DNA of 64,000 nt from Hymenobacter armeniacus. Its GTDB lineage: Bacteria; Bacteroidota; Bacteroidia; Cytophagales; Hymenobacteraceae. The notes beneath the pieces are model-generated. The model saw only the letters and a list, made by a program, of their open reading frames with translations. It was not told the DNA's origin and ran no database searches. Both the position numbers and the translations under genes were made by a program. Where the stretch lies: NCBI RefSeq assembly GCF_014699055.1, contig NZ_JACXAC010000002.1, positions 434,001-498,000 on the forward strand, written 5' to 3'. Below are positions 1 to 64,000 of the stretch, one piece after another (positions within the stretch are counted from its first letter, which is position 1; each line of letters opens with the position of its first letter).

Positions 1-576
1 CGCCCGGTACTCGCTCCAGCGCACCGGAATGCTGCGCTGAAAGTCCCAGCCCCGGAAATTAGACAGGTAGTTGGAATACAGCGTGTAGCGAAACTCAACC
101 ACCGAGCCCACCCGCACGTGGGGCAGCGCAAACCGCTGCAGCGAGTAGAGCTCCGACTTCTTCAGCAACACGCCCGTGGTCGCCTGCAGGGGCATTTGCT
201 CCACTTTGCCATTCACCAAGTTGTAAGTGAAGCCCTGCACGTTGGTCAGGCGCTCGGCATGGCCGGGCTGGTCGTGCCGCAGCAGGGCTTCAAAGTTGCC
301 CCAGTCCAGGCCGGACTTTTTCAAAATCTTGATGCGCGTTATCCGGTCGAAGCGCACTTCGCCGCCGTTGGGGATGCTGGCGGTGCCGTAGTCGCACAGC
401 ACCACCGCCTCGGCGGCGCTGTCGGCCACGAAGGGCGCGGCCGTCAGCAGTTGGCTATCGATGTGGCCAAACTTGACGGGTTCGGGCTGGGCCAGCGCCG
501 GGTGCCGGGCCAACGCCTGCACGAGCAGTAGCGGTAGCAGCCGTCGCATGCTGCGAAGCAGAAAAGAAGCCGGCAT
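1..576 (-). CDS. DUF3857-type protein, N-terminal part (cut by window edge)
   Basis: The open frame runs from an ATG at 576 to the window edge without a stop, giving 192 codons. A second in-frame ATG lies at 549. The N-terminus has a basic start and a Leu-rich core (RRLLPLLLVQALA) ending near ALAQ, a plausible signal peptide. The mature part contains TRIKILKKSGLDWG and FALPHVRVGSVVEFRYTLYS, which resemble the DUF3857 domain found upstream of transglutaminase-like domains in Bacteroidota secreted proteins. The transglutaminase part, if present, lies outside the window. The family is thought to be exported; its substrate is unknown. Family assignment is from memory of these motifs and is moderately secure; function is not known. 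Confidence 0.7.
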   Translation of the reverse strand, partial: MPASFLLRSMRRLLPLLLVQALARHPALAQPEPVKFGHIDSQLLTAAPFVADSAAEAVVLCDYGTASIPNGGEVRFDRITRIKILKKSGLDWGNFEALLRHDQPGHAERLTNVQGFTYNLVNGKVEQMPLQATTGVLLKKSELYSLQRFALPHVRVGSVVEFRYTLYSNYLSNFRGWDFQRSIPVRWSEYRA

Positions 577-670
577 CAATTAAAAAGAAAGGGGTAGACA
601 GTCTTTGAAACCCTAAAAATAGAAGAATCTATCTGAATTTCACCAACTATTCATCTTTCTTTTTGGGCCG

Positions 671-1906
671 CTACACCACCTCTTCGGGCGAGGGTTCCGG
701 CCGCGCTTCCGAGGCATTTTCGTGGCTCACCGGACCGGTGCTTTTCACGCTTAGCAGGTAGCCAATGGCCGCCAGCACGCACAGCAGGCTAAGGCCGTGC
801 ACGTAGGGCAACTGCGCGGCTTGATTGGCAAAAATCCAGCCCGCCAAGAGCGCGCCCAGCCCGATGCCGATTTCGAGGGCGATGTACATGGTGGCCACGC
901 CGCGGCCGCGGTGCTCGGGGTGGCTCAGGTCGATGGTCCAGGCGTAGAGCGTGGGCGAGTTCAGGCCAGTGCCCAGCCCAAACACCACGGCCCCGGCCAG
1001 AAACACCGGCACCGACGGGCACCACACCAGCAGCGCCAGCCCCGCGGCCAGGATGCCTGCCGACCAGCGCAGCACCGGCACCCGCCCGTAGGTGTCCGAC
1101 GACTTGCCCGCCACCAGCCGCACCGCCAGCGAGGCCGCCGTGTAGCAGATGTAGAACAGCCCCTTGGTAGAACCGGCCAGCCCCAGCAGCCGGCTTTGGT
1201 CGGGAATGACGGTGAGCACCGCGCCGTAGGGAAACAGGCACAGCGCCGTGACCAGCGAGGGCGCCAGCACGCGCGGCTCCAGCACTTCGGCCCATTTCAG
1301 GCGCAGCAAACCCAGGCTGAAGCGCCGCCGCTGGGCCCGGGGCAGGGTTTCGGTGAGGGTGCCCTGCACCAGCACCGAGAGCAGCGCCGCCCCGCTGGAG
1401 CAGTAAAACATGGCGTTGAGCGAGAACGTCTCGGCCACCCACGAGCCGAAGGCCGGCCCGAAGGCCATGCCCAGGGCCCCCGTCACGCCCAGCAGGCCCA
1501 TGGCCTCGCCGCGCCGGGCCACGGGCACGATGTCGGCCACGTAGGCGGCCGTGCCGGTGGGCTTGAAGCCCGTGCTGAACCCGTGCAGCAGCCGCAGCGT
1601 GAGAAACCCCGACACGGTGAGCGCCCAGGGATAGAAAAAACCGCACACAAAGCACACCAGCGAGCCAAACACCATCACCGGAATGCGGCCCACGGTGTCG
1701 GCCAGCTTGCCCGAAAACGGCCGCGAAATGGCCGCCGTGAGCGTAAACAGCGAAATGATGAAGCCTTTGTACTCGGCGCCGCCCAGCCGCGAGAGGTGCT
1801 CGGGCAGCTCGGGCAGCAGCAGGTTGAAGCTGGCAAAAAACAGGAAGGACGACAAACACATCAGCCAGAAGCCGACGGAGTAGGTGCGGGGTGCGGAAGG
1901 GGCCAT
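671..1906 (-). CDS. MFS transporter
   Basis: A 411-residue, very hydrophobic protein with about 12 predicted membrane segments, the usual size for the major facilitator superfamily. The loop after helix 2 reads SGKLADTVGRIPVMVFG, the classic MFS motif A (G-x-L-a-D-x-x-G-R-r/k). A similar copy, AGKSSDTYGRVPVLRW, occurs in the second half, as expected for two six-helix repeats. The ATG at 1906 is chosen because upstream codons in the same frame encode no membrane or leader features. It is divergent from the 90-residue gene at 2012, with 105 bp of shared promoter region. The substrate cannot be told; drug or metabolite export is likely by analogy with similar MFS proteins. Confidence 0.88.
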   Translation of the reverse strand: MAPSAPRTYSVGFWLMCLSSFLFFASFNLLLPELPEHLSRLGGAEYKGFIISLFTLTAAISRPFSGKLADTVGRIPVMVFGSLVCFVCGFFYPWALTVSGFLTLRLLHGFSTGFKPTGTAAYVADIVPVARRGEAMGLLGVTGALGMAFGPAFGSWVAETFSLNAMFYCSSGAALLSVLVQGTLTETLPRAQRRRFSLGLLRLKWAEVLEPRVLAPSLVTALCLFPYGAVLTVIPDQSRLLGLAGSTKGLFYICYTAASLAVRLVAGKSSDTYGRVPVLRWSAGILAAGLALLVWCPSVPVFLAGAVVFGLGTGLNSPTLYAWTIDLSHPEHRGRGVATMYIALEIGIGLGALLAGWIFANQAAQLPYVHGLSLLCVLAAIGYLLSVKSTGPVSHENASEARPEPSPEEVV

Positions 1907-2011
1907 AGGAAGCCGCAAAGGTCGGCAGGCGCGCTCACCCGCGCGGCCAGAGAACGTGCGAGCCGGAACCATGTGGCCGGGGGCTGTGTATATTGGCCAG
2001 CCTTTACAATT

Positions 2012-2284
2012 ATGCCCATGGAAGTCGCCAACCACACCTTCGCCGAAGCCACCACCACCGCGCCGTTCATCGACTACGCCATCTGCGTCGACGACGAGAA
2101 TCGCCCCGCCCGGCACGTGGGCGACTGGCCCGTGAAGGGACAGGTCTACGCCGTGCGCGTCACCGAGGGCAAGGCCGAAGGCACCGACCTTGTGCACGTG
2201 CTCAGCTTTCAGGGCGAAGCTCCCTACTACAATGCCTTTGCGCCGCACCGCTTCGAAATCATCGAGCGCGTGTGGCTTAACTAG
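2012..2284 (+). CDS. Small conserved-looking protein, function unknown
   Basis: A 90-residue soluble protein starting MPMEVANHTF (a second ATG is at 2018). It has no signal peptide or membrane segment. The body (GDWPVKGQVYAVRV, then F-Q-G-E-A and RFEIIERVWLN at the end) reads as a short mixed alpha/beta domain, with alternating hydrophobics that could form a small beta barrel. Codon use matches neighbours, and a strong terminator hairpin follows at 2309, which supports a real transcription unit. The much longer open frame extending upstream overlaps the MFS gene antisense and is a shadow. I do not recognise a named family; I believe similar short proteins occur in Hymenobacter relatives. Confidence 0.65.
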   Translation: MPMEVANHTFAEATTTAPFIDYAICVDDENRPARHVGDWPVKGQVYAVRVTEGKAEGTDLVHVLSFQGEAPYYNAFAPHRFEIIERVWLN

Positions 2285-2308
2285 CTTTTTGCTGGGTAGA
2301 TGATTGTA

Positions 2309-2337
2309 AGCCCCGGTTGCACTCAGCAGCCGGGGCT
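2309..2337 (+). terminator. Rho-independent terminator after the 90-residue gene
   Basis: Arms AGCCCCGG (2309-2316) and CCGGGGCT (2330-2337) enclose a 13-nt loop and are followed by TTGCTTTTT. It lies 25 nt past the stop of the small gene. Confidence 0.75.
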
Positions 2338-2400
2338 TTGCTTTTTCGGGCCGGTCAGCATTGGGCATTGGGGCCGTGCCCGACAGCATTTGGGGCAAAC

Positions 2401-2434
2401 AAAAACCCCGCAGCCAGGCCGGCTGCGGGGTTTT
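2401..2434 (-). terminator. Terminator for the beta-helix gene (may act both ways)
   Basis: A perfect 10-bp stem, CCCCGCAGCC (2406-2415) with GGCTGCGGGG (2421-2430), is flanked by an A run on the left and TTTTATTTT on the right. It is 18 nt beyond the stop of the minus-strand gene ending at 2452. Confidence 0.8.
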
Positions 2435-2451
2435 ATTTTAATACAACTTGC

Positions 2452-5400
2452 TTATTCCATCACCAGCATTTTCACCACCGTGCCGGCCTCGGTGCGCAGG
2501 TGCAGGGCATACACGCCCGGGGCAAGGCCCGTGAGCAGCAGCGCGTGCGCGGCCTGGCCGGCCGGCAACGCCTGCTGGCGCACCACCCGGCCCAGGGCGT
2601 CGACCAGGGCGGCGGTCCCGGGCTGGCGGCTCAGGCCCAAGGGCAGCTCCAACACGGCCTGGGTGCGGGCGGGGTTGGGGTAGAGGGCTACCTGGCCGGC
2701 CAATGCGGCCGGGGCAGTGCCCAGCGCCTGCTGTGCCCCCAGCACCAGCTCGAAGCGCGCGGGGCTGAGGGCCCCGGCAGTGGCCGCCGTGAAGCGGTAG
2801 GCGGGCTGCTGGTGCAGGTCGGTGAGGGTGCCGAGCTGCCGGTCGCGCAGGTACACGGGCACGTTGGACAGGTTCAGCAGCTGGCTGGCGGAGAGGGTGT
2901 AGGCGCCCGCCGTGGGCACGGCCACGGCCAGCGGCAGCACGCGCGGGCCGGTGCCCAGCGCGGGTTGGCCGTCGATGCTGAGCCGCGGGGTGCCGGCGAG
3001 GGCCGTGGCGAGGTTCAGGCCCGAGGGGTTGGGCAGCTTGGCGGCGTCGTAGGCGGCATCGAAGCTGCTGGTGGCGCCCGCCTCGAAGTACACCGTCGCC
3101 TCATCGGTGAGCGGGCTGGCCACGCCCTGCAGGCTGAGCTGCACCAGGGGGCGGGTTTCGGCCGCGCCGCGCTGGAAGGTGGTGCCATTGGGAGCAGTCA
3201 GGCGCTGGCCGTTGCGGAACGTCAGGCTGGCCGTGCTTTGGCCGGCGGCCACGCGGGCGAAGAAGGCCTGGCCCACGGGCAGCACCGGGTTGCCCACGCC
3301 GTTCACGTAGCTGCGGTACTGGCCCGCGTACTGGGCCGTGCTGCCGTACACGTACACAGCGCTTTCCAGCCCGGCGCGGTCGGCCGTGGCCACCAGCGAG
3401 TAGTCGAGCGGGGCCGGGTAGGGGTTGCCGAGCAGCTGCCAGCCGCCATCGGCGTAGCGGGCGCGGGCGCTGGTCAGGGCCAGGGGCAGGTCGCCGTTGG
3501 TGAGGGTGCCCACGAAGTCGACCAGCTGCGAGGCGCCGATGTTCACGGCGTAGCCCCGGCCCACGGCCAGCGGGTCGCTGAGGGCGGCGGGCGAGAAAAA
3601 GCCTTTGTCGAAGTCACTTAGTGCGTTGGTCAGCGCCAGGCGGCTGTCGTCGTAGCCGAATACCGTCGGGAAAGACGTCACGCTGGCGGGGGCCGCGGCC
3701 GTGTTGTAGGCCGGGTTCACCACGGGCGCGAAGGCCGCGGTGGCTAGGTCGGCCACGGTGGTGCTTTGCACCGGCGAGCTGAAATGGCGGTAGCCGGCGC
3801 CGGCGTTCTGGCCGGGGTCGATGGCGCGCTGCACCGTGGCCGCGCCCAGCACCGCGCCGCCGCTGTTCACCACCAGCGCGTCGGCGGCCACGCCGCCGCT
3901 CACGGCCGAGAGCAGCGTGAGCGTTTTGCCGTTGGTGCTGAGGTTGCCCACCAGTGTGAGCACGCCCTGAATGCTAGCCGCCGTGCCCAAGGTGGCCCCG
4001 CCCGCCCCCACGGTGAGGCTCCGGTATGCGCCGGCGCTGGCGCCGCCGAGCAACTGGTTGGCCGTGCCGCTGGTGGCCAGCGTGCCCGCGGTGGCCGTGA
4101 AGGTGCCGTTGTTGGTCAGGTCGCCGGTGAGGCTGAGCGTGCCCCCGGTCTGGCCGAGCGCCGCCCCCGCGGCGAGGGTCAGGTTTTCGGCTGTGGCCGC
4201 GCCCGCGCCAATGAGCGGGTAGCGCGGCGCCACGGGAACGAGGGCATCGGCCGTGGCCGTGGGCACGCCCGCGGTCCAGTTGGCGGCGTCAAACCAGTCG
4301 GTGCTCACCGCGCCCGTCCAGGTGCTGAGGGCGGCGGCCTCGAAGGCGCCCAGGTCGGGGGCTGCGCCGAGGTAGGGCAGGCCCACGCTCACGCCGGCAT
4401 CGACGAGGCCGCTGCCCGGCGCCAGCCGCAGGGTGCTGATGACGGGCAGGGCGCCGTCGGCTTGGCGCGGCGCCCGCAGCTGGGTGGTGTCGAGGCTGAG
4501 GAAGTCGGCCGCCGTCACGCCCGCTCCGAGGGCGTTGTGGTCGAAGGTGCTGGCCGAGCGGCTAATGCTAATGGTGTCGGGATTGTTGGCCGAGCGGCCC
4601 CGGTAGCTGATGTTGTTGCGCAGCACGTGGCCGTAGCCGGGCACGTCCACCAGGTAGCCGCTGGCGGTTTTGTCCTTGCGGTTCACCATGTTGTAGTTGG
4701 TGGCGTTGTGGTAGGCCGTGTTGTTGTACCAGTAGCTGCCCGCTTGGTGGTGGTTCGAGTAGAAGCCGTTCGACTTGTTGCGCACCGAGAGGCACAGCTG
4801 CACGGTGTTGTTGGGCACCACGGCCGGAAACGAGGTGGAGGTGCCGTAGCCGCCCGCCTTGAAGCCGTTGCCGTCGCCGCGGCTCACGAAGTTCTGGGTG
4901 TAGCCGTTGTAGAAGGCCCAGCAGTTCTCAAACGTGGTGGCGGCGAAGGCCGAGATGCAGTCGTAGCCGTCGTCGCTGTTTTGCCAGGCGCGGCAGCCCC
5001 GAAACACGATGCCCGTGTAGTTGGCGTTGTTGGGGTGCGAGCCGAAGCCGTCCACGTTGCCGCCGTTGGCGGCGCCGGTGGAGTTCGAGGTGTTCACGTT
5101 GTCGTTGTTGCGGTAGGCATCGCAATTGAGCACCAAGGTGTTGCCGCCCCGGCTCAGGTAAAAGCCGATGGCCTGCCCGTCGTGCATGCTCAGGCGCTCG
5201 TAAATGTTGTTGCCGCCCGCCCCGCTCTGCGAGAAGCAGATGGACTGCGTGTTGGTGTTGGTGGGCACCAGCGGCACCCGCACGCCCACCACTTCCAGCC
5301 CCCGCAGGTGGATGTAGGAGCCCGTTATCTCAAACGCGCTGATGCGATAGGGCGCCGCAAAGGTGACGTTGGCGTTGCTAACGCCCACGTTGGGGTCGAT

Positions 5401-5733
5401 GTTGGCGTAGTTGAAAACAGGCCGCTCGCCGGGGTAGGCCCAGTAGTTGATGCGGCCCGCCGCGGCCGAGCCGCTCTTGCTCAGTTGCGTCACGTAGGCA
5501 TACGGGCTCACGTAGTTCGCTATCTGGGAGCTCTGCATCAGGTACGTGCCGCCGCGCACCCACACCGTGTCGCCGGGCGCCACGGCCACCTGGGCCCGCT
5601 GAATGCTGAGAAAGGGCTGGAGAATGGTGCCGCTGTTCGTGTCGTTGCCGGTGGGGGCCACGTAGTATTTTGCGGAAAATGCCGGGCCAAAGCTCAGGGC
5701 CAGCAGCAAGACCAGTAAGTAACGGTTTGCCAT
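2452..5733 (-). CDS. Secreted right-handed beta-helix protein, PL9 pectate-lyase-like, with T9SS sorting domain
   Basis: 1093 residues. A signal peptide (MANRYLLVLLLALSFGPAFS) sets the start at 5733; the frame extends 19 codons further but without leader character. Residues about 20-65 (KYYVAPTGNDTNSGT, then VAPGDTVWVRGGTY) are the usual opening of parallel beta-helix lyases. Residues about 270-360 contain NSDDGYDCISA, GDGNGFKAGGYG and NGFYSNHHQAG, which match my memory of family 9 pectate lyases, where acidic residues bind calcium and a lysine in the N-G-F-K element is catalytic. A glycine/alanine/threonine-rich middle carries autotransporter-like repeats. The end (ALYPNPARTQAVLEL to GVYALHLRTEAG) is a T9SS type A sorting domain, so the protein should be exported and anchored at the cell surface. 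Likely role: degradation of pectin-like polysaccharide. PL9 membership is inferred. Confidence 0.85.
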   Translation of the reverse strand: MANRYLLVLLLALSFGPAFSAKYYVAPTGNDTNSGTILQPFLSIQRAQVAVAPGDTVWVRGGTYLMQSSQIANYVSPYAYVTQLSKSGSAAAGRINYWAYPGERPVFNYANIDPNVGVSNANVTFAAPYRISAFEITGSYIHLRGLEVVGVRVPLVPTNTNTQSICFSQSGAGGNNIYERLSMHDGQAIGFYLSRGGNTLVLNCDAYRNNDNVNTSNSTGAANGGNVDGFGSHPNNANYTGIVFRGCRAWQNSDDGYDCISAFAATTFENCWAFYNGYTQNFVSRGDGNGFKAGGYGTSTSFPAVVPNNTVQLCLSVRNKSNGFYSNHHQAGSYWYNNTAYHNATNYNMVNRKDKTASGYLVDVPGYGHVLRNNISYRGRSANNPDTISISRSASTFDHNALGAGVTAADFLSLDTTQLRAPRQADGALPVISTLRLAPGSGLVDAGVSVGLPYLGAAPDLGAFEAAALSTWTGAVSTDWFDAANWTAGVPTATADALVPVAPRYPLIGAGAATAENLTLAAGAALGQTGGTLSLTGDLTNNGTFTATAGTLATSGTANQLLGGASAGAYRSLTVGAGGATLGTAASIQGVLTLVGNLSTNGKTLTLLSAVSGGVAADALVVNSGGAVLGAATVQRAIDPGQNAGAGYRHFSSPVQSTTVADLATAAFAPVVNPAYNTAAAPASVTSFPTVFGYDDSRLALTNALSDFDKGFFSPAALSDPLAVGRGYAVNIGASQLVDFVGTLTNGDLPLALTSARARYADGGWQLLGNPYPAPLDYSLVATADRAGLESAVYVYGSTAQYAGQYRSYVNGVGNPVLPVGQAFFARVAAGQSTASLTFRNGQRLTAPNGTTFQRGAAETRPLVQLSLQGVASPLTDEATVYFEAGATSSFDAAYDAAKLPNPSGLNLATALAGTPRLSIDGQPALGTGPRVLPLAVAVPTAGAYTLSASQLLNLSNVPVYLRDRQLGTLTDLHQQPAYRFTAATAGALSPARFELVLGAQQALGTAPAALAGQVALYPNPARTQAVLELPLGLSRQPGTAALVDALGRVVRQQALPAGQAAHALLLTGLAPGVYALHLRTEAGTVVKMLVME

Positions 5734-5878
5734 AGTGCGTAGGATGGGAAAAGTTGAGGCGACGAACCTACGCGCCCTCTTTTTCAGCACCTTCCTGCAC
5801 CGTCATGGGCCGCCGCGCCCGCCCCTTGGCCACTGCGGCCCCCTGAAAAAAGCCCCGGCCAGCGGCCGCCCCATCGCC

Positions 5879-6199
5879 TTAGTCCAGCACCGGGCCCAGG
5901 GCCTCGCCCAGCGTCACGGCCCGGCGCAGCGACCGCCGGCAGCACTCTGCGCGCAGCAACTGGGCCACCAGGCACTCGGTGAGCTCCACGGCGCGGGCGG
6001 CCGATACCCGGCAGCGGCATTGCACCGCGTGCTGCACCCGGTCCCGAAGCTGCTCCAGGCGCCGCTGCACCAGGGCGTGCTGGTCGGGCAGCAATTCGTC
6101 GGTTTCGGCGTGGGCCAGCCGCAGGCGCGTGAGGTGGTATAGTTGCGTGGGCAGCGGCTGCGTTAGCCGCTGGTGGCAGCACGAGAGGGGAGGACACAT
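5879..6199 (-). CDS. Small Cys- and Arg-rich protein, function unknown
   Basis: A 106-residue frame starting MCPPLSCCHQ. Codon third positions are strongly G/C, as in neighbouring real genes, and the protein shows long amphipathic helical stretches (LVQRRLEQLRDRVQHAV, LVAQLLRAECCRRSLRRAV). It holds eight cysteines, several in pairs, which might bind a metal, but there is no recognisable zinc-finger spacing. The frame continues upstream to 6454 with poor composition, so the ATG at 6199 is preferred. It stands alone between the beta-helix gene and a divergent DUF1294 gene. I do not recognise a family; it could still be a spurious frame. Confidence 0.45.
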   Translation of the reverse strand: MCPPLSCCHQRLTQPLPTQLYHLTRLRLAHAETDELLPDQHALVQRRLEQLRDRVQHAVQCRCRVSAARAVELTECLVAQLLRAECCRRSLRRAVTLGEALGPVLD

Positions 6200-6540
6200 G
6201 GCATAAAAGCTGGGCAAAAAGCGTGAACTACAACGCCCTGCGTGGCAGGATGCAGGGCTGCTATCACATAATTGTACCAAGCTGCCCCTACGGTCGGGCT
6301 TAATCGAAATAAAATTTTCGTTTTCCACAATCCGGGCGGTACTGTGCAACATTGTGGCGAAGGCCGGAGCTGCCCGCAGGCCGTGACACGCCGCCGCTCC
6401 AGCCGCTGCAGAGCTGCAGCTGCGAGCAGATGCCCGCCTTTGCGCTTGGCGCAACGCCCTAACTTGCGGCCCCCCGATGCCATCTGCGGCTGCCTCACCG
6501 CTGGCATCCCATTTCCCGCCCCCGTTCTTACGCCCGCCCC
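6200..6540. other. Intergenic region between divergent genes
   Basis: 341 bp with no convincing gene. The stretch 6260-6330 is locally AT-richer and probably holds the promoter of the minus-strand small gene. Near 6439-6467 the plus strand reads TTTG, a 17-nt gap and TAACTTGC, an imperfect match to the Bacteroidota TTTG/TAnnTTTG promoter, which may drive the DUF1294 gene at 6541 through a leader of about 70 nt. Confidence 0.4.
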
Positions 6541-6819
6541 ATGACCATCCTCCTGAGCTGCCTCTTGTTTTTCAATCTGCTGTGCTTCCTGCTCTTCGCC
6601 CTCGATAAGCGCAAAGCCCAACGGGCCCAGCGGCGCATTGCCGAAAACACGCTGCACCTCGCCACGCTGCCCGGCGCGGCCCCCGGCGCGTGGGCCGCCA
6701 TCTGGCTGCTGCACCACAAAAACCGCAAGGCCGCCTTCTGGGGCGTTACCCTGGGGCTGACGCTGCTGCAAGGCGCGGCGCTCTATTTCGCGTGGCCTTA
6801 TTTGCCGGCGCCGTTGTAG
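6541..6819 (+). CDS. DUF1294 family membrane protein
   Basis: A 92-residue protein with three hydrophobic segments (near residues 3-20, 44-57 and 65-86). The family signature is visible: FALDKRKAQRAQRRIAENTL after the first helix, then a Gly/Ala-rich helix and HHKNRKAAFWG before the last helix, equivalent to the usual LFRHKTKHPKF. Length is typical of the stand-alone DUF1294 domain. The family is an inner-membrane protein of unknown function. It is transcribed alone, divergently from the small Cys-rich gene. Confidence 0.8.
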   Translation: MTILLSCLLFFNLLCFLLFALDKRKAQRAQRRIAENTLHLATLPGAAPGAWAAIWLLHHKNRKAAFWGVTLGLTLLQGAALYFAWPYLPAPL

Positions 6820-6959
6820 CCGCGTCAGGTGTCTGCCTGCGGGTGGCCCGGCCCGGCAGCGGCGCCTGTATTGGTGGAATCTTTAGTGCCAAAGTTGGGG
6901 CCGGTAACGACTTCCGGTGGGTCGGGGGTACGAAAAAGCCTCAGCCTCATCCGCTGCGG

Positions 6960-7079
6960 GGGCTGCTGAAGCTACTCCATTGAATGGGGCCCTCTCGCAG
7001 CCGTGCGCTGGCGGGAATCCTTTCTTCAGGCAATAATTGGAGCGTATTTACCCTTCAAAAAAACCTGCCCTTTCCCGAG
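6960..7079. repeat. Non-coding repeat, copy 1 (3' of the acetyltransferase gene)
   Basis: About 120 bp that aligns with 8415-8537 in the same orientation. Shared blocks include GGGCTGCTG-AGCTACTC at the left, TTTCAGG/TTTCTTCAGG-A-TAATT in the middle, and TTTACC-TTCAAAAAAACC plus a CCCTTT-CC block at the right. Read on the minus strand it starts two bases after the stop codon of the gene at 7081 and ends at a hairpin (CAGCC...GGCTG) followed by a T run near 6930, so it is probably a 3' untranslated region. Confidence 0.7.
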
Positions 7080-7080
7080 C

Positions 7081-7659
7081 CTAGTTACCCGGCACAGGGG
7101 ATGGCCGAAGCACGCGCAGGACCCGGCAGGGATTGCCGGCGGCCAGCACATCGGCCGGAATATCTTTGGTCACCACGCTGCCCGCCCCAATCACGGTTCG
7201 GTCGCCGATGCTGACGCCGGGGCAGATAATGGCCCCGCCGCCCACCCACACGTCGGCGCCGATGCGGATGGGTTTCGCGTATTCCAGCCCGCGGGCCCGC
7301 TCCTGGTAGTCGAGCGGGTGGGTGGCGGTGTACACCTGCACGCCCGGCCCAAACAGGGTGCGGCTGCCGATGGTCACGGCCGCCACGTCGAGAATGGTGC
7401 AGTTGAAGTTGAAAAACACCTGGTCGCCCATCGTGATGTTGGTGCCGTAGTCGCAGTAGAAGGGCGGCGTCACGTCCGGCGCCGGGCCCGCGTGGGGCAG
7501 CAGGGCGCGCAGCAGGCGGGCGCGCTCGGCGGGCTGCTCGGCGGGGGCCGCGTTCAGGGATTGCAGGAGGCCCTGGGTGCGCAGGCGCTCGGCCAGCAGC
7601 TGCGGGTCCTGGGCATCATACAGCTCGCCGGCGAGCATCTTCTCTTTTTCGGTGGGCAT
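7081..7659 (-). CDS. maa: Maltose/galactoside O-acetyltransferase-type hexapeptide-repeat acetyltransferase
   Basis: 192 residues, the normal size of maltose/galactoside O-acetyltransferases. The N-terminus MPTEKEKMLAGELYDAQDP is the typical Mac helical domain of this group. It is followed by left-handed beta-helix hexapeptide repeats (GTNITMGDQVFFNFNC, IRIGADVWVGGGAIICPGV, IGDRTVIGAGSVVTKDIP) and the closing G-N-P-C-R-V. The catalytic histidine is in YTATHPLD. It should move an acetyl group from acetyl-CoA to a sugar hydroxyl in the cytoplasm. The upstream DUF1349 gene ends 11 nt before this ATG, so the two are probably one transcript. The exact sugar acceptor cannot be told. Confidence 0.88.
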   Translation of the reverse strand: MPTEKEKMLAGELYDAQDPQLLAERLRTQGLLQSLNAAPAEQPAERARLLRALLPHAGPAPDVTPPFYCDYGTNITMGDQVFFNFNCTILDVAAVTIGSRTLFGPGVQVYTATHPLDYQERARGLEYAKPIRIGADVWVGGGAIICPGVSIGDRTVIGAGSVVTKDIPADVLAAGNPCRVLRVLRPSPVPGN

Positions 7660-7670
7660 CGCGGCGGGCG

Positions 7671-8300
7671 TTATTTGGCGGCGGCGAGGGGCGTCACGGA
7701 GAAGTCCGTGAACTCGACGGGGAAGCCTTTGCCATCGGGGGCGGCGCACATCACGCCGATTTGCACCTTCCGGCCGGGCGTGGGCGGGAAGTAGGCCAGG
7801 CGCAGCATCTTGAAGTCCTGGTTGTCGAAGGAATACTGGATTTCCACGTAGTCGCCCTTGCGCAGCAGCGTCAGCCACATGGCGGCCGGGCTGTCCTGCC
7901 GGGGCACCACCGACCAGTCCGATACCTCGCGGGTCACCACGGCGCTCACGTTCTGCACCCCCTTCACGTACTCGATGCCCGTCTTAATCCAGTTCTTCTC
8001 GTCGAGCCGAATCATGAGCCCGGCCTGGTCATAGAGGTCCTTGTACTGGCCCACCACCTTCACCTTGGCAATAAAATCGCCCGGCTGCTCCTGGTAGAAG
8101 AAGTGGCCGTTGTCGCGGATGAAGCCGTAGTGGGTCACGCGCCAGAAGTCGGTGCCGCCCTGCACCTGCACCTGGAGCGTGGTGGGGGTGCTGGTGATTT
8201 TGGCCGGCGCGTGCAGCCAGTGCATGGTGGTAAAGGATTGGGCCATCGCAGCGGGGGCGGCCAGATAGGCGGCTGCCAAAAGTGGAAGGAATTTCATCAA
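7671..8300 (-). CDS. Secreted DUF1349 (concanavalin-like) protein
   Basis: 209 residues with a clear signal peptide (MMKFLPLLAAAYLAAPAAMAQS). The mature part matches DUF1349, a beta-sandwich family: GGTDFWRVTHYGFIRDNGHFF, KVKVVGQYKDLYDQAGLMIR, KTGIEYVKGVQNVSAVVT and QIGVMCAAPDGKGFPVEFTDF. The ATG at 8300 is followed directly by a second ATG; either may be used. The family is related to YesU-type carbohydrate-associated proteins and is often near polysaccharide genes, so a sugar-binding role outside the cytoplasm is inferred. It lies just upstream of the acetyltransferase at 7659. Confidence 0.85.
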   Translation of the reverse strand: MMKFLPLLAAAYLAAPAAMAQSFTTMHWLHAPAKITSTPTTLQVQVQGGTDFWRVTHYGFIRDNGHFFYQEQPGDFIAKVKVVGQYKDLYDQAGLMIRLDEKNWIKTGIEYVKGVQNVSAVVTREVSDWSVVPRQDSPAAMWLTLLRKGDYVEIQYSFDNQDFKMLRLAYFPPTPGRKVQIGVMCAAPDGKGFPVEFTDFSVTPLAAAK

Positions 8301-8414
8301 AGGAAGCGGGAAAAAAGAATGAACATGAGCAGAAGCGGGACAGGTGACGAGCCGCTTACGAGGCCAAGGTAGCCAGTAGCCGGAACCGCCAGAAGCCCCC
8401 GCCGCTGGCGGGGC

Positions 8415-8537
8415 GAGGGCTGCTGGAGCTACTCTGTTGGATAAATGAGAACCCTTTGCAGACGCGTCAGCCAGAGCCTTATTTCAGGGAGTAATTTGAA
8501 CGTCTTTACCTTTCAAAAAAACCACCCTTTTCCTGAA
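8415..8537. repeat. Non-coding repeat, copy 2 (3' of the VCBS gene)
   Basis: Partner of the segment at 6960-7079, with the shared blocks described there, including a TTCAAAAAAACC run and AGCTACTC. On the minus strand it begins about 30 nt after the stop of the FG-GAP gene and leads into a GC-rich hairpin around 8395-8415 (CCCCGCC / GGCGGGG). No open frame spans it. Confidence 0.7.
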
Positions 8538-8565
8538 CTACAGCACACAAAACGGCCCGGCAGTG

Positions 8566-10095
8566 TTATTGCAAAATCACACGGGCTGTCCGCGTCGCAC
8601 CGCCCATGGGCAGACGGAGCGTGTACACGCCCGGGGGCAACCCGCTGACGTCGACCCATCGCCGGGTTCCGTCCACCTCCGGCCGGCGCACCACTTGGCC
8701 CAGGGCGTTGACCAGTTCGGCACGCACGGGGCCCGAGCCCAAATCGGCCGGCAGCCGCACGGCAAAGCCATTGCTGGCGGGGTTAGGGGCCACGCTCAAG
8801 ACCGCAGCGGCACGCGCCCCGCCGACGGCCAAAGGCGCAAACGTGCCGGTGTTGCGCAGCACGGTCACGTCAAACAGGGAATTGGCCACCACCAGGTCCA
8901 CCCGGCCGTCCCCGTCCACATCGCCCGCCGCCACCCCCTGGGGCACGCTGGTTCCCAAGGGAAAGACCACGGGGGGCGCCAACGTGCCGCCGGCCAGCCC
9001 GCGCATGATTTTGACGGTATTCGCGCCGCCCCCGGTGCCGGCGTGGGCCGTCGCCACGTCGAGTCGGCCGTCGCCGTCCACGTCCGCCAGCGCCAAGGTG
9101 CGCGACCATCCGCCCGTGCCGGCGTGGTACGTCTGGACCGGGGCAAACCCGCCCCCCGCCTGCCCGAGCAACACGCCGACCGCGCCGGCGTCTACCACCC
9201 CCAGCGGGGGCGGTCCGGGCAGGGGGCTATAAAGCGAGGTGACCACGTCGAGCCGGCCGTCCCCGTTCAGGTCGCCCAGCACGGCGTGGATGGGGGAACT
9301 GCCCCGGCCCGTCGGGTAGGTCGTCGGCGGGCCAAACCCGCCACCCGGCAATCCCAGCAGAACGTCAATGGCCCCCTCCCGGGACTGGCCAATGCTGGCG
9401 TGGGACGTGGCGCAGACCAGGTCCACCCGGCCGTCGCCGTTCACGTCGCCCAGCGACGCCCCGCACGGGTGGCTGTTGATGCCGGTGGCATACGCCGCCA
9501 CGGGGGCATACCCACCGCCGGCCTGTCCGAGCAACACGCCCAGTCCTTCGTTGGTGTAGTGGGCGGCCACCAAGTCCACGCGGCCGTCGCCGTTCACATC
9601 GCCCGCGGCCACGGTGTAGGGCGAGGTGCCCGAGCCCATGGGCCAGGCCCGCGCGGGGCCGAGGAGCCCGCCCGGCAGCCCCGGCAGCACCAGCACGGCG
9701 TTGCCCCCGTAGTCAGCCAGGGCCACGTCCAACCGCCCGTCCCGGTCCACGTCGGCCAGAACCGGGCCCGTGATGAAGTAACCCGCCGGGCCTGCCAGGT
9801 ACGTGGCCCCGGGGCCGAAGCCGCCGCCGGCTTGCCCTAGCAGCACGCCGACGTAGCCGGTGGTCCCGCCCCCGGGACGCGGGTAGGCAAGCACAATGTC
9901 GAGCCGGCCGTCCCCGTTCAGGTCGCCCAGCGCCAGCCCTTGGACGTTCAGCACCGAGCCGATGGGGTAGGTCGTGGGCGGGCCAAAACTTTGCCCCGCA
10001 GCTCCCTGCACCCGTCCGCTCAGCGCCAGCATCAACGCGCCTCGGAAGGCCCATTGCCCAATTGAAAAGTAGCGGTGTTGCATAAAATGTTGCAT
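8566..10095 (-). CDS. Secreted FG-GAP/VCBS repeat protein with T9SS sorting domain
   Basis: 509 residues from the ATG at 10095 (alternative 10083). After a signal-like segment (GALMLALSGRVQGAAGQ) come seven calcium-loop repeats of the form GDLNGDGRLDIV, ADVDRDGRLDVAL, GDVNGDGRVDLVAA and so on, each in a unit of about 55-60 residues with VGVLLGQAGGGF linkers. This is the integrin-like beta-propeller pattern. The C-terminus (VAPNPASNGFAVRL to GLPPGVYTLRLPMGG) is a T9SS type A sorting signal. The protein is therefore a likely cell-surface seven-bladed propeller for binding a ligand or surface; no catalytic site is visible. It appears to be a single gene with its own 3' region containing the 8415 repeat. 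Confidence 0.85.
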   Translation of the reverse strand: MQHFMQHRYFSIGQWAFRGALMLALSGRVQGAAGQSFGPPTTYPIGSVLNVQGLALGDLNGDGRLDIVLAYPRPGGGTTGYVGVLLGQAGGGFGPGATYLAGPAGYFITGPVLADVDRDGRLDVALADYGGNAVLVLPGLPGGLLGPARAWPMGSGTSPYTVAAGDVNGDGRVDLVAAHYTNEGLGVLLGQAGGGYAPVAAYATGINSHPCGASLGDVNGDGRVDLVCATSHASIGQSREGAIDVLLGLPGGGFGPPTTYPTGRGSSPIHAVLGDLNGDGRLDVVTSLYSPLPGPPPLGVVDAGAVGVLLGQAGGGFAPVQTYHAGTGGWSRTLALADVDGDGRLDVATAHAGTGGGANTVKIMRGLAGGTLAPPVVFPLGTSVPQGVAAGDVDGDGRVDLVVANSLFDVTVLRNTGTFAPLAVGGARAAAVLSVAPNPASNGFAVRLPADLGSGPVRAELVNALGQVVRRPEVDGTRRWVDVSGLPPGVYTLRLPMGGATRTARVILQ

Positions 10096-10316
10096 GTTAT
10101 CGGCTACTGGCTTAGTCTGTGTCTCGTGCCCGCAAGCTATAATAAAACGGCCCTTCAAAGCGAATAAATCATTGACTATCTATACCCTCCTTTTGATGTA
10201 CTATCAGCAGTGCCTCAAAACCAAGCGGCCATCAAGCTACCCTAGTGAGCCCGCCCCACCCCCTGCCAAAACGGCCGCCCCCCAAACCCGGCCCCAACCT
10301 TGCCCACGCCCGGGCC

Positions 10317-12200
<1,884 letters not shown>

Positions 12201-12317
12201 CGCCGCGAATAGGCCCGAAAAATTACAAACCGCAGAATTTTTCGGGCCGGCGGCCAACGCTAAGTGCCTTAGGTTTCGTACATTGGTAATCACTTTAACC
12301 AGCCGTACGTCCTTCGC

Positions 12318-12932
12318 ATGAAACCCACCATTACGCTTGTTATCCTCGTCGCATTGGCCTTATCCGGCTGCATGACCACCCGCGAAGCGCGGGTAGATTC
12401 CGACTACAGCTACCGCGGCAATTTCCGCCGCTACCGCACCTACGATTTCGTGACCGGCACCGGCCTCACTTCCGACAGCAGCCGCCTGGGGCAGTCGCTG
12501 CGCGAGGCCATCCAGCAGCGCTTTTTGGCCCAGGGCTACAAGCTGGCCCGCCGCCGCCCCGACATGCTGGTGAACTTCCGGGTGTACGAGGGCGACATGA
12601 ACTTCCACGGCTTCCAGCAGGAAGACCTCAGCCAGTGGATTAAGCGCAACATCGAGGAAGACGACGACACGCCCCGCGAAGAGCGCCAGGGCTACCAGCC
12701 CGTGCGCCTGCTGCTGGCCGAAGGCACCCTGCTCGTGACCCTCATCGACGTAAAAACCAACCGCGCCGTCTGGAACGGCTACGCCTCGGGCGTGACCGTA
12801 CCCGAAGGCCCCATGGGCGAAATCGTGCTCAAACGCTCCGTGCGCTCCATTCTGGACCGCTACCGCGTCTTCACCGAAGAATTCGCCAACGGCAACATCA
12901 GCCCCAGCGGCGCCAGCGACGCCGACCGCTAG
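12318..12932 (+). CDS. DUF4136 family lipoprotein
   Basis: 204 residues starting with a lipoprotein signal, TLVILVALALSGC, with the lipidated cysteine at about residue 18. The mature part fits DUF4136: VDSDYSYRGNFRRYRTYDF, LREAIQQRFLAQGYKLARRRPDMLVNF, then LLVTLIDVKTNRAVWNGYASG and ILKRS/LDRYR near the end. DUF4136 proteins are envelope lipoproteins of unknown function common in Bacteroidota. It is followed by an inverted-repeat pair that encloses a terminator. Confidence 0.85.
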   Translation: MKPTITLVILVALALSGCMTTREARVDSDYSYRGNFRRYRTYDFVTGTGLTSDSSRLGQSLREAIQQRFLAQGYKLARRRPDMLVNFRVYEGDMNFHGFQQEDLSQWIKRNIEEDDDTPREERQGYQPVRLLLAEGTLLVTLIDVKTNRAVWNGYASGVTVPEGPMGEIVLKRSVRSILDRYRVFTEEFANGNISPSGASDADR

Positions 12933-12956
12933 GGAATTGCCCGGTGGCGCAAGGGA

Positions 12957-13110
12957 GCGCCTGTCGTTGCGAGCGCAGCGCGGCAATCCTTTCTCTCTGT
13001 GCGACCAGCCTTCTACTCTGAAAAGCCCCGGCACTGCGCAGTGTCGGGGCTTTTTGTTTTACGCGTGAACGTCATGCTTCGCTGCGCGCTCCGCTCGCAA
13101 TGACAGGCGA
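12957..13110. repeat. Composite inverted repeat, GCGAGCGCAGCG type
   Basis: The left arm (12957-12990) contains CGCCTGTCGTTGCGAGCGCA and the right arm (13071-13110) is its near reverse complement (CGCTCGCAATGACAGGCG). The 80-bp spacer holds the terminator of the DUF4136 gene. It looks like a variant of the CATGCTGAGCGCAGCG family found elsewhere in the window. Confidence 0.75.
13021..13055 (+). terminator. Terminator after the DUF4136 gene
   Basis: AGCCCCGGCACTG pairs with CAGTGTCGGGGCT (one G-T pair) and is followed by TTTTTGTTTT. Confidence 0.85.
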
Positions 13111-13141
13111 CTGCACGCGTCCGGGCTAACGCGCCATAGGG

Positions 13142-14152
13142 TCATGGCTTCTGCGCTGCTTCCCGCCGCACCTGAATCAGCTCGGCCGCGATGCTGATGG
13201 CAATTTCCTCCGGCGTCTGGCTGCCGATGGGCAAGCCGATGGGCCCGCGCAGCCGTGCTATTTCCTGCGCCGAAAAACCGGCTTCCTGCAGCCCGCGGCG
13301 CAGCTCGGCCACTTTGGCCACGCTGCCCATCACCCCCAGGTAGCGGAAGGAGCGGCCCAGCAGCTGGCGCAGCACCACGGCGTCGGTGCGGTAACCCACG
13401 GTCATCACCACCACGTAGCGGTGCGTGCCGGCGGGAATTTCAGCCGCCACGTTTTCGTAGTCGACCAGAATGCGGTGGTGGGCGGCGTCGTTGGCTTCCA
13501 GCGTGGGCAGGTCGAGGCGGTCGTCGATTACGGTCAGCTCAAAGTCGAGCGCGGCCAGCACCCGCGACAGCGCCAAGCTGACGTGTCCGCCGCCCACAAT
13601 GGTAAGCTGGTCGCGAAAGCCCAGCCGCTCGCGGTAGAGCCACTCCAGGCCCGGCTGGAAGGCGTAGAAAGGCGTTTCGGTGGTTTCGGCGGCGGCTGTG
13701 GCGAGAGGCGTTTCGGCCGGGTGCAGCTGTAGGCCCGCCGTTGGGCCGATGCTGAGTGAGCCCGGACTGCTGGTTTGCAGATGCCTTGCAATCGCCTCAA
13801 CCGTGGCTAAGTCAGCCACCGCCAGCGGCCAGAGTAACACCTCCTGCTCGCCCGAGCACATCATGCCGGAGCGGTCGGTGGGCGCTTCGCGGCGGTGAAT
13901 CTGGGGGCGCAGCAGCGGCGCGGCGTCGGCTTCGCGCAGACGCTGGCGGGCCAGCTCCACCCACTTGTGCTCCATGATGCCCCCGCCGATGGAACCGGCT
14001 ACTTCGTCGGGCGTCACGGCCATCTTGAAGCCCTGGCGGCCGGGGCTGCTGCCCTCGCTGCGCACCACGCACAGCAGCGCCACCGGCGTGCCGGCCCGCA
14101 GGCTGGCCGCTGCCAGGGTCCAAACGGGCAGGTCGCGGGGAGTGGCGGGCAT
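13142..14152 (-). CDS. xdhC: XdhC-family xanthine dehydrogenase maturation factor
   Basis: 336 residues. The N-terminal XdhC/CoxI domain shows TPVALLCVVRSEGSSPGRQGFKM read as T-P-V-A-L-L-C then S-S-P-G-R, and GSIGGGIMEHKWVELA, followed by M-C-S-G-E-Q-E-V. The C-terminal half is a Rossmann domain (LTIVGGGHVSLALSRVLAAL, then GVMGSVAKVAELR and RLRGPIGLPIGSQTPEEIAISI). XdhC binds the molybdenum cofactor, promotes its sulfuration and inserts it into xanthine dehydrogenase. The ATG is 3 nt after the stop of the PuuD gene, so the two are co-transcribed on the minus strand. The XdhA/XdhB subunits are about 13 kb away in the second half of the purine locus. Confidence 0.9.
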   Translation of the reverse strand: MPATPRDLPVWTLAAASLRAGTPVALLCVVRSEGSSPGRQGFKMAVTPDEVAGSIGGGIMEHKWVELARQRLREADAAPLLRPQIHRREAPTDRSGMMCSGEQEVLLWPLAVADLATVEAIARHLQTSSPGSLSIGPTAGLQLHPAETPLATAAAETTETPFYAFQPGLEWLYRERLGFRDQLTIVGGGHVSLALSRVLAALDFELTVIDDRLDLPTLEANDAAHHRILVDYENVAAEIPAGTHRYVVVMTVGYRTDAVVLRQLLGRSFRYLGVMGSVAKVAELRRGLQEAGFSAQEIARLRGPIGLPIGSQTPEEIAISIAAELIQVRREAAQKP

Positions 14153-14155
14153 GCG

Positions 14156-15580
14156 TTATTGGTTTTTGGCGCCCTGGTTAATCCAGCAGGCAATGAGGTC
14201 GCGCTCCTCCTGCGTAATCTGGGTTTTGTTGTTCTGGGGCATGGTTTTGGTCACCACCACGCGCTGCATGATTTTGTCTTTCAGACGAATGATGTCCTCC
14301 GGCGTGTCGTACACCACGCCGTTGGGTGGCGACTTGAATACGTCGTCGGTGGGGTGGGAGGAGTGGCACTGAATGCAGCGCTTTTGCACAATCAGGCTTA
14401 CCTGGCTCATCGGAATTTCCTGAGCGCAGGCCGAGGCCGCGCCGGCCACGCCCGCGCCGGTTTGAGCCGGCGGGGCCGTCACAAACACCACGCCCAGCAG
14501 CACGCCCACGGCGGCCGGCAGCACCCACACGGCGGTATCGGTTTGGTGCTTTTCGCGCAGGTTCAGCCAGTGCTTCACGCCGGCGGTGCCCAGCGTGATG
14601 GCCGCCAGAATGGCCCACGGATACGAGTGCCCGAAGGTGCTGGGAAAGTGGTTGCTGACCATCACGAACAGCACCGGCAGGGTGAAGTAGTTGTTGTGCA
14701 GCGAGCGGGCCAGGGCATTCTTGCCCAGCGTGGGGTCGAGGGGCGTGCCTTCGGTGGCGGCCCGTACCATGGCCTTCTGGGCCGGAATGATGGTGAAGAA
14801 AACGTTGCCCACCATGAGCGTGCCCAGCATGGCGCCGAAGTGGATGTAAGCCGCCCGCGCGCTGAACACTTGCGCGTAGAAAAACGCAAACCCCGTGGCC
14901 AGCAGAAAGCCCACGACTTTAAACCACGGGCTGCGCACGAAGGCCGTGCGGCACAGCCCGTCGTAAATCAGCCAGGCCGCCACAAACGAGCCCACGCCAA
15001 TGCCCACGCCCGCCAGCGGCGAGATGTCGAGCACGCGCGGGTCAATCAGCATGGAGCTGGCGTTGAAGTAGTACACCACAAACAGCAGGCTGAACCCCGA
15101 GAGCCAGGTGAAATACGCCTCGTACTTAAACCAGTGCAGGCTTTTGGGGATTTGCTTGGGCGCAGTCTTGTACTTCTCCAGGTAATAAAACCCACCGCCG
15201 TGCACGGCCCAAAGGTTGCCGGCCAGCTCCTCGCGCACGTTGTCGGTGCGGTTGAGGGCGTTTTCGAGGAACACAAAGTAGAACGAGGCGCCAATCCAGG
15301 CGATGCCGAAGGTGATGTGCATGAGGCGCACCACAATGTTGAGCCACTCCATGATGTGGCCCGACCAGGGCGAGTCGCGCGCCAGCACGTAGCAAATGCC
15401 CACCCCGGCGATGACGGCCAGCAGCATCAGCGCATACGAATAGCCTTCGAGTGTGAAGCCGCTGTCGCCCACCGCCCCGCCGTCGGGCCGGGTATTGGCC
15501 ACGCGCTGCAAGGCGTAGATGACGCCGAGCAGCAGCAGAAACGCCAGTATCAGGAAAAGGAGGGTAACGTATTGGAGCAT
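14156..15580 (-). CDS. puuD: Membrane urate hydroxylase PuuD with cytochrome c domain
   Basis: 474 residues. About eight membrane helices form the urate oxidase N-terminal domain (WLNIVVRLMHITFGIAWIG, then VHGGGFYYLEKY and LHWFKYEAYFTWLSG). A periplasmic cytochrome c domain follows, with heme motif C402-I-Q-C405-H406 and a late methionine (T-K-T-M-P-Q-N) as probable sixth ligand. PuuD oxidises urate to 5-hydroxyisourate and feeds electrons to the respiratory chain, replacing soluble uricase, which is absent here. The ATG at 15580 is chosen because the 36 upstream codons lie in a repeat arm (SPLHARCFAALCMTAD is translated repeat). It is followed after 3 nt by xdhC. Confidence 0.92.
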   Translation of the reverse strand: MLQYVTLLFLILAFLLLLGVIYALQRVANTRPDGGAVGDSGFTLEGYSYALMLLAVIAGVGICYVLARDSPWSGHIMEWLNIVVRLMHITFGIAWIGASFYFVFLENALNRTDNVREELAGNLWAVHGGGFYYLEKYKTAPKQIPKSLHWFKYEAYFTWLSGFSLLFVVYYFNASSMLIDPRVLDISPLAGVGIGVGSFVAAWLIYDGLCRTAFVRSPWFKVVGFLLATGFAFFYAQVFSARAAYIHFGAMLGTLMVGNVFFTIIPAQKAMVRAATEGTPLDPTLGKNALARSLHNNYFTLPVLFVMVSNHFPSTFGHSYPWAILAAITLGTAGVKHWLNLREKHQTDTAVWVLPAAVGVLLGVVFVTAPPAQTGAGVAGAASACAQEIPMSQVSLIVQKRCIQCHSSHPTDDVFKSPPNGVVYDTPEDIIRLKDKIMQRVVVTKTMPQNNKTQITQEERDLIACWINQGAKNQ

Positions 15581-15619
15581 GTGGGGAGCAGTGGCGCGCG
15601 AAAGCAGAGAATAATCTGC

Positions 15620-15720
15620 CGTCATGCAGAGCGCAGCGAAGCATCTCGCGTGCAAGGGTGACTCAGCTGTTTGGTTTAGTTGCGGCACGCGAGATGCTTC
15701 GCTGCGCTCTGCATGACGGG
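15620..15720. repeat. Composite inverted repeat, family A
   Basis: Arms GTCATGCAGAGCGCAGCGAA... (15621-15653) and the exact reverse complement ending GCGCTCTGCATGACGG (15685-15718) are separated by about 31 bp. It sits in the divergent promoter region of puuD and allB. Confidence 0.9.
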
Positions 15721-15803
15721 CTGAATGGCGTTGGCCGCTTGCCCGTCGTCCAAATTAATTAAACCGGGAAAAAGCCCCCAATTTAGCGCCAAACTTCTCC
15801 TTC

Positions 15804-17141
15804 ATGTCAACCCTCGCTTTGCGCAGCCAGCGCGTCGTCATGCCCGACGGCGAGCGCGCCGCCACCCTTCTCCTCGAAAACGGCCGCATCAGCGCCCTCC
15901 TCCCGCACGATGCTGACGTGGCCGGCGCCGAACTCCTCGACGTGGGCACCCACGCCGTGCTGCCCGGCGTCATCGACCCGCACGTGCACATCAACGAGCC
16001 CGGCCGCACCGACTGGGAGGGCTTCGACACGGCCACCCGCGCCGCGCTGGCCGGCGGCCTCACCTCGCTGGTCGACATGCCGCTCAACTCGGCGCCCGTC
16101 ACCACCTCGGTGGCCAATCTGGAAATCAAGCGCGCCGCCACCCAGGGGCAGCTGCACTGCAACGTGGGCTTCTGGGGCGGCGTGGTGCCGGGCAACGCGG
16201 CCGAGATAGAGCCGTTGATTGCGGCCGGGGTGCTCGGCTTCAAAGCTTTTCTGACGCACTCCGGCATTGATGATTTTCCGAACGCCACGGAGGAGGATTT
16301 GCGGCGCGTGATGCCGATTCTGGCGCGGCACAAGCTGCCGTTGTTGGTGCACTGCGAGTTATCGGAGGACAACGACGAGTGGAAAAAAAATGACCACCGC
16401 TCGTACCCAAACTACCTGGCTTCGCGCCCCAAAAAGTGGGAAGACGAGGCCATTGCGATGATGATTCGCCTGTGTGAAGAAACCGGCTGCTGGGTGCACA
16501 TCGTGCACCTGTCGTCGGCCAATTCCATTGCGCCCATTGCCGCTGCCAAAGCCCGGGGCCTGCCCTTAACCGTGGAAACCGGCCAGCACTACCTCTATTT
16601 CAACGCCGAGGACATCCGGGACGGCCAGACGCAGTTCAAATGCGCGCCGCCCATTCGCGAGAAGGCCAATAACGACCAGCTGTGGGCCGCGCTGCAGCGC
16701 GGTGTTATTGACTTTGTGGCCACCGACCACTCGCCCGCGCCGCCCGATTTAAAGCAGATGGATAGCGGCGACTTTACCACCGCCTGGGGCGGCATTGCCT
16801 CGCTGCAATTTGCCCTGCCCGTGCTCTGGACGGCCGCCCGGCAGCGCGGCGCCAGCCTGAACGACCTGGCAAAATGGCTGAGTGAAAACCCGGCCAAGCT
16901 GGCTGGCCAACACCAGCACAAAGGCAAAATTGCCGTGGGTTTCGACGCCGATTTGTTGGTGCTGGACCCCGAAAAGACGTTTGAAGTCACCGCGGACCTC
17001 ATTCGGCACAAACACAAAGTGTCGCCTTACATTTGCCAGGAATTGGCGGGCGTGGTGGAATTAACTTTCCTGGGCGGTGAACAAGTTTACCAGCGCCCCA
17101 ACGCCCTTCGCCTCAACCACGGCAACTTTTTAACCCGGTAG
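15804..17141 (+). CDS. allB: Allantoinase
   Basis: 445 residues of the amidohydrolase (cyclic amidase) superfamily. Metal ligands are visible in order: H-V-H in DPHVHINEPGRTDWEGF, the lysine to be carboxylated in GFKAFLTHSG, histidines in LLVHCEL and HIVHLSS, and aspartate in FVATDHSPAP. The combination HVHINEPGRTDWEGF is characteristic of allantoinases rather than dihydroorotases. It hydrolyses allantoin to allantoate in the cytoplasm. It starts the plus-strand ureide operon; allC begins 4 nt after its stop. An eight-A run at 16383-16390 inside the gene could be slippage-prone, but the frame is intact. Confidence 0.94.
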   Translation: MSTLALRSQRVVMPDGERAATLLLENGRISALLPHDADVAGAELLDVGTHAVLPGVIDPHVHINEPGRTDWEGFDTATRAALAGGLTSLVDMPLNSAPVTTSVANLEIKRAATQGQLHCNVGFWGGVVPGNAAEIEPLIAAGVLGFKAFLTHSGIDDFPNATEEDLRRVMPILARHKLPLLVHCELSEDNDEWKKNDHRSYPNYLASRPKKWEDEAIAMMIRLCEETGCWVHIVHLSSANSIAPIAAAKARGLPLTVETGQHYLYFNAEDIRDGQTQFKCAPPIREKANNDQLWAALQRGVIDFVATDHSPAPPDLKQMDSGDFTTAWGGIASLQFALPVLWTAARQRGASLNDLAKWLSENPAKLAGQHQHKGKIAVGFDADLLVLDPEKTFEVTADLIRHKHKVSPYICQELAGVVELTFLGGEQVYQRPNALRLNHGNFLTR

Positions 17142-17145
17142 CTGG

Positions 17146-18408
17146 ATGCAGCAGGAATACTTAGCGCGCGCGGAGCGCATCATGCAGCGCATTCAGCAAT
17201 TGGCCGCCATCAGCGAGGACGCCGACGGCGTGACGCGCACCTTTGGCACGCCCGCTTTCCTGCAGGGCCGCGCCTTGGTGCAAGGCTGGATGCAGGCCGC
17301 CGGCCTGCCCACCCGCCTCGACGGCATCGGCAACCTGCGCGCCCGGCTGGAAAGCCCAAACCCCGCCGCCAAAACCTTCGTGCTGGCCTCGCACATCGAC
17401 ACGGTGGTGAACGCCGGCAAGTTCGACGGGCCGCTGGGCGTGCTCATGGGCCTCGATTTGCTGGAAAACCTCATTGCTCAAAAAGCTGAGCTGCCGTTTC
17501 ACATCGAGCTGATTGCCTTCAGCGACGAGGAAGGCGTGCGCTTTCACACCACCTACCTGGGCAGCAAAGTGGTGGCCGGCTCCTTCGAGCCCGCCTGGTT
17601 CGCGCGCCCCGACGCGGCCGGCATCACGCTGGCCCAGGCCCTGGAAACCATGGGCGCCGAAGCGACCCAACTTGCAACGGACGCCATTCCGGCCGCCGAC
17701 TGGCTGGGCTATTTCGAGATGCACATCGAGCAAGGCCCGGTGCTGTGGGAACGCAACGTGCCCGTGGCGCTGGTAACGGCCATTGCCGGCCAGCAGCGCG
17801 TGGAATTGACTTTCCGGGGCATGGCCGGCCACGCCGGCACCGTGCCCATGAACATGCGCCAGGACGCCTTGTGCGCCGCCGCCGAGTTTGTGCTCACCGC
17901 CGAGCAGTTTGCCCAGGTGCACGGCCGCGGGCTGGTGGCCACGGTGGGCAAGTTGGCCATCAGCCACGCGGCCAGCAACGTGATTCCCGGCGAAGTGACC
18001 TGCAGCCTCGACCTGCGCAGCCCCGACGAGCAGCAACTGGCCCAGGCCTACGACTACCTCCGCAGCCACGCCGAGACCGTGGCCGGCCACCGCAACGTGG
18101 CGCTGAACTGGAAACCGGTGCAGCAAACGGCCCCCGTAACCTGCGACGCCGGCCTGAACGCGCTGCTGGCCCAGGCCATTGCCGACAGCGGCCACGAAAC
18201 CATTCCGCTGGTGAGCGGCGCTGGCCACGACGCCGTGCCCATTTCCTTCGTGGCCCCGGCCACCATGCTGTTTATTCGCTGCTACCAAGGCATCAGTCAC
18301 AACCCGTTGGAAGATGTGGAACTGCCCGATTTGGCCGCCGCCGTGGCCGTGGCCGACCGGTTTATTTCTGAATTAATAATTAAAAATGAAGAATTAAAAA
18401 TGGGCTGA
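17146..18408 (+). CDS. allC: Allantoate amidohydrolase
   Basis: 420 residues of the M20/hydantoinase-carbamoylase family. Metal-binding residues appear in LASHIDTVVNAGKFDGPLG (His, Asp), AFSDEEGVRFHTTYLGS (Glu), YFEMHIEQGPVL and ISHNPLEDVE; the dimerisation lid is around residues 215-335. In this context it should release ammonia and CO2 from allantoate to give (S)-ureidoglycine. It is 4 nt downstream of allB. The last residues, ELIIKNEELKMG, are encoded by the left arm of an AT-rich inverted repeat and so are probably not ancestral: the natural end would be near DRFISEL. Confidence 0.92.
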   Translation: MQQEYLARAERIMQRIQQLAAISEDADGVTRTFGTPAFLQGRALVQGWMQAAGLPTRLDGIGNLRARLESPNPAAKTFVLASHIDTVVNAGKFDGPLGVLMGLDLLENLIAQKAELPFHIELIAFSDEEGVRFHTTYLGSKVVAGSFEPAWFARPDAAGITLAQALETMGAEATQLATDAIPAADWLGYFEMHIEQGPVLWERNVPVALVTAIAGQQRVELTFRGMAGHAGTVPMNMRQDALCAAAEFVLTAEQFAQVHGRGLVATVGKLAISHAASNVIPGEVTCSLDLRSPDEQQLAQAYDYLRSHAETVAGHRNVALNWKPVQQTAPVTCDAGLNALLAQAIADSGHETIPLVSGAGHDAVPISFVAPATMLFIRCYQGISHNPLEDVELPDLAAAVAVADRFISELIIKNEELKMG

Positions 18409-18464
18409 TGTGGCCTGAGATTCTTCAGAAACAAATTTTAATTCTTCATTTTAATTACGAATTC
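18367..18464. repeat. Composite inverted repeat, AT-rich family E, overlapping the allC 3' end
   Basis: The left arm at 18367-18403 (AATTAAAAATGAAGAATTAA) and the right arm at 18431-18464 (TTAATTCTTCATTTTAATTA) are imperfect reverse complements. The left arm is inside the allC reading frame and the right arm ends 5 nt before allE. Confidence 0.8.
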
Positions 18465-18469
18465 CAGCC

Positions 18470-19216
18470 ATGGAAATGTCCGCCCTGACGCGCTCAGTTG
18501 TGAAGCGCAACCACGCCATCATTGCCCCCGACGGCTACATCAACAGCAACGTGCCCGGCTGGACCGGCTGCACCACCAACGTCATCATCAACGAGCAGAT
18601 GGGCGCCCGCCTCTGCCAAACGCTCATCACCCTCACCGAGGCCGGCCGCGTGCAGGGCCAGACCGAGGCCTCGCAGATTTTCTTCTACGTGGTGCAGGGC
18701 AGCTGCACAGCCACGGTGGGCGGCGAAACCCGCCCGCTGAAAACGGGCGAGTACGTGTACGTGCCCGTCGGCCAGCGCTACGATTTTAGTCAGCCCGAAG
18801 CCGGTACGCAGCTGCTCACTTTCCACAAAGTGTACGAGCCGCTCGCGGGCTACGCCACGCCGGGCGTGTTTTGGGGTGAGCGGGACTACAGCAAAGCACC
18901 CGTCTACATGAACGACGAGACCCTGCGCATCCAGGAATTGCTGCCGAACGAGCCGGGCTTCGACATGGCCGTGAACATCTTCACTTACGGCCTCGGCGGC
19001 AACCTGCCAATGGTGGAAACCCACATCATGGAGCACGGCCTGATGTACCTCGAAGGCCAGGCCATTTACATGCTCGACCAGTGCTGGTACCCGGTAAAAA
19101 AAGGTGATTCCATCTGGATGGCACCCTATTGCCAGCAGTGGGCCACGGCCATGGGCCAGGAGCCGTCGGTGTACATCTACTACAAGAACGTCAACCGCTT
19201 TCCAACCGTGCTGTAA
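18470..19216 (+). CDS. allE: (S)-ureidoglycine aminohydrolase (bicupin)
   Basis: 248 residues with two cupin barrels. The first covers about residues 60-115 (FFYVVQGSCTATVGGET, GEYVYVPVGQRYDF). The second, about 165-235, contains the metal site E-T-H-I-M-E-H-G-L-M-Y-L-E-G and GDSIWMAPYCQQW. These second-barrel motifs are those of ureidoglycine aminohydrolase, which binds manganese and converts (S)-ureidoglycine to (S)-ureidoglycolate and ammonia. The gene follows allC, separated only by the AT-rich repeat. Identification is supported by both sequence and position in the pathway. Confidence 0.92.
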   Translation: MEMSALTRSVVKRNHAIIAPDGYINSNVPGWTGCTTNVIINEQMGARLCQTLITLTEAGRVQGQTEASQIFFYVVQGSCTATVGGETRPLKTGEYVYVPVGQRYDFSQPEAGTQLLTFHKVYEPLAGYATPGVFWGERDYSKAPVYMNDETLRIQELLPNEPGFDMAVNIFTYGLGGNLPMVETHIMEHGLMYLEGQAIYMLDQCWYPVKKGDSIWMAPYCQQWATAMGQEPSVYIYYKNVNRFPTVL

Positions 19217-19235
19217 TAACCAGTGGGCTTTTGCC

Positions 19236-19280
19236 CGTCATGCTGAGCGCAGCCGAAGCATCTCTACCGCGCAAGTAATT
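19236..19280. repeat. Single (half) arm of repeat family A
   Basis: CGTCATGCTGAGCGCAGCCG... followed by AAGCATCTCTACCGCGCAAG, the same arm as in the complete elements at 33692 and 62379, but no second arm is found downstream. It lies between allE and the small membrane gene at 19290. Confidence 0.8.
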
Positions 19281-19289
19281 TCTACACCT

Positions 19290-19574
19290 ATGAAGTTGAT
19301 TGAGCGGTTACTTTCGGTGTTAGCATGGTTGCAGATATTTATATCTCCTGCTCTTATTGGCATAATTGTGGGTGCTGCTATCTGGTTAATCATTAAAGGC
19401 ACATGGGGAATTATACTAGCTGCGGTGACTGTAGCAGCCGGAGTGATTGCAGGCATTGCATTTGCTGAAAAAGCACGCCGAGCCAAAGGGACCATAGAAT
19501 TCATGTCGCGCCTAATTGCTCACCCAGAATTGCGTGAAAAAGAAATAACGAATGACTCTGACCGAATTAAATAA
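19290..19574 (+). CDS. Small two-helix membrane protein, function unknown
   Basis: 94 residues: MKLIERLLSVLAWLQIFISP, a first helix through about residue 35, a second helix (IILAAVTVAAGVIAGIAFA) and a charged tail (EKARRAKGT to NDSDRIK). Base composition is clearly less GC-rich than the genes on either side. Its 3' end overlaps the start of uraD by 23 nt, so it is probably translated from the same message. I do not recognise a family. Because it sits inside the urate/allantoin operon, a role in transport or in organising PuuD at the membrane is possible but only a guess. Confidence 0.6.
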   Translation: MKLIERLLSVLAWLQIFISPALIGIIVGAAIWLIIKGTWGIILAAVTVAAGVIAGIAFAEKARRAKGTIEFMSRLIAHPELREKEITNDSDRIK

Positions 19575-20061
19575 CCTTCCAAAACCCACCCTCGCCGAAG
19601 CCCTGCAGAAATGCTGCGGCTCCACAGCGTGGGTGGAAAATATGGTGGCCTTATTTCCGATTGCTGACGCCGAAACGCTGCTGCACGAGGCAACAAACCA
19701 GTGGAATAAACTCAGCGAAGCCGACTGGCGCGAAGCCTTCACTCACCACTCCAAAATAGGCGGCGACGTGGCTGCCCTGCGCGAAAAATTCGCCAGCACT
19801 AGCCAATGGGCCGAAGGCGAGCAAGCTTCCGTAAAACAGGCTTCCCAAGCCACACTGGAGGCATTAGCGGCGGGCAACGCGGAATATGAGCAGAAATTCG
19901 GCTACATTTTCATCGTGTGCGCTACGGGGAAAACGGCCGATGAAATGCTGGCCTTGCTGCAAGCCCGCATGCCAAATTCTCCTGAAAACGAAATTCTAAT
20001 TGCCGCCGGCGAGCAGGACAAAATTACCCGCATTCGCCTCAAAAAACTACTTGCCGCATGA
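19552..20061 (+). CDS. uraD: OHCU decarboxylase
   Basis: 169 residues, the usual size of 2-oxo-4-hydroxy-4-carboxy-5-ureidoimidazoline decarboxylase. Family motifs: CCGSTAWVENM near the start, WREAFTHHSKIGG (catalytic His), QASQATLEALAAGNAEYEQKFGYIFIVCATGKTADEM read in pieces as N-x-x-Y-x-x-K-F-G-Y-I-F-I-V-C-A, and a final basic helix. It converts OHCU stereospecifically to (S)-allantoin. It overlaps the following hydroxyisourate hydrolase gene by 4 nt (ATGA), showing translational coupling of the two steps after PuuD. Confidence 0.95.
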   Translation: MTLTELNNLPKPTLAEALQKCCGSTAWVENMVALFPIADAETLLHEATNQWNKLSEADWREAFTHHSKIGGDVAALREKFASTSQWAEGEQASVKQASQATLEALAAGNAEYEQKFGYIFIVCATGKTADEMLALLQARMPNSPENEILIAAGEQDKITRIRLKKLLAA

Positions 20062-20396
20062 GCCAGATTACTACGCATATTCTCGATACCACCAAGGGCA
20101 AGCCCGCCGCTAATGTGACCATTGCGCTGCTGCAGCAGGCCGGCGATAACTGGCAGGAAATAGCGCGCGGCGTCACGAATGCGGACGGCCGAATTGCCGA
20201 TTTATTGCCCCGGGAAAAGCAGTTGGAATTGGGGATTTATAAAATGAAATTTTACACCCAGGAATATTTCGCGCAGGACAACACGGCAAATTTTTATCCC
20301 TTCGTGGAAATCATTTTCGATGTGGCCACCACCGAGCATTACCACGTGCCGCTGCTGCTGAATCCGTTCGGGTATTCTACCTACCGTGGGTCCTGA
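20058..20396 (+). CDS. uraH: 5-Hydroxyisourate hydrolase (transthyretin-like)
   Basis: 112 residues of the transthyretin-related family. The N-terminal signature ITTHILDTTKGKPAANVTI with the active-site His and the C-terminal signature ending Y-R-G-S are both present. The middle has YTQEYF and the catalytic H-Y-H-V-P-L-L-L-N-P-F-G-Y element. It hydrolyses 5-hydroxyisourate, the product of PuuD, to OHCU, which UraD then decarboxylates. There is no signal peptide, so the reaction is cytoplasmic. Start overlaps the stop of uraD. Confidence 0.95.
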   Translation: MSQITTHILDTTKGKPAANVTIALLQQAGDNWQEIARGVTNADGRIADLLPREKQLELGIYKMKFYTQEYFAQDNTANFYPFVEIIFDVATTEHYHVPLLLNPFGYSTYRGS

Positions 20397-20399
20397 ACG

Positions 20400-20527
20400 G
20401 TGTAGAGACGCAATATCTTGCGTCTCGTCGTTGAACGGTGACGTTGAACGACGCTATTAGAACGGTCAGAGCCGCGCCAACTAAACAACATCAGCAACGA
20501 CGAGACGCAAAATATTGCGTCTCTACA
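20400..20527. repeat. Composite inverted repeat, family B
   Basis: The left arm (20400-20437) reads TGTAGAGACGCAATATCTTG then CGTCTCG; the right arm (20496-20527) is CGAGACGCAAAATATTGCGT then CTCTACA. Each arm is itself a small palindrome (AGACGCAA/TTGCGTCT), so the element can form a cruciform with hairpin tips. It separates uraH from the DUF6986 gene. Confidence 0.9.
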
Positions 20528-20543
20528 TCCTTTAATTCCCACC

Positions 20544-21974
20544 ATGAAACTCAGCTTACCAGATTCCGCCAAAACTGCTCTGCTCGACGAGTTGGGCGTG
20601 GCCAACCGCCATTTCCAGCAGGTATACCCCGGCGACAAGCCCGACCGCCAGCCCGTGCACACCGTGTACGGCGGCGCTAACCTCTTCAAGGCCGATACCT
20701 GCAAGCGCATGGGCGACATCGCCCTCAACAACCTGCAGACCTACGCGCCCAACTTCGTGGAGCTGGCCCGCGTGCTGCAGCTCAAAAACCACGAGCACCT
20801 GCCCGTTCTGGAAAAAGACATCCACGAACTGACGGCCAAGCTGGATGCCATGACGGCCGATGAGCGCAAGCAGGAGCCCGCCTGGCTGGCGTACTCGGTC
20901 TACAACAAGATTGTGCAGAAGCTGCAGCGCGAAGCCGTGGAAGACTTCCGCGTCGATTTCGAGGACGGATTCGGCAACCGGCCCGATGCCGAGGAGGACG
21001 AAACCGCCGTGCGCGCCGCCCAAGAAGTGGCCAAGGGCATGCAGCAGGGCACGCTCTCGCCCTTTATTGGCATCCGCATCAAGCCCTTCACCGAAGATTT
21101 GAAGCAGCGCGGCGTGCGCACGCTCGACATTTTCCTGACCACCCTGCTGGAAGAAACCGGCGGCAAGCTGCCCGACAACTTCGTGGTGATGCTGCCCAAA
21201 GTGACCATCCCGGAGCAGATGACGACGATGGTGCGCCTGTTTGAGCTGCTGGAGCAGGCCAACGGCCTGGCCCCCGGCACGCTCAAAATGGAAACCATGG
21301 TGGAGGCCACCCAGATTGTGATGGACGAGGAGGGCCGCAACCCGCTCATGCGCATCATCCGGGCCAGCGAGGGGCGCTGCATTGCGGCCCACTTCGGCAC
21401 TTACGACTACACCGCCTCCTGCGGCATCACGGCCAAGTACCAGACCATGGCCCACCCGGTGTGCGACTTCGCCCACCACATGACCAAAGTAGCGTTGGGC
21501 GGCACCGGCATTTTCCTCTCGGATGGCGCCACCAACGTGATGCCCATCGGCCCGCACCGCGGCGAAAACCTGAGCTACGCCCAGCTGCGCGAAAACCAGG
21601 AATCGGTGCACAACGCCTGGCGCCAGGCCTACCACCACACCACGCACTCGCTCATCAACGGCATGTACCAGGGCTGGGACCTCAACCCCGCCCAGTTGCC
21701 GATGCGCTACGCCGCCACTTACAACTTCTTCCTGAGCAGCTACGCCGATGCCGTGCATCGCCTGAAAACCTTCGTGGAGCGCGCCGCCATTTCCACCCTT
21801 ACCGGCGACATTTTCGACGATGCCGCCACCGGCCAGGGCCTGCTCAACTTCTTCCTCAAAGCCCTGAACTGCGGCGCGATTTCGGAAGAGGAAATCCTCG
21901 CCACCGGCCTCACGCTGGAAGAGGTGCAAACCCGCTCGTTCTTCCGCATTCTGGAAGGGCGGCGCAGACGTTAA
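20544..21974 (+). CDS. DUF6986-type aldolase/citrate-lyase superfamily protein in the ureide operon
   Basis: 476 residues related to the PEP/pyruvate-binding TIM barrels (CitE, HpcH, malate synthase). Candidate active-site residues sit where that superfamily keeps them: R178 in FIGIRIKPF, the metal-binding E250 in LKMETMVEA, and D288 in FGTYDYTASCGI. The family is, as I recall, DUF6986, often labelled phosphoenolpyruvate kinase without proof. It is the last gene of the allB-allC-allE-uraD-uraH run, and no ureidoglycolate lyase (AllA type), ureidoglycolate dehydrogenase or amidohydrolase is seen in the window. It may therefore act on ureidoglycolate or on glyoxylate; this is inference from context. 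The predicted protein is cytoplasmic, and a terminator follows. Confidence 0.82.
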   Translation: MKLSLPDSAKTALLDELGVANRHFQQVYPGDKPDRQPVHTVYGGANLFKADTCKRMGDIALNNLQTYAPNFVELARVLQLKNHEHLPVLEKDIHELTAKLDAMTADERKQEPAWLAYSVYNKIVQKLQREAVEDFRVDFEDGFGNRPDAEEDETAVRAAQEVAKGMQQGTLSPFIGIRIKPFTEDLKQRGVRTLDIFLTTLLEETGGKLPDNFVVMLPKVTIPEQMTTMVRLFELLEQANGLAPGTLKMETMVEATQIVMDEEGRNPLMRIIRASEGRCIAAHFGTYDYTASCGITAKYQTMAHPVCDFAHHMTKVALGGTGIFLSDGATNVMPIGPHRGENLSYAQLRENQESVHNAWRQAYHHTTHSLINGMYQGWDLNPAQLPMRYAATYNFFLSSYADAVHRLKTFVERAAISTLTGDIFDDAATGQGLLNFFLKALNCGAISEEEILATGLTLEEVQTRSFFRILEGRRRR

Positions 21975-22010
21975 ACCTCACCCCCGGCCCCTCTCCACAG
22001 GGGAGGGGAG
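21975..22010. repeat. Single arm of repeat family C
   Basis: CCTCACCCCCGGCCCCTCTC followed by CACAGGGGAGGGG, matching one arm of the full elements at 29627, 35389 and 56384. It begins at the stop codon of the DUF6986 gene. No second arm is seen. Confidence 0.75.
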
Positions 22011-22023
22011 CCTGACGGATTCC

Positions 22024-22066
22024 AACAAAAAAGCCTCGATGCATTCAGCAACGGGGCTTTTTTGTT
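22024..22066. terminator. Bidirectional terminator between convergent genes
   Basis: AACAAAAAAGCCTCG and CGGGGCTTTTTTGTT form a 15-bp stem with G-T pairs, A run on one side and T run on the other, placed between the DUF6986 gene (+) and the membrane gene (-). Confidence 0.85.
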
Positions 22067-22112
22067 GGTTTTTGAAGCGGTGGAAAGCGAAGCGGCAAAC
22101 AGCCCCTCCGTG

Positions 22113-22610
22113 CTACAGCCAGGCGGCGCTGAGAGCGTACGACACGGCCATGATGCCCGAGAACACGGCGCTGGCCATGAAGCGCCGGCCGGTGGCCACG
22201 CGGTTCTGAATGTAGTAGTTGGCCGCCAGCGAAACCGGAGCATTTAGCAGGAAAGAGCGGCCGGCGACGGGCAACAGGGCCAGCGAAACCGTTTCGGCGG
22301 CGCCCCCGAACACGCCCAGAAACACGTAGTGCCGGGCAATCCAGAGCGGGTTGAAGTAGAGCAGGGTGAGGGCCGCGCGGCCGGTTTTGCGTAGCTGGCT
22401 GCCGTCGGGGCGGGTGGGCACCCGGGCGTCGAGCCAGCGGAAGTAGGCCGGCACCTCCGTGGAGTAGAGCAGGCCGCCCACCAGGGCCATGCCCAGCAGC
22501 CGCAGCCAGCTAAACTGCTGCAGCAACAGCGCGGCGGCGGTGTCGCCGGCGGCGTAAATCAGAAAGCCCTGGACGTGGGTGCCGAGGGGAATGGAACGGG
22601 TAAGTTGCAA
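22113..22610 (-). CDS. Membrane protein with Mpv17/PMP22-like pattern
   Basis: 165 residues, four hydrophobic segments. The spaced elements G-F-L-I-Y-A-A-G-D-T (helix 1), PAYFRWLDARVP (loop after helix 2) and N-A-P-V-S-L-A-A-N-Y-Y-I-Q-N-R-V (before the last helix) resemble the GxLxxxGD, WYxxLDxxxP and WPxxxxxNFxxVPxxxR pattern of the eukaryotic Mpv17/PMP22 family, but the match is weak and by eye. The start is a TTG at 22610; no ATG is available nearby, and a TACTTTTG promoter box at 22642-22649 supports transcription from about 22635. It is convergent with the ureide operon and divergent from the GH3 gene. Function unknown. Confidence 0.6.
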   Translation of the reverse strand: MQLTRSIPLGTHVQGFLIYAAGDTAAALLLQQFSWLRLLGMALVGGLLYSTEVPAYFRWLDARVPTRPDGSQLRKTGRAALTLLYFNPLWIARHYVFLGVFGGAAETVSLALLPVAGRSFLLNAPVSLAANYYIQNRVATGRRFMASAVFSGIMAVSYALSAAWL

Positions 22611-22641
22611 GTAGGGGAGGGGGTTCGTAAAAATCGGGGTG

Positions 22642-22649
22642 CAAAAGTA
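22642..22649 (-). promoter_or_regulatory. Bacteroidota -7 promoter box
   Basis: The minus strand reads TACTTTTG, a perfect TAnnTTTG, 32 nt before the TTG start of the Mpv17-like gene. Confidence 0.6.
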
Positions 22650-22801
22650 CGAAAACCCTTTCCGGCGTCATAGGTGCGGCGAAAGAAAACGGCGAGCGCA
22701 CTTGTAAACGTTTGCGTAGATAAGCGTTGGTTTCGGGCCATTCCGGCGGGAAGTTTACGGGCGTTTCCGACTTCCCCAAATCCCACCCGACCGTCCTTTT
22801 C

Positions 22802-25210
22802 ATGAATCAAAAATCCCTGCTGCTGGCCCTGAGCTGCCTGCTTACCACCACGGCGCACGCCCAGAAAAACCTCTACCACAAAGGCTGGGTCGACTTCAAC
22901 AAAAACGGCCGGCGCGATGTGTACGAGGACGTGACTCAGCCGTTGGAAAAGCGCGTCGACGACCTGCTGGCCCAGATGACCCTGGACGAAAAAACCTGCC
23001 AGATGGCCACGCTCTACGGTTTCGGGCGGGTGCTGAAGGACGAAATGCCCACGCCCGGCTGGAAAAATGAAGTCTGGAAGGACGGTATCGCCAACATCGA
23101 CGAGGAGCTGAACGGCGTGCGCAACACCCCCAAGGCCGCCAGTAAATACACCTTCCCGTTCAGCCAGCACGCGGTGGGCATCAACAACGTGCAGCGTTGG
23201 TTTGTGGAGGAAACCCGACTGGGCATCCCCGTCGATTTCACCAACGAGGGCATCCACGGGCTGAACCACGACCGCGCCACGCCCTTGCCGGCCCCCATCG
23301 GCATCGGCAGCACCTGGGACAAGGCCCTGGTGCGCCGCGCCGGCGAAACCGTGGGCCGCGAGGCCAAAGCCCTGGGCTACACCAACGTGTACGTGCCCAT
23401 CCTGGACCCCGCCCGCGACCCGCGCTGGGGCCGCGTGGTGGAGTGCTACGGCGAAGACCCCTTCCTCATCGCGGAGCTGGGCAAGCAAATGGTCCTCGGC
23501 GTGCAGGGCCAGGGCGTGGCCGCCACGCTCAAGCATTTCGCCGTGTACAGCGTGCCCAAGGGCGGGCGCGACGGCAACGCCCGCACCGACCCGCACGTCG
23601 CGCCCCGCGAGCTGCACCAGCTGTTCCTCTACCCGTTTCGCCGCGTCATTCAGGAGGCCCACCCGCTGGGCGTGATGAGCAGCTACAACGACTGGGACGG
23701 CGTGCCCATCACCGGCAGCCACTACTTCCTCACGGAACTGCTGCGCCAGCAATACGGCTTCGATGGCTACGTGGTGTCCGACAGCCGGGCGGTGGAATTC
23801 ATCTCCGAGAAGCACCACGTCGCGCCCGATTTCCTCGACGGCACCCGCCAGGCTGTGGAGGCCGGCCTGAACGTGTGGACCAACTTCTACACCCCCGCCA
23901 CCTACATCAACAACGTGCGCGAGTTGGTGAAAACCGGCCGCCTGGCCCAGGCCACCGTCGATGCGCGGGTGCGCGAGGTGCTGCGCGTGAAATTCCGCCT
24001 CGGCCTCTTCGACCAGCCCTACGTGCCCGACCCCAAACAGGCCGACAAAACCGTGCACACGCCCACCGATGAGGCCTTCGCTCTGCAAGCCAACCGCGAA
24101 TCACTCGTCCTGCTGAAAAACGAAAACGCCCGCCTGCCCCTGCAAAAAAGCCAGCTGAAAAACCTGCTCGTAGTGGGCCCGCTGGCCGATAACCCCGACC
24201 CCGCCATCAGCCGCTACGGCCCCTCGAACAACCCCGTGACCACCGTGCTCAAGGGCCTGCAAGCGGCGGCCGGCCCCGGCCTCACGGTGCAGTACGCCAA
24301 GGGTTGCGACGTGGTGTGCCCCGGCTGGCCCGATACCGAGCTGGTGCCCACGCCCCTGAGCGCCCCCGAGCAGCAGGGCATCGCCGACGCCGTGGCCAAA
24401 GCCCAGGCCGCCGATGTCATCGTGGCCGTGCTGGGCGAGGACGACAAAACCGTGGGCGAAAGCCTCTCGCGCACCTCGCTCGAGCTGCCCGGCCGCCAGC
24501 AACAGCTGCTGGAGGCCCTGCACGCCACCGGCAAGCCCGTGGTGCTGGTGCTCATCAACGGCCAGCCGCTCACTATCAACTGGGCGGCGCGCCAGGTGCC
24601 GGCCATTCTGGAGGCATGGTTCCCGGGCCCGTCGGGCGGCACGGCCATCGCCGAGGCGCTGTTTGGCGACTATAACCCCGGCGGCAAGCTCACCATGACC
24701 TTCCCCAAAAGCACCGGCCAGATTGAGTTCAACTTCCCCTTCAAGCCCGCCTCCCAGGCCGACCAGCCCATCGGCGGCGACCCCAACGGCGGCGGCAAAA
24801 CCGCCACCAACGGCCCCCTCTATCCCTTCGGCTTCGGCCTGAGCTACACCACCTTCGCCTATTCCAACCTCCAGGTAACGCCCCGCGAAGCCGCCCCCAA
24901 AGCCCCCATCGAAATAGCAGTGGACGTGGCCAACACCGGCCCGGTAAAAGGCGACGAAGTAGTCCAGCTCTACCTGCGCGACAAGCTCAGCACCGTCATC
25001 ACCTACGACAGCCAGCTGCGCGGCTTCGAGCGCGTGAGCCTGGCCCCCGGCGAGAAAAAAACCATCCACTTCACCCTCCGCCCCGACGATTTGGCGCTGC
25101 TCGACCGCAACATGAACTGGGTAGTCGAGCCCGGCGAATTCGAAGTGCTGGTGGGCAGCTCCTCGACGGATATTCGGGCGAAGCAGACGTTCGTGAGTAA
25201 GGCGGAGTAG
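22802..25210 (+). CDS. Secreted GH3 beta-glucosidase
   Basis: 802 residues. The signal peptide (LLLALSCLLTTTAHAQ) fixes the ATG at 22802. Directly after it, DFNKNGRRDVYED looks like a calcium-binding loop, common in Bacteroidota family 3 enzymes. The (alpha/beta)8 domain carries TLDEKTCQMATLYG, NEGIHGL, DPARDPRWGR and catalytic D327 in GFDGYVVSDSRAVEF. Residues about 440-650 form the second alpha/beta domain (LLKNENARLPL to GGKLTMTFP with an acid/base region around E-D-D-K-T-V-G-E), and a fibronectin III-like domain ends the protein. It should release glucose or xylose from oligosaccharides in the periplasm. No SusC/SusD pair is beside it. Confidence 0.92.
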   Translation: MNQKSLLLALSCLLTTTAHAQKNLYHKGWVDFNKNGRRDVYEDVTQPLEKRVDDLLAQMTLDEKTCQMATLYGFGRVLKDEMPTPGWKNEVWKDGIANIDEELNGVRNTPKAASKYTFPFSQHAVGINNVQRWFVEETRLGIPVDFTNEGIHGLNHDRATPLPAPIGIGSTWDKALVRRAGETVGREAKALGYTNVYVPILDPARDPRWGRVVECYGEDPFLIAELGKQMVLGVQGQGVAATLKHFAVYSVPKGGRDGNARTDPHVAPRELHQLFLYPFRRVIQEAHPLGVMSSYNDWDGVPITGSHYFLTELLRQQYGFDGYVVSDSRAVEFISEKHHVAPDFLDGTRQAVEAGLNVWTNFYTPATYINNVRELVKTGRLAQATVDARVREVLRVKFRLGLFDQPYVPDPKQADKTVHTPTDEAFALQANRESLVLLKNENARLPLQKSQLKNLLVVGPLADNPDPAISRYGPSNNPVTTVLKGLQAAAGPGLTVQYAKGCDVVCPGWPDTELVPTPLSAPEQQGIADAVAKAQAADVIVAVLGEDDKTVGESLSRTSLELPGRQQQLLEALHATGKPVVLVLINGQPLTINWAARQVPAILEAWFPGPSGGTAIAEALFGDYNPGGKLTMTFPKSTGQIEFNFPFKPASQADQPIGGDPNGGGKTATNGPLYPFGFGLSYTTFAYSNLQVTPREAAPKAPIEIAVDVANTGPVKGDEVVQLYLRDKLSTVITYDSQLRGFERVSLAPGEKKTIHFTLRPDDLALLDRNMNWVVEPGEFEVLVGSSSTDIRAKQTFVSKAE

Positions 25211-25261
25211 CTCAGCGCTGCCCAACTCCTTCCCCCAAGCCCTGAGCTGCGGCAGAAACAG

Positions 25262-25296
25262 AAAGAGGCTGAAGCTACGGGAGCTTCAGCCTCTTT
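25262..25296. terminator. Bidirectional terminator between GH3 and AIPR genes
   Basis: AAAGAGGCTGAAGCT and AGCTTCAGCCTCTTT form a perfect 15-bp stem with a 5-nt loop, between the convergent genes ending at 25210 and 25313. Confidence 0.85.
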
Positions 25297-25312
25297 TGAG
25301 TTCAGCAAAAAA

Positions 25313-27106
25313 TCAAATTTCTTGGCTATTTTGAACTATAGCGGTAAAATAGCCGATGACATCATTTTTGAAATCTCCTTTTGAAAAGTAGTTCGCATAA
25401 TTGAATGTCAAAGTTTCTTGTGACGTCTTTTTGTCAATAATTATGCTGCTAAAGCGTGAGTTTTCTGGTTTTGTAGAAATGTGACCCTCGAAAGAATTCC
25501 AATGCTTAGTTAAAGTGAGTATGGATTTTGGAGAGTTTTTGATAGATAAGTCAGTGTCATAAATACTGCCTATTAGCACTGATGCATATATTTTAGAAAA
25601 TAATTGGCTGTTGCGCAAGTTTATTATAGTTAAATCTTTAGTTAGTTCAATAAAACTCAAGTATCCAAAATAAAATTTATCAAGCACTTTTGCATTAAGG
25701 CTAGAAGTGTCAAACGCTCCTTTCTGAAAAAGTCTTTTCTGCTTTGCATCTTCAATTCTTCCTTGAGTCGCATAAAGAATTTTGTAGAATAAGTTTCTTT
25801 CTAAAATTCCCTTTTCGTTTATATAGCCCTCTGCGATTCCATCTGCAAATTCACCTAGCTTTCTTTCATAAAATATGCCGTATCTATTAAATAGAATAGA
25901 CTGCAACTCAATATTGCTCTTGCTATTTGCAACTTTATCAGCGTTTGTGACAGTGGTTTGTTGATTTGTTGCTTGTGAAATGGCTTCAATTAGTTCCAGC
26001 TTATTTGCTTCGCTAGTAGGTGTAGTATCTTCATTAGTGAACGTTATTATTTTAAGCAGAACTTCCTTGTTCTCAAAAATACTTTCTTCATTTTGGAATT
26101 CATCAAGAATTCTGCTTAAAGTAAAAGATGTTTGCCCACCATTTATAATTTGAGGATTTGTGACAGTAAGTTGTGCTTTGTTTTTTTGGCCAATTTTCTC
26201 ATTAATATTGCTTTCATCGGATAGCATGGTTATGCCATTGTTGTATAAAGCAAATTCATTTGTTTTCTTTCCTACGATTGATTCCCTGATAGAATTATTC
26301 ACCTTTCTTCCTGTGAATTCAAGGTAGCTTCGTGGATTGAATTTTAAAATAGAATTTTTATATTTTTGCATTAATTTTGCTACTTCAACAGTAGGTACGA
26401 ATAAAACTGTTATTTCACACTTGCTGTATTCCGTTTCGACAGCATAGCTAATCTTTGAGCCTGAATTTTTATTACTTAAGTCTAGGGAAATATGTAAATC
26501 TGTGGCATTGAAATATGTCCCCGAAACTACAGGATATACAAGCTGGTTATAACTTTTTTCGAAATCAAAAACTTGAGCAGGATAGCCATCAGTTAACTTT
26601 TTTAGATTACTATTTGATACTTTACTTAGATTGGCTAATATGACAACCTCATATCTGTATCTTGAAATGTCTTTTATAAGAGACAGTTTCTTTATCATTT
26701 GTTTTATCTTTCCGTTGTATTCATTGCCTTTCTCATCTTGGTTTTCGCCATCAAGTATTCTTGAAATATCCATTGCTAATATTTCCATTAGCTCTATCTC
26801 TTTTGAATTGAAATTCGATTCAGATGTTCTGAATTTAGATTGAATAAGATATATCGTTTTCGAATCTGCGTCTATATAGTATCCGTCAATTCCCCCGTCG
26901 AAGGTGTCATCAGTCAAGTAGTTCTCTCTCTCAATAAAGTCAAGCAATCCAAAGCTTACCTTTAAATATAAGTGTATGAATGCCCTCGCTCTAGCTTGAT
27001 TTACCTTTTCTGTATCTTCTACAGGCGGGTGATATTTTTTAAAAGTGATAGGTGCCTCTTGACATACTTTATCCAATATATTGAGAAGTGTTGCGTATTT
27101 GCTCAT
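25313..27106 (-). CDS. AIPR-family abortive phage infection protein
   Basis: 597 residues from the ATG at 27106 (the frame extends 13 codons to a TTG). The hallmark of the AIPR family is present: FALYNNGITMLSD followed by N-P-Q-I-I-N-G-G-Q-T-S (residues 322-327 for NGGQTS). The N-terminal part has D70-G-G-I-D74-G and I-Y-L-I-Q89-S-K91-F, which fits a PD-(D/E)xK-type nuclease core. The family is linked to abortive phage resistance. Base composition is strikingly AT-rich, and codon use (AAA, ATT, TTA) differs completely from all neighbours, a strong sign of recent transfer. It is a single gene between two parts of the purine locus, with no restriction-modification or other defence gene beside it. 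Mechanism is inferred from motifs only. Confidence 0.87.
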   Translation of the reverse strand: MSKYATLLNILDKVCQEAPITFKKYHPPVEDTEKVNQARARAFIHLYLKVSFGLLDFIERENYLTDDTFDGGIDGYYIDADSKTIYLIQSKFRTSESNFNSKEIELMEILAMDISRILDGENQDEKGNEYNGKIKQMIKKLSLIKDISRYRYEVVILANLSKVSNSNLKKLTDGYPAQVFDFEKSYNQLVYPVVSGTYFNATDLHISLDLSNKNSGSKISYAVETEYSKCEITVLFVPTVEVAKLMQKYKNSILKFNPRSYLEFTGRKVNNSIRESIVGKKTNEFALYNNGITMLSDESNINEKIGQKNKAQLTVTNPQIINGGQTSFTLSRILDEFQNEESIFENKEVLLKIITFTNEDTTPTSEANKLELIEAISQATNQQTTVTNADKVANSKSNIELQSILFNRYGIFYERKLGEFADGIAEGYINEKGILERNLFYKILYATQGRIEDAKQKRLFQKGAFDTSSLNAKVLDKFYFGYLSFIELTKDLTIINLRNSQLFSKIYASVLIGSIYDTDLSIKNSPKSILTLTKHWNSFEGHISTKPENSRFSSIIIDKKTSQETLTFNYANYFSKGDFKNDVIGYFTAIVQNSQEI

Positions 27107-27308
27107 TATTATCTTCTGGATTTTAATTATGGAACCTTCACTCAAACATACACATAATATTCAAATGCCTTTTATTAATAGGTAATTGAATATTGCATGT
27201 AAAGGTTTTTGTGATTCATTCTTTTACGATGCTTCAAAAAAAGCCTTCGCTGACGCTTGTGCTGTTATTCGTCGTAGTACACGCTCAAACCCCACAATCC
27301 ACACCGCG

Positions 27309-29600
27309 CTAAGCCCGCGCCACCGCACCCGTTTCACTCACCCCCACAAACTCCGGGTACAAGCTCACCAGCACCTTTTCCGGCGTCATCGGCGCGGAGA
27401 AGGGGAGGGCCGTGTGGCCTTGGAAGGCCCGCACCGCGTCGCGCAGGGCGAAGTAGGTGCCGATGCCGTACATGAGCGGCGGCTCGCCCACGGCCTTGGA
27501 GCGCAGGATGGCTTTGGGGTGGCCCGGCGTGTCGAGGAAATGCACATCGAGCACCTTGGGCGCGGCGTAGATGTCGGGGATTTTGTAGCTGTTGAGCGAG
27601 TTGCTGAGCAGGTGGCCTTCGTCGTTGTAGGCCACTTCCTCCATCGTCATCCAGCCGATGCCCTGCACTGCGCCGCCCTCAATCTGGCCCCGGTCGATGA
27701 CTTCGTTGAAGCTCTGGCCGAAATCGTGGGCAATGCGCAGGGCATCCACGGTGTAGGTGCCGCGCAGGCAGTCCACCGTCACGCTGGTGAGGGCCGTGCC
27801 GTACACGTGGTAGGCGAAGGGGTGGCCCTGGTTCACGGTGGCGTCGAAATGCAGGTCGGGGGTGGCGTAGTGGGCGTTTTCGGTGAGGGCCACGCGCTTC
27901 CAGAACGCCGACGACACCAGCTTCTCCCAGTTGGTATCGGCGGGCACGCCGGCGGCCAGCACCTGCTCGTCGTGGATTTCGAGGCCCTCGTAGTTGAGCG
28001 TGTACTCGGTGCTGGCGTGCTCGAGCAGGCGCTTGCGCAGGGCGGCGCAGGCCATTTCGGTGGCCTTGCCGTTGAGGTCGGCGGTGGCGCTGGCGGCGCT
28101 GGGGGAGGTGTTGGCGACGCGCGTGGTGTTGGTGGTTTCGATTTTGATGCGCGAAATCGAAATGCCCAGCGTGCGGGCCGCCACCTGCGCGATTTTCGTG
28201 TTCACGCCCTGGCCCATTTCCACCGCGCCCGTGCTGATGCCCACCGACCCGTCGGAGTAGATGTGCACCAGCGCCCGCGTCTGGTTCATGGGCGTTTTGG
28301 TGAACGAGATGCCGAAGCAGATGGGCATCACCGCGAAGCCCTTCTTCTTCAGCTTATTGGTTTGGTTGAACTGCTCGACTTCGGCCCGCATGCCGGCCAG
28401 GTCGAACTCGCGGGCGGCCGTGTCCCAGGCCTGCTCGGCGTGGCACATTTCGGCCGCCTGCCGGTACGAGAACAGGTCGCCCTCGCGCAGCAGGTTGCGC
28501 CGCTGCAGCTCGTAGGTGGGCAGGCCCAGCTCCTCGGCCGCCTTGGCCAGGGCCGACTCTATCACGAACATGCCCTGCGGCCCGCCGAAGCCCCGGAAGG
28601 CCGTGTTGGGCGGCAGGTTGGTGCGGCACGAAAAGGCCGTGGCCGTCACGTTGGGCACGAAATAGGCGTTGGTGGCGTGGAAGAGCGTGCGCTCCATCAC
28701 GGCCGGCGACAGGTCGGCGGCGGCCCCGGCGTTCTGGTAGAAGGTGACTTCGTAGGCCACGATTTTCAGGTCCTTATCGAAGCCGATTTTGAAATCGGAC
28801 GAGTAGGGGTGGCGCTTGCCGGTCATGCGCATGTCGGCCATACGGTCGAGCACCAGCTTCACCGGCTTCTTGGTGATGAAGGCGCCCAGCGCGGCCAGCG
28901 CCCCCCAGGGCGTGGCCTGGTCTTCCTTGCCGCCGAAACCGCCCCCGAGGCGCGTCACGTCCACTTCCACCTGGTGCATACCCAGGCCCAGCACCACGGC
29001 TGTGTGGCGCTGCACGGCCGTCGGCCCCTGCGTCGAGGAAATCATCCGCACCCCGCCCATCTCGGTGGGGAAGGCGTAGGCGCCCTGCGTTTCGATGTAT
29101 AAATGCTCCTGCCCGCCGTTCTCAGCCACGCCCTCGAACACGTGCGCACAAGTAGCCCAGGCCGCCGCCGAATCGCCGAGGCGGAAGGTGCGCGGCGGTA
29201 CAATCAACTCACCCTGCGCAGCCGCCACCCGCGGGTCGGTAATGACGGGCAGCGGGTCGATTTCGACCTTGATGAGCTTGAGGGCGGCGTGGGCCTGCGC
29301 CTCGGTGCGGGCCAGCACCAGCGCCACCGGCTGCCCCCGGAAATGCACGTGCCCCTCGGCCAGCAGCGGCTCATCGGCCACGATACCGCCAATCTGGTTC
29401 TGGCCGGGAATGTCCTGGGCCGTGAGCACGCGCACCACGCCCGGCGCGGCCAGCGCGGCGCTAAAATCGAGGCTGCGGAGCACGCCGTGGGCCAGCGGGC
29501 TTTCAAACACAGCCCCGTACAGGGTGCCCTGCTGCACGGGTACGTCGTCGAGGTACTGTGATTCGCCGCGCACGTGGCGGTTGGGGTCGAGGTGGTTCAT
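27309..29600 (-). CDS. xdhB: Xanthine dehydrogenase, molybdopterin-binding subunit
   Basis: 763 residues, right for a separate large subunit. The N-terminal substrate domain (RGESQYLDDVPVQQGTLYGA) is followed by the molybdenum-cofactor domain with VTRLGGGFGGKEDQA, N-T-A-F-R-G-F-G-G-P-Q-G, GAVEMGQGVNTK and the catalytic glutamate in KAVGEPPLMYG. It oxidises hypoxanthine/xanthine to urate with XdhA. ATG at 29600 chosen over the upstream in-frame codons (MQAKP). It follows xdhA on the minus strand, but a family C inverted repeat of about 135 bp lies between them. The C-terminal half faces the AT-rich insert with about 200 bp between. Confidence 0.94.
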   Translation of the reverse strand: MNHLDPNRHVRGESQYLDDVPVQQGTLYGAVFESPLAHGVLRSLDFSAALAAPGVVRVLTAQDIPGQNQIGGIVADEPLLAEGHVHFRGQPVALVLARTEAQAHAALKLIKVEIDPLPVITDPRVAAAQGELIVPPRTFRLGDSAAAWATCAHVFEGVAENGGQEHLYIETQGAYAFPTEMGGVRMISSTQGPTAVQRHTAVVLGLGMHQVEVDVTRLGGGFGGKEDQATPWGALAALGAFITKKPVKLVLDRMADMRMTGKRHPYSSDFKIGFDKDLKIVAYEVTFYQNAGAAADLSPAVMERTLFHATNAYFVPNVTATAFSCRTNLPPNTAFRGFGGPQGMFVIESALAKAAEELGLPTYELQRRNLLREGDLFSYRQAAEMCHAEQAWDTAAREFDLAGMRAEVEQFNQTNKLKKKGFAVMPICFGISFTKTPMNQTRALVHIYSDGSVGISTGAVEMGQGVNTKIAQVAARTLGISISRIKIETTNTTRVANTSPSAASATADLNGKATEMACAALRKRLLEHASTEYTLNYEGLEIHDEQVLAAGVPADTNWEKLVSSAFWKRVALTENAHYATPDLHFDATVNQGHPFAYHVYGTALTSVTVDCLRGTYTVDALRIAHDFGQSFNEVIDRGQIEGGAVQGIGWMTMEEVAYNDEGHLLSNSLNSYKIPDIYAAPKVLDVHFLDTPGHPKAILRSKAVGEPPLMYGIGTYFALRDAVRAFQGHTALPFSAPMTPEKVLVSLYPEFVGVSETGAVARA

Positions 29601-29626
29601 GGGTTTAGCTTGCAAGTCGCCCTCCG

Positions 29627-29763
29627 CGTCAACCTCACCCCTTGACCCCCTCTCCCAAAGAGAGGGGGCACCGGTCTGTGAGGACGACTTCAGACCGAAT
29701 TCGCAGGAGCAAGTCCGGTGCCCCCTCTCTTTGGGAGAGGGGGTCAGGGGGTGAGGTTGACGT
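29627..29763. repeat. Composite inverted repeat, family C
   Basis: The left arm, GTCAACCTCACCCCTTGACC followed by CCCTCTCCCAAAGAGAGGGGGCACCGG, is mirrored by a right arm ending GGGGTCAGGGGGTGAGGTTG and ACG. The arms are about 48 bp with about 40 bp of spacer. It lies between xdhA and xdhB. Confidence 0.92.
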
Positions 29764-29779
29764 CAGGAGACGCTTAAAT

Positions 29780-31324
29780 TTAAATCAATTCATCTACCGC
29801 CAGCTCCGGCGCAAACTCCAGGAAATGCGCCCACAATAACTGACGCAACAATAGTCGCTTGTAGTCGGTGGTGCCGCGCACGTCCGAAATTGGGCTGATT
29901 TCGGCCTGCATCACCTCGTTGGCAGCGGTCACGGTTTCGGCGGTCAGCTCGCGGCCTTGTAGGAAAGCGCTGGTGCGGGCCAGCAGCAGCGGCACCGGCC
30001 CCACGCCGCCCGCCGAAACGCGGGCCGCCTGGATAATGCCATTTTCGACCCGCAGCCAGGCGGCGGAATTCACGCTGGCAATGTCGAGGTGGGTGCGTTT
30101 GGATACTTTCTCGAAGTGGAAAAAGTCGCCGGCCAGAGGGGCGGGGAAGCTGATTTCGATAACCTGCTCGTCGGCGGCTTTCGCCAGTTTTTTGTAGCCG
30201 AGGTAGAGGTCGGGCAGGGCCAGCTCGCGGGTGGTGCCGGCCGTGCCGAGCAGCGTGATGGACGCGCCCAGGGCCAGGAACATTATGGTGAGGTCACCAA
30301 TTGGCGAGCCGTTGATGAAGTTGCCGGCCACCGTGCCCATGTTGCGGATGGGCGTGCTACTTACCAGCTTCAGGTACTGCGGCAGGTTGGGCAGCAGGCC
30401 GCGCAGCAGGTCCGATTCGAGCAGCTGGCTGGCCGTGGTGGCCGCACCCAGCACCACGCGGCCCGTGGTTTCGTGGCGGATGCCGCGCCGGCCGGGCTGG
30501 TCGAAAATCAAGCGCACGCCGGGCTGTTCGCGCAGCTCTTCTAGGCGCTGAACGAGTAGGTCGGTACCCCCTCCAATGAGTGAATGAGTGAATTGGCGAA
30601 TGGGTGAATGGCCGTGGTCGTTCTGGTTCTGGGCGTGGCCGTTGGGCGAGGTCGACACCTGGCTGCCGCCGTTGGCGTGAACGGTAGCAGAAGCTGCTAT
30701 AGCCGCTGAAGAAGCTTCCGTTGTCTGGGCTTCATTGAGGCGCAGCTTGGCGAGCTTGGCCGGGATGTCAGCGAAGTAGCCGGGCACGAATTGCTTATCG
30801 CTGAGCCAGGCCAGTGCGTTTTCGGCTGGGCGCTGTTCCAACTCGGCGGTGAGCCGGGCGGCGGCGCGCTCTAGCGACTTATAGCCCGTGCAGCGGCAGA
30901 TGTTGCCATCGATGGCCGCAATCGTGCTTTTCTTAGTGGCGGGCTGGCTGCTCAGGCTGTGGCCGGTGAGCGACATCACGAAGCCCACCGTGCAGAAGCC
31001 GCATTGTGAGCCGCCTTCATCCACAATGGCCTTTTGCACGGGGGTGAGTTGCGAGCCGGCCGCGTTGATGCCTTCCACCGTCACGATGTGTTTGCCGTGG
31101 GCGTTGCCCAGCGGCGTGAGGCAGCTGGTCATGCTTTGGTAGTTCACCATCTGGCCGTCGGCGCTTAGCTCGCCCACCAGCACGGTGCAGGCGCCGCAGT
31201 CGCCCTCGCGGCAGCCGATTTTGGTGCCCTTGAGCTGCTCGTGGTAGCGCACGAAATCGAGCAGGGCGCTGGCCGGGGCCTCGCTGGTGCGAATGGGCTG
31301 GTCGTTGAGGAGAAATTCAATCAT
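29780..31324 (-). CDS. xdhA: Xanthine dehydrogenase, Fe-S/FAD subunit
   Basis: 514 residues. Residues 1-80 form a plant-type ferredoxin domain (GCREGDCGACTVL); residues about 85-165 form the second 2Fe-2S domain (SQCGFCTVGF, ICRCTGY). The FAD-binding domain begins at IGGGTDLLVQ (about 250) and includes NMGTVAGNFINGSPIGD; the C-terminal CODH flavin domain ends with WAHFLEF. It passes electrons from the Mo site to NAD. A Ser/Ala/Asn-rich linker of about 50 residues precedes the FAD domain, and its last part (HSPIRQFTHSL) is encoded by a repeat of family D. The gene follows guaD, separated by a family A repeat. Confidence 0.94.
   Translation of the reverse strand: MIEFLLNDQPIRTSEAPASALLDFVRYHEQLKGTKIGCREGDCGACTVLVGELSADGQMVNYQSMTSCLTPLGNAHGKHIVTVEGINAAGSQLTPVQKAIVDEGGSQCGFCTVGFVMSLTGHSLSSQPATKKSTIAAIDGNICRCTGYKSLERAAARLTAELEQRPAENALAWLSDKQFVPGYFADIPAKLAKLRLNEAQTTEASSAAIAASATVHANGGSQVSTSPNGHAQNQNDHGHSPIRQFTHSLIGGGTDLLVQRLEELREQPGVRLIFDQPGRRGIRHETTGRVVLGAATTASQLLESDLLRGLLPNLPQYLKLVSSTPIRNMGTVAGNFINGSPIGDLTIMFLALGASITLLGTAGTTRELALPDLYLGYKKLAKAADEQVIEISFPAPLAGDFFHFEKVSKRTHLDIASVNSAAWLRVENGIIQAARVSAGGVGPVPLLLARTSAFLQGRELTAETVTAANEVMQAEISPISDVRGTTDYKRLLLRQLLWAHFLEFAPELAVDELI
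30575..30613. repeat. Family D repeat (GAATGGGTGAATGGC type) inside xdhA
   Basis: The plus strand reads ATGAGTGAATGAGTGAATTG then GCGAATGGGTGAATGGCC, a run of 7-8-bp (g)AATGgGTG units. The same units make both arms of the element between cysE and cysK at 45668. Here they are translated on the minus strand as residues about 238-250 of XdhA. Confidence 0.75.
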
Positions 31325-31357
31325 AATAGCTTGGTGATTGTGCCGTCTGTTATCCGT

Positions 31358-31462
31358 CTGTCATCCTGAGCGCAGCGAAGGACCTTCTCACGCCAGAACA
31401 ATTTGCAGTAATCAGGTGGCGCAAACGTGATAAGGTCCTTCGCTGCGCTCAGGATGACAGGC
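31358..31462. repeat. Composite inverted repeat, family A variant
   Basis: Left arm TGTCATCCTGAGCGCAGCGA then AGGACCTT; right arm AAGGTCCTTCGCTGCGCTCA then GGATGACAGG; about 45 bp spacer. It lies between guaD and xdhA. Confidence 0.92.
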
Positions 31463-31470
31463 GATTTACC

Positions 31471-31947
31471 CTAATACTCCGTTTTGCCTTCCAGTTCCGT
31501 CCAGGCGCGGAAACCGGCCAGGGCCTCGTCGCGCAGCAGCTGCGTCATGGGCAATTTACGGTTTTCCATGGGCCGGTCCAGTTCTTCGTAGATGAACTGG
31601 TCGTCGAAGCCAATGGCAGCGGCATCGGCCTTGGTGTTGCCGTAAAACACCCGGCGCGGGCGGGCCCAGTAGATGGCCCCGAGGCACATGGGGCAGGGCT
31701 CGCAGCTGGTGTAAAGGTCGCAGCCGTCGAGCTGGAAGGTGCCCAGTTCTTTGCAGGCCTTGCGGATGGCGTCGACTTCGGCGTGGCAGGTGGGGTCGTG
31801 GGTGGTGGTGACCTGGTTGAAGCCGCGGGCAATGATGTGGCCATCTTTCACCACCACGGCCCCGAAGGGCCCGCCAAAACCGGCCTGCATTTTTTCGATG
31901 GAAAGGCGAATGGCTTCGCGCATGAATTCGGGGTTGGGAGCTTCCAT
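31471..31947 (-). CDS. guaD: Guanine deaminase (cytidine-deaminase fold)
   Basis: 158 residues, similar in length to Bacillus GuaD. Zinc-site motifs: CHAEVDAIRKA (His and catalytic Glu) and SCEPCPMCLGAIYWA (two Cys). The tail D-D-Q-F-I-Y-E-E-L and late LAGFRAW also fit the GuaD group, which completes the neighbouring subunit's active site. The start ATG at 31947 (MEAPNPEFM) is preferred to the frame opening at 32004. It converts guanine to xanthine, the substrate of XdhA/B encoded just downstream on the same strand. tRNA adenosine deaminase is an alternative, but length, motifs and context favour GuaD. Confidence 0.9.
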   Translation of the reverse strand: MEAPNPEFMREAIRLSIEKMQAGFGGPFGAVVVKDGHIIARGFNQVTTTHDPTCHAEVDAIRKACKELGTFQLDGCDLYTSCEPCPMCLGAIYWARPRRVFYGNTKADAAAIGFDDQFIYEELDRPMENRKLPMTQLLRDEALAGFRAWTELEGKTEY

Positions 31948-32100
31948 AGGTGGGGAGACGTGAAAAAGCGTTTTCCGGAAACGATTCCGAAAAACGGGCA
32001 ACAAAGAACGCCACTGCGCGTGACATTCTTTGTTGCCCGCTCAGCCGCCGGCCACGGTCCGACCGCGCATGGCAAACCGCCTCCCGCGCCCGCAACGTGC

Positions 32101-33039
32101 TTACTGCTTAAACAAATTGGGCAGCCGCAGCTGGAAGCCCAGCGAAGGCACCACCGTCACGCCGCTCAGCGAGGTGCTTTGGCCGTTTAGCAGGGCGTAG
32201 TTGCCGTAGTTCTGGTAGAACAGCGACACCGCCGGGATGACGTAGAAGTAGCGGTAGCCCAGCTTCAGGTTCACAAACCCGCCGAACGACGAAAAATCGC
32301 GCTTCTGCAGCGTGAGCTCGGGCACCTGCACCGAGCCGTTGAACAGCTTGGTGGGGGCGAAGCCGTAGCTCACCCAGCTGTGGGCATACACCAGGCCGTA
32401 GCTGATGGCCCCGATTTCCTCCTCGGGTCCGAAGGAATTGCTGAACGTGAGCGGGATAAGCAGGTCGTAGCGCGTGGCCCGGAAATTCAGCAGCGAGTTG
32501 ATGTCGGACAAGAAGGACAGCCCCGGCAGCTTGGCGCGCTGGGTGGCAAACTGCAGGCCGATGCTGCCGTAGGTGGTGCCGGTGGTGGCGCCGGCGCCGG
32601 GGTCTTCGGGCGTGCCGGTGGGGCCCAGAAACTGGTACTGGGTGTCGAAGACGTGCGAGCCGAAGGCGTACTTGTAGCCCGCGTCGAGGCGCGGCACGAT
32701 GCCGTAGCGGAAGTTCAGGTCGGCGGTGGGCTGCACCGGGTCGAGCACGTAGGCCAGGGCGGCGGCCTGCAGTTGGGTGGTGGCGTCGGTGTAGTCCACC
32801 TTTTGCTGGGTCAGGGCCTGGCTGGCGGCTTCCTTCACGGCGGCGCCCGCTTTGCTGAGCGAGGCCGTGGCCACGTTGAAGCCCTGGTTGTAGCCCACCC
32901 GGAACTCGCCCTGGGGCGTGACTTTGCCGGTGGCCACAATGGCGCGCGGCGCGGTGCAGGAAGTAGCCAAGAGCAAGGCTGAAGCAGCGAACAGACCCGC
33001 CGAGCGCCACGAGGCAACACAAGAGAAAGAGATTTTCAT
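32101..33039 (-). CDS. Envelope lipoprotein, probably beta-rich, function unknown
   Basis: 312 residues with a lipoprotein signal (SAGLFAASALLLATSC), lipidated Cys near residue 27. The ATG at 33039 is chosen because the N-terminal basic/hydrophobic pattern begins there. After residue 100 the sequence alternates polar and aromatic/hydrophobic residues (ADLNFRYGIVPRLDAGYKYAFG, VNLKLGYRYFYVIPAVSLFYQ) and ends SLGFQLRLPNLF, as in small outer-membrane beta-barrels. I know of no named family. It is transcribed alone, divergently from the redoxin gene at 33161. Confidence 0.7.
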   Translation of the reverse strand: MKISFSCVASWRSAGLFAASALLLATSCTAPRAIVATGKVTPQGEFRVGYNQGFNVATASLSKAGAAVKEAASQALTQQKVDYTDATTQLQAAALAYVLDPVQPTADLNFRYGIVPRLDAGYKYAFGSHVFDTQYQFLGPTGTPEDPGAGATTGTTYGSIGLQFATQRAKLPGLSFLSDINSLLNFRATRYDLLIPLTFSNSFGPEEEIGAISYGLVYAHSWVSYGFAPTKLFNGSVQVPELTLQKRDFSSFGGFVNLKLGYRYFYVIPAVSLFYQNYGNYALLNGQSTSLSGVTVVPSLGFQLRLPNLFKQ

Positions 33040-33149
33040 AAGGGAAGAATAAGGAGAACGGGGCAAAAACGAAAATCAGGCCGAAAACGCCGGAACCCAG
33101 CGCCGGGCGGCGGTGTCTTTCCAACGCTTCGGCCCAACGCCAGCTGTTG

Positions 33150-33157
33150 TATCTTCG
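33150..33157 (+). promoter_or_regulatory. Probable -7 promoter box, 3 nt before the ATG
   Basis: TATCTTCG, one mismatch to TAnnTTTG; the start codon at 33161 follows after 3 nt, implying no or almost no leader. Confidence 0.4.
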
Positions 33158-33160
33158 CGT

Positions 33161-33655
33161 ATGCCGCTGCTGTACTTGCTGGTCAGTTATTTAACGCTGT
33201 TGGTTTCGGGGCCTGCGCCGCGGGCCACGGTCTACGTTTTTCTGGCCGATACCTGCCCCATCAGCCAGGCGGCCACGCTGCCCTTGCGCGAGCTGCACGG
33301 CCAATACGCGGCGCAGGGCGTGCGGTTTGTGGGCGTGTTTCCGGCGGCCGACGCCACGCCGGCTGCCCTGGCCGCCTTCGCCAAAACCTACCAGCTGCCT
33401 TTCCCGCTGCAAGCCGACCCTGGCCACCGGCTCACCCGGCAGCTGCAGGCCCGCGTGACCCCGGAGGCCGTGGTGCTGGGGCCCGATGGCCGCACCGCCC
33501 TCTACCGCGGCCGCCTGAACGACGCCTACGCCGCCCTGGGCCAGCACCGCCCCGTGACGCGCCGCCACGAGCTGGCCGACGCCCTAGCCGATGTGGTGGC
33601 CGGCCGGCCCGTGGCCGTGCCGCGCACCGAGCCGGTGGGTTGTTTTATTGAGTAA
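33161..33655 (+). CDS. Redoxin-domain protein paired with the downstream copper monooxygenase-like protein
   Basis: 164 residues. A hydrophobic N-terminus (LLYLLVSYLTLLVSG) suggests export or anchoring. The thioredoxin-like fold has active-site TCPIS (one redox Cys in place of CxxC), FVGVFPAADATPAALAAFA, a cis-Pro region RVTPEAVVLGPDGRTALYRG, and ends with E-P-V-G-C-F-I-E. In my memory, planctomycete-type fusion proteins have exactly this module, including a terminal G-C-x-I, followed directly by a cytochrome c/copper type II monooxygenase module. Here that second module is the next gene at 33802. Likely role: redox partner or thiol maturation factor of the neighbour, outside the cytoplasm. 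Confidence 0.85.
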   Translation: MPLLYLLVSYLTLLVSGPAPRATVYVFLADTCPISQAATLPLRELHGQYAAQGVRFVGVFPAADATPAALAAFAKTYQLPFPLQADPGHRLTRQLQARVTPEAVVLGPDGRTALYRGRLNDAYAALGQHRPVTRRHELADALADVVAGRPVAVPRTEPVGCFIE

Positions 33656-33691
33656 ATTTGAGGTTAGAGCTTGCCCTATCTGCAAAAAAAA

Positions 33692-33786
33692 GTCGTCATG
33701 CTGAGCGTAGCCGAAGCATCTCTCCCGCAGGACTAACTCTGAATTACTTGCGCAGTAGAGATGCTTCGGCTGCGCTCAGCATGACG
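33692..33786. repeat. Composite inverted repeat, family A
   Basis: Left arm CGTCATGCTGAGCGTAGCCG then AAGCATCTCTCCCGCA; right arm GCGCAGTAGAGATGCTTCGG then CTGCGCTCAGCATGACG. It lies between the redoxin and monooxygenase-like genes, 15 nt before the latter. Confidence 0.92.
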
Positions 33787-33801
33787 TTTTAATTATTATT
33801 C

Positions 33802-35373
33802 ATGAAACACCTTTTCTCCCTTCTTTGCTTAACCGCTCTGCTGGCGGCGCCCCGCGCCCAGGCCCAAACCGGCGCGCAGGTCACGTTCAGCCAGCACATT
33901 GCCCCGCTGGTGTACCAGCATTGCACGCCCTGCCACCGCACGGGCGAGGTGGCCCCGTTTCCGCTCACCACCTACGCCGAGGTGGCCAGCCACGCCCAGA
34001 CCATTAAATACGTGACGGGCACCAAGTACATGCCGCCGTGGAAGCCCGACGCCAACTACCGGCACTACCTCGACGAAAACACCCTCACCACCACCGAAAT
34101 CCAGCAGATTCGGGACTGGGTCGACAATGGCATGCCGCAGGGCAACGCCGCCCAGACGCCGCCCGTGCCCACGTTCCCCAGCGGCTCGCAGCTGGGCACG
34201 CCCGACCTGGTGGTGCCCATGCGCCAGGCCTTCACGCATCAGGGCAACGGCCAGGACATGTACCGCATTTTCGTGCTGCCCGTGAACCTGCCCGCCGACC
34301 GCAACATCGCCGCCATCGAGTTTCGGGCCGGCAACAAGCGCATCGTGCACCACGTCATCATCGGCATGGACACCACCCAGCAGGCCCAGGCCCTCGACGC
34401 CGCCGACCCCGGCTACGGCTACACCCGCTTCGGGGGCTTCGGCTTCAGCCCCGTGGAAGAGGTGTTCGGCGCCTGGGTGCCGGGCATGCAGGCGCGCTTT
34501 TACCCCACGGGCATGGGCAAGAAGCTGTACCGCCGCGCTTCGCTGCTGCTCCAGATTCACTACGGCCCAAACTTCGTGACGCAGAAGGACTCGTCGGTGG
34601 TCAATATTTTCTTTGCCCGCCAGCCCGTCACGCGCTTCGTGCAAACGCTGCCGGCTATTTCGCCCAGCGTGCTCACCAACGGACCGTTTGTGATTCCGGC
34701 CAACCAGACCAAAACCTTCCGCGCCCAGCTCACGGTGCCCGCCGACGTCACGGTGCTCAGCGTGTCGCCGCACGCCCACCTGCTCAGCAAAAGCTGGAAG
34801 GTGTGGGCCGTGAAGCCCAACGGCGACACCATTCGGCTGGTGAAAATTAACGATTGGGACTTCCGTTGGCAGGGCACCTACCGCTTCACCGGCTTGCAGC
34901 GCATCCCCTTCGGCTCGCGCCTGATGGCCGAAGCCACCTACGACAACACCGCCAACAACCCGCGCAACCCCAACAACCCGCCCCAGCAAGTGACCTGGGG
35001 CGAAAGCACCACCGCCGAGATGCTGCTCACCTATTTTGAGCTGCTGCCCTACCAGCCCGGCGACGAAAGCATCGTGCTCAGCAGCCTGCCCGGCGTGGCC
35101 ACCACCCCCGGCACCGTGCAAATGGCCGTGTTTCCGAACCCGGCCAGCAGCGGCGGGGCGGCCATCAGTTTCCAGCTGGCCAAGCCCGGGCCCGTCAGCG
35201 TGGCGCTGGTCGATGCCACCGGCCGCGTGGTGCGCACGCTGGCCCGCGAGAAGGCCTACCCGGCCGGCCCGCAGCAACTCCCGCTGCCGCTGGAGGGCGT
35301 GGCCGCCGGCATCTATTTCGTGAAGCTGGAATCGAACGAAGGCACGCGGAACGAGAAGCTGGTGGTGAAGTAA
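33802..35373 (+). CDS. Secreted cytochrome c/copper type II monooxygenase-like protein with T9SS domain
   Basis: 523 residues with signal peptide (FSLLCLTALLAAPRAQAQ). A cytochrome c-like module holds C41-x-x-C44-H45 (HCTPCHRTGEVAPFPL) and YMPPWKPD. The following module resembles peptidylglycine monooxygenase: H183-H184 (IVHHVIIG) and H253 (LQIHYGP) for one copper, H324-x-H326 (SPHAHLL) and M407 (TTAEML) for the other. The end, VFPNPASSGGAA to GVAAGIYFVKLESNEG, is a T9SS type A sorting domain. The protein is predicted to be an extracellular oxygenase with built-in heme. Its substrate is unknown. The redoxin gene just upstream is the probable partner. Confidence 0.88.
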   Translation: MKHLFSLLCLTALLAAPRAQAQTGAQVTFSQHIAPLVYQHCTPCHRTGEVAPFPLTTYAEVASHAQTIKYVTGTKYMPPWKPDANYRHYLDENTLTTTEIQQIRDWVDNGMPQGNAAQTPPVPTFPSGSQLGTPDLVVPMRQAFTHQGNGQDMYRIFVLPVNLPADRNIAAIEFRAGNKRIVHHVIIGMDTTQQAQALDAADPGYGYTRFGGFGFSPVEEVFGAWVPGMQARFYPTGMGKKLYRRASLLLQIHYGPNFVTQKDSSVVNIFFARQPVTRFVQTLPAISPSVLTNGPFVIPANQTKTFRAQLTVPADVTVLSVSPHAHLLSKSWKVWAVKPNGDTIRLVKINDWDFRWQGTYRFTGLQRIPFGSRLMAEATYDNTANNPRNPNNPPQQVTWGESTTAEMLLTYFELLPYQPGDESIVLSSLPGVATTPGTVQMAVFPNPASSGGAAISFQLAKPGPVSVALVDATGRVVRTLAREKAYPAGPQQLPLPLEGVAAGIYFVKLESNEGTRNEKLVVK

Positions 35374-35388
35374 ATACATGCTGGCGGA

Positions 35389-35516
35389 CGCCTCACCCCC
35401 GGCCCCTCTCCAAAGGAGAGGGGTGCCAGTCGATGACTTTTTGTTTGGAAATAGTGTGGGTCCTGTGCCGTGCGGCTCCCCCTCTCCTTTGGGAGAGGGG
35501 CCGTAGGGCGAGGCGC
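35389..35516. repeat. Composite inverted repeat, family C
   Basis: Left arm CGCCTCACCCCCGGCCCCTC then TCCAAAGGAGAGGGG; right arm CCCTCTCCTTTGGGAGAGGG then GCCGTAGGGCGAGGCG. About 55 bp spacer. Confidence 0.9.
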
Positions 35517-35536
35517 CACGTCTGCGCAGACCTGCC

Positions 35537-35544
35537 CATCTTTG
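35537..35544 (+). promoter_or_regulatory. Probable -7 promoter box, 4 nt before the ATG
   Basis: CATCTTTG, one mismatch to TAnnTTTG; the ATG of the glycosyltransferase gene at 35549 follows after 4 nt. Confidence 0.4.
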
Positions 35545-35548
35545 CCCC

Positions 35549-36658
35549 ATGAACATCTTATACGGAGTGCCCGGCGAGGGCCTGGGCCACGCCACCCGCA
35601 GCAAAGTCGTCATCGGCCATCTGCTGGCGCAGGGCCACCAGGTGTGCGTGGTGAGCAGCAGCCGCGCCTACAAAATGCTGGCCGCTGCCTTCCCGGGCCG
35701 GGTGCACGAAATCCGAGGTTTTCACTTGGCCTACAAGGGGCTGGCCGTGAGCAAGCTGCGCACGGCCGCGCTCACGCTGCGCACCGCGCCGGAAGACCTG
35801 CGCATCAACTTCGCGAAGTACCGCGAGCTGCTCTGTGACTTTGAGCCCGAGGTGGTGGTGTCGGACTTTGAGTCCTTCACCTACCTATTTGCCAAGATGC
35901 ACCGGCTGCCCGTGGTCAGCATCGACAACATGCAGATTATCAGTCGGGCCAAGCTGAACGTGGCGGTGCCCAAAGCCGAGCGCGGCAACTTCAACCTGGC
36001 CAAAAGCATTGTGCGGGCCAAGCTGCCGCACAGCCGCCACTACTTCGTCACCACCTTCTTCGACCTGCCCCTGCAGAAGGAGCGCACCACGCTGGTGCCG
36101 CCCATCATCCGGCCCGAAATCCTGGCCGCCAAGCCTTCGAAAGGCGGGCACGTGCTGGTGTACCAGTCGGCCACCACGCAGCAAAACCTGGTGCCCCTGC
36201 TCCAGCAGCTGCCCGACCAGGAGTTTCGCGTCTACGGCTTCAACAAGCAGGAAAGCTATGGCAACGTGCAGCTCTGCGCCTTTTCCGAAGCCGGTTTCAT
36301 TGCCGACCTGGCCAGTGCCCGCGCCGTGGTCACCAACGGCGGCTTCTCGCTGATTTCGGAAGCCGTGTTTCTGCACAAACCCATTTGCGCCATTCCCATT
36401 CCGGCGCAGTTTGAGCAGTGGCTGAACGCGGCCGAAGTGGAAAAAATGGGCTACGGCCGCCATTTTGAGGCCATCACGGCCGACAACCTGCGCGCTTTCC
36501 TCTACGGCCTGGCCAATTTTGAAAAAGCCCTGTCCGGCTACCAGCAGGAGGGCAACGAGGTGCTGTTTGCGCGCCTCGACGAGGAGCTAAAGGAAATCGG
36601 CAGCCGCCACCTGCCGGCCGAGCCCGCGGCGCAGGAAGCCTCGTGGGGCGGAGAGTAG
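35549..36658 (+). CDS. Glycosyltransferase of the MJ1255/VC2487 type (GT-B fold)
   Basis: 369 residues. The N-terminus MNILYGVPGEGLGHATRS is the glycine-rich acceptor loop of this family, and VVVSDFESFTYLFAK closes the N-terminal domain. The C-terminal domain has VLVYQSATTQQNLVPLL, FIADLASARAVVTNGGFSLISEAVFLHKP and PIPAQFEQWLNA, the GT28-like nucleotide-sugar site. These features match proteins annotated as MJ1255/VC2487 family glycosyltransferases. Neither donor nor acceptor is known; cytoplasmic, likely for a glycolipid or cell-envelope glycan. It stands between two inverted repeats and is probably its own transcript. Confidence 0.87.
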   Translation: MNILYGVPGEGLGHATRSKVVIGHLLAQGHQVCVVSSSRAYKMLAAAFPGRVHEIRGFHLAYKGLAVSKLRTAALTLRTAPEDLRINFAKYRELLCDFEPEVVVSDFESFTYLFAKMHRLPVVSIDNMQIISRAKLNVAVPKAERGNFNLAKSIVRAKLPHSRHYFVTTFFDLPLQKERTTLVPPIIRPEILAAKPSKGGHVLVYQSATTQQNLVPLLQQLPDQEFRVYGFNKQESYGNVQLCAFSEAGFIADLASARAVVTNGGFSLISEAVFLHKPICAIPIPAQFEQWLNAAEVEKMGYGRHFEAITADNLRAFLYGLANFEKALSGYQQEGNEVLFARLDEELKEIGSRHLPAEPAAQEASWGGE

Positions 36659-36672
36659 GCATTGCTTGGATA

Positions 36673-36770
36673 GTGTAGAGACGCATACTTGCGTCTCGGT
36701 GGCCGCGCCGTGTGGGTGTCGTTCAAATGTCATTGTTCAACGGCGAGACGCAAGTATGCGTCTCTACATC
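36673..36770. repeat. Composite inverted repeat, family B
   Basis: Left arm GTGTAGAGACGCATACTTGC then GTCTCG (36673-36698); right arm CGAGACGCAAGTATGCGTCT then CTACAT (36744-36769). As in the copy at 20400, each arm contains a smaller palindrome. Confidence 0.92.
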
Positions 36771-36790
36771 GTTCGCGCTACATTTACCGC

Positions 36791-38815
36791 ATGCCCCACC
36801 GCTCCTCACGATTCTGGCCGTTGCTGCTGTTGCTGGCCGGCTGCGTTCGCACGCCCCGGCCCAGCGCCGGCCTCGCCAATAAGTACCACGACGCCACCAT
36901 TCGGCAAATTGGCACGGCGCAGGACGAGCGCAACACCGCCGCGCTGCTACCCTCCCTGGCCGATTCTAACCCTACCTACCGCCGTGAGGCTGCCCTGGCG
37001 TTTGCCTCGGTGCAGGCGCCGGCCGCCGTGCCCGGCCTGCTGCTGCTGCTGCGCGATGCCGACCTCAGCGTGCGCTGCGCCGCCGCGTATGCCCTGGGCC
37101 AAATCGGCGACAGCGCCGCCGTGGAGCCCCTGCGCGTGCGCGTGCAGGCAGAGGACGACCCCGTGGTGCGCCGCTACGTGCACGAGGCGCTGGGCCGCAC
37201 CGTCACGCGGCACAGCTTGCCCCAGTTGTGGCGCGTCGAAACCCGAAACGATACTGCCCGGGTGGCTGCCCTGGCGTATGGCCTGAGCCGGGCCGCGCTG
37301 CGCGGCATCGGTTCACCGGAAAGCATTCGTCAAACCGTTGCCTTGCTGAATACCCCCAAATTGCCAACCCGGGCGCGGGTGCTGGCTGCCGTGGGCCTCT
37401 CGCGCACCCGCGGGCTCGATGCCGAGCTGAAAAAGCAGGGCGAAACGACCTTGTTGCGCCTTGCACAGAAAGACCGGTCGTATGCCGTGCGGGCGTCTGT
37501 TGCCACCACTTTGGGCAAAATTGCCGCCATTCCGGTGCCCGCCGATGCATTGGGCCGGAAAGGCGCAGGCGGCGCGGCCGCCACCCTGACCCGCCTCGCC
37601 ACTAAGGACGCGGATTACCGCGTGCGGCTGAGCGCCATTCGTGCCTTGCCGTTCGACCAGGAAAACTACCCGGCCAGCCGCAAAGCCGTCTTCACGGCCC
37701 TGAACCGCGACCAGCCCGCCGTGGCCCTCACGGCGGCCGAGTGGCTGCTGGCCCACGCCAAAGGCGAGTCGGGCGCGGCCCTGGCCGCGCTGGCCGATGG
37801 CAACAAGCAGGCCTCGCCGCGGGTGCGGGCGGCCCTGCTGCAAGCGGCTGTGCGCCACGCCAGCCCGGCGGCCCGGCCCAGCCTGGTCGAGACGCTGCAG
37901 AAGCGCTTCAACAGCGCGGCCGACATGTACGAAGGCTCTTTCCTGATTCAGGCGATGGGGGAGGACCCGGCGGCGTTTGACTTCGTTCGGATTCAGGCGT
38001 TTGCGCCGCAGCAGGTGCCCGTAGTGGCCGGGGCCGCGACGGCGGCGCTGCTGGCCATGCGCCGCAATCCTGATTTCCCGGTGGCCAAACAGGCCGATTT
38101 TGCCGCCGCCATGCGCCAGGCTCTGGCTGGCGGCGACGTGGCCCAGCTCGGCACCGCCGCCGAAGCCTACGCCGACGCCAAACTCTTTCCCGAACCCCAG
38201 GCCGCCGACCTCGCCGCCCTGCGCCAGGCCCAGGCCAAGCTGCGTCTGCCCCGCGAAATTGAGGCCTGGCAGGGTTTGCAGCAGGCCTTGGATAAGCTCG
38301 AAAAAAAGGCAGCGCCCACGCCGTCGCCCCTTGCCACGGCCGCCCAACACCCCATCGACTGGGCCGTGGTGCAGGCCGTGCCGCTGGGCCAGCAGGTGCG
38401 GCTGCGCACCAGCAAAGGCATTATTCTGCTGGAGCTGAAGCCCAACGAGGCGCCTGGCGCAGTGGCCAGCTTCGTGGCGCTGCTCAACGAGCATTTCTAC
38501 GACAAGCTGTACTTCCACCGCGTGGTGCCCAATTTCGTGGCCCAGGGCGGCGACCCGCGCGGCGACGGCAACGGCAGCGCGCCCTACAACCTGCGCTCCG
38601 AATTTGGCGACCTGCACTACCAGGAAGGCAGCGTGGGGCTGGCCTCGGCCGGCAAGGACACCGAAAGCTGCCAGTTCTTTATCACCCACACGCCCACGCC
38701 GCACCTCGACGGCCGCTACCCCATATTTGCGCAGGTGGTGGGCGGGCTGGACGTGGTGCACAAGCTCGACATCGGCGACCAGATTCTGGGCGTGGAGCTG
38801 GTGACCGTGAAGTAG
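36791..38815 (+). CDS. Lipoprotein with HEAT repeats fused to a cyclophilin peptidyl-prolyl isomerase
   Basis: 674 residues. Lipobox LLLLLAGC puts the mature N-terminus at about residue 17. Residues 30-500 are a helical solenoid of HEAT/PBS-lyase-like repeats (YRREAALAFASVQAPAAVPGL, VRCAAAYALGQIGDSAAVEPL, VRRYVHEALGRT). Residues about 535-674 are cyclophilin: FYDKLYFHRVVPNFVAQGGDP (Arg, Phe and Gln of the active site), GSVGLASAGKDTESCQFFI and HLDGRYPIFAQVVGGLDVV. The usual tryptophan of cyclosporin-binding forms is replaced. It likely acts as a folding factor for outer-membrane or exported proteins on the periplasmic side, with the HEAT part as a docking platform. Start chosen at the ATG giving the lipoprotein signal. 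Confidence 0.9.
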   Translation: MPHRSSRFWPLLLLLAGCVRTPRPSAGLANKYHDATIRQIGTAQDERNTAALLPSLADSNPTYRREAALAFASVQAPAAVPGLLLLLRDADLSVRCAAAYALGQIGDSAAVEPLRVRVQAEDDPVVRRYVHEALGRTVTRHSLPQLWRVETRNDTARVAALAYGLSRAALRGIGSPESIRQTVALLNTPKLPTRARVLAAVGLSRTRGLDAELKKQGETTLLRLAQKDRSYAVRASVATTLGKIAAIPVPADALGRKGAGGAAATLTRLATKDADYRVRLSAIRALPFDQENYPASRKAVFTALNRDQPAVALTAAEWLLAHAKGESGAALAALADGNKQASPRVRAALLQAAVRHASPAARPSLVETLQKRFNSAADMYEGSFLIQAMGEDPAAFDFVRIQAFAPQQVPVVAGAATAALLAMRRNPDFPVAKQADFAAAMRQALAGGDVAQLGTAAEAYADAKLFPEPQAADLAALRQAQAKLRLPREIEAWQGLQQALDKLEKKAAPTPSPLATAAQHPIDWAVVQAVPLGQQVRLRTSKGIILLELKPNEAPGAVASFVALLNEHFYDKLYFHRVVPNFVAQGGDPRGDGNGSAPYNLRSEFGDLHYQEGSVGLASAGKDTESCQFFITHTPTPHLDGRYPIFAQVVGGLDVVHKLDIGDQILGVELVTVK

Positions 38816-38853
38816 GGGCGGGGCCAAAAGCAATTGGCTTTTACTTTTACGTG

Positions 38854-38988
38854 ATGCAGGCCGACCTGATGTATAACTACCTGAACTGGGACCCGGCCAT
38901 TCACCATAGTATCGGCCGCTACCACGGCGTGCTACGGCACACGCGCAAGATTATTCGCGAAATTGACGCCCACCAAGCGCACGAGTAG
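38854..38988 (+). CDS. Possible 44-residue small protein
   Basis: A short frame, MQADLMYNYLNWDPAIHH at the start and REIDAHQAHE at the end, 38 nt after the HEAT-cyclophilin gene and 35 nt before mscS. TTACTTTTAC a few bases upstream resembles a -7 box. The sequence is rich in His, Tyr and Ile and looks protein-like, but nothing else supports it. It could belong to an operon or be chance. Confidence 0.4.
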   Translation: MQADLMYNYLNWDPAIHHSIGRYHGVLRHTRKIIREIDAHQAHE

Positions 38989-39023
38989 CGCGGCTTTCTA
39001 CGTTCCTTTCCTTTCTTTTTGCT

Positions 39024-39839
39024 ATGAATCAAGTTGCTACGTACGCCCAGCAGCTCCAAACCCTGGTTATGCTCTACCTGCCCCGCGTGTTCATGGCCGG
39101 GGTGGCGCTGGTGGTGGGCTGGTGGCTCATCGGCTGGGCCAGCCGGCTGATTGCGGCGGCCACCACGCGGCTGGACGTGTCGCTGGCTTCGTTTCTGACC
39201 AGTTTGGTCAACATCGTGCTCAAGGTGCTGCTGCTCATTACGGTGGCCGGCATGGTGGGCTTCGAAACCACGTCGTTTGTGGCCATATTGGGGGCCGCGG
39301 GCCTGGCGGTGGGCCTGGCCCTGCAGGGCACGCTGGCCAACTTCGCGGGCGGGGTGCTCATCCTCATTTTCAAGCCCTACGTGGTGGGCGACACCATTGA
39401 GTCGCAGGGCAAGTCGGGCGAGGTGCGGGAAATTCAGATTTTCAACACCATCCTCGTCACGCCGCAGGGCGACACCATCATCCTGCCCAACGGTGCCACG
39501 TCCAACAACGTCATCGTGAACAAAACGGCCCAGAACAAGGCCCTGGTAGAGATTGTGGCCGACCTCGACAACGCCACCAACCTCGACGACCTGCGCGGCT
39601 GGGCCATTCCGCTGATGCAGGCCGACGAGCAGGTGCTGGCCGCGCCCGCCCCGCAGGTGGCCGTCACGGCCCTCAAGCCCGGCGGCATGACGGTGGCCTT
39701 CCGGGCCTACACCGCCGCCGGCCACAACGGCCCCGCCCAGGCCCGGCTCATCGAGCAACTGCAGCGCGGGCTGGCCCAGCAGGGCGTTGGCAGCCCCGTG
39801 CCGGTGCAGCACAGCTACGTGCGCACCCTGCCTAGCTAA
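39024..39839 (+). CDS. mscS: Small-conductance mechanosensitive channel MscS
   Basis: 271 residues, close to E. coli MscS. Three membrane helices, the third being the Gly/Ala-rich pore helix AILGAAGLAVGLALQGTLANFAGGV read as G-A-A-G-L-A-V-G-L-A-L-Q-G. It is followed by the beta domain (GDTIESQGKSGEVREIQIFNT, LPNGATSNNVIVN) and the C-terminal mixed domain. It opens on membrane tension to release solutes during hypo-osmotic shock. Gene lies between the HEAT-cyclophilin lipoprotein and the sensor kinase; 124 bp separate it from the latter. Confidence 0.93.
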   Translation: MNQVATYAQQLQTLVMLYLPRVFMAGVALVVGWWLIGWASRLIAAATTRLDVSLASFLTSLVNIVLKVLLLITVAGMVGFETTSFVAILGAAGLAVGLALQGTLANFAGGVLILIFKPYVVGDTIESQGKSGEVREIQIFNTILVTPQGDTIILPNGATSNNVIVNKTAQNKALVEIVADLDNATNLDDLRGWAIPLMQADEQVLAAPAPQVAVTALKPGGMTVAFRAYTAAGHNGPAQARLIEQLQRGLAQQGVGSPVPVQHSYVRTLPS

Positions 39840-39963
39840 GCCACCGGGCAGATACGCACACCCTTGTCGCATTCAGCGTAATACCACCACCCCGGGGCTT
39901 CGCCGCGCTGACCAGCGCCGAAGCGCCCACGCCGTCGACCGGGACGAGCAAAGCCACAGGCCC

Positions 39964-42900
39964 ATGACGCACGCGGAGCTAGAACACGCATTGGCCCAGC
40001 AGCAAGCCGAGAACGCCATCTTGCGCGCGGCCCTGGCCCAGCGGCCCGCCCCCGGCCCGCCGCCGGCTTGGCCCAGCCAGGAGCAGTTGCTGCTGATGCA
40101 GGAGCTCTACACGGCCGTGATGCTCACCGATGCCCACTGCTCGGTGACGTGGGTAAACAAAGGATTTACGGCCCTCTGCGGCCTGCTGCCGCACCAGGTG
40201 CTGGGGCTGCACCCGCGCACCTTTCTGCGGCCCGGCCTCACGAACGCGCAAACGCTGAAGTACATCGAAGACGGCCTCCAGCAGCAGGTGCCGTTTCAGT
40301 ACGAAGTGCGCAACCCCGGCTTCCCCGACCGCTGGATTCGGGTGCGGGCGCAGCCCCTGCACAACGAGCGGGGCGAGGTGGTGATGGCCGGCCTGCTCGA
40401 AGACATCACGGACTGGAAAAACGCCCAATCCAGCCTGGCCGAGAGCGACGTAAGGTTTCGGGCACTGGCCGAGAACGTGCCCGGCGTGCTGTACGAGTGG
40501 CGCGAGAAGACCGACGGCGCGGGCCACTTCCGCTACGTGAGCCCCAAGCTGTGCGAGTTGTTCGGCGTGCCTTCCCACGACGTGGGCCGGGTGCTGCACT
40601 ACGTGCACCCCGAGGACCTGGAGCCGATGCTGGAATCCATTCGGCGGGCCAACCGCGACGGCACGCCGTGGTTTTTTGAGGGGCGCGTGGTGGCGCCGGG
40701 ACAGCCCTTGCGCTGGTTCCGGGGCAGTTCGGTGGCCACGGCGCGCGACGCGGGTGGCATCACGTACAGCGGCATTCTGCAGGACATCACGGACCTGAAG
40801 CAAGCCCAGACCGCCCTGCGCGAAAGCGACCTGCGCTGGCGCCTGGCCGTGGAAGGCTTCGGCGACGGCTACTGGGAGCACGACCTGCGCACGGGGGCCG
40901 TCTTTTATTCGGCCGACTACCGCGCCATGTTGGGCTACAGCGAAGCCGAGTTTCCCAACGACTACCGCAGCTGGCACTCGCGCGTGCACCCCGCCGACCT
41001 GGAAGACGTGCTGCGAAACATCGCCACCCACTTGCGCGGCGACTCGCCCCTGATGAGCGCCGAGCTGCGGATGCGCTGCAAAGACGGCAGCTACAAATGG
41101 GTGCTGAGCCGCGGCCTGGTCACGATGCGCGCCCCCGATGGCAAGGCGCTCATGTTCACGGGCATGCACACCGATATTTCGGAGCTGAAGCAGGCGCGCG
41201 AAGCCCTCGACGCCTCCAACCGCCGCTTGACCACCGTCATTGCCAACTTCCCCGAAGGCGTGGTGCTTGAGGACGAGCAGCGCCGCATCGTGTTCACCAA
41301 CGAGGCCTTTTGCCGCTTGCTCGACGTGCCCCTCACCCCGGAGCAGCTGGTGGGGCGCGAGGGGGCCTGGCTGGCCGAGGGGCTGCGGGGCGCCCTGCAG
41401 CACCCCAACCGCTACGTGGCCCGCATCACGGCCCTGCTGCTGCGCCGCAAGCCCGCGGTGGGCGACGTGCTGGCCCTGCGCGACGGCCGCATTCTGCAGC
41501 GCGACTTTGCCCCCATTTTCGACCAGGACCGCTACATCGGCCACCTCTGGAAATTTGAGGACATCACAGCCCGCAGCCGCGCCGAAGCCGACCTCAAGCG
41601 CCGGGAGGAAAAGTACCGCGGCATCATCGAAAACATGTCGCTGGGCTTGGTAGAGGCCGATTTGGACGACCACCTTCTCTACGCCAATCAGAGCTTTTGC
41701 GAGATGACCGGCTTCTGCACCGACGAGCTGGAGGGCCGCAAGCTCTCGCCGCTGCTGCTCAGCGGCGAGAGCCTGGAACTCGTGGAAAGCAAGCTAGCAG
41801 TACGCCAGCGCGGCATTGCCGATTCCTACGAAATTGCCGTGACGACCAAAAGCGGTGAGCTAAAGTGGCTGCTGGTGAGCGGGGCCCCGCTCTACGACGA
41901 CGACCAACGGCTGGTGGGCTCCATCGGCATCTACCTCGACGTGACGCCGCAGAAACAGCTAGAAGCCAGTCTGCGCGAGGCCAAAGCGGTGGCCGAAATC
42001 AGCTCGCGGGCCAAGCAGGATTTTCTGGCTAACATGAGCCACGAAATCCGCACGCCCATGAACGCCATTCTGGGCATGAGCCAGCTGCTGGCCAAAACCG
42101 CCCTCAGCGCCCCGCAGGCCAGCTACCTGCACGCCATCACGGCCTCGGCCGAAAACCTGCTGGTCATCATCAACGACATCCTCGACCTGTCTAAAATCGA
42201 GGCCGGACGCATGGCCGTCGAGCATATCGGCTTCAGCGTGTGCCGCGTGTGCGCGCAGGTAGAGAAAACGCTGCAATACAAGGCCGAAGAAAAAGGCCTG
42301 AGCTTCGTGACCAGCTGCGACCCTGCCATGCCCGAGGTGCTGCTCGGCGACCCCTACCGCATCACCCAGGTGCTGCTCAACCTGGCCGGCAATTCCGTGA
42401 AATTTACCGAGCGAGGCGCCGTGCACGTGTCGTGCGCCCTGCTCGAAACCACCGCCGCGGGCGAGGCCGTGGTCGAATTCACGGTGCGGGACACGGGCAT
42501 TGGCATCGACGCAGATTACTTGGCCCAGGTGTTCAACGACTTTAGCCAGGAAGACTCGTCGGTATCGCGCCGGTTTGGGGGGACCGGCCTGGGGCTGGGC
42601 ATCAGCAAAAAGCTGGTGGAGCTACTGGGCGGCGAGCTGCGCATCGAGAGCCGAAAAGACCACGGCACCGTGAGCCACTTCACGCTGCGTCTGCCCGTGG
42701 GCAACGAGCACGACGTGCCCCGCAAGCCCACCGCCGACGCGGCCGGCCCGCCGCAGGACCTGCGCGGCAAGCGCGTGCTGCTGGTCGAAGACAACGCCTT
42801 CAACCGCATGCTGGCCGGTATTTTCCTCGCCAACGCCGAGCTGGACGTGACCGAGGCCAGCAATGGCCAGGTAGCCGTGGACCTCGCCCGCCAGCAATGC

Positions 42901-43182
42901 TTCGACCTCATGCTGATGGACGTGCAGATGCCGGTCATGAACGGCTACGAGGCCACGGCCATTATTCGGCAGGAGCTGGGCCTGCGCACGCCCATCATTG
43001 CGCTCACGGCCAACGCCATTAAGGGCGAACGCAGCAAGTGCCTCGCCGCGGGCATGAACGACTACCTCACCAAACCATTCCAGGAAGCCGAGCTGGTGAA
43101 AATGGTGTACGACTGGGTAGCCGGGCCTTTTGCAATGAGTGATGAGCCCACAGACTCGCACCCAGCGCGTGACGACGCATAA
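39964..43182 (+). CDS. Hybrid histidine kinase with about five PAS domains and a receiver domain
   Basis: 1072 residues without membrane segments, so a cytoplasmic sensor. About five PAS/PAC units span residues 45-675 (for example LEDITDWKNAQ, SGILQDITDLKQA, GMHTDISELKQA, KFEDITARSRAEA, GIYLDVTPQKQLE as PAC ends). The HisKA domain has phosphorylatable H693 in NMSHEIRTPMNAILG. HATPase motifs are NLAGNSVKFTERG, DTGIGID and FGGTGLGLGISKKLVELLGG. The C-terminal receiver has LLVEDNAFN, acceptor D986 in LMLMDVQMPVMNG and the lysine in YLTKPF. No Hpt domain or output regulator is adjacent, so its target is unknown. ATG at 39964 is preferred over 59 upstream codons that overlap the intergenic region. 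Confidence 0.93.
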   Translation: MTHAELEHALAQQQAENAILRAALAQRPAPGPPPAWPSQEQLLLMQELYTAVMLTDAHCSVTWVNKGFTALCGLLPHQVLGLHPRTFLRPGLTNAQTLKYIEDGLQQQVPFQYEVRNPGFPDRWIRVRAQPLHNERGEVVMAGLLEDITDWKNAQSSLAESDVRFRALAENVPGVLYEWREKTDGAGHFRYVSPKLCELFGVPSHDVGRVLHYVHPEDLEPMLESIRRANRDGTPWFFEGRVVAPGQPLRWFRGSSVATARDAGGITYSGILQDITDLKQAQTALRESDLRWRLAVEGFGDGYWEHDLRTGAVFYSADYRAMLGYSEAEFPNDYRSWHSRVHPADLEDVLRNIATHLRGDSPLMSAELRMRCKDGSYKWVLSRGLVTMRAPDGKALMFTGMHTDISELKQAREALDASNRRLTTVIANFPEGVVLEDEQRRIVFTNEAFCRLLDVPLTPEQLVGREGAWLAEGLRGALQHPNRYVARITALLLRRKPAVGDVLALRDGRILQRDFAPIFDQDRYIGHLWKFEDITARSRAEADLKRREEKYRGIIENMSLGLVEADLDDHLLYANQSFCEMTGFCTDELEGRKLSPLLLSGESLELVESKLAVRQRGIADSYEIAVTTKSGELKWLLVSGAPLYDDDQRLVGSIGIYLDVTPQKQLEASLREAKAVAEISSRAKQDFLANMSHEIRTPMNAILGMSQLLAKTALSAPQASYLHAITASAENLLVIINDILDLSKIEAGRMAVEHIGFSVCRVCAQVEKTLQYKAEEKGLSFVTSCDPAMPEVLLGDPYRITQVLLNLAGNSVKFTERGAVHVSCALLETTAAGEAVVEFTVRDTGIGIDADYLAQVFNDFSQEDSSVSRRFGGTGLGLGISKKLVELLGGELRIESRKDHGTVSHFTLRLPVGNEHDVPRKPTADAAGPPQDLRGKRVLLVEDNAFNRMLAGIFLANAELDVTEASNGQVAVDLARQQCFDLMLMDVQMPVMNGYEATAIIRQELGLRTPIIALTANAIKGERSKCLAAGMNDYLTKPFQEAELVKMVYDWVAGPFAMSDEPTDSHPARDDA

Positions 43183-43227
43183 TGGTTTTTACGCGTCATT
43201 GCTCGCTCATTCGCTTGCCGTTCGTTG

Positions 43228-44208
43228 CTAATTATTCACCAGCTTGAGGGCGCCTTCGCCGTAGCGGGCGCCTACCACCGGGTGCGCCGCCAGCAGGGCC
43301 GCCAGCCACTTCCGTTCCTCGGGCGTCAACGTCACCGCAATGGCGGCCGCGTTGTCTTCCAGATACTTCCGGCGCTTGGTGCCCGGAATGGGCACGATGC
43401 TGTCGTCCTGCGCCAGCAGCCAGGCCAACGCCAGCTGCGCCGTGCTAATGCCTTTTTCGGCAGCTAGTTGGCGCAGGCCGGCCACCAGCGGCGCATTGGC
43501 GTCGCCCACTTCCGCGCCGAAGCGGGGCAGGGCGCGGCGCATGTCTTTTTCGGCCAGTTGCGGGCCGGGGTCGGTGAGCAGGCCGCGGCCCAGCGGCGAA
43601 AACGGCACCACGCCGATGCCCAGCTCGCGACAGGTAGGCAGGATTTCCGCTTCCACGTCGCGGGTGAAAATGGAATATTCCGACTGCAGCGCCGCAACGG
43701 GATGCGTGGCCGCCGCTCGCCGCAGCGAGGCTGCCGAGGCTTCCGACAAACCCAGAAAGCGCACTTTGCCGGCCTGCACCAGCGCGGCCATGGCCCCTAC
43801 CATTTCCTCCACGGGCACTGCCGGGTCGATGCGGTGGGCGTAATACAGGTCGATGGTGTCGACGCCCAGGCGCCGGAGGCTGGCATCGCAGGCGGCGGCT
43901 ATGCGCTCGGGGCGCACGTCGACTTTGGCGCCGCCCGCCCCATCGGCCACAAAGCCAAACTTGGTAGCCAAAAACACTTCCTGGCGATGCGTGGCAAGCG
44001 CCTTGCTCAGCAGTTCCTCGTTGGCGCCAAACCCGTACACGTCGGCCGTGTCCCAGAACGTGACGCCCAGTTCCAAGGCGCGGTGCAGCGTGGCAATGGC
44101 CTCGCGCTCGTCGCTGGGGCCATAGGCATAGTCAGAAGCCATCGACATGCAGCCCAGGCCGAGGGCCGAAACCTGCTGGCCGGTACGGCCGAGTTCGCGT
44201 GTTTGCAT
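43228..44208 (-). CDS. Aldo/keto reductase
   Basis: 326 residues of the AKR superfamily (AKR13-like). Catalytic tetrad: Asp and Tyr in [17 protein letters not shown], Lys in FLATKFGF, His in [13 protein letters not shown]-binding elements follow in [20 protein letters not shown] and [18 protein letters not shown]. The ATG at 44208 is used; the frame reaches a TTG 9 nt upstream. It reduces carbonyls of unknown identity in the cytoplasm. Downstream of the cupin gene on the same strand, but a hairpin separates them, so separate transcripts are likely. Confidence 0.92.
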
Positions 44209-44260
44209 GGTAGTCAACAGGGTAGGGGAGGGCGTTCGGGTAGTGGCAAAACGGTCATGT

Positions 44261-44307
44261 CAAAGGCCCGCCGTGTCGGGCGCCGCCGCGACACGGCGGG
44301 CCTTTGC
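44261..44307 (-). terminator. Strong hairpin after the cupin gene
   Basis: CAAAGGCCCGCCGTGTCG and CGACACGGCGGGCCTTTG form an 18-bp perfect stem. It is 10 nt past the cupin stop codon on the minus strand. It lacks a long T run, so termination strength is uncertain. Confidence 0.65.
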
Positions 44308-44317
44308 ATGCACACTT

Positions 44318-44659
44318 CTATTTCTCTTCGCGGCCGTGCACCTGCGCCGGGGGCGAAGTCGCTTCCACGGCCGTGAAGGCTTCCAGAATCTTGTAGGTGT
44401 GCTCGGCATCTTTGGGCACTACCCAGGAGTTGCCGGGTTCGAGCAGCACCATTTGGCCGGCCAAATGGAATTCTGCCCGGCCGCTGAGCACGTAGCCCAC
44501 GGTTTCGTAAGGACGCGAGGCCGAGGCCTTGGGCTCGCCGGGCTGCTCGTTTTCCCACATGCGCATGGCCACTTGCTTGCCCGAGGCGAGGTATTTTTCG
44601 CCATCAGCGCCTTTGGGCGAGTGCTTGGAATCGACTTTGATGATGGTGGTGTCAGCCAT
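44318..44659 (-). CDS. Single-domain cupin protein
   Basis: 113 residues. Cupin motif 1 region RPYETVGYVLSGRAEFHLAGQ and motif 2 region LEPGNSWVVPKDAEHTYKIL are evident, but motif 1 lacks the usual H-x-H pair, so the metal site is incomplete with only the motif 2 histidine. The N-terminus MADTTIIKVDSKHSPKGADGEKYLASGKQ seen in parts resembles small cupins of unknown function in many bacteria. It is cytoplasmic; function is not predictable. Confidence 0.85.
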   Translation of the reverse strand: MADTTIIKVDSKHSPKGADGEKYLASGKQVAMRMWENEQPGEPKASASRPYETVGYVLSGRAEFHLAGQMVLLEPGNSWVVPKDAEHTYKILEAFTAVEATSPPAQVHGREEK

Positions 44660-44823
44660 AAGGTGTTGGATTAAGAAAGGGAGGAAGTATCTTTTGGCCG
44701 GCTGCCCTTCGGGGCGGCTGCCTGTGCGCTAACGGCCAAAATCCCCTCGCCGTTGCTGCGGGCTGCCACAAACCTTCGTTGGGCCGCGCGGTTAATCCCC
44801 CCGGTTCTTACCCTCCTTTTTCA

Positions 44824-45663
44824 GTGCCCGTGCTTCCCGATTCTTTTGCTGCCGAGCTGGCCCTGGCCCACGCCTCGGTGCCCGATGCCCTGCCCGGTGC
44901 CGCCTTCTGCGCCCTCGCCGACGGCTTGCTGGCCCTGCTCTTCCCGCAGCGCGCCGAGCGCCCCCTGCCCAACGCCGACGTAGTGGCCGCCGAGCTCTAC
45001 CATTTCCGGTCCGAGCTGGCCGTGCTGCTGGCCAAGGTGCCCCACCTGCCGGCCCCGGCCGCCGCATTGGCCGACGAGTTCACGGCCCAGCTGCCGGCCC
45101 TGCGCGCGGCCCTGCTGCGCGACGCCAGCGCCATCTTGGCCAGCGACCCCGCCGCCCAGGGCCTGGCCGAAATCATCGGCTCGTACCCCGGCTTTTATGC
45201 CACGGCCATGTACCGCATCGCGCACGCCCTGCACCAGCGCGGGCTGCCGCGCCTGCCGCGCCTGCTCAGCGAGCACGCCCATCAGTGCACCGGCGTCGAC
45301 ATTCACCCGGGCGCCCAAATCGGCGCTGCCTTCTGCATCGACCACGGCACGGGGCTCGTCATTGGCGAAACCGCTGTCATCGGGGCCAACGTGCAGATAT
45401 ACCAGGGCGTGACCCTGGGCGCCCTGAGCGTGACCAAAGGCTTGCAGGGCACCAAGCGCCACCCCACCATCGAAGACCACGTGGTGATTTATGCGGGCGC
45501 TACCATTCTGGGCGGCAGCACGGTGGTGGGCGCGCACAGCATTGTGGGCGGCAACGTGTGGCTGACCGAGAGCGTACCCTCGCACTCGCGCGTGTATCAC
45601 CGCGCCCACATCAACATTTCCCGTTCCGTAGACCCCGCGGCGGAGCTGGTGTTTTCGATTTGA
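44824..45663 (+). CDS. cysE: Serine O-acetyltransferase
   Basis: 279 residues from a GTG at 44824 (another GTG at 44830; no ATG is available and a TTG lies at 44779). An N-terminal helical domain leads to YPGFYATAMYRIAHAL, then left-handed beta-helix repeats with the catalytic motif VDIHPGAQIGAAFCIDHGTG and GETAVIGANVQIYQGVTLG. The last residues are LVFSI: a C-terminal isoleucine is what serine acetyltransferases insert into the cysteine synthase active site. It makes O-acetylserine from serine and acetyl-CoA. cysK lies 101 bp downstream on the same strand with an inverted repeat between. Confidence 0.9.
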   Translation: MPVLPDSFAAELALAHASVPDALPGAAFCALADGLLALLFPQRAERPLPNADVVAAELYHFRSELAVLLAKVPHLPAPAAALADEFTAQLPALRAALLRDASAILASDPAAQGLAEIIGSYPGFYATAMYRIAHALHQRGLPRLPRLLSEHAHQCTGVDIHPGAQIGAAFCIDHGTGLVIGETAVIGANVQIYQGVTLGALSVTKGLQGTKRHPTIEDHVVIYAGATILGGSTVVGAHSIVGGNVWLTESVPSHSRVYHRAHINISRSVDPAAELVFSI

Positions 45664-45667
45664 AAAT

Positions 45668-45757
45668 AGGTGAATGGGCGAATGGCTGAACGGGTGAATG
45701 AATTCCCGAGAAGCCATTTGCTCATTCAGCCATTCGCCCATTCAACCATTCATCCAT
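45668..45757. repeat. Composite inverted repeat, family D
   Basis: The left arm carries TGAATGGGCGAATGGCTGAA then CGGGTGAATG; the right arm carries CATTCAGCCATTCGCCCATT then CAACCATTCATCC. Both arms are built of short GAATGG(G/C)TGAATG-like units. It lies between cysE and cysK. Confidence 0.88.
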
Positions 45758-45764
45758 CGTCAAA

Positions 45765-46688
45765 ATGAAAGCCAATACCATTCTCGACACCATCGGCAAC
45801 ACGCCGCTGGTGCGCCTCAACCGTTTGTTTGCCCAGGTTCGCCCCGATGTGGAGGTGTGGGTGAAGCTGGAGCGGGCCAACCCCGGTGGCTCCATCAAGG
45901 ACCGCATTGCCCTGAGCATGATTGAGCAAGCCGAGCGCGACGGCCTGCTTACCAAAGACAGCCTGATTGTGGAACCCACCTCTGGCAACACCGGCGTGGG
46001 CCTGGCCCTGGTGGCCGCCGTGAAGGGCTACAAGCTCACCCTCGTGATGCCCGAGAGCATGAGCATTGAGCGCCGCCGCCTCATGGCCGCCTACGGCGCC
46101 AACCTGGAACTCACGCCCCGCGAGAAAGGCATGAAGGGCGCCATCGAGAAAGCCCAGGAAATTGTGGCCAATACGCCCGGCGCCTGGCTGCCCATGCAGT
46201 TTTCCAACCCCGCCAACCCCAAAATCCACGCCGAAACCACGGCCCAGGAAATTCTGCGCGACGCGCCCGAAGGCTTCGACTTTCACATCACGGGCGTGGG
46301 CACCGGCGGCCACATCTCGGCCGTGACCGAAGTGCTCAAGCCCCACTTTCCCGGCATGAAAACTTTTGCCGTGGAGCCCGAGGCCTCGCCCGTCATCAGC
46401 GGGGGCGCACCGGGGCCGCACCCCATTCAGGGCATCGGTGCGGGCTTCATCCCCGACAACCTGCACGTGAACGTGCTGGACGGCGCCATTCAGGTATCGC
46501 AGCAAGAGGCCTACGAGATGACGCGCCGCGCCGCCCGCGAGGAAGGCCTGTTCGTGGGCGTGTCGTCGGGGGCGTCGCTGGCGGCCATTGCCAAGAAGCT
46601 GCCCCACATGCCCGAGGGCAGCCGCGTGCTCACCTTCTGCTACGACACCGGCGAGCGGTACCTGTCGGTGGAAGGCCTGTTTGTGTAA
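45765..46688 (+). CDS. cysK: Cysteine synthase A (O-acetylserine sulfhydrylase)
   Basis: 307 residues of the PLP fold type II family. Schiff-base K45 in [12 protein letters not shown]; phosphate/substrate loop [29 protein letters not shown]; and S-S-G-A-S near the end holding the PLP ring serine. It converts O-acetylserine and sulfide to cysteine and acetate in the cytoplasm. It follows cysE, and the C-terminal Ile of that partner suggests the two form the regulatory cysteine synthase complex. A strong terminator follows. Confidence 0.95.
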
Positions 46689-46727
46689 AGCCACCTGCCC
46701 CGAAACGCCGCTTGGGGCAGGCCAAAC

Positions 46728-46762
46728 AAAAAGCCCGACCGGTTTCCCGGTCGGGCTTTTTT
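46728..46762 (+). terminator. Terminator after cysK
   Basis: AAAAAGCCCGACCGG, loop TTTC, CCGGTCGGGCTTTTTT: perfect stem with T run. Confidence 0.92.
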
Positions 46763-46774
46763 ATTCACTTCTGT

Positions 46775-46848
<74 letters not shown>

Positions 46849-46974
46849 GAATTGTTGATTACCGCGGTGCCTATTGCGCTTTGGTTCGACAAAAGTACGG
46901 CCCGCCGCCGGTTTGGCAAGGCCACGGCGTACTTTTTTCTGCCAAAATCCGCAAGCCTCAAACAATCAGCCACA

Positions 46975-47010
46975 AAAAAAGCGGGCAGGAAAAGCTTCCT
47001 GCCCGCTTTC
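46975..47010 (-). terminator. Terminator of the first Oar-like receptor gene
   Basis: GCGGGCAGGA/TCCTGCCCGC stem with a T run on the minus strand (AAAAAAA on plus), 24 nt past the stop at 47034. Confidence 0.85.
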
Positions 47011-47033
47011 CGGGTCAAACCGGGCTTAATGGC

Positions 47034-50000
47034 CTAGTTGAAGATGTAGCGGATGCCCACCTGCGCCTGCCAGCGCGAGCCCAGGCCGCCGGTGTCGCTG
47101 CGGAAGGTATCGGTGAGTTTCACGCCGGGCGTCACCGTGTTGTCGGCGTTGCGCACCGGGTTGGTGAGGTAGGGGAAGTTAAAGTTGGGGCGGCCCTGCG
47201 CGTCGTAGCCCACAAAGGTGAGCGGGTTGGTCACGTTGGGCGTGCGGAAAGTGCCCCAGCTGCTGTTGAGCAGGTTGCCGATGTTGAACACGTCGATGCT
47301 CAGCTGCAGGGTGTTGCGGCTCTCGCCGATGTTGGTGAAGATGTCTTGCAGCAGGCGCACGTCGAGGCGGTTTTGCCAGGGGCGCACGGCGCCGTTGCGC
47401 TCGGCGTACTCGCCGCGGTGCTTGCTGAGGTAGGCGTCCTGGCTGATGTACTTGTCCAGGTCGTTCCACTGGTCGGCGGCCGAGTAGATGCCGCCACCCT
47501 GCGCCGCGTTGAGGGGAATGTCGCGCAGGGCAATTTCGGACTGGTTGCGCGGGATGTACATCAGGTCGTTGCCCGAGCCGCCCGAGCCGTCGCCGTTCAT
47601 GTCGCCGGCGTAGGTGTAGGAGAAGCGGCCGGCTGGCGCAGCTTCGTAAAACAGCGAGAGCGTGGTGGCCAAGTGGTTGATGTACTCACGCTTGTACGAC
47701 ACCGAGGCAATGACGCGGTGCTGCTGCAGGAAGTTGGAATAGCTCAGCACGTCGGCGTTGGGGTCGCCCGATACGGGGCGGTCGCGCCAGTTGGTTTGGG
47801 CAATGGTGCCGCCGTCGTTCACCGAGCGGGCGTCGGTGTAGGTGTAGGCCACGCTGGCGTAGAGGCCGTTGCTGAACGACTTCTGCAGCTGCCCGGTCAC
47901 GGAGTACGAATACCCCTTGTTGGTGTTCTTCATCAGAATGGCGTCGGTGATGACGGGGTTGGCCGCCGATACGCCGCCCTGGCCGTTGTAAATGCGGTTG
48001 GTGGCAATGAGGCTGGGCTGGGCGCTGGCGCCGGAGCCCACCGAAGCCGTGGTGTAGAGGCCGGCGTTGGGCCCGGTGGTGTTGATGGTGCCGAAGCGGT
48101 AGAAGATGGGGCGGTTGTCGGGGCCGTTGGCTTGGCCCACGGGCTGCGGCAGGTTCACGTTCTGGAAGTACACCGCGTTCAGGTCCTTGGTGTACAGGGC
48201 TTCGAGCGTGGCAATGATGCCGGCGCCGAGGTCCTGGTCGAGGGCCAGGTTGGTGCGCCACACCTGCGGGAATTTAAAGTCGCGGGCCGTCACGGCCAGG
48301 TTGTACTGGGTGTTGGCCGCGGCGCCGTTGGGGCGGTAGGCGTTCACGTCGGGCGAGAAGTAGTTGCCGGCCGTGGCCACGTCGGCGCCAGAGCGCGAAA
48401 ACGAGCCAAACTGCACGCCGTTGTTGCCGGCCTGGTTCGACAGCCACACGAAGGGGATGCGGCCCGTGAAAATGCCCGTGCCGCCGCGCAGCTGGGTTTT
48501 GCGGTCGTCGTTCACGTCCCAGTTGAAGCCCACGCGGGGCGAGAGCAGGATGCTGCGGGTGGGCAGCTTGTCGGTTTCCACCTTCACGCCGTCGCGGAAG
48601 GTGAGGTTGGCCGCGTTTTGGTTGCGGGCAATGTCGGAGTAAATCACCGGCAGGTCGCCGCGCAGGCCGATGGTCACTTTCAGGTTGCTGCGGGGGCTCC
48701 ACTCGTCTTGGGCGTAGAGGCCGAACTGGGCCGCCTTGGTCACGGCGAAGGGAAACGAGCCATCGGGCAGGGCCGAGTAGGAGAGCTGGTAGCGCTGCGG
48801 GTAGGCCAGCGTGCCGGTGGTGTTGGCCACGGGGTTGCCGGAGGCGTCGCGGGTGTAGCCGAGCGGGGCCGAAGCCGTGCGGGCGGCGGCGTAGAAATCG
48901 TCGAGCCCGTTGAAGGCGTAGGCGCCGTAGTAGTTGGGCGAGAAGCCGTTGGTGAACTTGTAGAACTCGTTGTAGGTGCCCACCGTCACGTTGTGCTTGC
49001 CCATGAAGATGGTGAAGTTGTCGCCAATCTGGTACACGTCCGAGTTCAGCACGTTGAAGGCCGAGAACGGCTCGTAGCCAAACGAGGTGTAGCTGTTGGC
49101 GGCGTTGATGCTGCCGCCGGCCGCCGTGCGGGCCGTGGCCGTGCCGATGTCGACCAGCGGAAACGAGCCCCCGCCGGGGCTTTCGCGGAAGTCGCGGAAG
49201 GCCGAATAGCCGGCCGTCAGGTTGTTGGCGAAGCGGCTGGTGAAGGTGCTGTTCAATTCGGCAATCACCGAGTTGAGGTTGTTGTTGATGGTGTAGTACG
49301 ACGAGAAGAACGGCAGGCCGAACTGCGACTGCGAGCGGCCGATGTTCGACGGCCCCAGCGCGCCGGAGCCGCTCGGGGGCACGTCGCGGTACGACTGCAG
49401 GTAGTTGTACTTCACGCTCAGGCGGTGGTTGGCGCTGATGTTCCAGTCGATTTTGGCCGTGGCCTTGCGGCTGAAGGTGCGCAGGTTGTAGTTCTCAAAA
49501 TCGCCGGGATTGTAGCCGTAGTTCGACACCAGGAAATTGCGCAGAATGGAGAGGTCGCGCGCCGTGGCGGCCGAGGTGGTGGAGTTGGCGCCGGGGGCGG
49601 CCACGCCGTCGCGGTTGGCGATGTAGTTGCCCGTGGGCGGGTCGACGCGTGTTTCCTGTTCCCCGTTGACGAAGAAGAACAGCTTGTCTTTGATGATGGG
49701 ACCGCCCAAGCGGAAACCGAAGTTCTTCAGGTTGAAGTTGGGGTAGTCCTGCTTGAAGTCGCCCACTTTGTTGCCCACCAGGTTCTGGTTGCGGTAGAAG
49801 CCGTAGAGCGAGCCGCTGAACTTGTTGGTGCCGCTGCGGGTCACGGCGTTGATGCCGGCCCCGGTGAAGGAGCCCTGGCGCACGTCGTAGGGCGCAATGC
49901 TCACCTGAATCTGGTCGATGGCGTCGAGCGAGATGGGCTGGGCGTTGGCTTGCCCGCCTACCGTGGAAGACAGGCCAAACGAATTGTTGAAAATGGCGCC

Positions 50001-50558
50001 GTCGATGGTGATGTTGTTGTAGCCCGAGTTGCGGCCGCCGAAGCTCTGGCCGTTGGCCTGGGGCGTGAGGCGCGTGAAGTCGTCGAACGAGCGGCTGATG
50101 GTGGGCAGGCGCTCAATCTGCTCGCGCTGCACCGTGGTTTGGGCGCCGGTGTGGTCGGCGTTCATGATGGGGTCGCGGCGGCCGCTCACGGTCACCTCGC
50201 TCAGCTCGGTGTTGCTGTCGCTCAATTGCTGGTCGAAGCGCAGGTTCTGGCCCAGCGTCAGGTACAAGCCGTCGCGCACCAGGTCTTTGTAGCCCACAAA
50301 CGTGACTTTCACGGTGTAGGGGCCGCCCACGCGCATATTCTGGATGTTGAAGCGGCCGTCGGCGTTGGTGGGCGCCACATACTGCGTGTTGGTGGGCGTG
50401 TGGGTGGCTATCACCGTGGCGCCGGGCAGGCCTTGGCCCTTGGTGTCGGCGATGAGGCCGCTCATGGCGGCGGTGGTAGCGCCTTGGCTCCAGCCCTGTT
50501 GGGCCGTGAGGAGTAGCAGAACCACCGCAAATAGGGTGTATATAGACAACTTCTTCAT
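47034..50558 (-). CDS. Oar-like TonB-dependent outer-membrane receptor (paralogue 1)
   Basis: 1174 residues with signal peptide (IYTLFAVVLLLLTAQQGWSQ). Residues about 28-115 are a carboxypeptidase-regulatory-like domain (GQGLPGATVIATHTPTN, GRFNIQNMRVGGPYTVKVTF). A plug domain follows (SEVTVSGRRDPIMNADHTGA, INAVTRSGTNKFSGSLYGF), then a large beta-barrel ending GIRYIFN with a terminal aromatic-x-Asn strand. This arrangement is that of Oar/TonB-dependent proteins of Bacteroidota and myxobacteria; substrates are largely unknown. No SusD partner is present. Its N-terminal 250 residues are very close to those of the next gene, so the two arose by duplication. Each has its own terminator. Confidence 0.9.
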   Translation of the reverse strand: MKKLSIYTLFAVVLLLLTAQQGWSQGATTAAMSGLIADTKGQGLPGATVIATHTPTNTQYVAPTNADGRFNIQNMRVGGPYTVKVTFVGYKDLVRDGLYLTLGQNLRFDQQLSDSNTELSEVTVSGRRDPIMNADHTGAQTTVQREQIERLPTISRSFDDFTRLTPQANGQSFGGRNSGYNNITIDGAIFNNSFGLSSTVGGQANAQPISLDAIDQIQVSIAPYDVRQGSFTGAGINAVTRSGTNKFSGSLYGFYRNQNLVGNKVGDFKQDYPNFNLKNFGFRLGGPIIKDKLFFFVNGEQETRVDPPTGNYIANRDGVAAPGANSTTSAATARDLSILRNFLVSNYGYNPGDFENYNLRTFSRKATAKIDWNISANHRLSVKYNYLQSYRDVPPSGSGALGPSNIGRSQSQFGLPFFSSYYTINNNLNSVIAELNSTFTSRFANNLTAGYSAFRDFRESPGGGSFPLVDIGTATARTAAGGSINAANSYTSFGYEPFSAFNVLNSDVYQIGDNFTIFMGKHNVTVGTYNEFYKFTNGFSPNYYGAYAFNGLDDFYAAARTASAPLGYTRDASGNPVANTTGTLAYPQRYQLSYSALPDGSFPFAVTKAAQFGLYAQDEWSPRSNLKVTIGLRGDLPVIYSDIARNQNAANLTFRDGVKVETDKLPTRSILLSPRVGFNWDVNDDRKTQLRGGTGIFTGRIPFVWLSNQAGNNGVQFGSFSRSGADVATAGNYFSPDVNAYRPNGAAANTQYNLAVTARDFKFPQVWRTNLALDQDLGAGIIATLEALYTKDLNAVYFQNVNLPQPVGQANGPDNRPIFYRFGTINTTGPNAGLYTTASVGSGASAQPSLIATNRIYNGQGGVSAANPVITDAILMKNTNKGYSYSVTGQLQKSFSNGLYASVAYTYTDARSVNDGGTIAQTNWRDRPVSGDPNADVLSYSNFLQQHRVIASVSYKREYINHLATTLSLFYEAAPAGRFSYTYAGDMNGDGSGGSGNDLMYIPRNQSEIALRDIPLNAAQGGGIYSAADQWNDLDKYISQDAYLSKHRGEYAERNGAVRPWQNRLDVRLLQDIFTNIGESRNTLQLSIDVFNIGNLLNSSWGTFRTPNVTNPLTFVGYDAQGRPNFNFPYLTNPVRNADNTVTPGVKLTDTFRSDTGGLGSRWQAQVGIRYIFN

Positions 50559-50687
50559 ACAAAAGAGTTTGGTGAAACTATGTCAAAGAGTAGGACTGAG
50601 GCGCCCCGTGCGCTCTCCCAATTTAAGAAAAAGAAAGCCCATTTGGGTAAAGCGGAAATACGCCGCTTAACAATTACATAACAGGGC

Positions 50688-50724
50688 AAAAAAAGAGGCA
50701 GGGATAATGCCCTGCCTCTTTTTT
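50688..50724 (-). terminator. Terminator of the second Oar-like receptor gene
   Basis: AAAAAAGAGGCAGGG and CCCTGCCTCTTTTTT form a 15-bp perfect stem with a 6-nt loop between the two receptor genes, 25 nt past the stop at 50749. Confidence 0.9.
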
Positions 50725-50748
50725 GGAATTGCTTACACAGCTGATGTA

Positions 50749-53700
50749 TTAGTTGAAGCTGTAACGCACGCCCAGCTGGCCCTGCCACCGCGAGAAGAAA
50801 GGCGCAAAGTCGTAAGGACGGTTGGTGATGGCGAACGTCGAGGGGAAAGAGAAAGTCGGCTGCGCGCCGGGGGCCGTGCTGTTCACGCGCAGCAATTCGG
50901 TGGCGTTGTTGGCCACGGTGTACTGGCGGCCCCAGTCGTTGTTGAGCAGGTTGCCCACATTCTGAATATCGAAGGTCACTTGGATGCTGTTTTTCTTGCC
51001 GCCGGCCATGAAGTTAAAATCCTGGGCCACGCGAAGGTCGATTTGATGAGTCCAAGGCAGACGCGCGGCGAAGCGCTCGGCTACCTGGCCGCGGTGCGTG
51101 CGCAGGTAGGGGTCGTTCTCGATGAAAGCATCCAATTGGTCTTGAATCTCGGTAATCGTGCGGGGGTCAGCCACACCGTTTACTGAGGGCGACTTTTGCA
51201 AGTTGATTTCGTTGATATCGCGCACGTTGCGGGGAATGTAGAGCAGGTCGTTGCCGGTGTTGCCGTCGCGGTTCAGGTCAGAATTCTGGCCGTAGATGTA
51301 GGTCAGGGGCTGGCCCGAGAGGCCTTCGTAGAACAGGGTGATGCCGGTGGCCAGCTTGTCGTTGGCGTAGCGGAAGGTGTAGCCGGCGCTGCCGATGACG
51401 CGATGGCGTTGGTCGTTGCGCGAGTAGCCCAACTCGGGGTTGTTCGGGTCGTACTGAATCTGGTTGAACTGGTAGTTCGACGAAGCGGTGCTGCTCGAGC
51501 CGCTGTTCACTTCTTTCGATTCGCCGTAGGTGTAGGCGGCGGTAGCGTTCAAGCCGTTGTTGAAGCGCTTCTGCAATTGGAAGGTGGCGTTGTAGCGGTA
51601 GCCCTTGCTGGTGTTGTCGAGCAAGTACACGTTGGTGTAGCGCTGGTCGATGCGGCGAGCGGCAGAAGAAGCGCCGTATATGGGGCGCTGGTCGGGGCCA
51701 GCGAGGCGTCCCACCGGGTCGGTCAGGTTGATGTCTTTGTAGTAGATGTCGTTGATGGTCTTGGAGTAAATGCCCTCTAAGGTAGCCACTACATCGCCGG
51801 GGAGGCGGAAATCAACGGCTAGGTTTGAGCGCCACACCTGCGGGAGCTTGAAGTCGTTGCGCACCAAGTTGATTTGGCTGGTTGGCACCGAGCTATAGCC
51901 CGTGGCAATTTCGCTAGATGTCAGTTTGATATCTCGTAGAACGGGCGAGGACGCCGTGCCCAGCACCGCCGGGTTGCCGCCGGCCGCGGGGGTGAAGGGA
52001 ATGGCGGCCGTGCCGGTCTGGTCCACCGAGCCCTGAATGATACCGCTGTTGGTGTAACTGTTCGAAATCCACACGAAGGGCACGCGGCCGGAGAAGATAC
52101 CGGTACCACCACGCAACTGTATTTTGGCGTTGTTGTCTACGTCCCAGTTGAAACCCAAACGGGGCGAGAACAGCAACTGGCCGTTGGGTGTATTGGTTGT
52201 TTTGTAGTCGGTGTTGAAGCCTGGGTTGGCACCGTTCACGAAAGTGTTGAACGCCGTGTTGTTGCCCGGCTTGTCGATGAATAGCGGCACGTCGACGCGC
52301 AGGCCGTAGGTCAGTCGCAGATTTTCGATGGGGGTGTACTCGTCTTGCACATAAAAGCCGAGTTGGGCAGCCTTGAATCTGGCTTCGCCGTTGTCTGCCG
52401 TGGGGTAGCTGGCCTGAATGCGAGTAGCGCGGCCTCGCTCAAAGTTCTCAATGCCTGAATAGGCTGGAACGCGGGCTATAGCGTTAGTGGTGGCAGTAGC
52501 AGGCACTGCACGGATGGAGTCGGTGGCGCCGAAGATGTAATAGCCGGCGCCGTTGTTCAAGAACAAGTTGCGGAACTTAAAGAACTCGTTGTGCGTGCCA
52601 ATGGTGATGGTGTGCTTGCCGAAAGCTTTGGTCAGGTTATCGGTGACCTCCACAATGTCTTGGTCAAGCTGGTTGGCCACAGAGCTACGCTCTTGGCCCA
52701 AGTTGTAGGTATTGCCGTTGTCCACAATCTGGTATGCCGGACCGGGCGCACCCAGCACGTCGCGCGAGTCGCGGATGGCCGTGTAGGTTAGGATGAGCTT
52801 GTTGGAGAAGCCACCCGAGAAACGCGAGTTCAATTCGGCAACCGTGCTGTTGGTCAAGTTGTTGAATTTGTAGGCATTGTTGCTGAAACGCACGTTGTTG
52901 GCGGCACGTGTAATGTTGTCATCGAACGCTTTAACGAAGTTGTGGCGCAGCGTCAGGGTGGTGTTTTCCGAAATGTTGAAGTCCAGACGAGCAAAAATCT
53001 TGTTGCTTTCGGTGCGGCGCGTCAACTCGTTGCCGTAGGTGCCGGGGTCGTAGCCGCCATAGATGAGTTGGCCTGCGCGCGGGTGACCAGCAGGGTACAC
53101 GGCCGTCAGCGAAGCCTTGCGGATGCGGTCAAGGTCGGCCGTGGTCACGCGCGAGTCGCCGGTGCCGGGCACGAAGGCGAGGGGCGTATTTACGCGGGCA
53201 ATTTCGCCGTTCAGGAAGAAGAACACCTTGTCTTTCACCACGGCGCCGCCCACGCGGAAACCGGTGGTATAGTTCGAAAACTGGTCAGCTTTCACACGGG
53301 GCTCGGTCACGCTCTTGCCAATGGTGTTCTGGTTGCGGCCGAAACCGTAAACCGAAGCCGACAGGTCGTTGGTACCCGAGCGGGTGATGGCGTTCACGCC
53401 GGCGCCGGTGAAGTTGCCGAGGGTCACGTCGTAAGGCGCCAGCACTACCTGAATCTGGTCGATGGCGTCGAGGGCGATGGGGTTGGTGTTGGCTTGGCCG
53501 CCGGGCGTGCCCGAACCCGCCAAACCGAACACGTCGTTGTTCACGGCGCCGTCGATGGTGATGTTGTTGTAGCGGTTGTTGGCGCCGCCAAACGACGAGC
53601 TGCCGCCGCCGCCCGCCTGCGGCGTGAGGCGGGTGAAGTCGTTGAGCGAGCGGCTCAGGGTGGGCAGACGCGTGATTTGCTCGCGGCTGATGTTGGTTTC

Positions 53701-54117
53701 GGCACCGGTGCGGCCGGCGTTGATAACCGGGTCGCGGCGGCCGCTCACGGTCACCTCGGTCAGTTCAGTGGTCGAGGTGGTGAGGGCCACGTCTAGGCGC
53801 AGGTTCTGGCCCAGGGCCAGGAAGATGTCGCCCCGGTTTACGTCTTGGTAGCCCACAAAAGTGATTTTCACCGTGTAGGGGCCGCCCACGCGCATGCCTT
53901 GAATGTTGAAGCGGCCATCCGAGTTGGTGGGGGCCACGTACTGCGTATTCGTAGGAGTGTGTACTGCGATAACCGTGGCACCGGGCAGGCCTGCGCCGTC
54001 TTTGTCGGAAACCACCCCGCTCATGGCCGCGGTAGTGGCCCCCTGACTCCAGCCCAAGTGAGCCGTGAGGAGCATCAACGCCACCAGGAAAAAATGGCGT
54101 AAACGTGAATTATTCAT
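50749..54117 (-). CDS. Oar-like TonB-dependent outer-membrane receptor (paralogue 2)
   Basis: 1122 residues from the ATG at 54117, chosen because a signal peptide follows (HFFLVALMLLTAHLGWSQ). Domain order equals that of paralogue 1: regulatory-like domain (GAGLPGATVIAVHTPTN), plug (TEVTVSGRRDPVINAGRTGA, VNAITRSGTNDLSASVYGF) and barrel ending GVRYSFN. The plug has a Gly/Ser insertion (PQAGGGGSSSFGG) missing in paralogue 1. The barrels differ more than the N-termini, suggesting the same TonB machinery but different ligands. Codon use is slightly less GC-biased in the barrel. Imports or exports an unknown ligand across the outer membrane. Confidence 0.9.
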   Translation of the reverse strand: MNNSRLRHFFLVALMLLTAHLGWSQGATTAAMSGVVSDKDGAGLPGATVIAVHTPTNTQYVAPTNSDGRFNIQGMRVGGPYTVKITFVGYQDVNRGDIFLALGQNLRLDVALTTSTTELTEVTVSGRRDPVINAGRTGAETNISREQITRLPTLSRSLNDFTRLTPQAGGGGSSSFGGANNRYNNITIDGAVNNDVFGLAGSGTPGGQANTNPIALDAIDQIQVVLAPYDVTLGNFTGAGVNAITRSGTNDLSASVYGFGRNQNTIGKSVTEPRVKADQFSNYTTGFRVGGAVVKDKVFFFLNGEIARVNTPLAFVPGTGDSRVTTADLDRIRKASLTAVYPAGHPRAGQLIYGGYDPGTYGNELTRRTESNKIFARLDFNISENTTLTLRHNFVKAFDDNITRAANNVRFSNNAYKFNNLTNSTVAELNSRFSGGFSNKLILTYTAIRDSRDVLGAPGPAYQIVDNGNTYNLGQERSSVANQLDQDIVEVTDNLTKAFGKHTITIGTHNEFFKFRNLFLNNGAGYYIFGATDSIRAVPATATTNAIARVPAYSGIENFERGRATRIQASYPTADNGEARFKAAQLGFYVQDEYTPIENLRLTYGLRVDVPLFIDKPGNNTAFNTFVNGANPGFNTDYKTTNTPNGQLLFSPRLGFNWDVDNNAKIQLRGGTGIFSGRVPFVWISNSYTNSGIIQGSVDQTGTAAIPFTPAAGGNPAVLGTASSPVLRDIKLTSSEIATGYSSVPTSQINLVRNDFKLPQVWRSNLAVDFRLPGDVVATLEGIYSKTINDIYYKDINLTDPVGRLAGPDQRPIYGASSAARRIDQRYTNVYLLDNTSKGYRYNATFQLQKRFNNGLNATAAYTYGESKEVNSGSSSTASSNYQFNQIQYDPNNPELGYSRNDQRHRVIGSAGYTFRYANDKLATGITLFYEGLSGQPLTYIYGQNSDLNRDGNTGNDLLYIPRNVRDINEINLQKSPSVNGVADPRTITEIQDQLDAFIENDPYLRTHRGQVAERFAARLPWTHQIDLRVAQDFNFMAGGKKNSIQVTFDIQNVGNLLNNDWGRQYTVANNATELLRVNSTAPGAQPTFSFPSTFAITNRPYDFAPFFSRWQGQLGVRYSFN

Positions 54118-54280
54118 ACAAAAAAGAGTTGGTGAAACAGTGGGATAAGTAAAATACAGGTGAGTGCAGCAGGCAATGCAAAGGTAACGCCGGGGCGAAA
54201 GAGCCAATATTATGGGAGTTTTACCATTAACCCGGCAGGGCACATCGAAGCGTTAGCTCCGCAAAGGTAGCGGCGGAATA

Positions 54281-54913
54281 TTACAAACGAGGCCGCACCG
54301 CGCGAATAAACCGGCTGAGGTAATAATCGGACTCTAGGCTGTTCTCCACCACCCCCAGCGAGGTCGAGGCATGGATGAAATCCACGCCTTCTTCGTCGGA
54401 CACAGTGACCAGCCCCACGTGGGTGATGGCGCGGCTACCGGGCGAGGCGCCGAAAAACACCAAATCGCCGGGCTGCAGGTCGGTGCTCTTGATGGGGTCG
54501 CCCCATACGGCCTGCTCGTTTGACGAGCGCGGGATGCTGACGCCGGCCGCGCCAAACGACAATTGCAGCAGCCCCGAGCAGTCGAGGCCCAGGCGCGTGG
54601 TGCCGCCGTAGAGGTAGGGGGTGCCCTGGTAAGAACGGGCCGCCTCAATCACCGAGGCCAGCGTGCCGGTGGCGCTGCCCATGCGGGCCGGGCGCTTCAC
54701 CACCTTGTTTTTGCCGCCGCTGGGCGTGGCGCTCACCACTTTCACCTTGCTGCCGGGGCGGGTGGGCGCGGCGCGGCCGCCTTTTTTCAGCCGGACCATT
54801 TCGCGGGCCGAGCGGTACTGGCCGTCGCGGTAGTTGAGCTTGCGGTGGCAGCTGGCCAGCCCGAGCAAAGTCAGCAGCAGCACCGGTAGTATCTTCGTTG
54901 TCGCCCTCCTCAT
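54281..54913 (-). CDS. NlpC/P60 family lipoprotein (cell-wall peptidase)
   Basis: 210 residues. Lipoprotein signal ILPVLLLTLLGLASC from the ATG at 54913; the frame extends three codons to a TTG. A basic Ser/Thr/Lys linker (residues 40-85) leads to the NlpC/P60 domain with catalytic Cys in LGLDCSGLLQL, His in AITHVGLV and a third polar residue in DFIHAST. These enzymes cut D-Glu-diaminopimelate bonds in peptidoglycan peptides. Predicted to be anchored in the envelope facing the periplasm. Divergent from the GlcD-type gene at 54958, with only 44 bp between starts. Confidence 0.92.
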   Translation of the reverse strand: MRRATTKILPVLLLTLLGLASCHRKLNYRDGQYRSAREMVRLKKGGRAAPTRPGSKVKVVSATPSGGKNKVVKRPARMGSATGTLASVIEAARSYQGTPYLYGGTTRLGLDCSGLLQLSFGAAGVSIPRSSNEQAVWGDPIKSTDLQPGDLVFFGASPGSRAITHVGLVTVSDEEGVDFIHASTSLGVVENSLESDYYLSRFIRAVRPRL

Positions 54914-54919
54914 TGGCCG

Positions 54920-54927
54920 CAAAGATA
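54920..54927 (-). promoter_or_regulatory. -7 promoter box, 6 nt before the NlpC/P60 ATG
   Basis: The minus strand reads TATCTTTG, a perfect TAnnTTTG, ending 6 nt before the start codon. Confidence 0.55.
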
Positions 54928-54957
54928 GTTTGCGCGGCCTGTTCAGTTTAACCGCTC

Positions 54958-56379
54958 ATGCCTTTCAACGCCCTTACCCCCGAATTATTAGTGGCCTTCG
55001 AGGCCATCGTTGGCCCCGCGCACGTGCTCACGGCCCAGCGCGCCGAAGCCGCCGCCACCGCCGATGCCTACGCCGACTACGGCCGCGACCACACCGAGGA
55101 CTTTCACTTTGCGCCCGACGTGGTGCTGCGTCCCGGCACGGCCGAGGAAATCGGCCAGATTATGCGCCTGTGCCACGAGCACCGCATTCCCGTCACGCCG
55201 CGCGGCGCCGGCACCGGTCTCAGCGGCGGGGCGCTGCCCATCCACCACGGCGTGGTGCTGAGCACCGAGCGGCTCAATAAAATCCTGCAAATCGACGAGC
55301 GCAACCTGCAGGCCACCGTGGAGCCGGGCGTGGTGAACGAGGCGTTTCAGAACGCGGTGAAGGAAGTGGGCCTGTTCTACCCACCCGACCCGGCCAGCAA
55401 AGGCAGCTGCTCCCTGGGCGGCAACCTGGCCCACAGCAGCGGCGGCCCCAAAGCCGTGAAATACGGCACCACCAAAGACTACGTGCTCAACCTGCAGGTG
55501 GTGCTACCCACCGGCGACGTCATCTGGACGGCCGCCAACACCCTCAAAAATTCCACCGGCTACAACCTCACCCAGCTCATGGTGGGCTCCGAGGGCACCC
55601 TGGGCATCATCACCAAAGTGGTGTTTCGCCTGCTGCCTTTCCCGCAGCAGAACATCCTCATGCTGGTGCCCTTCCGCAAGGAAGAAGAGGCCGCCGATGC
55701 CGTGTCGGCCGTGTTTCGGGCGGGCATCATCCCCTCGGGCATGGAGTTTATGGAGCGCGAGGCCATTGCCTGGTCGTCCGATTATTTGAAAATTCCGCTC
55801 ACCCTGCCCGAAGACATTAAAGCTCACCTGCTCATCGAGCTCGATGGCCAGGACCTGGACCAACTTTATAAGGAGGCGGAGCAGGTGTACGGTGTGCTCG
55901 AGAAGTACGACGTGGGCGAAATCCTGCTCGCCGACAACGCCACGCAGAAAGACGAGCTCTGGAAAATCCGCCGCAACATCGGCAATTCCGTCCGCTACAA
56001 CTCCGTATACAAGGAAGAAGACACCGTGGTGCCCCGCGCCGAGCTGCCCACGCTGCTGAAGGGCGTGAAGGAAATCGGCGCCCGCTACGGCTTCAAAAGC
56101 GTGTGCTACGGCCACGCCGGCGACGGTAACCTGCACGTCAACATCATTCGCGGCGACCTTGACGACGAGATGTGGAACGTGGGCCTGCGCCAGCCCATCT
56201 CCGAAATTTTTGAGCTCTGCGTGAAGCTGGGCGGCACCATCTCGGGCGAGCACGGCATCGGTCTGGTGCAGAAAGGCTACATCGGCATTGCCCTGAAAGA
56301 AGCCAATCTGGAGTTGATGCGCGGCATCAAAAAGGTGTTCGACCCGAATGGTATTTTGAATCCGGGTAAGATTTTCTAA
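54958..56379 (+). CDS. glcD: FAD-linked oxidase, glycolate/D-lactate oxidase GlcD type
   Basis: 473 residues. FAD-binding PCMH domain at residues 50-230 (TPRGAGTGLSGGALP, PPDPASKGSCSLGGNLAHSSGGPKA in parts, GSEGTLGIIT) and an FAD-oxidase C-terminal domain (CYGHAGDGNLHVNI, SGEHGIGLVQK, FDPNGILNPGKIF). There is no Fe-S motif, so this is the flavoprotein subunit or a stand-alone D-2-hydroxyacid dehydrogenase. Possible substrates are glycolate and D-lactate; no glcE or glcF gene is beside it. It is convergent with the amidase, with a family C inverted repeat between their stops. Confidence 0.9.
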   Translation: MPFNALTPELLVAFEAIVGPAHVLTAQRAEAAATADAYADYGRDHTEDFHFAPDVVLRPGTAEEIGQIMRLCHEHRIPVTPRGAGTGLSGGALPIHHGVVLSTERLNKILQIDERNLQATVEPGVVNEAFQNAVKEVGLFYPPDPASKGSCSLGGNLAHSSGGPKAVKYGTTKDYVLNLQVVLPTGDVIWTAANTLKNSTGYNLTQLMVGSEGTLGIITKVVFRLLPFPQQNILMLVPFRKEEEAADAVSAVFRAGIIPSGMEFMEREAIAWSSDYLKIPLTLPEDIKAHLLIELDGQDLDQLYKEAEQVYGVLEKYDVGEILLADNATQKDELWKIRRNIGNSVRYNSVYKEEDTVVPRAELPTLLKGVKEIGARYGFKSVCYGHAGDGNLHVNIIRGDLDDEMWNVGLRQPISEIFELCVKLGGTISGEHGIGLVQKGYIGIALKEANLELMRGIKKVFDPNGILNPGKIF

Positions 56380-56383
56380 CGGA

Positions 56384-56511
56384 GACCTCACCCCCTGACC
56401 CCCTCTCCAAAAAAGAGGGGGCACCGGCCGTACTCCTGACGACTGAATAAAGCATCGACTTCACGAACCGGTGCCCCCTCTTTTTTGGAGAGGGGGTCAG
56501 GGGGTGAGGTC
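56384..56511. repeat. Composite inverted repeat, family C, reaching the amidase stop codon
   Basis: Left arm GACCTCACCCCCTGACCCCC then TCTCCAAAAAAGAGGGGGCACCGG; right arm is the exact reverse complement ending GGGTCAGGGGGTGAGGTC. Arms are about 44 bp, spacer about 42 bp. The amidase stop TGA (minus strand) is formed by the last bases of the right arm. Confidence 0.93.
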
Positions 56512-58153
56512 ACGCCTGCACCGTCGGCAAAAACTTCGGTGCCGCGCGGTGGTGCGTGGCCTGCTCGTAGGCGTAGCCCAGCCCCAATAGTTTGCCCTCC
56601 TGATACGCGGAGCCCACGAACGACAGCCCCACCGGCAGCCCGCGTACCTGCCCCATGGGCACGGTGAGGTGCGGGTAGCCCGCCATGGCCGCCGGCGAGG
56701 AAAAATCCACCCCCGTGGAGTAGTCGCCGTTCACCCAATCGATGCACCAGGCCGGGCCCGTGGTTACGCCCACGATGGCTGCGAGCTGATTGGCTTTCAG
56801 CAGGGAATCGATGGCCTGGCGGGCGCCGCTTACGCTTTTCTGCACGGCGGCTTTGTATTTGGCGTTGCCCAGGCCGTCGGTGGCTTCGGCCCGAATAAGG
56901 GTTTCCTGGCCGAAGATGGGCATGGCCTCGGCGGCGTGGGCGTTGTTGTAGGCAATGACGTCGGCCAGGTTTTTTACCGACGCCCCGGCGCCGGCCAGGT
57001 ACTTATTCACCCCGTCCTTGAATTCGTAGAGCAGCACGTCGAATTCGGCTTCTCCGAGCGGATTCACCAGTTTATTCAACTCGATTTCCACCACGGTGGC
57101 GCCCTGGGCTTTCAGGGCTTCTACAGCGGCTTTCAGCAGCTTGGCCACGGCGGGCGGGCCGTTGAGGTGGGCTTTTTCCACGCCCAGCCGCTGGCCTTTC
57201 AGCGCATCGGCTTTGAGGAAAGGCGTATAATCGGCAGCAAGGGCGGCCGGCAGGGGCAGCCGGGCCGGGTCGGCTGGGTCGGGGCCTTGCAGGGCGGCCA
57301 GCAGCAGGGCCGCGTCGCGCACGGTGCGCGCCATGGGCCCGGCCGTGTCCTGGGTGCTCGAAATGGGAATGATGCCGCTACGGCTCAGCAACCCCACCGT
57401 GGGCTTGAGCCCCACCAGCCCGTTGCACGACGACGGCGACACCACCGACCCGTCGGTTTCGGTCCCGATGGCAATGGCGCACAGGTTGGCCGCCACGGCC
57501 GCGCCCGAGCCTGAGCTGCTGCCGCTGGTGCTGCGGTCGAGCACGTACGGGTTGCGGCTCTGCTGGCCCCGGCTGCTCCAGCCGCTCACCGAGTGCGAGG
57601 AGCGGAAGTTGGCCCATTCACTCAGGTTGGTTTTGCCCAGGAGCACGGCGCCAGCAGCCCGCAGCTTCTGCACAATGAAGGCATCCTGCCTGGCCTTGTG
57701 CCCGTGTAGGGCCAGCGCGCCGGCGGTGGTCATCATCTGGTCGCCGCTGTCGATGTTGTCCTTAATCAGCACCGGGATGCCGTGCAGCGGCCCGCGCAGC
57801 TTGCCGGCTTTGCGCTCCTGGTCCAGCCCGTCGGCAATTTTCAGTGCGTCGGGGTTGGCCTCGATGACGGCCCGCAGCATGGGCCCGGCCTCGTTCAGGG
57901 CCTTGATGCGCTCCAGGTACTTCTCGCTCAGGCTACGGGCGGTTTCGGTGCCCTTCGCCATGCGGTCCTGCAGGTCGGCCACGGTGGCTTCGTGCAGGGC
58001 GAAGGGCGCGGCATCGGCCGAAGGTGGGCCGGCGGCTTCGGCCGCCTCAGCAGTCATTTTCTTATCAGTAGTGGTTTGGCAGGCCACGGGGGGCAGCAGG
58101 GCGGCCGTGAGGGCCACGCGGGTGCTTTGGTGCAAAAACAGGCGACGGTCCAT
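56510..58153 (-). CDS. Amidase (amidase-signature family), exported
   Basis: 547 residues. The N-terminus MDRRLFLHQSTRVALTAALL with R-R, followed by PPVAC, looks like a Tat-type signal with a lipobox. The amidase-signature catalytic triad is visible: Lys in PVLIKDNIDSG, Ser in STSGSSSGSGAAVAANL and the nucleophile Ser in IGTETDGSVVSPSS. The C-terminal part holds SSPAAMAGYPHLTVPMG. It hydrolyses amide bonds of an unknown substrate, probably in the periplasm. The ATG at 58153 gives the signal peptide; 21 more codons upstream do not. Its final codons abut the inverted repeat at 56384-56511. Confidence 0.9.
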   Translation of the reverse strand: MDRRLFLHQSTRVALTAALLPPVACQTTTDKKMTAEAAEAAGPPSADAAPFALHEATVADLQDRMAKGTETARSLSEKYLERIKALNEAGPMLRAVIEANPDALKIADGLDQERKAGKLRGPLHGIPVLIKDNIDSGDQMMTTAGALALHGHKARQDAFIVQKLRAAGAVLLGKTNLSEWANFRSSHSVSGWSSRGQQSRNPYVLDRSTSGSSSGSGAAVAANLCAIAIGTETDGSVVSPSSCNGLVGLKPTVGLLSRSGIIPISSTQDTAGPMARTVRDAALLLAALQGPDPADPARLPLPAALAADYTPFLKADALKGQRLGVEKAHLNGPPAVAKLLKAAVEALKAQGATVVEIELNKLVNPLGEAEFDVLLYEFKDGVNKYLAGAGASVKNLADVIAYNNAHAAEAMPIFGQETLIRAEATDGLGNAKYKAAVQKSVSGARQAIDSLLKANQLAAIVGVTTGPAWCIDWVNGDYSTGVDFSSPAAMAGYPHLTVPMGQVRGLPVGLSFVGSAYQEGKLLGLGYAYEQATHHRAAPKFLPTVQA

Positions 58154-58253
58154 AGAGGCTGGGAGGCTAAGCAGGAGCGGGGCTGCTCCGGAGGGCAATG
58201 ATACAGTTGAAACCAACTCTGCGTGACCTTGCCCTCAGCCCTCGGTCAACAAT

Positions 58254-58317
58254 GCAAACGAGAAGCGTCAGAAGGCAGCCCCACGCTCGGGATTGCCTTC
58301 TGACGCTTCTCGTTTGC
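58254..58317. repeat. Perfect 24-bp inverted repeat
   Basis: GCAAACGAGAAGCGTCAGAA then GGCA is repeated as TGCCTTCTGACGCTTCTCGT then TTGC with a 16-bp loop. It lies between the amidase start and the ACBP stop. It has no T run; it may be the ACBP terminator or another repeat type (family F). Confidence 0.85.
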
Positions 58318-58344
58318 GTTGCTGACTGAGTAGCCGACGCGGCG

Positions 58345-58836
58345 TTATTCCTGTTCGCCTTTCAGCTTGTCTTCGCCGCCGTAGGGAGCGCCGGCCGTGA
58401 TGTCGCCGCGCAAGCCGCCCTGGGTGCTTTGGCCGGGGCCGTGGTCGGGCTGGCGCGAGCTGGTGGTGTTGTCGGTGTCGGCGTTGGGGCGCCCGGCGGG
58501 GGCGTTGGTGGCGGCATCGGTCGGCACTGCGTTGGTGGGCGTGTCGGAGGTGCTGCCGGCAATTTCCGTGGCGCGGGCCACGTAGCGCTGCTTGGCTTCG
58601 TCCTGGGGCACGCCTTTAAACTGGTTCCAGGAGTCCCACTGGGCCTGCGAGAGGCCGGCGGGGCCGTTGGCCTGGTCGGCGGCGTTGGGGTCTACTTCGT
58701 CGGGCTTCATGTTTACGTCGCCTTCGGTGGCTTGCTTGTAGAGGCCGTAAAGCTCGGTCATGTGCTGGGCCGCCACGTTATCGGGCAGGTTGTTGACTTG
58801 CTGGGCGGCGGCTTGAAATTGCTCGTTGAGGTTCAT
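58345..58836 (-). CDS. Acyl-CoA-binding protein with disordered tail
   Basis: 163 residues. Residues 1-85 carry the ACBP pattern: FQAAAQQVNNLPDN, ELYGLYKQATEGDVNM (ligand-binding Tyr and Lys region), QAQWDSWNQFKGVPQDEAKQRYV. These residues bind the CoA of long-chain acyl-CoA esters. Residues 90-163 are Pro/Thr/Asn/Gly-rich and polar, probably disordered. The ATG at 58836 (MNLNEQF) is the natural start; upstream codons in frame lack similarity. ACBP buffers acyl-CoA in the cytoplasm; such proteins are uncommon in bacteria but known in Bacteroidota. Confidence 0.88.
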   Translation of the reverse strand: MNLNEQFQAAAQQVNNLPDNVAAQHMTELYGLYKQATEGDVNMKPDEVDPNAADQANGPAGLSQAQWDSWNQFKGVPQDEAKQRYVARATEIAGSTSDTPTNAVPTDAATNAPAGRPNADTDNTTSSRQPDHGPGQSTQGGLRGDITAGAPYGGEDKLKGEQE

Positions 58837-59005
58837 GGGAAAGAAAAGATGGGAAGGTGAAACGGTAGGCAGAAGGGCAGGGGCTGAGCGAAACCCCACT
58901 GGGAAGCGTGACCGCAGCGCCGCATAACCCGGCGCCGGTCAGGGGGAATTGAGGCGATTCCCTTATTCGTAATACCCCGGCACCAACCTTTAGGTTGCCG
59001 GGTCG

Positions 59006-59013
59006 TACTTTTG
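59006..59013 (+). promoter_or_regulatory. -7 promoter box of asnB
   Basis: TACTTTTG, perfect TAnnTTTG, 9 nt before the ATG at 59023. Confidence 0.6.
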
Positions 59014-59022
59014 CGCGCTACT

Positions 59023-60930
59023 ATGTGCGGAATAACCGGAGTATTTGCCTTTACCGAAACGGGTCGCCAGTCTTTGGCCAACCTGCAGGCGTCGACCGAC
59101 GCCATCATTCGCCGCGGTCCTGATTCGGAGGGCCATTTTGTGTACGACCAGTGCGGACTGGGCTTTCGGCGCCTGGCCATTCTCGACCTCTCGGCCGACG
59201 GCAACCAGCCCATGAGCGACGCCGCCGGCCGCTATACCATCGTATTTAACGGCGAGATTTTCAACTTCCGCGAGCTGCGCGAAAAGCTCATCAAGCGCGG
59301 CTGCGTGTTTCATTCGCAGACCGATACGGAAGTCATTCTTCAGCTTTATATCACTGAGGGCCGCAGCTTCATCAAGAAGCTGAACGGCTTTTTCGGCCTG
59401 GCCATCTTCGACAAGGAAGAAAACTCCCTGTTCATTGCCCGCGACCGGTTTGGCGTGAAGCCGCTGCTGATTTACCGCGACGAGGACAAGCTGTTCTTCG
59501 CCTCGGAAATGAAGTCGATGATGGCGCTGGGCGTGCCCCGCAAGCTCGACTACGTGGCCCTGAGCCAGTACCTGCAGCTCAACTACATTCCCGGCCCGGC
59601 CAGCATTTTCAAGGGCGTGAAGAAGCTGCTGCCCGGCCACTACCTCTACATCAAGGACGGGAAAATGGTGGGCAAGGCTTGGTATAAAATCCCCTACGAC
59701 CCCAAGAAAGTCGCCAAAACCAAGCTCAGCTACGAGCAGCAGCAGAAGAAGCTGGTCGAGCTGATGGACGGCGCCGTGCAGCGCCGCCTCGTGGCCGACG
59801 TGCCGCTGGGGGCCTTCCTTAGCGGCGGCATCGACTCCAGCGTCATCACGGCCCTGGCCGCCCGCCACACGCCCCACCTCAACACGTTCAGCATCGGTTT
59901 CAAAGACGAGCCTTTCTTCGACGAAACCAAGTACGCCAACCTCGTGGCGGCCCGGCACAACACCAACCACACGGTGTTCTCGCTCACCAACAACGACCTC
60001 TACGAGCACATCCACGACATGCTGTCGTACCTCGATGAGCCGTTTGCCGACTCCTCGGCCCTGGCCGTGTACATCCTCAGCCAGCGCACCCGCCAAAAAG
60101 TGACCGTGGCCCTGAGCGGCGACGGCGCCGACGAGATGTTTGGCGGCTACAACAAGCACATGGGCGAATTCAAAGTGCGGCAGGGCGGCGTGAAGGCCGA
60201 AGCCGTGACGGCCCTGGGCTTTGTGTGGGACGCGCTGCCCAAGTCGCGCAACAGCTTCTTTGGCAACCGCATCCGGCAGCTGCAGCGCTTCTCGCGCGGC
60301 ATGACGGCCGGCGTGAAAGACCGGTACTGGGACTGGGCCAGCTTCGCCTCGCCCGAAGACGCCCGCCGCCTGCTCAGCGCCGACAGCCGCCGTAAGGTGG
60401 GCAAGAAAGCCGCCGCCAAGCGCCGCAAGGACATTCTGGAAGACCTGCACTCCGACGGCGACCTCAACGAGGTGCTGCTCACCGACATGAAGCTGGTGCT
60501 GCCCTACGACATGCTCACGAAAGTGGACCTGATGAGCATGGCCAACTCCCTGGAAGTGCGCACCCCGTTCCTCGATTATAAGGTCGTCAACTTCGCCTTC
60601 TCGCTGCCCGTGAGCAGCAAGGTGGACGCCACGATGAAAAAGAAAATTGTGCAGGACGCCTTCCGCTCCGAGCTGCCCGCCGAGCTCTACGACCGGCCCA
60701 AGCACGGCTTCGAGGTGCCCTTGCTGAAGTGGATGCGTGGCGAGCTCCGCGGCCTCATCGAAAACGACCTGCTGCGCGACGAGTTCATCGAGGCGCAGGG
60801 CATCTTCGACGTGCAGGCCATCCGCGACCTGAAGGCGCAGCTGTTTTCGCGCAACCCCGGTGACGTTCACGCGCGTATCTGGGGCCTCATCGTGTTCCAG
60901 ACGTGGTGGAAGCAGTACATGGCCAGCTAA
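59023..60930 (+). CDS. asnB: Glutamine-dependent asparagine synthetase
   Basis: 635 residues. The start is fixed by the nucleophile Cys2 (MCGITGVFAF) of the N-terminal glutaminase. Residues 1-205 form that domain (IIRRGPDSEG, GEIFNFRELREKL, RDRFGVKPLL). The C-terminal synthetase has the PP-loop FLSGGIDSS (S267), ALSGDGADEMFGGYNKH and KVDLMSMANSLEVRTPFLDY. It is longer than housekeeping AsnB and of the type often found in extracellular polysaccharide loci, where it may amidate a sugar acid or intermediate. It opens a rightward run: UDP-glucose dehydrogenase, UDP-glucuronate decarboxylase and ketoisomerase, which supports such a role. Confidence 0.93.
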   Translation: MCGITGVFAFTETGRQSLANLQASTDAIIRRGPDSEGHFVYDQCGLGFRRLAILDLSADGNQPMSDAAGRYTIVFNGEIFNFRELREKLIKRGCVFHSQTDTEVILQLYITEGRSFIKKLNGFFGLAIFDKEENSLFIARDRFGVKPLLIYRDEDKLFFASEMKSMMALGVPRKLDYVALSQYLQLNYIPGPASIFKGVKKLLPGHYLYIKDGKMVGKAWYKIPYDPKKVAKTKLSYEQQQKKLVELMDGAVQRRLVADVPLGAFLSGGIDSSVITALAARHTPHLNTFSIGFKDEPFFDETKYANLVAARHNTNHTVFSLTNNDLYEHIHDMLSYLDEPFADSSALAVYILSQRTRQKVTVALSGDGADEMFGGYNKHMGEFKVRQGGVKAEAVTALGFVWDALPKSRNSFFGNRIRQLQRFSRGMTAGVKDRYWDWASFASPEDARRLLSADSRRKVGKKAAAKRRKDILEDLHSDGDLNEVLLTDMKLVLPYDMLTKVDLMSMANSLEVRTPFLDYKVVNFAFSLPVSSKVDATMKKKIVQDAFRSELPAELYDRPKHGFEVPLLKWMRGELRGLIENDLLRDEFIEAQGIFDVQAIRDLKAQLFSRNPGDVHARIWGLIVFQTWWKQYMAS

Positions 60931-60968
60931 TTAGCCACCTGCTACGCGCAACCAACGGCCCCTTGCCC

Positions 60969-60976
60969 TAACTTTG
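60969..60976 (+). promoter_or_regulatory. -7 promoter box of the UDP-glucose dehydrogenase gene
   Basis: TAACTTTG, perfect TAnnTTTG, 36 nt before the ATG at 61013; an ATG at 60987 is out of frame. Confidence 0.6.
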
Positions 60977-61012
60977 CGCGGCCAAAATGAAATTTCTCAC
61001 AACCCTTTTTAT

Positions 61013-62356
61013 ATGAAAATCGCAATTGTAGGCACTGGCTACGTAGGCCTGGTGACCGGAACGTGCTTTGCCGAAGTCGGCATCGACGTGACGTGCATCG
61101 ACATCGACCAGAAGAAAATTGACAACCTGCACAAAGGCATCTTGCCGATTTACGAGCCCGGCCTCGAAGAAATGGTGAGCCGCAACGTGGAAAAAGGCCG
61201 TCTGCACTTTTCCACCAACATCGGCGAAGCCATCAAGGATTGCGACGTGGCGTTCATCGCCGTGGGCACGCCTCCCGGCGAAGACGGCTCGGCCGACTTG
61301 AAATACGTGCTGGCCGTGGCCCGCAGTATTGGTGAGAACATGAACAGCTACGGCGTCATCGTGACCAAGAGCACGGTGCCCGTGGGCACGGCCGCCAAGG
61401 TGCGCGCCGAAATTGAGAAAGCCCTCGAGAAGCGCGGCGAAACCATCGAGTTCGACGTGGCCTCCAACCCCGAGTTCCTGAAAGAAGGCGCCGCCATCGA
61501 CGACTTCCTTAAGCCCGACCGCATTGTGGTGGGCGTGTCGTCGGAGCGTGCCGAGGAGGTGATGCGTCGCCTCTACAAGCCCTTCCTGCTGAACGGCCAC
61601 CCCATCATCTTCATGGACATTCCGTCGGCGGAGATGACGAAATACGCTGCCAACTCAATGCTGGCCACCAAAATCAGCTTCATGAATGACGTGGCCAACC
61701 TGTGTGAAATCATGGGCGCCGACGTGAACAAGGTGCGCCAGGGCATCGGCTCCGACGCCCGCATTGGCACCAAGTTCATTTACCCCGGCATCGGCTACGG
61801 CGGCTCCTGCTTCCCCAAAGACGTGAAGGCGCTCATCAAAACGGCCGAGGAAAACGGCTACCAGATGCAGGTGCTCAAAGCCGTGGAAAGCGTGAACGAG
61901 GACCAGAAATCGGTGCTCTTCAACAAAGTGAGCCGTCACTTCGGTGGCAACCTCAAGGGCCTGAAAATCGCCCTGTGGGGCCTGTCCTTCAAGCCCAAAA
62001 CCGATGACATGCGCGAGGCTCCCTCGCTGGTCATCATTGAGAAGCTGCTGGCCGCTGGCTGCACCGTGACGGCCTACGACCCCGTGGCCATGCCCGAGGC
62101 GCAGCACATGATTGGCGACAGCATTACCTACGCCAAGGACGAATTTGCGGCCCTCATCGACGCCGACGCCCTGCTGGTGGTGACCGAGTGGCCCGACTTC
62201 CGCTCGCCCAACTTCGACGTGGTGTCGCGCCTGATGAAGCAGAAAGTCATTTTCGACGGGCGCAACATCTACGAAGCCAGCGAACTGAAAGCCCTGGGCT
62301 TCGCCTACCACTGCATCGGCGTGAAAACCGACCACCAGGAGCCGGTGAAGGCGTAG
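61013..62356 (+). CDS. ugd: UDP-glucose 6-dehydrogenase
   Basis: 447 residues. Start fixed by the Rossmann nucleotide site at the very N-terminus (MKIAIVGTGYVGLVTGTCFA). Other motifs: VGTPPGEDGSADLKYV, STVPVGTA, ASNPEFLKEGAAIDDF, and catalytic C266 in GIGYGGSCFPKDVKAL. It oxidises UDP-glucose twice to UDP-glucuronate with NAD. The next gene decarboxylates this product, so the pair makes UDP-xylose-type donors. A family A inverted repeat lies between the two. Confidence 0.96.
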   Translation: MKIAIVGTGYVGLVTGTCFAEVGIDVTCIDIDQKKIDNLHKGILPIYEPGLEEMVSRNVEKGRLHFSTNIGEAIKDCDVAFIAVGTPPGEDGSADLKYVLAVARSIGENMNSYGVIVTKSTVPVGTAAKVRAEIEKALEKRGETIEFDVASNPEFLKEGAAIDDFLKPDRIVVGVSSERAEEVMRRLYKPFLLNGHPIIFMDIPSAEMTKYAANSMLATKISFMNDVANLCEIMGADVNKVRQGIGSDARIGTKFIYPGIGYGGSCFPKDVKALIKTAEENGYQMQVLKAVESVNEDQKSVLFNKVSRHFGGNLKGLKIALWGLSFKPKTDDMREAPSLVIIEKLLAAGCTVTAYDPVAMPEAQHMIGDSITYAKDEFAALIDADALLVVTEWPDFRSPNFDVVSRLMKQKVIFDGRNIYEASELKALGFAYHCIGVKTDHQEPVKA

Positions 62357-62378
62357 GTTTTCATTGCAATAAAATAGA

Positions 62379-62469
62379 ACGTCATGCTGAGCGCAGTCGA
62401 AGCATCTCTACCGCAGTAGCAATCATTCACCCGCGCAGTAGAGATGCTTCGACTGCGCTCAGCATGACG
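62379..62469. repeat. Composite inverted repeat, family A
   Basis: Left arm ACGTCATGCTGAGCGCAGTC then GAAGCATCTCTAC; right arm GTAGAGATGCTTCGACTGCG then CTCAGCATGACG. About 25 bp spacer; 15 nt before the next ATG. Confidence 0.93.
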
Positions 62470-62484
62470 CCCTAATCACATACT

Positions 62485-63438
<954 letters not shown>

Positions 63439-63457
63439 AGCTTTCGCGCTAAGGCGA

Positions 63458-63492
63458 AAAAGAGCAGTTGGCATAGCCAGCTGCTCTTTTTT
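63458..63492 (+). terminator. Terminator after the UDP-xylose synthase gene
   Basis: AAAGAGCAGTTGGC, ATA, GCCAGCTGCTCTTTTTT: 14-bp stem (one G-T pair) and T run. Confidence 0.9.
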
Positions 63493-63505
63493 CGTTTTCA
63501 TCCCC

Positions 63506-63513
63506 CACTTTTG
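63506..63513 (+). promoter_or_regulatory. Probable -7 promoter box, 5 nt before the ATG
   Basis: CACTTTTG, one mismatch to TAnnTTTG; the ATG at 63519 follows after 5 nt. Confidence 0.4.
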
Positions 63514-63518
63514 TTTTT

Positions 63519-63941
63519 ATGGCCGATTATCCCGCTCCGCATCTCATTCATTTCCCCAAGCTTGGCGACCCGGGCATTGGGTACATCTCGGTGGGCGAAA
63601 ACGTACAAGACTCGCTGCCCTTTGCCGTGCAGCGCGTGTTCTGGACGTACTATACCCCCGAAAGCATCGTGCGGGGCCGCCACGCGCACCACCGCACCGA
63701 ACAGGTGCTCATTGCGGTGGCCGGCCGCATCATCGTCACGACGGAGCTGGCCGACGGCGATATCCAGATTCACCGGCTCGAAGACCCCTACGTGGGGCTT
63801 TACATCCCGCCCTGCGCGTGGCATACCATGCAGTATTCGCACACGGCGGTGCAGCTGGCGCTGGCCTCGCAGCCCTACCGCGAAGACGACTACATTCGGG
63901 ACTACGACACCTTCCGCCAGACATGGGCGCCGAAAGCGTAG
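63519..63941 (+). CDS. FdtA/WxcM-type sugar 3,4-ketoisomerase (cupin)
   Basis: 140 residues. The single cupin barrel shows V-Q-R-V-F-W-T-Y-Y, RGRHAHHRTEQVLIAVAGRIIV, EDPYVGLYIPPCAWHTMQYS and LALASQPYREDDYIRDYDTF, all typical of dTDP-4-keto-6-deoxyhexose isomerases (FdtA, QdtA) and WxcM C-terminal domains. The histidines in H-A-H-H and W-H-T-M line the active site. It would make a 3-keto sugar for later transamination (3-amino-3,6-dideoxyhexose) in a surface glycan. The next gene overlaps its 3' end, so they are co-translated. Confidence 0.9.
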   Translation: MADYPAPHLIHFPKLGDPGIGYISVGENVQDSLPFAVQRVFWTYYTPESIVRGRHAHHRTEQVLIAVAGRIIVTTELADGDIQIHRLEDPYVGLYIPPCAWHTMQYSHTAVQLALASQPYREDDYIRDYDTFRQTWAPKA

Positions 63942-64000
63942 CCGGGCTGGTGGGTGCGCGGGCGGCCGACCTCGCCTTTTATTCGCCCTACTATTTCCTG
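63923..64000 (+). CDS. 5' end of a further gene (cut by window edge)
   Basis: An ATG inside the last codons of the ketoisomerase gene opens a frame of 26 codons to the window edge: MGAESVAGLVGARAADLAFY followed by S-P-Y-Y-F-L. The 19-nt overlap suggests translational coupling. Too short to identify; a sugar-modifying enzyme such as an acyl- or aminotransferase would fit the context. Confidence 0.5.
   Translation, partial: MGAESVAGLVGARAADLAFYSPYYFL

What the first reader, a model, noticed from the sequence alone, without database searches (positions are those of the whole stretch)
33161..35373. Redoxin and copper monooxygenase-like proteins encoded separately; elsewhere they are fused
The redoxin gene ends with G-C-F-I-E and the next gene begins, after its signal peptide, with a CxxCH heme module and then a two-copper monooxygenase module (H183, H184, H253, H324, H326, M407). 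As I recall, planctomycete-type proteins carry these same modules in this order in one chain, joined at the same G-C-x-I. The split version also has a T9SS domain, placing the oxygenase outside the cell. Substrate and purpose are unknown; together they may be a self-maturing extracellular oxygenase.
Basis: partly seen in the sequence, partly recalled or inferred. Interest (0 to 1): 0.6.

Follow-up and report, generated by a model that had tools for sequence, protein, structure and literature searches.

The report
Heme-copper oxygenase with dedicated redox partner
Two neighbouring genes in a Hymenobacter genome encode a heme-and-copper protein with a secretion tail, built like the animal enzymes that make peptide hormones and noradrenaline, and a small redox protein that goes with it in distant bacteria, sometimes fused into one chain; what the pair does is not yet known.

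Summary
The redoxin (33161-33655) ends RTEPVGCFIE. The next gene (33802-35373) encodes a signal peptide, a CxxCH heme site, a two-copper domain and a T9SS tail. The predicted fold matches PHM/DBH (Z about 22); each copper ligand is kept in 89-92 of 92 relatives. One-chain forms with the same junction exist: 19 of 32 Planctomycetota loci examined, and one Bacteroidota genome. Split forms occur in Planctomycetota too. G-C-x-I is the common end of a wider redoxin family; a 13-15-residue loop marks the copper-linked redoxins (64 of 66, against 0 of 19 unlinked). In 101 genomes of the genus the copper protein was found in 30 and this redoxin in 31, both in 30. In eight of these the native copper gene is gone, a different copper protein lies elsewhere (incomplete in two), and the redoxin remains at its old place. 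Best reading: a heme-wired PHM-like hydroxylase, secreted here, with a dedicated periplasmic thiol-redox partner for its maturation. Family placement and partnership are strong; redoxin role, activity and substrate are inference. New variant of a known kind.

The parts
33161..33655 (+). Redoxin (AhpC/TSA-type, 2cvb/2ywi/3u5r-like), 164 aa, hydrophobic N-terminus, C32-P33 active-site cysteine, long loop AYAALGQHRPVTRR (contains LGxxR), end G160-C161-F-I-E
33656..33801 (.). Intergenic gap holding a near-perfect palindromic repeat (25-base cores at 33698-33722 and 33758-33782); RNA fold -72.5 kcal/mol, z -10.3
33802..35373 (+). Heme c / two-copper PHM-like protein with signal peptide and T9SS tail, 523 aa
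33802..33864 (+). Signal peptide (about residues 1-21, cleavage near AQA/Q)
   Evidence: sequence by eye
33868..34131 (+). Cytochrome c-like module: C41-x-x-C44-H45, candidate distal ligand M77 in MPPWK
34198..35067 (+). PHM/DBH-like two-copper module: CuH-type ligands H183, H184, H253; CuM-type ligands H324, H326, M407
35128..35370 (+). T9SS type A sorting domain (residues 443-523)

Best explanation
A two-gene system made of (1) a PHM/DBH-fold dicopper oxygenase with a built-in c-type heme module and, in this Hymenobacter group, a T9SS tail, and (2) a dedicated exported thioredoxin-fold partner. Shown by computation: the modules, the ligands, the fold match, the co-inheritance and the fusions. 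Inferred mechanism: the redoxin works in the periplasm on the not yet exported oxygenase, most likely keeping the CxxCH thiols reduced for heme ligation and perhaps helping Cu(I) loading. The holo-protein is then exported by T9SS. Outside, the heme c feeds electrons to the CuH-type site in place of ascorbate, and O2 is activated at the CuM-type site to hydroxylate an unknown substrate. My own split: two-copper PHM-like module about 0.93; redoxin as dedicated functional partner about 0.85; maturation rather than co-catalysis about 0.45; heme as electron inlet about 0.6. The confidence below is for the whole chain of statements.
For: Fold of the window protein: PHM 5wja_D Z 21.9 (262 aligned, rmsd 3.2, 17% identity), DBH 4zel_A Z 21.6 (271 aligned, rmsd 3.0); profile hits DBH E 1.9e-7 and PHM 8e-6, with HH, H, HxH and M in register with PHM. 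Ligands in 92 distinct relatives: heme C/C/H 91, M77 92, H183/H184 92, H253/H324/H326 91, M407 89. Redoxin upstream on the same strand in 26 of 26 Bacteroidota or unclassified loci of the first sweep, fused in 2 of 2 Planctomycetota loci. Genus sample of 101: copper protein 30, redoxin 31, both 30. Partner swap: in 8 genomes the redoxin keeps its place between the same flanking genes while the native copper gene is gone and a copper protein of another clade lies elsewhere; holding the genus copper proteins in one clade is rejected (32 rows, AU p 1.9e-73), whereas the 33 genus redoxins in the tree form one clade (SH-aLRT 98). Long loop of 13-15 residues in 64 of 66 linked redoxins against 0 of 19 unlinked; the non-adjacent redoxins of G101 and G105 have it. 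For maturation: the only conserved cysteines in the copper proteins are the two heme ones; the redoxin domain, tested on the fused homologue L036, resembles ResA (Z 16.8); no split redoxin checked has room for a T9SS tail. T9SS SprA and two Cytochrom_C_asm proteins are encoded in the genome.
Against: Not every copper protein has such a redoxin: 5 of 14 copper-bearing Bacteroidota genomes lack a strong one, and acidobacterial genome G151 has 15 copper-module matches and no redoxin at 1e-12, while G150 has 42 matches and one redoxin (both are MAGs by title and may be incomplete). G340 has the redoxin and no copper module at 1e-50. In two of the eight swapped genomes the copper gene looks incomplete: L106 ends before the M407 place and L107 lies in two frames, so the swapped partner may be decaying there. 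Fusion into one chain suggests a lasting rather than a transient role. The window redoxin lacks CxxC (it has CPIS; C at that place in 15 of 66), unlike ResA. Its N-terminus has no basic residue and no clear cleavage site, so export is inferred. Apocytochrome reduction is usually done by shared factors (recalled). No activity, metal or localisation data exist, and Z values come from predicted models.
Confidence: 0.3

Rival explanations
1. The redoxin is a working subunit, not a maturation factor: it passes electrons to the heme or removes peroxide made by uncoupled copper chemistry, so it must stay with the enzyme.
For: One-chain forms in 20 of 92 rows give permanent 1:1 stoichiometry next to the heme module; the loop of the linked redoxins could be a contact surface (inference).
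Against: In the window's Hymenobacter group the oxygenase has a T9SS-length tail and the redoxin none, so they should part after export; the Thr of peroxiredoxins three residues before the cysteine (recalled motif) is A in the window protein; T in 2 and S in 12 of 66 linked redoxins.
Confidence: 0.25
2. The redoxin is a copper chaperone, TlpA/Sco-like, loading Cu(I) into the His/Met sites (a special form of maturation).
For: Thioredoxin-fold copper factors are known (recalled); two nearly invariant cysteines (66 of 66 and 65 of 66) and a common His (47 of 66) could bind Cu(I).
Against: The His also occurs in 4 of 19 unlinked redoxins and is absent in 19 of 66 linked ones; the window redoxin has no CxxxC; distances between these residues could not be measured here.
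Confidence: 0.2
3. The copper domain has lost oxygenase activity and serves binding or electron transfer only.
For: The one PHM substrate residue looked at is not kept: the place of PHM R240 (recalled role) is S322 here (by eye).
Against: Both copper sites are nearly invariant in 92 relatives; only L047 has clearly lost ligands.
Confidence: 0.1
4. Mere neighbours: adjacency is inherited from an ancestor and carries no function.
For: The near relatives are not independent; the 21 other linked genus loci share one gene order around the pair.
Against: Fused rows fall in several parts of the copper tree (5 changes of the label); the redoxin persists after physical separation in 8 genus genomes and in G101 and G105; linked redoxins have their own loop.
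Confidence: 0.05

Closest known systems
Peptidylglycine alpha-hydroxylating monooxygenase (PHM) and dopamine beta-hydroxylase (DBH)
   Same: Predicted two-domain fold and all six copper ligands
   Different: Heme c module at the N-terminus, no conserved cysteines besides the heme pair, PHM peptide-anchor Arg (recalled) not kept, bacterial secretion tail, redoxin partner; substrate and activity unknown
Thioredoxin-like proteins 2cvb/2ywo, 2ywi, 3u5r
   Same: Sequence and, for the fused homologue L036, fold (Z 18.9-19.3); CP and, in 2ywi and 3u5r, the terminal G-C-x-I
   Different: Copper-linked members carry a longer loop, usually with LGxxR, and are mostly predicted to be exported, or are fused
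ResA / CcmG (apocytochrome thiol reductases)
   Same: Thioredoxin fold (ResA Z 16.8 for L036); possible role towards CxxCH
   Different: Second active-site cysteine absent in the window protein; a conserved C-terminal cysteine instead; tied to one client family
Cellobiose dehydrogenase and LPMO pairs
   Same: Idea of a heme domain that feeds a copper monooxygenase (one passage of PMC5987398)
   Different: Unrelated folds (recalled); here heme and copper lie in one chain

Membership tests
PHM/DBH copper type II monooxygenases | Two-domain PHM fold | tested here: met
   Model of P0002 (mean pLDDT 82): PHM Z 21.9, DBH Z 21.6; predicted, not solved
PHM/DBH copper type II monooxygenases | Six copper ligands HH, H / HxH, M | tested here: met
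   Present in the window; 89-92 of 92 relatives by position; in register with PHM 1opm
PHM/DBH copper type II monooxygenases | Curated Pfam cut-offs for both domains | tested here: not met
   Window protein 21.1 against 23 and 15.7 against 30; relatives L036 (27.6) and L097 (23.5) pass the C-terminal one
PHM/DBH copper type II monooxygenases | Ascorbate-dependent hydroxylation | not testable with these tools
   Needs biochemistry
PHM proper (peptidylglycine hydroxylase) | Peptide-anchor Arg (R240, recalled) and internal disulfides (recalled) | tested here: not met
   S322 at that place (by eye); no conserved Cys beyond C41 and C44 in 92 rows
c-type cytochrome module | CxxCH plus distal Met | tested here: inconclusive
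   CxxCH 91 of 92, M77 92 of 92, but Pfam Cytochrome_CBB3 17.3 against 27, and the distal role of M77 is inferred
T9SS type A cargo | C-terminal sorting domain and T9SS in the genome | tested here: met
   TIGR04183 41.9 bits against 23, Pfam 34.4 against 27; SprA 2229 bits; secretion itself untested
AhpC/TSA redoxins | Family profile, CP active site | tested here: met
   39.9 bits against 26; CP in 66 of 66 linked relatives
Peroxiredoxins proper | Thr/Ser three residues before the peroxidatic Cys (recalled) | tested here: not met
   A in the window; T 2 and S 12 of 66 linked redoxins
ResA/CcmG | CxxC active site | tested here: not met
   CPIS in the window; C at +3 in 15 of 66 linked redoxins

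The most novel reading that the evidence does not exclude
A bacterial class of PHM/DBH-type enzymes that needs no ascorbate because it carries its own heme c electron inlet, is loaded with heme and copper in the periplasm with the help of a private redoxin, and in Hymenobacter is exported as a finished holo-enzyme through T9SS. The redoxin can serve a replaced, distantly related partner, as the eight swapped genomes suggest.
Probability: 0.22. Interest if true: 0.78.

Novelty: new variant of a known kind. Interest (0 to 1): 0.56.

Why it matters
PHM and DBH are textbook enzymes of animal hormone and transmitter synthesis; a 2020 review of metalloproteins, as I read its copper table in the passages seen, lists them in the eukaryotic and not the prokaryotic column (PMC7435645). 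Here is a well-conserved bacterial group with the same copper sites, an added heme and a private redox partner, found in records titled Bacteroidota, Planctomycetota, Acidobacteria and Armatimonadetes. It would offer a natural answer to how such an enzyme works without ascorbate, and a clean test (split, fused and swapped forms) of whether a thioredoxin-fold partner matures or drives a copper enzyme. If the T9SS prediction holds, it also implies export of a protein already carrying covalent heme.

Tried and rejected
G-C-x-I as a diagnostic junction: rejected, because all 19 unlinked redoxins compared share it. 'Fused in Planctomycetota, split in Bacteroidota' as a rule: rejected (L050, L051, L053 and L057 split in Planctomycetota; L111 fused in Bacteroidota). 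The conserved His as a copper-linked mark: rejected, because it is not exclusive. The redoxin as disulfide isomerase of the copper domain: unlikely, no conserved cysteines there. A phylum-wide claim that this redoxin type occurs only with the copper protein was narrowed: 17 of 25 Bacteroidota genomes with an A2 match at 1e-28 lack the copper module, but their redoxins are all of the short-loop kind. Literature: no paper describing this arrangement was seen in the listings of searches (71 was on ResA); passages of five papers were read; the library holds open-licence papers only. Gene gap lengths rest on a rough choice of start codons, for 40 of 44 upstream rows; 19 of the 40 are 30 bases or less.

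Rows dropped before counts: partial copper modules L039, L074, L107, L114 and the second one of L060, and 14 identical copies; L048 was left out of the copper tree. Four further fused Planctomycetota loci (L153, L156, L160, L161) came in by the redoxin search and are not in the 32. Fetched but unused: L179. Trees are 'quick' ones with SH-aLRT only, several rows sit on long branches, and the clade tested was named after seeing the tree.

Full report
What is there. The window lies in a genome of the Hymenobacter genus (G000, contig C4; closest named locus H. ruricola, 94% for the copper protein). Two plus-strand genes stand next to each other: a redoxin (33161-33655, 164 aa) and a 523-aa protein (33802-35373) with a signal peptide, a CxxCH heme site, a two-copper module and a T9SS type A sorting domain. 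The copper module is single-copy in the genome: the other 40 matches cover only the C-terminal part with the T9SS tail (query residue 399 onward).

Is the copper protein what it looks like? Pfam alone is below its cut-offs. A profile of 18 relatives finds DBH (E 1.9e-7) and PHM (8e-6) among solved structures, with the HH pair, the third His, the HxH pair and the Met in register with PHM. The AlphaFold model of the window protein (mean pLDDT 82) aligns to PHM with Z 21.9 over 262 residues and to DBH with Z 21.6; the T9SS tail gives middling matches to PorU (Z 9.7) and the mirolase tail (Z 8.9) among other beta domains. Conservation across 92 distinct relatives: heme Cys, Cys and His 91, M77 92, H183 and H184 92, H253, H324 and H326 91, M407 89. 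The exceptions are gaps in L048 and L106 and one fused protein, L047, that has truly lost several ligands. These rows include many close species and are not independent.

Fused and split. The first sweep (by peptide patterns of the window protein) gave 31 loci. A redoxin lies upstream on the same strand in all 26 loci titled Bacteroidota (or a family within it) or, in one case, an unclassified bacterium; both Planctomycetota loci have it in the same chain; two Acidobacteria loci and one Armatimonadetes locus have none within the stretch held. The junctions read RTEPVGC-FIE and stop in the window, RTEPVGC-LFEAW... in L036 and RTQSVGC-VFEAW... in L038. A wider sample of 119 Planctomycetota genomes had the module in 37 at 1e-80. 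Of 32 loci of that phylum reached through the copper module, 19 are fused, 4 split with the redoxin upstream, 1 with it downstream, 7 without it nearby and 1 too partial to count. Of 148 Bacteroidota genomes 14 have the module at 1e-20: 4 with the redoxin upstream, 1 downstream, 1 divergent, 1 fused (L111), 2 with the redoxin elsewhere in the genome, 5 without a strong one. One search adds long-loop redoxins away from the best copper locus in the Armatimonadetes genome (L151) and beside another copper gene piece in an Acidobacteria genome (L150).

What the G-C-x-I end means. The same end is found in 19 of 19 redoxins that do not lie beside a copper gene (17 Bacteroidota genomes and two paralogues of the window genome) and in the solved proteins 2ywi and 3u5r; it marks a wider redoxin family. 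What sets the copper-linked redoxins apart is a loop after the last strand: 13-15 residues in 64 of 66 linked redoxins, 9-11 in all 19 unlinked ones; it usually holds LGxxR (at those columns G in 56 and R in 49 of 66). The two redoxins of G101 and G105, which lie away from the copper gene, have the long loop, and the eight unlinked genus redoxins all read LGQRR there.

Evidence for a functional bond. In 101 genomes of the genus, 30 have the copper module (1e-50) and 31 this redoxin (1e-32), with all 30 in both lists; the exception, G340, keeps the redoxin and lacks the copper gene between redoxin and glycosyltransferase. A plain Fisher test gives 7e-25, which ignores shared ancestry. Stronger is the swap. 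In all 21 other linked genus loci the order is outer-membrane-like gene, redoxin, copper gene, with the glycosyltransferase next in 18. In eight genomes the redoxin still lies between the outer-membrane-like gene and the glycosyltransferase (5 of 8) or the HEAT-cyclophilin gene (the other 3, where about 2 kb separate it from the outer-membrane-like gene), with no copper gene there; a copper protein 37-41% identical to the window's, without a T9SS-length tail, lies elsewhere. Two of these eight copper genes look incomplete (L106 ends before M407, L107 is in two frames). The seven of these long enough for the tree fall with copper proteins of other families (SH-aLRT 98), and one clade for the 32 genus copper proteins is rejected (AU p 1.9e-73); the 33 genus redoxins in the tree, swapped ones included, form one clade (98). 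The redoxin thus appears to have been inherited in place while its partner was exchanged.

How it may work. Established: PHM and DBH hydroxylate with two coppers reduced by ascorbate (recalled). Here the heme c module next to the copper domain is a natural electron inlet (inference). The redoxins have hydrophobic N-termini (a value was obtained for 51 of 57 loci, low in L037), several with lipoprotein-like cysteines by eye; the window's own has no basic residue, so its export is inferred. None of the split redoxins checked has more than 15 residues after its GC end, apart from L070, which has no GC end and stops at the junction (57 loci, 48 distinct). Since the oxygenase in this group carries a T9SS tail, the two should share only the periplasm, before export; that favours maturation over a share in catalysis. 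The partner's only conserved thiols are the heme-binding pair, which points to apocytochrome thiol reduction as in ResA (role of ResA: passages of PMC3884852), or to help with metal loading, which needs no partner thiols. Against this: fused forms suggest a lasting role, ResA-like CxxC is absent here and in 51 of 66 linked redoxins, and some genomes have the copper protein and no such redoxin. The genome encodes SprA and two Cytochrom_C_asm proteins and gave no ResB match, so T9SS and parts of a heme attachment system are present.

Verdict. A real, conserved pair and a new variant of the PHM/DBH kind. What is strong: modules, fold, ligands, fusion, co-inheritance and swap. What is inference: oxygenase activity, electron path, redoxin role, secretion of holo-protein. 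Substrate unknown; peptidylglycine is not favoured because the PHM anchor Arg (recalled) is not kept.

Noticed in passing
33698-33782; also 19240-19264 and 62384-62465: Strong palindromic repeat between the two genes; its 25-base core occurs 5 times in the window against 0 expected, two pairs facing each other; perhaps a dispersed REP-like element that could act as a terminator or transcript stabiliser.
   Followed up: partly
L070 (G157), junction of the two ORFs: Redoxin and copper parts lie in one frame parted by a single stop codon at the usual fusion junction; true split, decay or assembly error cannot be told.
   Followed up: no
L047 (G148): Fused homologue with the HH pair kept but the other copper ligands replaced (Y, Y, R, A), a possible inactive relative.
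   Followed up: no
G150 and G151 (loci L041, L042, L045, L046, L049): Acidobacterial genomes with 42 and 15 matches to the heme-copper module (some are pieces of one gene); L029 of G150 carries TPR repeats after it; a large unexplained expansion.
   Followed up: partly
L121, L123, L124, L125, L128: Short-loop redoxins followed closely by an ORF of 170-178 aa; the one tested (L123) is itself thioredoxin-like, so a redoxin-redoxin pair.
   Followed up: partly
L170 (G340): Redoxin kept and copper gene absent at the same site: the only genome of the genus sample with one and not the other at the thresholds used.
   Followed up: partly
L111 (G118): Fused form in a Bacteroidota genome that groups with the Planctomycetota locus L077 in both trees (91 and 99), which looks like horizontal transfer.
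   Followed up: no
L106 (G360) and L107 (G280): Copper genes of two swapped genomes look incomplete: one ends early, one lies in two frames; decay or assembly error.
   Followed up: no
window 36764-38812 (+): HEAT repeats fused to a cyclophilin-type prolyl isomerase, with a lipoprotein-like start by eye.
   Followed up: no
window 27309-32004 (-): Molybdenum hydroxylase (xanthine dehydrogenase-like) genes next to a cytidine/deoxycytidylate deaminase-type gene, perhaps purine breakdown (the first gene by eye).
   Followed up: no
window 32101-33066 (-): Outer-membrane-like protein (by eye) with no Pfam match that is found near the redoxin in all 30 genus loci examined for it (21 linked, 9 without the copper gene).
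   Followed up: partly
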